64,000 nucleotides of DNA from assembly GCA_026874595.1 (NCBI GenBank), contig CM049312.1, forward strand, positions 29,625,456 through 29,689,455, in the 5' to 3' direction. The stretch is from Sipunculus nudus. Lineage: Eukaryota; Annelida; Sipuncula; Golfingiida; Sipunculidae. The position numbers and the translations under genes are program-made. Shown here in pieces: positions 1-64,000 of the stretch; the stretch's first letter is position 1, and each line of letters opens with the position of its first letter. The notes under the pieces were generated by a model. The model had not been told where the DNA came from. It did no database searches and saw nothing but the letters and a program-made list of their open reading frames with translations.

Positions 1-540
1 GTAACTTGGGTTACAGGTGATGTATTAGAGCAGTAACTACAGTGATTGTAACTTTGTTAGAGCAGAGTGACTAGAGTGACTGGTGACGTGTCAGAGAAGT
101 GACTCTGTTATTGGGTGTTTGAGCAATGTGACAGTTTCTGTGTGTTAAAAAAAAGTGACTTAATGTTAGAGCAGTGCCAGTGTGACTAGAGAGACAGGTA
201 ATGTGTAAGAGCAGTGAGACTGTTTTTATGTGTTAGAGCATTATGCCTGTCTGTGTAGTAAAACAAGAGTGGCTTAATGTTAGAGCAGGGTGACTAGGAT
301 GTCAGGCGATATGTCAAGGCAGTTTGTTATTGGGTGGTGGAGCAGTATGACTGTAAATGTGCGTTAGAGCAGTATGTTTCTATATGGCTTAATGAGGAGA
401 GAGGCTTAATGTTAGAGCAGTGTGATTAGAGTGACTGCACTTGTATCAGAGAAGTATGTTGTTGGGCGGTAGAGCAAAGTGACAGTTTCTGTGTATTAGA
501 GCAAGAGTGACTGTTCTCGTTAGAGCAGTGTGACTGATTT
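1..540. repeat. Degenerate minisatellite in NF1 intron at window start
   Basis: Repeated variants of gtgttagagcagtgtgact, about 25-30 bp each, with a longer period of about 120-140 bp marked by cttaatgttagagcag near 150, 270 and 405. It extends off the left edge. The basic unit is too diverged to count exactly. Confidence 0.75.
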
Positions 541-601
541 AGCCCTCTGTTCCTGCTTCACTGCATGCCTACTACTAACCCAACATTCTCGTTACGAGTG
601 A

Positions 602-21762
<21,161 letters not shown>

Positions 21763-22970
21763 CTAGAACCAGAACCGCCTACACAGCAAGAGTTTCTAAT
21801 ATGACTCTCGCAAACTCGGAGAGTTGGGATTAGTGGCCATCTTGACTTACTGCTCCTTTGGGACTGACCAGGCCAGGCGACTCACATTTTATCCTGCAGA
21901 GTTCAGTGATAAGTTTTGATGTTTCAGCTGTCACTGGTACAAAAAAAATATTATTATGTATTTTTAATCTGTAGTTAAGTACTGTTCTGGCCAACGGGTC
22001 ACACATCCCATAATTTTATTTTATGGTAAAAGTGGTAAAGGCTGTTACCATACATACTGTAAAGTCATTTTACTTTATGGTAAGGGATGACGAGTCTTTT
22101 ACCATAAGTACTGTGAACTTATTTTCATAAAAGCTGTTACAAATACAGCTTGTAAAAAACACGGAGCAATTTGACCACTTTTAGGGATATTAGCACAAAA
22201 GCTGTTAATTATACAGCAATTTATGGCCTTTTTCTTCTGCATTGTGAAGCATAAATGCCAAAGGCTATCAAATGATTCCTACAAACTACAGAATTAATTC
22301 CCTAAACTTTCAAATTGATTACCATAAGATTTTAAATAAAAGGTGGGTGCATTACACTTTGAAAGTGAAAACAGGTATTTACAGTTGATGTATGGGTAAT
22401 TAACTGTGTACGTATCATGCAAAGATATCTTAATTTTACGTATTACATTGCCATCACCAATTTGTACCGAAGCACACAACTGCCAGTAGTAGTCCCTTAA
22501 GAACCTGTGCAATACTAACTGATACACCAACTAGATAGCTGTGCATTAAATTCTGAACATAAAAGTGTTCACTGTACAGCTTGCTGCCACGGTTGTGGCT
22601 TGCATAATCTGTTCCGTGAATATCTGCTGTGAATTGTTCTGCCAAAATAGATATGCTTGTGAATCTTTTACATACTCTCAGTCTTAAACATGAGATTTTC
22701 TTGTCTTATCAGTGTAGTTTCTATTTTGTCAGGCTGCCCAAAATATGATATTAAATTATCAGTGACATTAAAAGATACTCTCTGAAACTGGTAAAAAAAA
22801 AGTATTACCGGGTATATATATATATAAACTGTACACAACATTATACATTGTGATAATAATATTAAATGTATTTAAATCTATAATTTGAACATATCTTATG
22901 AAAATAAAATGTATTATTTAAGAGAACTGAGATCTGCAATGAAAATTAAAGAGCATATTCAAAATAAAGG
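21763..22970 (+). other. NF1: NF1 3' untranslated region (candidate)
   Basis: The region follows the stop and has no credible coding content. Candidate polyadenylation signals AATAAA lie at 22335, 22903 and about 22963. The true end cannot be fixed without transcript data, and the UTR may continue further. It contains a pair of TATGGTAA/TTACCATA hairpins near 22021-22107. Confidence 0.6.
22021..22107 (+). other. Two tandem stem-loops in NF1 3' UTR
   Basis: TATGGTAA (22022-22029) pairs with TTACCATA (22045-22052). TTATGGTAA (22075-22083) pairs with TTACCATAA (22099-22107) over a 15-nt loop. The arms are shared, so alternative pairings between the two hairpins are possible. The effect on the mRNA is unknown. 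Confidence 0.5.
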
Positions 22971-25900
22971 AAGGAACTCAGTCATTTTACAGAAATTTTT
23001 TTGTCAGGGATATTCCTTTATTTCATAGTTGTTGTCTGGTTTAAGTTATTGAACAAAGATGATATTATGAAAATTAGGAAATGATTATTTAAACTTAATC
23101 AGGTAAATAAGTACAAATACAGATTTTATTGTAGTATTAAGTCAACCACATTGTTCTTGAAATGTGGTTTATATCAGCAGAGTGTAGTTTTATATAATGA
23201 TCAGTCTTTGTTGATGTAGAATTTCAGACTGTGTGCATGTTTCATTGTGAATATCACACTACTTTTCAACTGTCATGTGAATATGGATTTAATCATGCAC
23301 AGCAGATTTGGAAGAATTGTTTTTAGGATACTGGACTTACAGTAAATTTCTTAACAAAAGTCGCATCCTCATTACAACTTGCACAGTGACTTGTCCACCT
23401 CACTGTTAGCATCAAAGGGTCCAGTTTCAACATACTGTACTGTGTACTGCTGCCATTATATGCAGTCATTTCATGTGTATGTATATGGAAAGCCATCTTT
23501 GGTTGAACTTCAAATTGTTTCCAGCATATTCACACCAGAGGGCTCTGGTAGCTAGTCTGCTATTTTGTGAAACAAGGTATGTTGCACTTATGGAGAAATT
23601 TAACCTTCACTTTTTTAAGTCTGCTGGAACTAATACTAGGTTAATGTTAAGATGAAGAGAATTTCCATACCTTTCTTAGAACATGTACAAAAGTTTCTAG
23701 TGCCCCATGTGATATTTTATTGATAAAGTAAGAGTGAGACTTAAACATTTATACTGCCATTATTGTAGCAGCTAGCCACAGATTAAGACAGCCTGTTTTA
23801 TTGATATATTGTTGGGAATATATATTTATTCTCATGTTTTAGAAACAGTTTACTCTCATATTTTAGAAGTAATGTTTAATGTGATAGACTCATTAATACA
23901 AGCTGTGATGGCAGGTGTCAGTAGCAGATCTGTTATAAAATACAAATAAGAAAGGCCACATCAGCAAAATGTTCTATGAACCCTTGGACACAAAATTTGA
24001 AGATTTGGAGCAAGGAGGCAGATCTTTTTCTTGAAAATTTACCATTTGAGACAAACTGTGTGAATTTTTTCCAGCTTATGGGAAGGATGCAAAAATGTAT
24101 GAACATTTTTTGGGTTGCCCTCAAGAAAAACTCTATTGATTTGATACATACCTTAATTAATGAAAATTCTGGGTTATTAATTCCCCTAATGGTTTCTGTG
24201 AGGGGAATGGGGCAGAAGCAGTATCAACATTAATACCAAGGATGTTGGCAAGAAAGCATCCATGCTTAATGTGAGTAATGAATGTAAAACATAATATTTT
24301 GTATGTGACATAATCTTCCTGTATCATAAGATTAGTTTGTTTGAATACAGACAGATGGCGCTCCATGTTTGCCATGCCCCTCTCCTGAGCCAGCTGGACC
24401 ACTGCCTTTCCTGAATCTGTAGACTTGTGCTTGACCCTTTTTTCTTGGCACATGTGTAACATCCTCCTCCTCATGTGCAGGGTGATACCTTTTGAACATC
24501 ACATACACAGAGGTCAATAAATCTGTAATAATGACATAATGGGATTACTGACATGGTTTCCCACAACCAGGGCGAATCAACAACATAAGTGGTTTATTTC
24601 ACACCCTTGGTGCATTAAATTCATGTAAACTGTATCATGGTACAGTTAGACACATCAGTAATATTACAGCAGGTAGCTTCCATTATCATTAACTCATCTG
24701 CACCCTCCACCAGTGGACAATTAAGGTCTGTTGGTCATATGTCTATAAAAATATAAAGAAATGTTTTAGGTTTTCCCTTTTTGGCTCATGTCAGGTGCAG
24801 GCAAGTTGTGTTACAGTAAAAAAAGGTTTTATCTTATTTGCCATCTTAATTGTTACAACCGAAGCACCATGTATAGTTGTAAGGAGAACTTTTGTCATCT
24901 ATTACATATATATATATGTATGTATGTATGTATATATGTACACAGTTGAACCTCCCAGTTATGGACAGAGACAGGACCTTCGGTTTTGCTCATATTACAG
25001 AGGTGCCTGAGCTCCAAGTCTTCTAATAAGAACCACTCTAATGTCCATGATGTAAAAGTGCCCATGATAGAGAGGTGTTCATATTAGATAGCCACCCATA
25101 ATATGGAGATGCCAGTAATTGAGAGCTGTCCATAATATAGAGAGCTGTCCACAGTAGAGAGGTGCCTCTGTATATGTATATGTATATGTGACAGTATGAC
25201 AGACTGAATGCATTGCCATATAAAAATTGTTTTTTACTGAAACTCTTACTCTGGAAATAATGACATGCAGTGTTTTTCTCTAGAATGAAGTGGAACTGCT
25301 GCCTGAGTCAAACCTTATCTTTGGGAAAACAGCTTTAAGTTTCAGTGTCACTGATGGAATGTATGATACTCTCAGATGTAAAATATGTTCATCTTGTTTC
25401 TGTGTGCTAGCTATATTAGTGATATGTTTAATGTAGTTTTGTTCACAGTGAGCATTATGACATGTATCAGCAAGTGCCAGTATTTGCTCCCTATTTGCTC
25501 CATATTAACTGTTTTAGGGTGTAAATAACATGAAAATGCTGGCATTAAAGTATGAGGAAATGGTTGACCAACACAACATATCAAGAGTCCCTCCTAGTAC
25601 CCCTGTTCAACACCAGATGGGGCCACATGCATCATCACTCATTCCATTCAAGTTGACTTGATAATGCTGACAGAAGCAATGAATGAACATCATACTGTAA
25701 CACATACAGAATTTCATGTTTTCAATTTTTTCTTTATATTAAACTGAATATTTCGAAATTTTTAAATCAAAGATAAATATCTTTGGTACAATGTCATGGT
25801 GCAGTGGCATTGTTCCAAAATGGACAAAAGTGCATGTGCCTGTCTAGGGTTTATGTTTCTCTCACCCATAAGCTCCTTATGAGATAACTTAAAATATCTG

Positions 25901-26880
25901 TCTTACTTTGTTTTTTTTTATTCTGTTGGCTGAAGACGATACGCTGGTTTATTCAGTAAGAATCAAAAGTTAAGGAGTCCAGGAAGATAGTACCAAACAA
26001 TCATTTATGGCTTAGTTCTCACTCTTTTCAGTAAGTGTCCCCATAAATTCATCCAGTTACTTGTTTCATATTATTTGAGAAGAGTTTGTCACAAACAGAA
26101 CAAATAATATTTATCATTAACAATCCATGCAAGTTATCAACTAGGCACAGGTACCTCAGCCCATGTGACATGAGTCTAGTTAAAAAGGGTTATATCAGCC
26201 TAGCATGTGGCTGTATCAACCCACTTTAGTTCATTAGGGTCAAATGCACTGAGCTTCAGAGTGAATTTGACTATGAAATTTTTTTTTTTTAACATTAAGC
26301 ACCAAATTGTCACTTAATTATCACAGATGTCATCAATATACTGCATGTAGACAACATTACATGAAGGCCATGATACCTGTATATGTGCTTGATAATATGC
26401 ATGGTTGTTTATCAAAAATATCATACACTGTTTTGAATGTGCTTTCATATTGGCCACAACTGTTCTGCCCATCAAAATTGACAACATGGCTATCCTCAGG
26501 CCAGTGTGAATGCATTACTTGTCAAAGTGATTGGTTAATAACATATAATTATGAACATCAAAGTCAGTATAGTCATTAGCAGTCATGATTTTTGTTCAGC
26601 AAAAAAAGAACTTTGTGTCAGTCTTTCATTATAAATAGTAAGATATGTTGCTTAGAGACTGTCTGTATTCATTATATTTTAACTTTGAAGTAAATACATG
26701 TACTGGTAAATAGTGAGTTATACTATTAATCATTAATAAGTAAGATAGAACTGATTAGAATGGTGAAATGTAGTAATTAAGTAGTAGAATTTAAAATGAC
26801 CACAAGTCAAAGGGTAGTACATTATGGTTAAGTTGTAATGTTTAGTCATGGATTAGTATATGACAAGAATACCAGTATCT
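22971..26880. other. Intergenic, no gene recognised
   Basis: AT-rich sequence with only short, unrelated ORFs. It includes a TA/TATG microsatellite at 24903-24945. A degenerate repeat with phrases like gaacctcccagttatgg and gagaggtg (24945-25180) may be an old MITE. The start may still be NF1 3' UTR. Confidence 0.5.
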
Positions 26881-26899
26881 GGTAGTCATTATTATTAAT

Positions 26900-27400
26900 G
26901 GTAAAGAGAATGTCCATCCTGACTGATGAGACGTGATGGCTAGTATCTGGTGTTGTGACTTTCTGATTGTGATGTGATTAGCCACAGGCTGACCACAGTG
27001 ACTAGGGACACATCTGTGTCCCACAGGGATGACAGGTTCCCAGACTGACCGCAATTTGACCAGTGGTCAGCTTGCTCTTAAGCCCCAGAACCATTAATTA
27101 CGACATAACTATTGACCAGCGTTCAGTGAATAACAGACCAAGAATGACGGGTCTGTAACCTGGGGCCGTTTACCCTCCAGTTTTTGTCAGTTATTAATCC
27201 AATATCCATTCTATTATTAGCGATCCTTGAGTCACCCATGCCCGCTGGGTCACGTGTCTTAATTACAAGATCACGGGTCAGTCAACTTCTTTTGTTCATG
27301 TTTGGACATCATGCCGGATCCATTACAACAATCGCTCCTTCGTTAGCAATTTGCATATCTCTGAGTATCTTTATTGTTAGTTAATATTTGGATTATTGGC
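26900..27400. promoter_or_regulatory. Candidate non-coding regulatory region
   Basis: Higher-complexity sequence without ORF or repeat signature. Dense in homeodomain and POU-type motifs: tgatgtgattag, ccattaattacg, gtcttaattaca, gcaatttgcatat and agttaatatttggattatt. There is also an E-box cacgtg (27251). The idea of an enhancer is inference only. Confidence 0.3.
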
Positions 27401-28223
27401 TTTGGCTTGTAATTTACATATTCAGAAGGAGCTTGATGTGGGTTTCTAATTCCATCACCGCTTGGTGGGTATCTTACATAACACCATGAAGTCAATACTA
27501 GTGACTGGAGGGGATAAATCATAATCAGATTTAATAGAACAGTAACTTTGTTAATTTCCCAGATGGAGAGGTCACAGGAATGAATAAAAACATAAAATTC
27601 CAATTTGCTGTTAAACAAGCTTAACCAGAAATAATAAGTCTCACATACAGCGTGCAAGACACCTTTTATATATTATTTTGAAGTCTTATGTTTGCAGGGC
27701 TAGTTTTAAAATTGTAAAGTAAATAGAGCATTAAGTGTAAAACAAATCATATAAAAAATTATAAATAATAATACATTGAAGATTAGGGCAACTTAACTAT
27801 CCTTTTTTACAGTATTATGCATTTTATTTATTTTTTAATTTTAATCTCTCTCCTTTTTAGTGGTGCATAGGTAACCACATGGAGAAATGAGAAAATTAAA
27901 AAAAAATACATTTGAAAAAAGTTGAAGTACATGGGCTTTGTCGTACATGCAAGAGATAAGTTGGTTGAATTTACTGTTTATTAATTTGCAACATATGGTT
28001 CTGTGTGATAACCTATGACATTGCCACATGTTTTATACCTTTTGAAGAATTGTATTAACACAGCTTATCTCATGATTGTGGGGCAGATGTGATTATTGAA
28101 GTTAAGAGTCATTTACAATATGATTTGGCTGGAAATTTTATAATACTCCTGAAATAAAGAAAACATGGACAGAGAGCATTGTATACCAACAAGAACAATG
28201 GTTTAAGCAATGCATATACATTG

Positions 28224-28461
28224 CAGGGGAGGATCTGAAGGGAGGGGGAGGATGGGGTTAGGAATTCAGCAGGCCCCCCCCCCCCCCCACCTCTGTTATT
28301 GGAAGTAATAACTTCTTTCCAGTCTTTTTCCCCCCAGAACTATGTAAGGCTACCCACCCACTCCCTACCGGACCCTCGCCTTTAACTGTGGAATTTTTTA
28401 TTTATTGTCTTTGTGCCTCAGTTTAATCCACTCCCTTCCTAGAAATCAGGATCCGCCCCTG
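28224..28461. mobile_element. MITE with CAGGGGNGGATC termini
   Basis: Left end CAGGGGAGGATCTGA (28224) matches the inverted right end, which ends at 28461 and reads inward CAGGGGCGGATCCTGA. The interior has a poly-C run (28266-28288). The ends are hAT-like, but the flanks do not show a clear 8-bp duplication. Confidence 0.55.
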
Positions 28462-28469
28462 CATTATTA

Positions 28470-29570
28470 AGGACTTTATTGAAGAGAACCCAGTTTTAAT
28501 ACAAGTTGAGACAGGGATGCTCCATGGCTGTACACCACAAAACAGGGGCCAGTTTTACTGTTAACTAATTAACTTCATTTAGTGGGAACTAACCAGTTAT
28601 TGACCTGTGTGTTTGCCAGTTGAATTGGACTAGGACAAAAGCTTGTGGCAGGGGGAGGGATTCAATTAGGAGAAGCAGATAAGGTTTCAGATTCATTAAA
28701 GCTCAGTAAGGGGTGTTCGTCATGTTGCTGGATGTGGCTTTGACATCGTGGAGGTTGCGGCTGGACGACCTCATGCTAGTTAAATTGCTCATCACTCGGA
28801 GGAAATCTGCATTGTCAAACATGAAATGTAATGGTCTCAGGATGTTTAAATCTTTCTTTTCCCACCTTGTCGACTTCAGATGGTAATAAGAATAGTTAAA
28901 TATGCGATTTAATAGTCTAGAGGTGTTTAAATCTTTGTGTGAATTTTAGATGGTGATCTGAATGGTTAAACATGAGATTTAATAGTCTTGAGATGTTTAA
29001 ATCTTTGATTCCCACATTGTGCATATTAGATGGTATAGGATACTTCAATTAAAACAGGTTCTGCATGCCCTGCACACTTTAAATATTACCCCCCCCCCCC
29101 CCCGCCCCCCAAAAAAATTGCCACCTTATTTTGTAAAAAAATAGGAAGGTAATGTTTAATTTATTGGTAAAGAAATACAATGTATATATTTGTGTATTGT
29201 TAAAGCCTAACCAGCATTTAAGTGGTTCTCTTTACAAAGGACACCTGCTAACTGTGGGCACATGGTTCTAACAAATACATACATGATATATGACATATTA
29301 GCTAGTATCACGACGAACTTGGGCAATATCTAATGTCTTAATTGTCACTTTGTAAGCTTCTGCTATGAAAATCTTGTGAACTAATATTTGCTTATGAGTT
29401 TTGATAGCAAAAGTGTCACAAGCTGGACTATGGACTGTGTGTAAAGGTTAAATTATATGGTCTGTCCTCTGTTATGGCATATGGCATGGTCATCTTTATA
29501 GTTTGTATTTTGGTATGCTTTCAGTAATTCACTGGGCCTTATTCACAGCTGTAAAAATTGTCATCGGTCA
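28470..29570. other. Intergenic, no gene seen
   Basis: No coding signal. It contains imperfect copies of a unit with agatggtNatNNgaatNgttaaa and gatgtttaaatcttt (28830-29040), and a poly-C tract at about 29089-29108. Confidence 0.5.
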
Positions 29571-29582
29571 TATTTATTTTTG

Positions 29583-29585
<3 letters not shown>

Positions 29586-29631
<46 letters not shown>

Positions 29632-30000
29632 AACTGTTACTCTCATTGTACTCTCATGTAATTTAGCTCATAATCATACATGGCATTTATATAGATATGG
29701 CAGTAACATATTCAGCCAATATACATGTATATATAAAATATATAATATATATATACACTAGTGCATATATATATATAAATATAAACCCTCCCACTAAGAT
29801 ATCCCATAGGTACAGACATCTCTTAGCCATTGGCAGTTATTCAGTCCTTTCAAGAAGTATTATTATTCATAAATTCATACAATAAAATATGAAGAACAAG
29901 TATGTGCCATTGATCTTATAATCATTTAAACAATATCAAGGTTTATATATATATATATAAATATATATATATATACATATATATATAAATGATTACATAT
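29586..30000. repeat. TA dinucleotide tracts
   Basis: A long (TA)n at 29587-29629 and further TA clusters at 29735-29785 and 29944-29992. Short ORFs reading YIYIYI are artefacts of these tracts. Confidence 0.9.
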
Positions 30001-31878
30001 ATAAAAGATGTATCCATGAGGGATCATTAGTGATGAAGATGTGTGTCTGTGGGTATTAATTATTACTGTGCTGAATGTTGTTATGGGAAATGATGATAAT
30101 GATGTTGAGAGATGCTATTTTCATACATAGATTTGTTAGTACTGAGTGATATAGTGACCCTCAGATTATGCCGGCTTCTCTGTATTCTTGAGGCTGCTGT
30201 TAACTGGTGCAGTGATTAAACTTGTTGCTGTCAGTATTAATTTGGTCTTTTTTGTATTTTATGTGATACAGCTGGTGTGTGTGTTTGACTGCTGTGTGAC
30301 CAGAGAACAGTAATATGAGAACAGAAATATTCATATTTTTGCTATAGTCCGTTTCATCCCCTCATGTCCACCTGTTTTTGCTATGAAAATTTTTATTAGG
30401 TACATTTCAAGGGAAACAGTTATAGTGTAGAGGAGAGGATTACAGAACCTAATTTTCAACTAGGTAACTAAATTCCTATCTTGTGCCATATTTGAGTAAC
30501 AGAATTTTCTGAAAATATGAGAAATCAGTCTACATTTTACAACATATCAGACCCACTTATGGTGGTCAAGGTCATTGGTCACATGCCAAAACAGCCTCAA
30601 CTGCCAGCAGCTGATTGGGTGACCTCATGTAAACACTCTAAAAAATATAACCAGCTAAAACTAAGATGGCTACTTGTGGAGGGATACACCATATCTGCCA
30701 GATCATGATAAAGAGACAAAAATGTTGTGAAACATAAATGGGGGATTTATTGTAAAATTCTTAACTGCCATATTAGGATGTCACTTCCATATGTTGTTTA
30801 CTTGGAAAATATTGAAAAATATAAACTTTTAAGTAAATCATCTACAAAAAACAGGTGGACAGCAGGTGGTGAAATGGACTATAGTCATAAAAATAGATTG
30901 GCGGTTGTATTATGGTAGCTTTTATTGTATTTTTATAATTTACATCATGGCTTGGAGTTCCATGCAAACCCTTGCTGACAGCCACTCCTGTTTCACCCCC
31001 ACCCTGCTTTTATGACCAGTGATTTGGTCCATGACAGACCTATTTTTGATTTGTCATATATGCTAAGCTAAAGAAGGAGAAGACGCTGCTGGAGCTGAAT
31101 TGTAGACGCGGCAGGAACCGGGCTGAGCCAGCACCCGCAGCAACGTGAAAGTGGACAGTCATGGGCTTTTTATTGTAGCCACCAAGACAGAGTTTTGCCG
31201 ATTCTATGCCCCACCACGTTAGTTCCACTGCGCTATGTTCATTTCCGGAAAACTCCTCTGAGACCCTTGGACCACTCTTTCCGAAACCCATCATAATTAT
31301 TGGGTCACATGTAAACTGGTCCCTAATGTAGACTGGTGGTGCCACCTGCAATCTTTTTCGTGCAGTATGAGTCTGGGTTTCTTAGTGATAAAAAACCATA
31401 TCTCAGGAGTGGTTCAGTGCATTGGGCAGAAATTGTGCATGTCCATAGATCTTGGATACCTCCATCTCATACTCTAGACTGGTGGCGCCACATACAATCA
31501 TTTTTGCGTGGAAGCCGTCCATGCGTTTGCCATCTGTTCATCTTAGTAATTGGTTCAATGTATTGGGCTGAAATTATGCATGTCCATACTTCTGGGGTAC
31601 CTTCATCTCTAACTCAAGACTGGTGGCGCTATCTGTAATTCTTTTTGCATGGCATTCATCCATGCATTTGTTTGGGTGAAAATCACTCGTATCTCAGGAG
31701 TGGTTCAATGTATTGTCTATTGATTTTAAATTTGGAACCATCCATCTTAGAGAGTTTTCATGTAGACCAGACTTGTGGCGCCACCTGCTTATCTCAGCTG
31801 AGCAATAGCGATCACTCTTTGTGACTTTGTGACTCTTTGTGACTTTCAGTCATGCTGAGCTATAGCGATCACTCTTTG

Positions 31879-31922
31879 TCCGTCGTCCGTCTGTCCGTCC
31901 GTCTGTCCGTCCGTCTGTCCGT
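31879..31922. repeat. GTCCGTC/GTCTGTCC microsatellite near H2 5' end
   Basis: Tandem gtccgtc/gtctgtc units directly after the H2 start. Equivalents lie at 33236-33274 and, reversed, at 50949-50990. Confidence 0.85.
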
Positions 31923-32180
31923 TAACCTGGCACAAATCGTAACCGCTGGACTTAGAATCTTGTAACTTTACATTCTGAGAGGTCAATGAAAAATCTCCTT
32001 AGAAACGAGAAATTAGGTCTCTGTTACCCATATTCTTCGAGCTATTTGGCCCCAAAGTACCCCCCAGAATAGTAAAAAATTTCATACAAAAACTTTAATA
32101 TCTCATTAATTACATCACTGATGGTTATGATTTTTGGCATACATATTTATCATGAGATGTTCCATCAGTTCCTGCAGACT

Positions 32181-34560
32181 GGTGGCGCCACCTGTATTTT
32201 TAGATTTTTTACGAATTTTTTTCTCTATTTTTGAGACCTTTAAAAATGTGAACAACTGTTAACACGGCACAAATCGTAAAGACTGGACCTAGAATCTTCA
32301 TTCTTGACACAGTGAGTGACCTATAAAAAGTCTCCATGGAAACCAGAAATTAGGTCTCTGTTACCCAAATCCTTTGAGCTATGGGGCCCCAAAGTACCCC
32401 CCCAGAATAGTGAAAAATTTCATACAAAAACTTCAATATCTCATTAACTACATCACTGATGGTCATAATTTTTGGCATACATATTGATCATGGGATGTTT
32501 CATCAGTTTCTGCAGACTGGTGGCGCCACCTGTATTTTTCGATCTTTACGAATTGTTATCTCTGTTTTTGAGGTCTCTAAAAATGTTGACATCTGTTAAC
32601 AGGGCACAAATCGTTAAGACTGGACCTAGAATCTTCATTCTTGACACAGTGAGCGACCTATGAAAAGTCTCCATGGATACCTGAAATAAGGTCTCTGTTT
32701 CCCCAAATCATTTGAGCTGTCGGGCTCCCAATTACCCCCCAGAATAATGGAAAATTTGATTTAAAAAAATGCAACATCTCAATAACTACAATACAGATGG
32801 TCATGATTTTTGGCATACATATTGATCAAGAGGTGTTCCATCATTTCCTGCAGACTGGTGGTGCCACCTGTATTTTTTCAAATTTTTACAATTTTTTTTC
32901 CCCTATTTATGAGACCTTTAAGGATGTAGTTATCTGTCAACAGGGTACAAATTGTAATGACTTGACCTAGAATCTTTATTCTTGACCCACAGGGAGACCC
33001 ATGAAAAGTCTCCATGGACACCTGAAATTAGGTCTCTGTTACCCGTATCATTTGAGCTATGGCACTCTAAAGTACAGCTCGGAATAATGGAACATTTGAT
33101 ACAAAAGCTGAAGTATCTGAACAACTAATGCAGAGATCACCATAATTGTTTGCATGGATATTGATCATTGAGTGTTTCATCAGTTTTTAGCTCAGCTGAC
33201 TTTCAGTCATGCTGAGCTATAGCAATCACTCTTTGTCCGTCGTCCGTCTGTCCGTCCGTCTGTCCGTCTGTCCGCTAACCTGGCACAAATCGTAACCGCT
33301 GGACTTAGAATCTTGTAACTTTACTTTCTGAGAGGTCAATGAAAAATCTCCTTGGAAACCAGAAATTAGGTCTCTGTTACCCATATCCTGCCAGCTATGG
33401 GGCCCCAAAGTACCCCCCAGAAAAGTAAAAAATTTCATACAAAACCTTCAATATCTCATTAACTACTTGACTGATGGTCATGATTTTTGGCATACATATT
33501 GATCATGAGATGTTCCATCACTTCCTGAGGACTGGTGGCGCCACCTGTATTTTTCGATTTTTTACGAATTTTTTTCTCTATTTTTGATACCTTTAAAAAT
33601 GTGAACATCTGTTAACAAGGCACAAATCGTAACGACTGGACCTAGAATCTTCATTCTCGACACACTGAGAGACCTATGAAAAGTCTCCATGGAAACCAGA
33701 AATTAGGTCTCTGTTACCCATAATATCCTTGCAGCTATGGGGCCCCAAAGTACCCCCCAGAGTAGTCAAAAATTTCATACAAAAACTTCAATATCTCAAT
33801 AACTACATCACTGATGGTCATGATTTTTGGCATACATATTGATCAAGAGGTGTTTCATCAGTTCTTGCAGACTGGTGGCACAACCTGTATTTGTTCGGGG
33901 TTTTTTTTTACGATTTTTTCCTCTATTTTTGAGACCTTTAAGGATGCTGTCATCTGTTAGCGTGGCACAAATCGTAACAACTGGACCTAGAATCTTCATT
34001 CTCAAAACACTGAGAGACCTATGAAAAGTCTCCATGGAAACCAGAAATTAGGTCTTTGTTACCCAACCCTAGAGCTATGGGGCCCCAAAGTACCCCCCAG
34101 AGTAGTCAAAAATTTCATACAAAATCTTCAATATCTCAATAACTACAACACTGATGGTCATGATTTTTGGCATACATATGGATCATGAGCTGTTCCATCA
34201 GTTTCTGCAGACTGGGTGCGCCACCTCTATTTTTTTCAAATTTTTACGAATTTTTTTTCTCTTTTTTTGAGACCTTTAAAGATGTGGTTATCTGTCAACA
34301 GGGTACAAATTGCAACAACTGGACCTAGAAACTTCATTCTTGTCATACAAGGAGGCCCATGAAGAGTGCCTGTGGAAACTTGAAATTAGGTCTCTGTTAC
34401 CCATATCCTTCAAGCTATAGGACTCTGAAGTATCCCTCAGAATAATGGACAATTTGATACAAAAGCTGAAGTATCTGAAAAACTAATGCAGATATCACCA
34501 TGATTCTTTGCATGGATATTGACCATTAAGTGTTTTTATTAGTTTCTGCAGACTGGTGGA
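32181..34560 (+). repeat. 338-bp tandem monomers (H2 array, first block)
   Basis: The ggtggcgccacct junction recurs near 32181, 32519 and 32857, then, after the inner 5' end, near 33534, 33874, 34214 and 34555. Spacing is 338-341 bp. Conserved phrases are gggcacaaatcgtaacgactgg, gacctagaatcttcattctt and ctgaaattaggtctctgttac. Confidence 0.85.
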
Positions 34561-35935
34561 GCCACCTGTATTTTTGTATCCTCCAAAACGAAGTTTTGCA
34601 GATACTATGTTTTTGACCGGGTTCCTCCGCCGCCGCCACGTTTGTTTCCAGAGAGCTCTTCTGAGAAAAATGGACCGATATTTCCGAAACTTACACTAAT
34701 TATCTAGTCACATGCGAACTAGTGCCTAACCAATTTGTGTTGACCTCTGACCTTTCCCCTCTCTCCAGCGTCCATTTGTGCGTCTGATCCACACATAAAC
34801 CCTCATATCTCGGGAACCGTTTGACCAATCAGGAAATAAAATTTATACAAATGTAGCCCTTGGATTGCTTTATAACATACACAAAAATGGTGGCGCCACC
34901 TGTAACCATGTTTGCACAGTGTCCATCTGTTCATCTGCCTTGGGTTAAAATCACTCATATCTCTGCAGTGAATTGACTAATTCACCTGAAATTCGGCATG
35001 CATATACATCCAGGATAGCTTTCTTGATTTTATGACAGATGGCGCCACCTACATTCATGTTCACGCTGATCACATCCAAGCTCATATCTCAGGAACCGTT
35101 TGACCGATTGGGTCAAAATTTTGCATGTGTATAGATATCACATAGCTCTTTATCATACGCAAAACTGGTGGCGCCACCTGCAACCATTTTTGCACAGCGT
35201 CTGTCTGTTTTCTGCTGTGGGATAATGTCACTCATATCTCGGCAGTGGTTTGACATATCTGCCTAAAATTTTGCAGTTTTATACATCCTGGATAGCTTTC
35301 TTGATTTAATGACAGGTGGCGCCACCTACATTCTAGTTTATGCTGCAGACATCCGAGCTCATATCTCGGGAACGTTTGAACGATTGGGCCAAAATTTTCC
35401 ATGTGTATAGATCTCACATAGGTCTTTATCATACACAAAACTGGAGGGGCCACCTGCAACCATTTTTGCACAGCGTCTGTCTGTTTGTCTGCCGTCGGCT
35501 AAAATCACTCATATACATGTAGTGGTTTGACTTTTCTGCCTATAATTTTGCATATGTATACAACTTGGACAGCTTTCTGGATTTGTGGTAGGTGGCACAA
35601 CCTACATACACATTTAGGCTGCAGACATCCATGCTAATATGCAACATGCCTTACTCTATTTCCCCTTGCCACTCAATCCATGCCTCACTTCAACCGTTCC
35701 ACTCTGATTTTGGCGGATACACGTAGTCACTTGTCGGCTACCCGTATTCTAGTTTTTAAAGTTTACACATTTTTTCTCTATTTTTGAGATATATAAATAC
35801 AGACTAAATCTTGGCCTGTTGGTTAATCTGTTTGATGCTTCAGTTGAATGGGTATATACTACCATTCTGATGATAAAATTTCCTTTAGCGAATCTCTTCC
35901 CAGTCAGCTGAGCGTCATGACCCATGGGTCACTTG
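33187..35935 (+). mobile_element. Helentron-like element H2-inner, nested in H2-outer
   Basis: The 5' end TTAGCTCAGCTGAC forms a long hairpin: AGCTCAGCTGACT (33189-33201), loop TTC, AGTCA, one bulged T, GCTGAGCT (33211-33218). A GTCCGTC/GTCTGTC microsatellite and four 338-bp-type monomers follow, then an inserted Helitron (34579-35752), then the H2 tail. The tail has GTCAGCTGAGC (35903-35913), TGACCCATGGGTCA (35918-35931) and CTTG. The last 180 bp before the end is nearly identical to the outer copy's tail (37938-38118). Confidence 0.65.
34579..35752 (+). mobile_element. Helitron-like element H1-A, innermost, apparently complete
   Basis: 1174 bp, starting TC after A (34578) and ending CTAG (35749-35752) before T. 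The 3' hairpin is GTAGTC (35723-35728), 7-nt loop, GGCTAC (35736-35741). The interior is about three copies of a 278-bp dimer (150 + 128 bp half-units) centred on tggcgccacctgc and tggcgccacctac near 34889, 35039, 35167, 35315, 35444 and 35589. The interrupted H2 sequence resumes as tttttaaagttta. An uninterrupted relative of this junction exists at 37925-37950. No coding capacity, so non-autonomous. Confidence 0.7.
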
Positions 35936-35999
35936 TTACGAATTCTTTTCTCTATTTTTGAGACCTTTAAAAATGTGAACATCTGTTAACAGGGCACAA

Positions 36000-37340
36000 A
36001 TCGTAAAGACTGGACCTAGATTCTTCATTCTTGACATTCTGAGAGACCTATGAAAAGTCTCCACGGAAACCAGAAATTAGGTCTCTGTTACCGATATCCT
36101 TCGAGCTATGGGGCCCCAAAGTACCACCCAGAATAGTAAAATTTTCATAAAAACTTCCATATCTGATTAACTACATCACTGATGGTCATGATTTTTGGCA
36201 TACATATTAATAATGAGATGTTTCATCAGTTTCTGCAGACTGGTGGCGCCACCTGTATTTTTCAAATTTTTACAATTTGTTTCTCTATTTTTGAGACCTT
36301 TAAGGATGTAGTTATCTGTCTATAGGGTTCAAAATGTAACCACTGGACCTAGATTCTTCATTCTTGACACACAGGGTGACCCATGAAAAGTCTCCATGGA
36401 AACCTGAAATAAGGTCTCTGTTACCCATATCCTTTGAGCTGTGGCACTCCAAAGTACAGCTCAGAATAATGGAAAATTTGATACAAAAGCTGAAGTATCT
36501 GAACAACTAATGCAGAGATCACGATAATTGTTTGCATATATATTGATCATGGATTGTTTCATGAATTTCCGCAGCCTGGGTGCACCACCTCTATTTTTTA
36601 TTTTTTAAGAATTTTTTTCACTATTTTTGAGACCTTTAAAGATGTGGACATATGTTAACAGGGCACAAATCGTAAAGACTGGACCTAGAATCTTCATTCT
36701 TGACATTCTGAGAGCCTATGAAAAGTCTCCACGGAAACCAGAAATTAGGTCTCTGTTACCGATATCCTTCGAGCTATGGGGCCCCAAAGTACCACCCAGA
36801 ATAGTAAAAATTTTCATAAAAACTTCAATATCTGATTAACTACATCACTGATGGTCATGATTTTTGGCATACATATTAATAATGAGATGTTTCATCAGTT
36901 TCTGCAGACTGGTGGCGCCACCTGTATTTTTCAAATTTTTACAATTTGTTTCTCTATTTTTGAGACCTTTAAGGATGTAGTTATCTGTCTATAGGGTTCA
37001 AAATGTAACCACTGGACCTAGATTCTTCATTCTTGACACACAGGGTGACCCATGAAAAGTCTCCATGGAAACCTGAAATAAGGTCTCTGTTACCCATATC
37101 CTTTGAGCTGTGGCACTCCAAAGTACAGCTCAGAATAATGGAAAATTTGATACAAAAGCTGAAGTATCTGAACAACTAATGCAGAGATCACCATAATTGT
37201 TTGCATATATATTGATCATGGATTGTTTCATGAATTTCCGCAGCCTGGGTGCACCACCTCTATTTTTTATTTTTTAAGAATTTTTTTCACTATTTTTGAG
37301 ACCTTTAAAGATGTGGACATATGTTAACAGGGCACAAATC
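36000..37340 (+). repeat. 669-bp tandem duplication inside the H2 array
   Basis: Two adjacent copies, about 36003-36671 and 36672-37340, each of two 335-bp monomers and differing by only a few bases. The identical 64-codon reverse ORFs at 36312-36506 and 36981-37175 mark the copies. The much lower divergence than between other monomers indicates a recent event. Confidence 0.85.
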
Positions 37341-38754
37341 GTAAAGACTGGACCTAGAATCTTCATTCTTGACATTCTGAGAGGCCTATGAAAAGTCTCC
37401 ATGGAAACCAGAAATTAGGTCTCTGTTACCCATATCCTTTGAGCTGTATGGCTCCAAAATACTTCCCAGAAAAATGAAAAATTTGATACAAAAACTCCAG
37501 TATCTCAATAACTACAACACTGATGCTCATGATTTGTGGCATACATATTGATCATGACATGTTCTATCAGTTTTAGCAGACTGGGTGTGCCACCTCTATT
37601 TTTTTTCAAATTTTTACCAATTATTTTCTCTATTTTTGAGACCTTTAATGATGTGGTTATCTGTCAACAGGGTACAAATTGTAACAACTGGACCTAGAAT
37701 CGTCATTCTTGTCATGCAAGGAGGCCCATGAAAAGTGTCTATGGAAACCTGAAATTAGGTCTCTGTTACCCATATCCTTCAAGCTATAGGACTCCAAAGT
37801 ATCCCTCAGAATAATGGAAAATTTGATACAAACGCTGAAGTATCTGAACAACTAATCCAGAGACCACCATGCTTCTTTGCATGGATATTGACCATATAGT
37901 GTTTTTATTAGTTACTGGTGGAGCCACCTGTATTTTTTTTAAAGTTTACGCATTTTTTCTCTATTTTTGAGATATATTAATACAGACAGAATCTCAGCCT
38001 GTTGGTTAATCTCTTTGATGCTTCAGTTGAATGGTTATATACTACCATTCAGATGATAAAATTTCCTTTCGCAAATCTCTTCCCAGTCAGCTGAGCGTCA
38101 TGACCCATGGGTCACTTGTTCTCGATTGTGGTTTGGTATCTCGGCCATAAATTTTGCATGTTCATCCATCTTGGGTAGATTTCTCATTCACGAGACCAGT
38201 GGCGCCACCTACAGTCCATTTCATCTAGTATACATCTGTAGGTCAGTTTTTGGTGAAAAATGCAAATATATGAGGAGTTTCAATCAATTGGCATCTCTGA
38301 TGCCATACATTTGGAGTCGTGTCATGTCAGGAACATTCAATGCCTTACTTTACCCCTGCCTCTGTAAAATTGGAGGATACCTGTAGTCGCTTGTCGACTG
38401 CCCATTTTCTAGTTCTATTATGATAAAAGTAAGGAGAAATTTAAAGAGATAGGGATGAGATACCTATCTGCTATAGTTTTGTAATTTATGTGTGATCTAA
38501 CAACACAATATTAAAGGGACAAAATGTGCATTTTTTTTCAGGAAAGATTGCGCCTATGCTGCTAATTTATTTCACATATATTTACTTCCATCTCCTACAT
38601 CGTTCAAAGTCAATTTAAGGCAATTATTTTGTATCAGGCGCCTTTAAATAGATATTCAGGACCTTTCAGATCGCACTGTCCTTCATATATGTCATACATT
38701 AAATAAATAAACTTAATTTATTTTACATTGTACAACTAGTTATAATAACTAATA

Positions 38755-38925
38755 TGAGGCACTCTCCATGGCTCGGATGATGGCGCTCAGTAGTCGGTAA
38801 AGGTGGAAGACCCGGAGTAAAACCATCGGCCTTGGAAGGCCAACTACTACCCACTCTCATAGGGAATCGAACCTGGGTCGCCCTCTCCTTGCGTTTTACC
38901 ACTCAGCTGTCAAGGCCCCGGCAAG
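38755..38925 (-). mobile_element. tRNA-derived SINE, family S1
   Basis: On the - strand: A box gctgagtggtaaaacgc (complement of about 38894-38911), a perfect B box ggttcgattcc (complement of 38865-38875), then a body with ctatgagagtgggtagtag and gagccatggagagtgcc. The body matches 8745-8955. Best-preserved SINE in the window. Confidence 0.7.
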
Positions 38926-39429
38926 GTTTGACCTCGGGTCCCTCCATGCAAACAGGAAATTATGATTTTTTTTTTGGAAAGATCGCCCGTTTTCTTAAAA
39001 CTGATATGACGTCGTAACTTTCAAATGACAGCATATTTTAGTGTGTATTTTTTATGTTGCAATACAAACATCCCTTTATTAATATGAACCCTTAAAAGTT
39101 GATGATGACAAAGTGATTTATTGAGTGACATTCAGTGTGCATGGGCTTTTAATCTGCTGGCTTGGATTACTTTAAGTTCTCTAAGATGACAAGTTGTGCT
39201 TATTGTTTGTGAATATTTTATCTCTTTAAATGATCAAATGAAAGAAGAAGACATGAGAGTTTGAACATGTCTGCCGAAGTGACACAAATATCTGCTGGCA
39301 AAATTTAAAGGGAAACACTTTAATAAGAAATATAGTTATTCACCTGATTAAACAATTAACTATGTTGGTGAAAGTGTATTGAGTGCAAAATTATATTATT
39401 AGTTATACAAGGTTGAGCATGTACTTGAG

Positions 39430-40060
39430 AATTTGCTAGTAACCAATGAATGATGGCTGTAATTTGATAGGCGTCATTGATTTCGTGAAACTGACTCTGT
39501 CGAGGCATGTATGGAATGGCTGGCGGCATGAAATTGACCAGGGGAAGGTATGCAGATCAGTTTCAAAACAAAGACATGAGTCACTCCCGCCATCCCTCTA
39601 TAGGGAGCCAGGTTCCATCGTTATTTCCGTCATAATCTCAATAGCAAGGGATCATTCATTATTTTAGAGTTTCACTCACTGGGACATCAAATTCTATCAC
39701 ACAGGGCGGGTGTTTTTCACTGCGGCATGGAATGAGTAATTGCCATATCACGGGAGGGAATGTTAAAAGTGAACAACCCAATTAGAGGAGTGATCTTAAT
39801 TGTTTGTCCCGTGTTTTATCGACGCTGAATTCCAGGGATAAGGGACAAAGGAATGACGCCCTTAGCTGTCCGAAGATGTCTCTTAACAACACACACCTAT
39901 TGTGAGGGATCTGGCCATATGGGGTGGGAGGCATGGTTAAGCTTATGATGTCAGGGTTTCCCCAAGTTCTGCATTCGATTTTTTCATCATCTATAATGAA
40001 AGTTTGCATATCATGTGAATGTTTTGCGCATTTATACTGCGACACAATAGCAGTAGAAGG
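39430..40060. promoter_or_regulatory. Candidate non-coding regulatory region
   Basis: High-complexity sequence without repeats or credible ORFs. It holds gtaatttgatag, cattgatttcg, ccaattagagg, gatcttaattg, gagtaattgcc and gtttgcatatcatg. Similar in style to 26900-27400. Regulatory function is inference. Confidence 0.3.
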
Positions 40061-40589
40061 ATTTTAAGCTCTGCAATAGTTATCCTTAATAATCTCTTTA
40101 AATTATTTCCGGGAAATTTGTTGGCGCATGTGTGATGCGGCTGAGGTAATTAAAGCAAAAAATGAAGAATTACATCGTAATATTCCCTTTTAATAAAGTA
40201 TATTAAAGCCAGAACGTTCTTGTATTCGTTCTCAGTGAACATTAGTGTATATTTAAATGTTCAGCCATCCAACCATGGCAGTCTTCTCAAATTATAGTTA
40301 AAGTAATTTAATTAAAGTAATGAGACTTCTGCACAGAAGAAATTTATGAACTAGAAATCTGCATTCAAACGAATGCAAGCCTTCGCCATTCACCTATTCG
40401 GTCCATATTCCCAGGTTCATTCGTGCAAAAGTGACTGTATACATTTGTGAATATTCCCTGATGACGTTCCTGGACCCGGATCATGTGCCGGGTCAACACC
40501 CAAATCTCATCCATTCTTTATTGGCCCATTCCCAAAATGTCCTGAAAATATAATGAGATTCCGTTCATGATTACGAGAGTGATGATGTG

Positions 40590-40960
40590 AGCAAATTAAC
40601 ACACAAACCAACACGAACGGGGAGGAACGCCTACCCTCATGAGGGAGACAATCTGCGATACGTCTCCGATCACCTCCGCAATATCAACACACGTAGCGTA
40701 AGGTGTACGCGATATTACGTAGAGCGCACGTGCGAACAACGTTTATTATAGGCAACCCTCGCGCAGTTTGCGCGATCTTTCTGTCTTACGTTCAGAACCA
40801 CCCTTCCGCCATAGGTCGTTTCCACTCAAATCGAACCTCCTCCTGTTGTGGTTCAGATCATGCTGTATAAGTTTCACTTCTGCCTTTCTACCCACGCAAA
40901 CGCAGCGTAAAATAGTGCACACGTACCGCTACCTCGGCATTACGTAAACGGTTTCATCGT
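40590..40960. promoter_or_regulatory. CpG-rich patch
   Basis: Many CG dinucleotides, such as cacgtagcgtaaggtgtacgcg and tcgcgcagtttgcgcg, in otherwise CpG-poor surroundings. This suggests unmethylated or recently acquired DNA or a promoter. A 117-codon ORF on the - strand (40940-41293) overlaps its edge but matches nothing I know. Confidence 0.3.
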
Positions 40961-41402
40961 ATACCAGATGTAATCCAGACGCATCGCACACGTAGAGTCA
41001 TATGTAAATCCGGCTAGGTGTCTACTAGTAACAGATGACTTCAGATACGAGCGAAATATAACCGAGGGAGTCTCCTCAACAAAAACGTTGACTGTTTTAC
41101 ATAATTTGCTGATATTCAGTCCGCTGGAACAAAATCTTATGTCAACCATCTTCCACTTGCCCCTTCTGATAGCTGTGTTGGGGCATTTTAATTTTCTGTT
41201 ATCCTGATGTAACGGTTTGATGCAAATGAGGATGACTAAATAATCTTTCAGATTCAGTAATGGTTGACTGACTCTGATGAAAAATGTTATCATATCTCAT
41301 GATATATTAGGGTGTTTACTGAGATAATGAAATATTTGGTTATTACCTATTATATATACCGTGGTATTGAAATATAGTAGTAGAAAAGTGAAGTCGGTGC
41401 CA

Positions 41403-41448
41403 GAGCTGGTCACGTTAAAATCCGACACGGTCGGATCCGCACCAGCTC
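41403..41448 (+). other. Nested inverted repeat (hairpin)
   Basis: Outer arms GAGCTGGT (41403-41410) and ACCAGCTC (41441-41448) enclose inner arms ATCCGAC (41420-41426) and GTCGGAT (41430-41436) with a 3-nt loop. It lies 80 bp upstream of the ATG at 41528. Confidence 0.55.
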
Positions 41449-41527
41449 CCTCAGCAACGACAAGGAGGACACGATGATTTTGTGGTTAGTCCGGTCTTGA
41501 AAGGCAAAAGTAGAGGATACTGATAGA

Positions 41528-41752
41528 ATGAATGAGCGACAGACGTTGAAATGCCACACCAAGCCAAGCGCAAATGAATCCAAGACACCTCCCCAGGTCA
41601 GCTCCAGATCACCAGGCACCGGGTCCAAGAAGCGAAGTCGGACGAGCAAGCAAAGCAGTAGCAACCAAGCCCACTCCGCGCAGAACGCCTGTACACCGCC
41701 TTCACCCGCATGCAGACAGTGCGGCCTTGTCCAGAACTGTCTAGAACGTTAG
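41528..41752 (+). CDS. Hypothetical 74-residue basic Ser-rich protein
   Basis: Unrecognised ORF of 74 codons. Its composition differs from the translated noise around it: Lys/Arg/Ser-rich in the middle (SKKRSRTSKQSSS) with a C-terminal Cys cluster (ACRQCGLVQNC). GC content is higher than the flanks, with a tatatata motif near 41350 and a stem-loop at 41403. It could be a short lineage-specific gene, a first exon, or chance. No signal peptide or membrane segment. Confidence 0.25.
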   Translation: MNERQTLKCHTKPSANESKTPPQVSSRSPGTGSKKRSRTSKQSSSNQAHSAQNACTPPSPACRQCGLVQNCLER

Positions 41753-42394
41753 AGAGCGATCATTAGTTATCGTCATCAGCCCGGTCATGAAATGTGTAAG
41801 CAGTGAAAAGATCTAGAAATTTCTGGCATCTGATATGCCGTAGTATCCGCAGAAAATTAAGGCCCTCTCCTTCTGAAGCATATATATTGACATTAACAAG
41901 TCAAAGAACACCGGGGTCATGATCACACATTTCTTAACTTGTCCGACAACCCTGTGGAAACAATTCTTGTATCGAATTTGAAATACATATACGCAGATAT
42001 TCAAAGATATTGGCCTAAGGAAATCCTTTATTTTCGCGGATTTTATCTTTAAAAACCAAGTTCAATTCCACTAGTCCTCGAAACAAAATATGAGATCTTG
42101 GTGAAAACATTTTTGTGGCTGTCAAATTCGAGGGAAAAATAAGTAGTACTTAAAAGTTATGGGGTTAACAAAAATACTATATATTCACAGATTGGACCTT
42201 GAAGACCAAGCTCTATGCTACCAGTTTTAAAAAATGTCTGAGGTCTTGTTGAAAACTAAATAAATCACAAAATTCACAAAAATGCAATATATTTACTGAT
42301 TTGACATTAAAGGTTAAAGTAAAGGATACTCGTACGCAACCTGCCATATGAGATCTTTCATTTTGAATTTCAGAAATATATACCTTAAATTGAA

Positions 42395-43624
42395 AAATAT
42401 GTGTTCGCTGCGTTCGTCTACTAAGAACTCCTTGAGACCCTTGGATTTATCTTTCGGAAACCCGGCAAATTATTGGGTCACTTGTGAATTTGTGCTAACA
42501 AAGATTTGTGGCGCACCTGCAATCCTTTTCGCGTAATGTCCATCTGTGCGTCTTTTTCTAGTGATAATTGCATATATCTTTGGAGTGGTTTAATATAATG
42601 TGCTGAAATTGTGCATGTCCATGGCTCTTGGATACCTCCATATTGTACTCAAGACTGGTGGCGCCATCTGCAATAAGTTCAAGTGGCGTCCATCTGTGCG
42701 TTTGTTTTTAGTTAAAATCTTTCATATCTCAAGAAATTTTGCATGTCCATCCATCTTGAATAGCTTTTTTTGTACACACGACAGGTTTCGCCATCTATAA
42801 TCATGTATTGTAGAATACATACACGCATTAACTTCAGGAGTGGTTTGACGAATCCGCCTGATATTTAGTTTGTCCATAGATCTCTGATACCTTAATCTCA
42901 TATATAAAACTCTTGGCACCACTTCCAATCATTTTCGCGTAGTGTTTATCTATAAATCTGTTTTGGTGAAAATTCGATTAATCTAAGGACTGGATGAATG
43001 TACCAGCCTGAAATTTTGCCTGTTTCCCCGTCTTGGATAGCTTTGTTGCAAACCTGACATGTGGCGCCACCTACCATCCCGTTTTCATAGAATACATTGA
43101 TGCCCTTTTTCTCAGGAATGGTTTGGCGTATCGGTCAGAAATTTTGCATTTTCACCCATCTTTGGTAAATTTCTCGTACGTGAGACCGGTCGTGTCACCT
43201 ACGATCACGTATTTGTAGAATACATTCAGGCATTTTTCTCAGGAGTGCTTTAATGTAGCATCCATAAAAATTGCATGTCCAAAAACCTTGGGTTGCTTTA
43301 TCGTTTATACAAGACGTGTGGCGCCCCCTTCAATCGTTTATTTTTTTTGCATGATGTCAATTTGTCTATCTGTTTTGGGTGAAAATCACAGATATCTCCG
43401 GAATGGTTACCGTTTGATGTACTGGCCTGACATTGGGGATATACACATACCTTGGGTAAATTTCTCTTACGCGAGATTAGTGGCGCCACCTACAATCACG
43501 TATTTGTAGAATACATTTATGCATTTATCTCAGGAGGGGTTTAGTGTATCAGTCTGACATTTTGCATGTCCATAGATCTTGGGTTGCCTTATCCTGGAAA
43601 CAAGACTCGTGGCGTCACCTACAA

Positions 43625-43626
<2 letters not shown>
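42395..43626 (+). mobile_element. Helitron-like family H1, truncated copy
   Basis: The left part (about 42405-42500: ctccttgagacccttggat, ctttcggaaacccgg, attattgggtcacttgtg) matches the H1 5' region at 31240-31310. Eight degenerate tggcgccac monomers follow, near 42656, 42781, 42912, 43062, 43187, 43316, 43480 and 43609. It stops at a GA microsatellite instead of the hairpin/CTAG end. Confidence 0.6.

Positions 43627-43679
<53 letters not shown>
43627..43679. repeat. (AG)n microsatellite
   Basis: About 26 uninterrupted AG units, directly abutting the broken end of the H1 copy. Confidence 0.95.
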
Positions 43680-43682
<3 letters not shown>

Positions 43683-44939
43683 TGCAAGCAAGGACCCTCT
43701 GTGAGGTGGGAGGGTGAATGAACACATGACCCAACTTGATGTGGGATATAGGAGAGGACCGCAGGCTCCTGTTTGACGTTTGATGAGAGGACCGGGTTTG
43801 ATGCGGTCATACGAGAATCACGAGCAATCTGTTGACTTTGAGTCTTAACATATTCAGTACATTTAATATCTTGAGTTTTTGTCACCGAAATATAATTTCA
43901 ACTGTGAAGATGGCCTTTGAGTATACAAGAATATGCCGAAGTAATCATACCCCATACCTGTGTTTACAATGTCAGGTTAGGTAGAAAAGTGACTCCCTCT
44001 GAACAATTATTATCAATACTCAGAAAAAAAGGCCGTGCTGACCTAGTTTTAGGCTGAGAGAATTTGCCAATGGTTAGGCTAAATTTGAGGTCTGTAACTT
44101 TTACGGTTGCAAAACCTGCTCTGTTATGGGACATCTGCATGGGTGACGGAAGAGGGTCATCGCTAATGCTAGGTTTTCCTACAGTCAGCTGAGCTAGAAA
44201 ATCAAACAGGACCTCATTTATAAAATAAAAAAAGCTGCCTCCCATTCATATCAAACGAGGCAGTTGACATCTGCCTCAATACAAAGAAATTCAATCAGAA
44301 TCTAATATGTATTTATATTTGTAATCCTCCATCCCAGATTTATTAATTAAACGACTGAGACAAAACCCAGAAGTCAGTGTTGCTCAAAACCACATTTAAT
44401 GGATTAAATTACTTCACGCTCGACCTTTATTTCTCTTTCTTCACAGACTTCCAACAAAGCACTGAACAGGTGGGCCATTTTCTCCTCATGCTTTCAGCAA
44501 AACTGCTTCTAGCACAGGAAATGTTTACAGAACACAAAGGGGACATGCCAACCACTCTACGAAGACGTGTCATATATATATATTTTTTTTCAAATGCTTT
44601 CCTCCAAAGATCACATTTTCCACTGCGCTGTGTCAGATTTTCCATTACCCAGACAATCTCAGGGTGTCCAATGGCTTCTGCTCAATACAGGCCGTGTGGC
44701 TGACTTCTTGTTGCGAAGCACCTCAAGCTCCCGCAGACACATATAGCTGTAAAATTAACTTCAGAACAAGTGTTTACTGTGCAAAATGTGCCAGCCCCCA
44801 AAGTGATTTAGACGGCTCTGTGAAAAATTAGTTACCTACTAAATTGTGAAGAAAGTTGTACAAGCGCGTAACATGTTTGGTTTGTGGTTGCACTCACCAT
44901 CAGTTCCACGCACACACACACAAGATTCACACAAATCAC

Positions 44940-44986
44940 TAATCATTCAATCAATCAGTTAATCAATCAATCGATCGGTCAGTTAA
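44940..44986. repeat. AATC-type microsatellite
   Basis: Tandem aatc/atca/atcg units, preceded by a short (AC)n at 44912-44921 and followed by a poly-A run. Confidence 0.8.
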
Positions 44987-45072
44987 ACAAAAAAAAAAAC
45001 AATAAAATACTCGAGTTTCCCTGTCGTCTATCTGTCTGGCTGTCTCTCACTTTTTTATGTCTCTGTTTCTAT

Positions 45073-45074
<2 letters not shown>

Positions 45075-45124
<50 letters not shown>
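45075..45124. repeat. (TC)n microsatellite
   Basis: About 25 TC units. Confidence 0.95.
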
Positions 45125-45127
<3 letters not shown>

Positions 45128-45739
45128 ATAAATACATATATACTAGGGTTGCAACAATGCATTAAGGAATATATGCATTGAATTGCAAGCCCTCGATTAA
45201 ATTGTGATCGATTATTAACCTCTGAATCGATTCGTTTCTATTATGTTTTTGCATGTACCATTCAAAATTCCTCTGTGAGCTGTCAAATATGACGGAGTAG
45301 TTTGCGATGTCTAAACTCTTTATCGTGCACATGTATGTGCTCAGACCTAAGTTAAATGTTGACTGTTGGACCACTCTTCTCGCATGGAAACATAATTTGC
45401 GGTGGAAGAGCTGAATGTTTCTTTTACTTGCTGAAACTTAGTGACATCCAGGTCGGTAAAGTATTAGCTTGTATTTAAACAAAAAATATGACATTTACTA
45501 CTTAAGTAAAAATTGAATCGAAGGTAAATACTCGATAATTTAGCCGAGTCTAATGACCCTCACATTTCACAGGCTTAATATATACATACTTACAGACCAT
45601 AACATGGTACTTGTTGTATTGATACATATCGTTCTAAACTCTTAAGTGAAACCAAATGAATAAGACAAAATAATCCGTATTGACAAGCAGGTTTGACAAA
45701 TCCGCCTGAATGTTCCGTGAAGCAGAGATGACCTTGGTT

Positions 45740-46090
45740 AATAGTTAGTAACATCTTCAGACGGACACCCTGGGTCCGGTCTACACATGGTCTGTCCCCA
45801 AACGAGCCTGGTCATCAATAATACACGAGTACGTCCTGATAAACTTAAGGCCCGGTCCTTTAATGGAATCCCGTGTGGCTGGTTTCTCCTTCTGCGAATG
45901 GTCAATGGCTATTTAGTCGCCAAATTGGCCATTCCTGCTTGAACATGAAATATGTGAAAGGACTTAATATGCCTCATTGATCTGGCCTAATAGAAGCTTG
46001 TTGACTGTCTGCTTGAGCACTATAAGGGCATGCTGGTCCGCTGTATGCCGAGTGTGTTCAGAACTTCCATGAAGTAACTACTCAGTCTTC
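45740..46090. promoter_or_regulatory. Candidate non-coding regulatory region
   Basis: Complex unique-looking sequence without ORFs: ggtcatcaataatacacg, gtcaatggctatttagtcgccaaattggcc, ggacttaatatgcctcattgatc. Homeodomain-like and CCAAAT-type motifs cluster here. Function is not shown by sequence. Confidence 0.25.
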
Positions 46091-46099
46091 GCAGCCATT

Positions 46100-48090
46100 T
46101 GGAAAACAGCGAAACCTATAAAATAAGATTTTATTTTATTTACGGAAAATTTAGGGAATTTGCCAAAACTGCCTCATATCGGGACAATCAGGACATTTAA
46201 TTGACTCAAAAGATAAAATAGTCATTTTGACATATTTTGTCCCCAGTCCAGATCGGGTATGTCAACGAGTATGGTTTGTGTGGAAATCAATCTTTATCTC
46301 TGTATAGTCACTTGGATATATCTTTATTGGATCGTATTTACTGCAAATTACTTTTCACTGCAACAAATATGAATATGTGTCAAATTAGAAATAGGTTGAA
46401 ATATTTGTCCTGGAATTTTAAAAAATCCATCAGGGAAAATATAACAATAAAAAAACAGGGAAATTTGTTTTATTAAAAAATTTGGAAACCCATTACTGCA
46501 TGAAAGCCATTTCACTTTCACAAACGTAGAAACTTTAAATATATATATATATATAAAACGATGGAGAAAAACAACACTGTAAATTCACAACAGACTGCAT
46601 GTTTCACGGGATGCGAATCGATCCTCAGGTGAATATTGTTAGAATGAAGCAAACAGCAATATATATTTATACATGTAAACAACATAATTTTTTTAGCCCA
46701 AAAATTATACATTGCGCAGGGAGGACTTCAAATAAATTATATATCCGCCAGAGTCCCAATAAATCGAAATCCCAAGAATCGAAATTTGTGTTTCAATTTT
46801 CAGGACTCCACATGAATCACAAGCTTTTGATTATTAGAAATACTTCAATATATACCTTAATTAATTTGATACGGGTGTGCTAATGCATGGTATGGGTGTG
46901 GTTGAGTAATATGCGACCCACCTTCCTGTTTCAACGATCAAAATGGTCACATACATGTCAGCATTATTGCCACTTATATGTTAGAATGATTCGGGCAATC
47001 ATTGTAAGTTATCTACAAACGTCTAGACAAGGAAGCTGACTTATTTTCCGGAATAACCTCATACGTTAAACCTGATTGGATCAGTGGTTTGCATACTAAT
47101 GTCTTATTCTCTGTCTGTTTCCTGAGAGCACTTTCCTCTCGGGGATTTGGTATATTTACCCCTCCCATTTCTATTTAATTCGGAACGCCGGTGAGGCTTC
47201 GTATATCACACTGAAGCTGACTAATCAGACTTACAGCGATAGATATAGACCGGTGATGTACTGATATTGTCACTCATACAACACCGCCGCCAGACATTAA
47301 ATGTATTGTGTCATGTATCACGGAGTGGGTATATACATTTATAAACAGACCAGGAACCACTCTGGACGCCGATAAGGCACAGTTCCGTCAGCTCTGTGTT
47401 TGTATCTAGATTTCTGACTAAACTGAAACAATTATTCCTTGCCCATACACCTACCTGTATTATAGTGCTAAATTCGTCCTACAGATGTCAGGACCACTGA
47501 CAAGTCCTTGCTGTAAACGGATATGGATCTACCAAACACCTGTGGACCCGTTTTGACAGATGGATAAATGAACTGATGGACGGACGGATGCATACACGCC
47601 ACACATATAGATAAGACTGTTGCTGTTAATATTATGCCGTGATAATGGTGATATATGACCACTTTTTTTACTTTCTTAAAGAGTAGGCCCATGTAATGTT
47701 GGTTCTAATGCACGAGGATACATTATAAATTAACCATACATAAAGAATGACGTGTTATTGCTGAGCGGTCTTGATTTCAGGTTTTACATGCAAGGGGCTT
47801 GTGTCAATCCAAACATCATATTCTATAGATAACAAGGAAAGAACCCAATTCTCATTCCAGATTTATGAGTTGTTAGGGTTCTGTGTGTGCGTAAACAAAG
47901 TGAACTGTAAATATAAAGCTCGTATGCTGGGGTGGTTTTGCCTACAGGCCTAATGCGAACCTGTGCAAAATTTGGGAGTATGAATGGAGGTTTATTTTTA
48001 AAATTTAATATTGATCCTGCATATCTTCCTTAGTCATTATAATTTTAGCAAAATGGGCGTTTCGAACCTGCAAGTTTCGTACTAGGACAT
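46100..48090. other. Intergenic, no gene recognised
   Basis: AT-rich with a short TA tract (46540-46556). 46880-47350 is more complex and could be conserved. No ORF resembles a known family. Confidence 0.4.
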
Positions 48091-48097
48091 TTTAAAA

Positions 48098-49564
48098 CTA
48101 GAATACGGGTAGTCGACTAGCGACTACGTGTATCCGCCGAAATCAGTGTGAGACGGGTGAAGTGAGGCATGGATTGAGTGGCAAGGGGAAATAGAGTGAT
48201 GTGTGTTGCATATTAGCATGGATGTTTGCAGCCGATGTGTGTATGTAGGTTGCGCCACCTACACAAAATCCAGAAAGCTGTCCAAGTTGTATACATATGC
48301 AAAATTATAGGCAGAAAAGTCAAACCACTACTTGTATATGAGTGATTTTATCCCACAGCAGACAAATAGAAGGACCCTGTGCAAAAATGGTGGTAGGAGG
48401 CGCCACTAATCTTGTGTATGATTAAGAGCTTTGTGAGATCTATACACATGCGAAATTTCAGGGGGATATGTCAAACGAGTCCTGAGATATAAGCCTGAAT
48501 GTCTGCAGCGTAAACATAAATATAGGTAGCGACACCTGCCACAAAATCGAGAAAGCTGTCAAAGATGTATAAACATGCAAAATTTTAGGCAGATAAGTCA
48601 AACCACTACTGAGATATGAGTGATTTTAGCCAATGGCGGACGAACAGACGAACGCTGTGCAAAAATGGTTGCAGGTGGCGCCTCCAATTTTGTGTCTGAT
48701 AAAGAGCTATGTGAGATCTATATACATGCAAAATTTCAGCAGGATATGTCAAACCAGTCCTGAGATATAAGCCTGAATGTCTGCAGCGTAAACATAAATG
48801 TAGGTGGCACCACCTATCATAAAATCGAGAAAGCTATCAAAGATGTATAAACATGCAAAATTTTAGGCAGATAAGTCAAACCACTACGGAGATATGAGTG
48901 ATTTTGACCAATGGCAGATGAACATATGGACGCTTTGCAAAAATCGTTGCAGGTAGCGCCACCAGTTGATGAAAAGCTATGTGAGATCTATACACATGCA
49001 AAATTTTGGCCCAATCGTTCAAACGGTTCCTGAGATATGAGCTTGGATGTCTGCAGCATTAATGTAAATGTAGGTGGCGCCACATGTCATAAAAGCAAGA
49101 AAGCTATCCAGTATGTATACACATGCAAAATTTCAGGTGGATAAGTCAAACGACTGCCGAGATATGAGTGATTTTATCCCAAGGCAGATGAACAGATGGA
49201 CGCTGTGCAAAAAATGGTTGCAGGTAGCGCCACCAGTTTTGAGTATGATGAAGAGCTATGTGAGATCTCTACACATGCAAAATAGTGGCCCCATCAGTCA
49301 AACGGTTCCCGAGATATGAGCTTGGATGTCTGCAGCATTAACGTGAATGGAGGTGGCGCCACCTGTCATAAAATCAAGAAAGCTATCCAGGATGTATACA
49401 CATGCAAAATTTCAGGTGGATAAGTCAAACCACTGCCGAGATATGAGTGATTTTATCCCAAGGCAGATGAACAGATGGACGCTGTGCAAAAATGGTTGAA
49501 GGTGGCGCCACCAGTTTTGCGTATGCTGAAGAGATATGTGAGATTTATACACATGCAAAATTTT
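48098..49564 (-). mobile_element. Helitron-like element H1-C, 5'-truncated
   Basis: Inverted orientation. The + strand starts CTAG (48098-48101), then stem GTAGTCG (48109-48115), loop ACTAG, stem CGACTAC (48121-48127), a perfect 7-bp hairpin. Then ggcggatac-type sequence and 278-bp dimer monomers with ggtggcgccacc run to about 49564, where they break off without the 5' TC end. The base outside CTAG is T on the element strand, as expected for A|T insertion. Confidence 0.7.
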
Positions 49565-49844
49565 GGTGATGGTGATGTCTGGACCCCACCTGGTTGTACT
49601 CAGTGACCTCTTGACTTGGCTGCTGAAACTCAGTATGTTGTCAAATCTGTTTTCATACAGAAAGCCTTTTTTCAATTGGCTACACTACTTTTTTAAAGCT
49701 GCATTTACCCAATGTATTCTTTTTAAACTGACAGAACCATTCCATAGAATAATTCTTGTAGAGTTTAAACCAATCAGCTTGACAGTTTCATCATAAAACA
49801 GTGTATAAGCTAGAAGAGTCTAAAATTACATTTTAGCTTGTAAA

Positions 49845-51036
49845 CAAATGACCCATGGGTCATGACGCTCAGCTGCCAAGCATGACCTGCGACATCATGG
49901 GCTGAGATTCACAACTTCCAGTCAAATTTTGAAGAACCAATTTGTCAATTGTTGAAATTTTCTACGACAACAGAAATATATATCACCTATGTCTGATTAA
50001 AACACAGTGAATTGATGGTCTGAGGAAAATGTATGATTGTTAAGGTATCCAGAACTATTCCCATAGCTTACTTGATACCTGTCAGTCTCAAAAGGAACAC
50101 CACAAAGGGCAAATATAAGATCAAAATATATAGCAAAAAATCAAGGAGACCCATAAATATGAAGTTTGAATCACATTGAGTGATGCATAGATGTGGCATA
50201 TGTGAAAGACTGAAGGTTGGGTTGAACAGTTTCACTTGAAATATGTTCACAAGCATTTAGGACAATATTGTGACCTTGACCTTTGGAACTCAACTTCAAT
50301 AGGCTTCTTCCCCTATTGGTAGGTAAGCCATATATGACAGATGGAAAGTTTAGATTGAAAAGTTTGCCTGAAAATGACTCCACGCAAGAAGAGGGTGCTG
50401 TGAACTTGACCTTTGACCTCAAAATCAACAGGTCTTTTCCCCTGTTGGCAGAGAAGCGATATCAGTGCTAAAAGGTTTGGAATGAAAGGTCTAGCTTGAA
50501 ATGTGTCCACAACCTTTTCAAAGAAGTGGATCCTGTAACCCTGACCTTTGACCTTGTGACCTCAACATCTGTAGGATTCTTCTCCCACTTAGTAAGTAAG
50601 CTATATGTGAAAGATCAAAGAATTGGAATGAAAGGTTTGGCTTAAAATGCATCTACAGGCTTTTCAAAGAAGTTGGTTCTGTGACCTTGACCTTTGACCT
50701 TGTGACCTCAAAATAATTATGGTACTTCCACTGTTGGTAGGTGAGCTGTATGTGAAAGATGGAAGGTTTGGGATGAAAATTCTGGCTAAAAGAATTATTT
50801 CTGGGGGGTGCAAACACACCCCATAACTTCGAGAATATAGGTTGCAATGACCTAATTTCAGGTTTGCAAGGAGATCTTTTTAGAACCTCTAAGACTGCAT
50901 AGGTTTAATGGCCCTAGCCCCCTACGGTTACGATTTGTGCCCTGGTAACGGACGGACGGCCGGACGGACAGACGGAAGGACGACGGACAAAGACCCATCG
51001 CTATAGCCCAGCATGACTGAAAGTCAGCTGAGCTAA
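49845..51036 (-). mobile_element. Helentron-like element H2, inverted copy
   Basis: 3' end on the + strand: caaa then TGACCCATGGGTCA (49849-49862) and gctcagctg. 5' end: GACGGAC-type microsatellite (50949-50990), then gactgaaagtcagctgagct (to 51034), the same hairpin as at 33189. The interior is about four units of 129-146 bp carrying tgacctttgacct, different from the 338-bp monomers of the 31-38 kb copies. Confidence 0.7.
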
Positions 51037-51044
51037 AAAACAGA

Positions 51045-51540
51045 TCAATGTAGGTGGCGCCACCAATACCTCAAATTTGGATTTGACATATGTGACAAAC
51101 ATTGGCATAAAATTTGGTGATGATAGCTACAGCCATTTCTGAGATTTAAATTTTAGTGTGCTTTTTTGGACAGATGACTAAGTTCAACCTCCTGTAACTC
51201 AGCCAAAAATCTCCGAACTGGAACCATTCGTACAAACTTGAGAGATAATTCAAGGGATCATTTCTGTGAAATATCGGACAATTTGGCTGGACAGTTTGTG
51301 AGAAGAAGATTTTAAAAGCTTTTTTTTATCTTTTCCAAATAAAATCTAAGAAAATGCAGTTAGAAAAAAAATAAACAAAATCCGATAGAGTTTTTCAGAT
51401 GACTGATTATTTGCAAAAAAAAAATTAGTGATGCTAGCTCCTGCCGTTTTTGAGTTAGCTATGGTTAACGTACAGACGACGCACGACGCAACGACGGACG
51501 ACGCTGCACCATCGCATAAGCTCACAGGTTCGCTAAAACA
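51045..51540 (-). mobile_element. Related rolling-circle-type repeat (family H3)
   Basis: Read on the - strand it begins gttttagcgaacctgtgagc, followed by a GTCGTCCGTCGT-type run (51475-51505). This layout matches a repeat abundant in mollusc genomes, as I recall. It abuts the H2 copy and contains one ggtggcgccacc palindrome near 51053. Ends approximate. Confidence 0.45.
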
Positions 51541-52021
51541 CAGACAAAATATATTCTATAGCAAAAATATAAATTCCACAGCATGAAAACCTGAAGTAAA
51601 ACTGTACAAGGCAACAAACAAACAGAAAAAGAGTAAAAATCCTTAAACTATACTGTGTAGAATTGGTTCAAGTTGATCTAAAATCTATGCAAACGATACA
51701 CCTGGTATAATATTTCATTAGGTATAATGTAGATGCTTTACAATATTGTCCTTTTAAAATGAATCGTTTTGTGTTTTGACCATTGACTATATACTCTTAA
51801 AGTAAAATACTTTCAGCGCAACTATATCTTAAATGCCAGCAGGTTGTTACTATGATGCAGGTCTCGAACTTCCTCTTTTGGAGGTACGCTGTGTAACAAT
51901 GCTTTCTGAGCGAGCAGCTGTCAGCCTGAAGAGTTCTTTGTGAGATTAAAGTGCTTCAAGTTTAGGCCCAGGGGACATGTTTTTGTGTCCAGTCAGGCTG
52001 TGACAGAGCAGTTGTATTTTA

Positions 52022-52412
52022 CAGGGGCGGATACAGGACATTAGAAAAGGGAGGCCTCAATACCCTTGAACAGGTACACAAGTGTGCTGGTAGACTTATA
52101 ATACTTACCTCCCGCATGCAGGGGCGTCAATAAAGGGGTGGTGGTGGTATATATCCCCACTCTTTAAACGGGGGGGGGGGTTAAATTTAATCACCCCCTG
52201 ATATTCTGAGAATAATATTTATATTTTGGAAATGAAATACATATGTATATTATTAATTAGAATAACAGACTTTCTGTTTATTTCTGAGTTTATTATGAAA
52301 TATTATATATCTAAACCCGGTTTAGAATTTACATATACTGAAAAAATAATATCTTATTTTTTAAACGTTATACTTAATTGTAATGTATTTAAAATGTGTC
52401 ACACAAACAATT

Positions 52413-52462
<50 letters not shown>

Positions 52463-52719
52463 GGTATATATATGTGTGTTAATAAAATCGTCACAACTGT
52501 GATTACCCTCCCACGCCTTCAAGTCAACCCCCCCCCCCCCATTCTCTCCTTCTTGAATATAAATTGACGCCACTGCCCGCGCATGCACGAATATATGGAA
52601 GAAAACAATGCAAACTCACGCGCTGTTTTTCGGTATTAAGCGTATATTATTGAATTTCCCTTGTTTTTAGGTAAAAAATCGGGTGCGCGCCCCCTGTGAC
52701 TCGCCTAAACCCGCCCCTG
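52022..52719. mobile_element. MITE-like element with CAGGGGCGG termini
   Basis: Left CAGGGGCGGATACAGG (52022) and right end reading inward CAGGGGCGGGTTTAGG (ends 52719). Related to the element at 28224. It contains the second MITE at 52119-52575. No clear target duplication beyond TTTA. Confidence 0.5.
52119..52575. mobile_element. hAT-like MITE nested in the previous element
   Basis: Terminal inverted repeats CAGGGGCGTCAAT (52119-52131) and ATTGACGCCACTG (52563-52575) match at 12 of 13 positions. Flanks CCCGCATG (52111-52118) and CCCGC(GC)ATG (52576-52585) give an 8-bp target duplication with a 2-bp insertion. The interior is low complexity: poly-G, (TA)n at 52417-52457, poly-C. No transposase. 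Confidence 0.6.
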
Positions 52720-53756
52720 TTTAAGGCTGTGTCCACAGAGTATTTGTTCTTACTCATAACATAGTCATGGCTTCATTTTTGTTCAGTCAGTGCAAACACT
52801 CTAGAGGTGATGGGGCGGAAAATTGATCCCGAAATTAAGTTCAGTTGACTGAGCATTTTGTCAATCGGCTCTCTCAGAACACAACAGTTATGTGTTCTCG
52901 TGCTTGAAGATCCACCATCGATAATGTATCCGTTTCATACCATTGATGAATACTGTCAAAGATATGTATATATATTTATGACAAGCTGCATGGGATATGC
53001 ATACACCCTGATATTGTAAATGACACCTTTACACAGGGACGATAAAGTAAATAAAATGTTTTATTTGCTTACAGACGGCTGTTTATGCTTCATATACAGT
53101 CCAAGTCTCTCAGAGAGTTGATACACAGAATTACAAAATCATATTCTGTCTTATAAGACATGAAGCTCATTTCTATGATAATGAAAAAAAATATAACTTT
53201 ATAACCCTTATAGTGTGAAACCATATTGGATATATATGAAAAATATACCGAGGCCTTTCTGTTGAAAAAGGTTAAACGATACATAATCTATACATGCAAA
53301 ATACACCACATGATATTACCTCCATTAAACGAAACTGTGTAGATTAGGTTTTTTAATATGTACATATGGCTGTTGACATTTTTAAAAAGCCTTTGTTAAA
53401 GGTTTGAAATATTACTGGGATGTAGGTCCAACCGCTACCAATTATTTCCGTTTACTCGCCAAATACTTTAAATATTTATTAAAGTTAGAATATCACGGCC
53501 TAAAAAGTTGGTTTGAAGGCACCACACTTATCAATTTTGACCACCAGCCCAAGCCATCCCCGGCATCAAAATTATTGATTTAATTTACCGATTCTTAGTT
53601 CCAGCCACTCGGACATTTCTTTCAAGAAAATGAAATAACATTTCGATAGAATTTCCGTTTGTTATGTTGTGCTTTTACCTGTTAAGCAATGCCATTCTTT
53701 TATCATTAGTTTTCCCCAGCATGATCATATGATTATTTTAGAAAACCTGTAACAGC

Positions 53757-53786
53757 AAGGGACCCAAGGGTCGCGGCGCTCAGCTG
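53757..53786 (-). mobile_element. H2-type 3' terminus
   Basis: GACCC-AA-GGGTC (53761-53772) then gcgctcagctgaatt, the inverted equivalent of the H2 3' end with a shifted loop. The matching 5' end was not found. The 30-bp minisatellite starts 180 bp further on and may be this copy's internal array. Confidence 0.5.
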
Positions 53787-53959
53787 AATTGACAGAATAT
53801 GACAGAAAAGAATCAAATCCCGATGGACAGAAAAGAGGTCACACAAAAATGTTGCGCTTAAAAAATGTGAGTCCTGCTGTTACAGCAATTTGACGATATT
53901 ATTACTAAGTCTGTCCACTCCTGCCTGAAGAGTTTCCTTTCTTTTAGTAAAAAATAAAG

Positions 53960-55410
53960 CTTGTCAAGGAAATATTGTATTAGAGACAATTGGTCAAGGG
54001 AATATTGGATTAGAGACAACTGGTCAGGGGAATATTGGATGAGAGACAACCGGGCTTGGGAATATTGCATTAGAGACAACTGGTCAAGGGAATATTGGAT
54101 TAGAGACAACTGGTCAAGGGAATAATGGTCTAGAGACAACTGGTACAGGGAATGTTGGTAAAGAGACAATAGGTCAAGGGAATATTAGATTAGAGACAAC
54201 TGGTCAAGGGAATATTGGATTAGAGTAAACTAGTCTGGGGAATATTGGATTAGAGACAACTGGTCATGGGAATATTGGATAAGAGACAACTAGTTTGGGG
54301 ATTATTGGATAAGAGACAACTGGTTAAGGGAATTTTCCTCTTGAGAGGAAGGGAAGGGAATATTGGATTACAGACAACTAGTCAAGGGGACATTGGATAA
54401 GAGAAATCTAGTCAATGGAATATTGGATTAGAGAAAACTAGTCGAGAATGTTGGATTAGAGACAACTAGTCAAGTGAATATTGGATTAGAGACAACTAGT
54501 TAAGGAAATATTGGAATAGACACAACAGGTCATGGGAATATTCGATAAGACATAACTAGTCTGGGGATTATTGGATTAGTGACAATTGATTAAGGGAATT
54601 TTCGTTTAGAGACAACTGGTCAAGGGAACATTGGATTTGAGGCAAATAGTCATGGGAATATTGGATTAGAGACAACTGGTCAAGGGATTATTGGATTAGA
54701 GACAACTGGTTAAGGGAATGTTCGTCTAGAGACAACTGGTCAAAGGAATATTGGATTACAGACAACTAGTCAAGGGAATATTGGAATCAGAGACAATTAG
54801 TCAAGGGAATATTGGGTTAGAGATAACTAATCAAGGGAATATTGGATTAGAGACAACTGGTCAAGGGATTATTGGATTAGAGACAACTGGTTAAGAGAAT
54901 GTTCGTCTAGAGACAACTGGTCAAAGGAATATTGGATTACAGACAACTAGTCAAGGGAATATTGGAATCAGAGACAATTAGTCAAGGGAATATTGGGTTA
55001 GAGATAACTAATCAAGGGAATATTGGATTAGAGACATTTGGTCAAGGGAATATTGGATTACAGACAACTGGTCAGGGGAATATTGGATTAGGGACAACTA
55101 GTCAAGGAGTACTGGATTAGTGACAACTGGTCAAGAGAATATTGTATTAGAGACTACTGGTCAAGGGAATATTGGATAAGAGACAACTAGTCAAGGAGTA
55201 TTGGATTAGAGACAACTTGTCTAGGGAATATTGGATTAGAGACAACTTGTCAAGGAGTATTGGATTAGAGACAACTGGTCAAGGGAATACTGGATTAGAG
55301 ACAACTGGTCAAGGGAATATTGGATAAGAGACAACTGCTCTGGGTAATACTGGTCAGGGGACCATTTTACCAGGGAATACTGGCACAAAGACGAATATTC
55401 TAGGGAATAA
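53960..55410. repeat. 30-bp minisatellite, about 48 units
   Basis: Consensus gggaatattggattagagacaactggtcaa with scattered substitutions and small indels. A higher-order duplication of 181 bp (54661-54841 against 54842-55022) shows recent local amplification. Since 30 is a multiple of 3, some frames stay open over several units and read as decapeptide repeats, but indels break them. No gene signal. Confidence 0.9.
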
Positions 55411-56566
55411 TTTCCGAAGTTATACAATTTTATAAATGTTAAACCACCTACACATAAAAAAAAAGAAAATTAAACTTGTCACAAGCTGAAAGCTGAGTCG
55501 GATGATTTAACTCCAACTAATTGGACATATTTCGTATAATTTTACCTGTAAAACATCTGAGGTTTATTTAAATATAATTACCTTGAATGTTGCCTGTGAA
55601 ATCTATTCTTCATTACAAAAATATGAATAATTATACACAATTATAATTACTTACAATTAGCTAAAATGATTCCATGACAGTTTTTAATATATATATATAT
55701 ATATATATTAAAATATGAGTAGCATTGTTGTGGTAATTCCCCAATGCATGAAATAATTGCATGCACTGCATCGCCTGTAAGTGGGTTGTAAACTCTGTGA
55801 TAATTGTACTTGATGTTCGTAAGTGAAGTATATTAGAAAAACTCGAGGCTTTCCAGCTGTTACTTCAAATATAACAAAGAGCAGAAGTTCAAACAAGACT
55901 ACCTGTAATTACTGGAATTGGAGAAGCAGAGAATCTGTTTAAAAAATATTGGCTTTAACAAAAGCTCGGACCATGATTCACACTTGATGCCGGTCCTGTG
56001 AGCTAATTCCATTAAGCTTACTTTCCATTAACTTTATTTGTACATGGTTACCACCTGCTGTTAATTTTTTAAAGGTGTGATTAACAAAGCCAACGACTGC
56101 TACTGGACCTGGCTTCATCTGGGATTATGTAAACCCGCCCAATGCACAGGTGGGCTCCCAGCAAAAAGTCTGCAAATATTCCAGGTAAAAACAGACTACA
56201 GACATTATTTTATGAATCACACTGATCAAATAAAACAGTAATGCTAAGCTTCACACAAAGGCGACCTTGGAAACATCAATTTTCGGATGGGAGTTCCCTA
56301 TTGTTGGCACTTTTATCATATATTGATCGAGTATGACTAATTCTCACATATTTAGAATAAGTGACCTGTGGGTTATGATGCTAAGTGTCTTGTGTCATTT
56401 ATGAAATATAAAATTTCATGAAAATGTCTTACTTTTTCAATTTTTACTTTTATTTTCATGTGTCAAATATGAAGTATATAAAATTTCATGAAAATGCATA
56501 AATTATTTCAATTATTATTTTTATTTTTATGTTTTTACTTATGCTTAACAACATGCATCAGGACAA

Positions 56567-58179
56567 CTAGGGACCCAGGGGTCTCGACGCTCAGCTGAAT
56601 ATGACTATAAGGATATTTTTAAAAAGACATTTTTCAGAATGACGGTCCTGTGACCTTAATCAATGACCTTGTGACAAAAAATCTGAGAACTTATTATCCT
56701 TGAACTTGCAGCATTTAGATTATTGTAACATTCTTTTTAAAAAAGTGGGTCCAGTGACCTTGACCTCTGACCAGGTGACCTCAAAATCTAAAGATTTCCA
56801 CTTTGGACAGGTAAGCCATGTGTGAAAGATGGAAAGTTTGGGATTAAAAGTTTGATTTACAGTGCATCAACAATCAATTTAAAGGTGTGGCTCCTGTGAC
56901 CTTCAGCTTTGACCTCTGGACCCTTCAAATCAAAATGTTTCTTACTTAAGTGGTGGGTCATTAATTAATCAAATTTGAAGCCAATCCATAGCAAAATTAT
57001 CATCCATAAACTAATTTGTGAATGAATGGGCCCTGTGACCTTGACTTTTGACCCTATGACCCCAAATAGAAAAGAATCTTCCCCTATTAGCAGGTTTGTA
57101 TAGTATCTTGAAGATGAAAGGTTTGTGATGAAAACTTTGGCTGAAAATGCATACACAATCCTTTAAAAGAAATATGTACTGTGACCCTGTTGACCTTTGG
57201 ACCTAAAAATCGACAGAATTCTTAGTGTTGAGCCATATATAAGTTAAGTTTGAAACCAATATGTCAAACCATACTGGAGTAATCAGAAACTGATTTGTAA
57301 ACAGATGGCCCCTGTGACCTTGACCTTTGACCTTGTGACCCCACATTCATTGATGCTCTCCCCATACTGGCAAGTCAGCTTAATGTGCAAGATGGAAAGT
57401 TTGGGATGAAAAGCTTGGCTTAAAATGCAGCCATAATCTTTTTAAGTAAGTTAAGTCTTTTGACTTAGACCTTTGACCTGTTCACCAAAAAATCTTCCAG
57501 GTTCTTTCTTTAGTGGTGGACCATATGTAAGTCATGTTTGAAATCCATATGTCAATCCAACCTGGATTGACATATGTAAGTCATGTTTGAAATCCATATG
57601 TCAATCCAACCTGGAGTTATCATCTGGAAAAAAATTTGTGTGGATGGACAGACAGACAGACAGACAGACAAACAAACAAACAAAATGGGTGATTACTTTA
57701 GGGTCTCCACTTGTGATCAATAAACACACCAGGTTTTGGGATACTACATGGAATCACAGCTGAGACATGACTGTTGATATTTTATAATTAAAAAAAAAAC
57801 CCAGAAAAATATTAAAAAAATACAAAAAAAAAATACAGGTGGTGCTACCACTTTTCGGGAACTGACAACACTAGTCATGGTCAATTTTCAATGCAAGATT
57901 CATGACAATCCATGCATAAAATCACAAGATATTGGAGGTTTTGTATTTCTGATTATTCTGGGGGTACTTACAAGACCCATAGCTCGGGAGGATATAGGTT
58001 GCAATGACCTAATTTCAGGTTTCTAAGGAGTTTTTTTATGGACCTCCCTAGATTTTTAGTTACAGGCATCTAGGGTCAGCAGTTACAATTTGTACCCTGC
58101 TAACTGATGGCCAATGGCCAGAAGGACAACAGACAAAGCGCCATACCTATACCTCAGATGATACAGTCAGCTGAGCTAA
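56567..58179 (-). mobile_element. Helentron-like element H2, inverted copy ending CTAG
   Basis: 3' end on the + strand: CTAG (56567-56570), then GACCC-AG-GGGTC (56572-56583) and gacgctcagctga. 5' end gtcagctgagct at about 58166-58177. The interior has roughly seven units of about 137 bp with tgaccttgacctttgacc and an (ACAG)n/(AAAC)n tract (57648-57682). The part nearest the 5' end (57940-58080) matches the 338-bp monomers' gaaattaggt and acccccagaataat phrases, so it joins both internal repeat types. Confidence 0.65.
57537..57613. repeat. Short tandem duplication inside H2 copy
   Basis: The phrase catgtttgaaatccatatgtcaatccaacctgga is present twice, 49 bp apart. Confidence 0.7.
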
Positions 58180-61100
58180 AAACAGTGAATGTTGTTATGA
58201 AAACTAAAGATTTTAAATGAACACAAGTTTTTTTTTTTAATTTAAATACCTGATAATTTATTTTTTTTGTAATGAGATGAATTTATATTTTGTCATGTTT
58301 GGGCCAGTATTTCTAATATTCTGATGAACTTATCATAAGTCTCCTGATTATCAATAATAATAATTACAATGAAATCAATAATTCTATTTCAATCATAAGA
58401 ATCAAATCATCTTGACATTTTGAAAGAAAAAATTTCCATTGCCAACATAATTAATTCCAGTCTGACACGCTGCTTAATTTTCACTTTCACTTTAAAACCT
58501 CTGCTCTCTCTCTCTCTCTCTCTCTCTCCTGCACTGTCTCATCTGTGCACTGAAGTAACACACTTCTTTGTAGAAAAATATATAACCCCACACAATTTAT
58601 ATCAATATGAAACAGTTTAATAATAAATATCTGTACAACATTCATGTTGAATACACTTATATACACATCATTTGGTTTCATTGCTATTTACATATGGTTG
58701 TCTGTACATATTGTGCTAAATGTTGACAAAATACAAAACACTGTATAAGCTCCATGAAAAACTAACATATTTGCCTGCAGCTGAACACATAAAAGGCCAT
58801 TTTATTAACTACAGGATAATACTGCTTGCACATAAATGACAACAAGGATTACCTTGCATTCTGTATGTATATTTTGTACAATGAGATTCTTTTTTACACA
58901 CTAAGACCCCTGGCTGAGGTCTTAACCACAAGGATGGGCCCTCTACACCCATATGCAATTGGGTTCTCTTTATTGGTTGCTGGGCAGGCAAATGTAGCAT
59001 GGGTATTTCTCTAGCACTGCAAATGATTGATGATTTAGTAACAGGTTATATATGCTGAGAAACGCTGCAAGAATGTTCATGCCAACCACCAGGAAAGCAA
59101 AGTGTAAAGTCATTTGTGACCATCTCCATCAGAGATGCTAGATTATAAACCTAGTTTTTTAACCCAAAAGTGTATATAACGTAACTGCTACTTGTGATTA
59201 ATTATTATATGGTAATACTGATATATGTGCTGCCTTTGCTGTATTTTTTATCCCATTTTGATTGTCTTAAGTCATGTAACACATTAGCTGAAATTCATTT
59301 GACTCATATGGAGTGGGGTTGAATGAATATCCTCTTGAGAAACATTCACAAGTCTTAAGTTTAATAACAAATGGTTGGCAAAATTCTCAATATAATTAAC
59401 ATAAAACTTGTTCTCTATCATAAATGAATTATGCATTGATTTTCACTTTATGAATTTCATATCATTAACAATAGACTTCCAACAGTGAATACAAGATCAT
59501 AAACCATTCTGTTTGATCAATAATAAACATAGTCTTGATGGTTATCTTACTGTGAAATTATTTTAATTCAAGTGTTCATAAAATTCTCTTAGCAATAAAC
59601 ATAACAAATCATCAAGTTTACTCTTAAACACTTGTAGCTATAGTCTTAAGAAATGGGTAATACATCTCTAGCTATAGTTTAAATGATGTTTCTTATCCTG
59701 TGAGAAAATTATGTTTCTTATCCTCTGTTTTTTCCCCCTGCATTAATTCTGGCTAATCTCCCCTAATAGTTTCCTATTTCCATGCCCAAATCATAAAATA
59801 CTGAACCTTAATTCAAGCATGGTCAAAAACAGATCACTATATGTGTGTGTGTGTGTTTGTATGTGTGCCTTTGTATCCCAGCAACTTGTCTGTGCAATGC
59901 AATGTTTACCAGTATATTAACCAATACATTGTACATTTTTGTTTGTATTACATGTATAACCTTTTTTTAATTCCCTTAGCCTGTTATCTGATAACCCTAC
60001 TATGGCATGTTGCTCCCGACATTAGAAATCATATGATAAGTCTTCCTTGACTATTTACTATGTTTATTAACTTAACAATTGAGGGATCTTTGTCATTCAG
60101 TTAATCTTATCAAATGCCTTCTGTTACTCACAACAAACAAAACATATAACCTCTTATTTTTTTTATCTAAAATTCCAAATATTTACTGGTTTTATAAAGG
60201 TCACAATGACATTCTTGTGTTATTCACTCACCCTGATATACTTTTTGACAAAATGAAAGTTATTCTTAGGATTTCTTTCATCCATTTAACCTTAGTGTCC
60301 CTAGATCAAAATCTTCAAATAACAGTGTCAAGTGTATGTAGCAAAAGGCTGAAACAGCACTACTATACTGGTTGTGGGTGGCTCCCTCAACCTCTATCTA
60401 CTCCTCTGGGTGAATTATTTCAATTTTTGAGATGTACTTACCCTCCACAGTCCTTTATAGAAAATGAGTGAACAGGGCTTACATGCTATTGTGGATTCAA
60501 TTTGATGTTATTTTCCAAACACCTTGAACATAAGTAATCAAAAATATTTATATTATATCTCAACAAACTTTTATTTGTTACATTTACAGTAACATTCCTG
60601 TATTACAGTCATCACCAGAATTAAATCATACTGGCCTTATAAGAGGACTGGCCTTGGTACAGGAGTGAGCCTTCAGGGTAGGGAGTCACATGTGCCAAGG
60701 AAGTTTGGCCTTATAATTTGGTCTGGTTATAATTAAGGTGTAAGCAGGAGTTCTACTGTAATGCAATAAATCACTAAATTTTCAGATCTTGAAGGTGGAC
60801 AAATACATAATACAAATGAGAGCTATGTTAACAAGGCCACACCAAAAAGATCAAAGTTTCCGGACTCCGAGGCCAAAAATATGGAGCCATTGTCCATTTA
60901 TTTTACTTTCGAAAATTTATCTGTTGGGATATTTTGCCACATTAACACATAAGATACACAAATATTGAACAAAACAAGGTTGAGTCCAAGTTAATTTTAT
61001 CTGCGTGAATGTAAATGTCTCATTATTAATACACATAATTTCTTTTATGGGACTGAGGCAAGCTTTAAAACTTTAATACCAAGGACCTGACTTGCTCTCT

Positions 61101-61290
61101 TAATTCTTATAGGCAAAAAAGGCAAATCTAGAATATAATTATTTCTTTTGGTGTGCCCTCATTCAGTTCATACCAACAACAAGCGCAGGTCTGTGTAGCA
61201 TCATGTATAAGTTAACACCATTTTAATCACATTATGCATAGGTTAACACACATTTATACTGGAACGTAGAATGAACATCTTCAATAAGTC
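58180..61290. other. Intergenic / LHFPL 3' UTR candidate, no other gene
   Basis: AT-rich. Includes a (TC)n tract (58505-58529) and a short (TG)n at 59841-59854. On the - strand, AATAAA signals downstream of the LHFPL stop lie at 60897-60902 and 60570-60575, so the 3' UTR probably reaches at least 60.9 kb. A MITE-like end reading tacagtagaactcctgctt on the - strand lies near 60757. Confidence 0.45.
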
Positions 61291-61295
61291 ATACA

Positions 61296-61513
61296 TCATA
61301 CAAAAACAGCTCCGTCATTCACTTTCATATCAGTGTACTGTGACAAGAATGGACAGAACATGGCAAGCGCTGTACCCATAATTCCCAGCATATAAGCCCA
61401 TCCGATCTGACATGACCCAGAGTGGTAGCGTGCTGACCCCTGGCAGTACTGGTTGACGAAGTTCGCGTTGAGACCAAGCGGGAAGACTATCAGCCCGGCC
61501 ATCATGATAAGCA
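61296..61513 (-). CDS. LHFPL-family tetraspan protein, last coding exon (5'-partial)
   Basis: Member of the LHFPL (lipoma HMGIC fusion partner-like) four-transmembrane family. On the - strand the acceptor ttgttgcag ends at 61514 and the exon runs from 61513 to a TGA at 61298-61296. It encodes about 72 residues: the end of the third membrane segment (LIMMAGLIVFPLG), the second extracellular loop with two Cys and a YxxGxC motif (QYCQGSARYHSGSCQIGWAY), the fourth membrane helix (MLGIMGTALAMFCPFLS) and a short tail. The GxCxxGWAY pattern and CPxLS are typical. The paralogue is uncertain: the PLG motif favours LHFPL2/6-like over LHFPL3/4/5. Earlier exons are outside the window to the right. Confidence 0.8.
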
Positions 61514-62255
61514 CTGCAACAAATAGATGAAGATATGGAGAAGGGTAAGTCTGACTAAGCATATATTACATATTATACATGTAAACATGATAAAATCTTT
61601 AGGTACATGATAAAATCTTCAGGTACACTCCATCATATGACAATATATTACCAAATTTCATTCTCTCAATGCTTATCAATGTACCACTTGGGCGGAGGCT
61701 GTGTTCACCCGAGTTTGTCCTTCTGTCTTTATTTCTATTAGTCTCTGTACAAAACATCACAGAAATTTAATGATGATTTTTATCTGTCTGACAAAACTGA
61801 TTCTTTTTTTTCTGTGACTAGAAAATGCTTAACAGCCTCCATGACTGACCTAGTTGAAAACTAAATTATTCCTCATAATAACACATCCCTTAATTATATA
61901 TATACGGTACTCCAAATAATTGTTCTTCATTTTGCTCTAGAAACTTCTATTTAACTGGAAATATCAAAAACACTTTAAGACAAAGTCAAAAGAAAAGTTT
62001 TAATTCATGAGTATGACTCATAATTATGTCCCTCATGATTACATACAGATATGTTTTCAGAATTACTTCTTCTTTGTTCACCTGATATTTTTTTTCTATT
62101 TCTATATGAATTTTCCAAGAATTGAATTCAGGTAAGAAACTCTTTTGGTAAGTATTTATAATGCTTTTCTTAAAAATTCAACAGATTTTTGGCAAGTTAT
62201 CACAGTAAGTCATCAAATCTGGTAACCTCTGACCCTATTAAATATACATGGATTT

Positions 62256-62746
62256 CACCGAGAATCAATCCTAGGTGAGATATTTTTACTGGTTAGTAGA
62301 TATGGTGTGTTTGGTGAAAATCCATCAAAGCCCTGGTAAGTATCACAGTGAAACTACCGGTAACAGTTAATGGACTGACAGAGCATGGGTATATCCCATA
62401 ATATGTAATATCTACGACAGGCGTATTAAAATTTTATAACCCTGTATGACAAAAGACTAAAAATTCATAACTGTGGTATGATGTTTGGATAAAAACTGAA
62501 CCACCGAGAATCAATCCTAGGTGAGATATTTTTACTGGTTAGTATATGGTGTGTTTGGTGAAAATCCATCAAAGCCCTGGTAAGTATCACAGTGAAACTA
62601 CCAGTAACAGTTAATGGACGGACAGAGCATGGGTATATCCCATAATATGTAATATCTACGACAGGCGTAATAAAATTTTATAACCCTGTATGACAAAAGA
62701 CTAAAAATTCATAACTGTGGTATGATGTTTGGATAAAAACTGAACC
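62256..62746. repeat. 246-bp tandem duplication
   Basis: Two adjacent copies starting caccgagaatcaatcctagg at 62256 and 62502, about 97-99% alike, differing by a two-base deletion and a few substitutions. It lies in the intron upstream of the LHFPL exon. Confidence 0.9.
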
Positions 62747-63179
62747 ATTTGTTTCAAATATTATATGTTATCTACAAAAGATTAAATAGTTTCCCTCTCC
62801 CAGTAAAGTTTCAACCACTGATATAGCATTGTATTCTGTGCATCTCCATACTTTTAATATTGTAGTGAAAGCTTTCAACCAGTAACAGCAGAGGCAGGTG
62901 GTGTTAAAATGATGAACGCATTGCAATGGTGAAAACATGAGCAAATTATGCCATGTAAAAAAAATAGATAAATTTTGATAAATCAGCACATTGTGTGAAC
63001 ATTCACTCCCTGTGATTAGCAATAAAACATGTTGGACACATTAAAACAAATACATTTCTCACAACCGCTGTATAGGAATGGAGTAAAAAAATTCTAACAC
63101 CGATGGAAAGATGGATGACTACTTAATGTACTCCTAAATCAGGGAGTCGTCAGTATTAATATTTCCAGACAGGGCGCGA

Positions 63180-63520
63180 CCACAATGTCTCGCAATCAGC
63201 CGGCCTACAAAAGAACATGACATCACGGAACGATGATGTATCCCTTCACCCCGGGTCCCACACGGGTCTCGCCCGGTTGAAGACCCGAATGGACCATTGT
63301 CTTCATGCAAATGTCTCCTTTGTACTGAAGGCTTATTTAATCGTAGAGAAAGCCTAATTAGTCATCTTAGGATCATCAGCTAATCTGTTATCTGCACCTG
63401 CTTAGCACTAATGCAGAAAAATTGCAATTAAACCCTGCAAAATGATTCTATCCCCCTCCATCCATACCAGCTCATTTGCATATAAATGGTTGATGCATAC
63501 CATCTGTTCGCTCCTTTGTG
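63180..63520. promoter_or_regulatory. Candidate non-coding regulatory region
   Basis: Unique-looking sequence with ttaatcgtag, gcctaattagtc, atcatcagctaatctg and ctcatttgcatataaatgg, an octamer ATTTGCAT overlapping a TATA-like motif. Located in the probable LHFPL intron. Inference only. Confidence 0.3.
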
Positions 63521-64000
63521 TTTGTTCCCTCAGGCTGAGGGTTTTGTGCATGTATAGTTATTTTTGTAAAGGAATGTGTCTGGTTTGTGTTATAGAATTT
63601 TAGGGCCCCCCATCACACAGTTCATGGTGATCACACCTGGAGCGTATTCATCAAGTAATGCTGTATACACCTGAGGGCACTAATCGTACAGGAAGTTCAT
63701 TCAAGGACATTTCTCTAGGTGTCCACCATAAATTGTAACTACCCTTGAGATGTCAAAAGTTTGGCAGTGGACTATTTTCAGTCTAATATAGAATACAATC
63801 ACCTTGTTTGATTGTGTATTTAATGTCTAACAGTAATTTATATTTTTTTTATTTTCATTATATATTTTAAGGCTCAATATAAGCCAAAAAGTTAAGTTTT
63901 TTTTGGCAGCTGAACATTTTATCTATCAATTTGATTATTATAATAATCAGAAAAGAATACTTAATAAAGAGTATTTTGCATCCATTAAAAAGCTTTAACA
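63521..64000. other. Window end, no feature recognised
   Basis: AT-rich sequence without credible ORF, splice-supported exon or repeat. Probably LHFPL intron. Confidence 0.4.

Follow-up and report, generated by a model that had tools for sequence, protein, structure and literature searches.

Helitron replication proceeds from the 5' end of the element to a 3' hairpin and stops there (sections of PMC12628747). The closest described systems to the locus presented here are the non-autonomous, DINE-1-like Helentrons (HINEs), which in the parts of PMC4067079 drawn upon are characterized by subterminal inverted repeats (subTIRs), a 5' inverted repeat, a 3' palindrome, central repeats in some copies, T-rich insertion sites and no coding sequence. 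Cg_HINE of Crassostrea gigas has a GTCC-type microsatellite in its left flank, satellite-like arrays, a subTIR plus palindrome and insertion at TT (sections of PMC7492417). Composite forms are also on record. Self-insertion of FoHeli (Helitron2) in Fusarium gives elements in which two 5' ends share one tail; in the model set out in the corresponding sections of PMC5148889, one copy lies inside another, and a run that begins at the outer 5' end halts at the inner 3' end, leaving two 5' ends in the product. In plant tandem Helitrons (Xiong et al. 2016, as related in sections of PMC12628747), 5' ends outnumber 3' ends within tandem arrays of truncated copies, and the shuffled Helitron/satellite loci of Crassostrea gigas hold truncated or tandemized parts inserted in other elements (same sections).

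The window considered here, i.e., the whole stretch of 64,000 nucleotides from Sipunculus nudus (GenBank assembly GCA_026874595.1, contig CM049312.1, positions 29,625,456 to 29,689,455), contains a block at 31175-38414 in which an H1-like start, an H2 start, a second H2 start, a complete H1, two H2 tails and an H1-like end are read in that order. The outer H1-like element is designated H1o, the outer H2 is Y, and the inner H2, which bears H1, is X. The features of the block, in window coordinates, are as follows:

31175 to 38414, + strand: H1o, whole, from the terminus scan
~31788 to 38120, + strand: Y, whole, from the terminus scan
33185 to 35937, + strand: X, whole, from the terminus scan
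31175..31787, + strand: 5' part of H1o with its own short array, starting GTAGCCACC...
31788..31920, + strand: 5' end of Y, rearranged (partial duplication), with a GTCC microsatellite at 31878-31922
31921..33184, + strand: left part of the Y array, ~3.7 monomers of ~338 bp
33185..33284, + strand: 5' end of X, with subTIR GCTCAGCTGACT at 33190-33201, an inverted repeat stem at 33188-33219 and a GTCC microsatellite
33285..34575, + strand: X array of ~338-bp monomers (TRF)
34576..35754, + strand: H1 passenger, GTATCC...CTAGTT, with a ~277-bp dimeric array, found at the same H2 place in other copies
35755..35937, + strand: 3' tail of X, ending CTTGTT, with subTIR AGTCAGCTGAGC at 35902-35913 and palindrome TGACCCATGGGTCA at 35918-35931
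35938..37937, + strand: right part of the Y array, its dimer register matching the left part
37938..38120, + strand: 3' tail of Y, without H1; other genome matches end near 38120
38121..38414, + strand: 3' part of H1o, ending CTAGTT; other genome matches stop near 38414

The first-pass annotation had described these termini as a four-deep nest, and sequence inspection, TRF, a terminus scan and self-comparison recover all of them in the order that it gave, though the edges move by a few bases (H1o from 31178-38412 to 31175-38414, inner H1 from 34579-35752 to 34576-35754, the second H2 start from 33187 to 33185, and the H2 3' ends from 35935 and 38118 to 35937 and 38120). An H2 5' end does lie where the first H2 start had been placed (31791), but it is rearranged and partly duplicated. 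The internal tandem array ascribed to each family is seen by TRF, with periods of ~338 (H2) and ~277 (H1), and the H2 tails reported as near-identical share 94% identity over 185 bases in the self-comparison, in which the 5' part of H1o resembles the inner H1 at 72% over 96 bases. The nest contains no stop-to-stop frame of at least 120 aa; Pfam gave no match in the six ORFs examined, Rfam and ARAGORN gave none within the window, and the H2 3' end pattern had no match in the public collections viral_contigs and genome_contigs.

The Helentron layout that had been proposed is present in H2. Subterminal inverted repeats of 12 bp (GCTCAGCTGACT, at 33190 and 35902) lie at both ends of X, the 5' inverted repeat has a 9-bp stem (33188-33219), and a perfect 14-bp palindrome (TGACCCATGGGTCA, 35918-35931), also present in the Y tail, is followed by CTTGTT. 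To these are added the GTCC runs, the ~338-bp array and insertion in T-rich sequence: outer left flanks of H2 copies end in T in 9/9 cases (these Ts may belong to the element), the first right-flank base is T in 21 of 38 copies, and joining the flanks of X in one further nest (L047) reveals no target duplication. H2, in the form of both X and Y, thus fits the non-autonomous Helentrons, sharing with the HINEs of PMC4067079 the subTIRs, 5' inverted repeat, 3' palindrome, central repeats, T-rich insertion and lack of coding sequence, and with Cg_HINE the GTCC-type microsatellite, satellite-like arrays, subTIR plus palindrome and TT insertion. Unlike the elements in the cited parts of PMC4067079, those described here may carry at least two 5' ends and a pair of tails, with a member of a second family inside as passenger, and unlike Cg_HINE in the cited sections of PMC7492417 they have monomers of ~338 and 277 bp and a nested architecture that is copied as a unit.

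H1 has a 5' hairpin, a CTAGTT end and a dimeric array. Its filing as a HINE is weaker, because the only terminal inverted match in the inner H1 is a 6-bp one found by eye (GTATCC/GGATAC), and because no microsatellite is visible; a script found no inverted match of at least 7 bp and no 3' stem of at least 5 bp in the inner copy. H1o has a 3' stem of 5 bp, and its own 3' end is confirmed by the genome search, in which 38 of 39 other matches stop within 13 bases of 38414 and one runs on. The array units of both families hold the palindrome GGTGGCGCCACC. A common origin of the two kinds of array may be considered on this ground. Upstream of the palindrome, ungapped identity between H1 and H2 units is 27-38%, compared with 26-29% for shuffles, and in several of the comparisons slid registers score similarly or higher.

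Removal of each layer in silico shows how the pieces were joined. When H1 is cut out, the joined flanks equal the array/tail joint of the outer H2 itself (T5+T3 = T8). When X is cut out, the two parts of the array meet with their dimers in unchanged order (94% identity), with ~36-40 bases missing on the left. When the whole H2 complex is cut out, an array-to-array joint of H1o is seen only in weak alignments (~72%), hinting at a similar loss.

The genome from which the window derives (1.43 Gb) contains many relatives of these layers. The best 40 of 7951 candidates from a search with H1 were scored, comprising the window, 38 full or near-full copies that were fetched, and two pieces of one split copy on C4 that were left out. 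H1 lies at the same H2 base in all 38 other fetched copies, the upstream H2 sequence ending in GCCACCTGTATTTTT or a slight variant, so that among these best-scoring copies the inner H1 subfamily is located solely inside H2. The sequence runs directly from H1 into the H2 tail in 36 of them (small deletions are present there in L026 and L037), and the end of that tail is reached in all 38 (CTTGTT in 34, CTTGTA in three, CTTGTC in one), with other sequence beyond. The right flanks differ throughout, except that L007 and L010 share one. None of the 38 stops at the 3' end of H1 and none starts at its 5' end. Since the fetched copies are those with the best scores, exact strings were also counted: the genome has 202 exact H1 5' ends, of which 161 carry the exact 13-base H2 flank (reversed controls, 0) and 41 lack it. 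By our own arithmetic, an exact-flank share of ~80% is expected for 13 more bases at ~1.5% divergence from the consensus if nearly all copies lie inside H2; mean pairwise divergence among the 39 copies is 2.8% in H1 and 1.9% in the tail. The common H2 base and the 161 exact flanks therefore indicate that H1 travels, at least for the most part, as a passenger, and that H2 with H1 inside it is one mobile unit, X.

The junction at which the Y array meets the 5' end of X is likewise shared. Its exact string occurs 39 times in the genome (once in the window, twice in L008 and 36 times elsewhere; reversed control, 0). Of the 37 other loci, two (L021 and L008) were followed over their full length, together with L002, in which one base of the string is altered. 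All three begin with an outer 5' end of the TAGCGATC type, continue through four Y monomers (shortened in L002) to the same break, and then present an X 5' end of the TAGCAATC type, array, H1 and tail. Their outer flanks differ and have no match in the HINE library made from the window. Mobile copies with two 5' ends and a single 3' end are thus represented by L002 and L021, and L008 has three 5' ends to its one tail. Outer left edges were seen in nine of the 38 copies (with under 100 bases of left flank in L005 and L024), three being of the multiple-5' form and six having one 5' end. In the Y part, the window differs from L002, L008 and L021 by 1.8-2.2%, and L021 from L008 by 2.1%; the window is therefore not visibly more ancestral. 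Another copy (L003) has its second 5' end at a different position in the array, and its H1 is immediately preceded by a further H2-type 3' end. Because this break point differs, H2-in-H2 nesting has happened more than once, and, given the break points of both L003 and L048, nesting is a habit of these elements.

Nests with two tails are found by way of the junction between the X tail and the array that follows it, for which there are ten exact genome copies and none of the reversed control, so that this junction and the previous one recur beyond chance. In the similarity search, 36 of the 40 other scored rows extend at least 20 bases to either side of the junction, and 20 rows match over 153 or more of its 161 bases at 84-97%. 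The three loci fetched (L047, L048 and L049) are built alike: H2 array to monomer position ~285, an X-type 5' end (degraded in L049), array, H1, tail, array from position 284, and a second tail followed by differing right flanks. An H2 thus sits in an H2 array at monomer position ~285/284 in 3/3, and in L047 the two flanks of X together make up a normal monomer, with no loss other than in T-run length; L048 reads alike. The outer left flank was reached in one of the three (L049), a battered copy in which the X 5' end and the 5' part of the inner H1 are degraded and whose outer element was itself X-like, because its tail holds an H1 remnant. The doubly nested form, with H1 inside X inside a further H2, is therefore present at no fewer than four places with differing surroundings. 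These three nests may be somewhat older than the copies with several 5' ends, in view of their divergence from the window (3.9-6.4% in H1, 1.1-2.7% in the tail). The window lacks, at its array-to-X junction, the ~36-40 bases that L047 and L048 retain, and its X 5' end is of another subtype; its nest is thus not a plain copy of either. A rule of insertion by which 36-40 bases are lost was considered for X and rejected, since the junctions in L047 and L048 show the loss to be secondary.

The recurrence of the inner junctions at many loci with different right flanks demonstrates that the inner nest is inherited and mobile. The H2 ends bound mobile units, and the block is not the single satellite with shared edges that the first-pass annotation had named as the reading that would overturn its own. 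Repeats of this kind are generally difficult to assemble, and an assembly artefact from collapsed repeats might be suspected; the same junctions are nevertheless met at tens of separate places with differing flanks and sequence, making this explanation hard to credit.

We consider it very probable that the block arose through a single insertion, in which a composite non-autonomous Helentron entered an older H1-like element; the inner layers of the composite would be relics of two old insertions. The composite would have the form Y 5' end, array, (X 5' end, array, H1, X tail), array, Y tail. In one of these, X would have been formed by insertion of H1 into an H2, at the T-run that separates array from tail; in the other, X would have inserted at a T-run in the array of another H2, namely Y. 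The nested units would then have been copied by rolling-circle transposition, with replication beginning at an H2-type 5' end and passing through the buried H1. A stop at the first H2-type 3' end would yield X alone, or a product of Y joined to X that has two 5' ends and a single tail, whereas a stop at the second would yield the nest with two tails; presumably a single set of Helentron enzymes reads the H2 ends and not the H1 end. Insertion of the composite into the outer H1-like element at this locus would have come last.

Several points count against this single-composite account. They include the differences that set the nest of the window apart from L047 and L048, the battered state of L049, and the reach to an outer left flank in one of the three fetched nests; a further one is that the two inner junctions lie close together only in the window, as judged from exact strings and the 18 best further tail-to-array rows, a comparison that a diverged array-to-X junction would escape. 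A recombinant would also account for such a pairing, and the window may be the parent of the copies with several 5' ends or a later recombinant. On a broader scale, the structures with several ends could be attributed mainly to unequal exchange between the arrays of tandem or dispersed H2 copies instead of to transposition of nests. The identical array-to-5' junction held twice by L008 is what such exchange predicts, and both the loss of 36-40 bases at the left junction of the window and the unique pairing of junctions there are in keeping with it. However, the outer flanks change at the H2 ends in 38/38 right and 9/9 left edges seen, as for transposed units, and unequal exchange appears unlikely as the main source.

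As far as the searches show, entry of the H2 complex into the outer H1-like element looks like the only local event, because its junctions are nearly absent elsewhere. The left junction, between H1o and Y, is crossed by 0/39 other genome matches: those to the H1o array stop at 31781-31797, positions 31798-31838 (the Y 5' end) are covered in 0/39, and H2 matches resume at 31839. Past 38120, 38 of 39 other matches end within 13 bases, and the right junction, between the Y tail and H1o, is crossed by one of 39, at 83% (C1, L050). At that locus an H2 tail with a decayed palindrome abuts an H1o-like array, the T-run at the join being the same, and the locus may be an older relative of the insertion in the window or a second strike on the same T-run.

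The first-pass annotation had gone further, proposing repeated mutual insertion in which the array of each family is a preferred target for the other. Four successive local insertions would account for the order of termini in the window, the clean empty-site joint for H1, the T-run targets within arrays and the other break points of H2 in H2 arrays (L003 and L048). To examine targeting, 47 flanks of composite copies (38 right, nine left) were compared with a partial library of the arrays and ends in the window. Right flanks lie in HINE sequence exactly at the junction in five of 38 copies (L007, L010, L013, L018 and L039), a further point in favor of such insertions, and partly so in L015 and in the left flank of L014. 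Library coverage is 12.5% in the first 100 flank bases, 14-16% at 100-400, 9% at 400-500, 2-4% at 500-700 and 10-14% at 700-1300, with a mean of ~10% from 500 on. As such elements are not clearly enriched at the junction in the 47 flanks, a preference for arrays is unsupported, and a weak preference may still exist; elements like those of the window seem to be common in the genome, and T-runs are the target. The mutual nesting stands insofar as the order arises from nested insertion and the outer insertion is local, but the inner junctions are common to many loci, and four separate insertions at this site are thus highly improbable.

Set against published composites, the window and L047-L049 exhibit the nested form that the FoHeli model requires, and L002 and L021 match its composites with two 5' ends and one tail. 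The 5' duplications in the cited sections of PMC5148889 are typically short (<200 bp), with one nested case, whereas >1 kb separates the 5' ends here. Two features go beyond that model as given there: some nests extend as far as a second tail, and in 38/38 copies the sequence continues past the 3' end of a foreign element lying inside. Plant tandem Helitrons share the excess of 5' ends, but consist of tandem arrays of truncated copies, while the present elements are nests whose inner element is flanked by array to its left and right. The shuffled loci of Crassostrea gigas share the insertion of truncated or tandemized parts in other elements; here, in contrast to the cited sections of PMC12628747, the same nested junctions recur genome-wide, which indicates that the arrangement is inherited. 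In the sections searched of the literature on HINE arrays and nested Helitrons, no report was found of a HINE carried as a passenger in another with such a choice of ends.

Either the first or the second H2 tail terminates a copy, and the internal H1 end never does (0/38), which extends the published self-insertion model. It is conceivable, and we suggest it tentatively, that the family constitutes a natural test of terminator choice, in which a foreign 3' end is passed over and either of two cognate 3' ends is used, and that the nest in the window is the source, via first-tail stops, of the 37 other loci with the shortened array-to-X junction. Nesting can feed back into the evolution of the transposons themselves: insertion into an array may give rise to a longer mobile element with a passenger family rather than to a dead end. 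The many sequence-divergent progeny provide material for testing at which 3' ends Helentron replication stops, something that the cited sections of PMC5148889 offer as a model.

The palindrome GGTGGCGCCACC, or a one-base variant of it, is present in the array units of H1, of the outer H1-like element of the nest (H1o), of H2 and of a third family; beyond this palindrome, homology between families is weak. Elsewhere in the window, the H2-type element at 49843-51547 (minus), whose core differs, comes after an array-like stretch of the third HINE-like family (start AGCGAACCTGTGAGC; microsatellite GTCC-like), and GGTGGCGCCACC and a T-run lie immediately 5' of it. The H2-type copy at 56565-58183 (minus) has both ends, with the terminus CTAGTT, and combines a single monomer of the 338-bp type with a distinct ~280-bp array that is a relative of 50269-50791. 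At 53754-55337 (minus), a 30-bp minisatellite of 46 copies stands directly upstream of an H2-like 3' end (CAGCTGAGCG..CCTTGGGTCC), and this stretch is possibly another HINE (non-autonomous Helentron) with an array of very short units. H1 also has a relative in the window, at 48096-49566 (minus); it is 5'-truncated, its 3' end is ~90% identical, and no H2 tail comes after it.

At other loci in the genome, further H2 5' ends occur within H2 arrays at differing break points (L003, extended with L042, and L048), and in L003 an additional H2-type 3' end immediately precedes H1. In L013, a further H2-type 5' end directly adjoins the composite, in which H2 carries H1, on the right. L007 and L010 lie 14.7 kb apart on C15 and, because they have in common a right flank within an H1-like element, one of them is probably a local duplication. 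At 62256-62747 in the window, 244 bases are tandemly duplicated with 97-98% identity. Within the array of the outer H2 (~36030-37320), two near-identical stretches are spaced 669 bases apart (e.g., 36242 and 36911); the array has probably gained two monomers here in a recent expansion.
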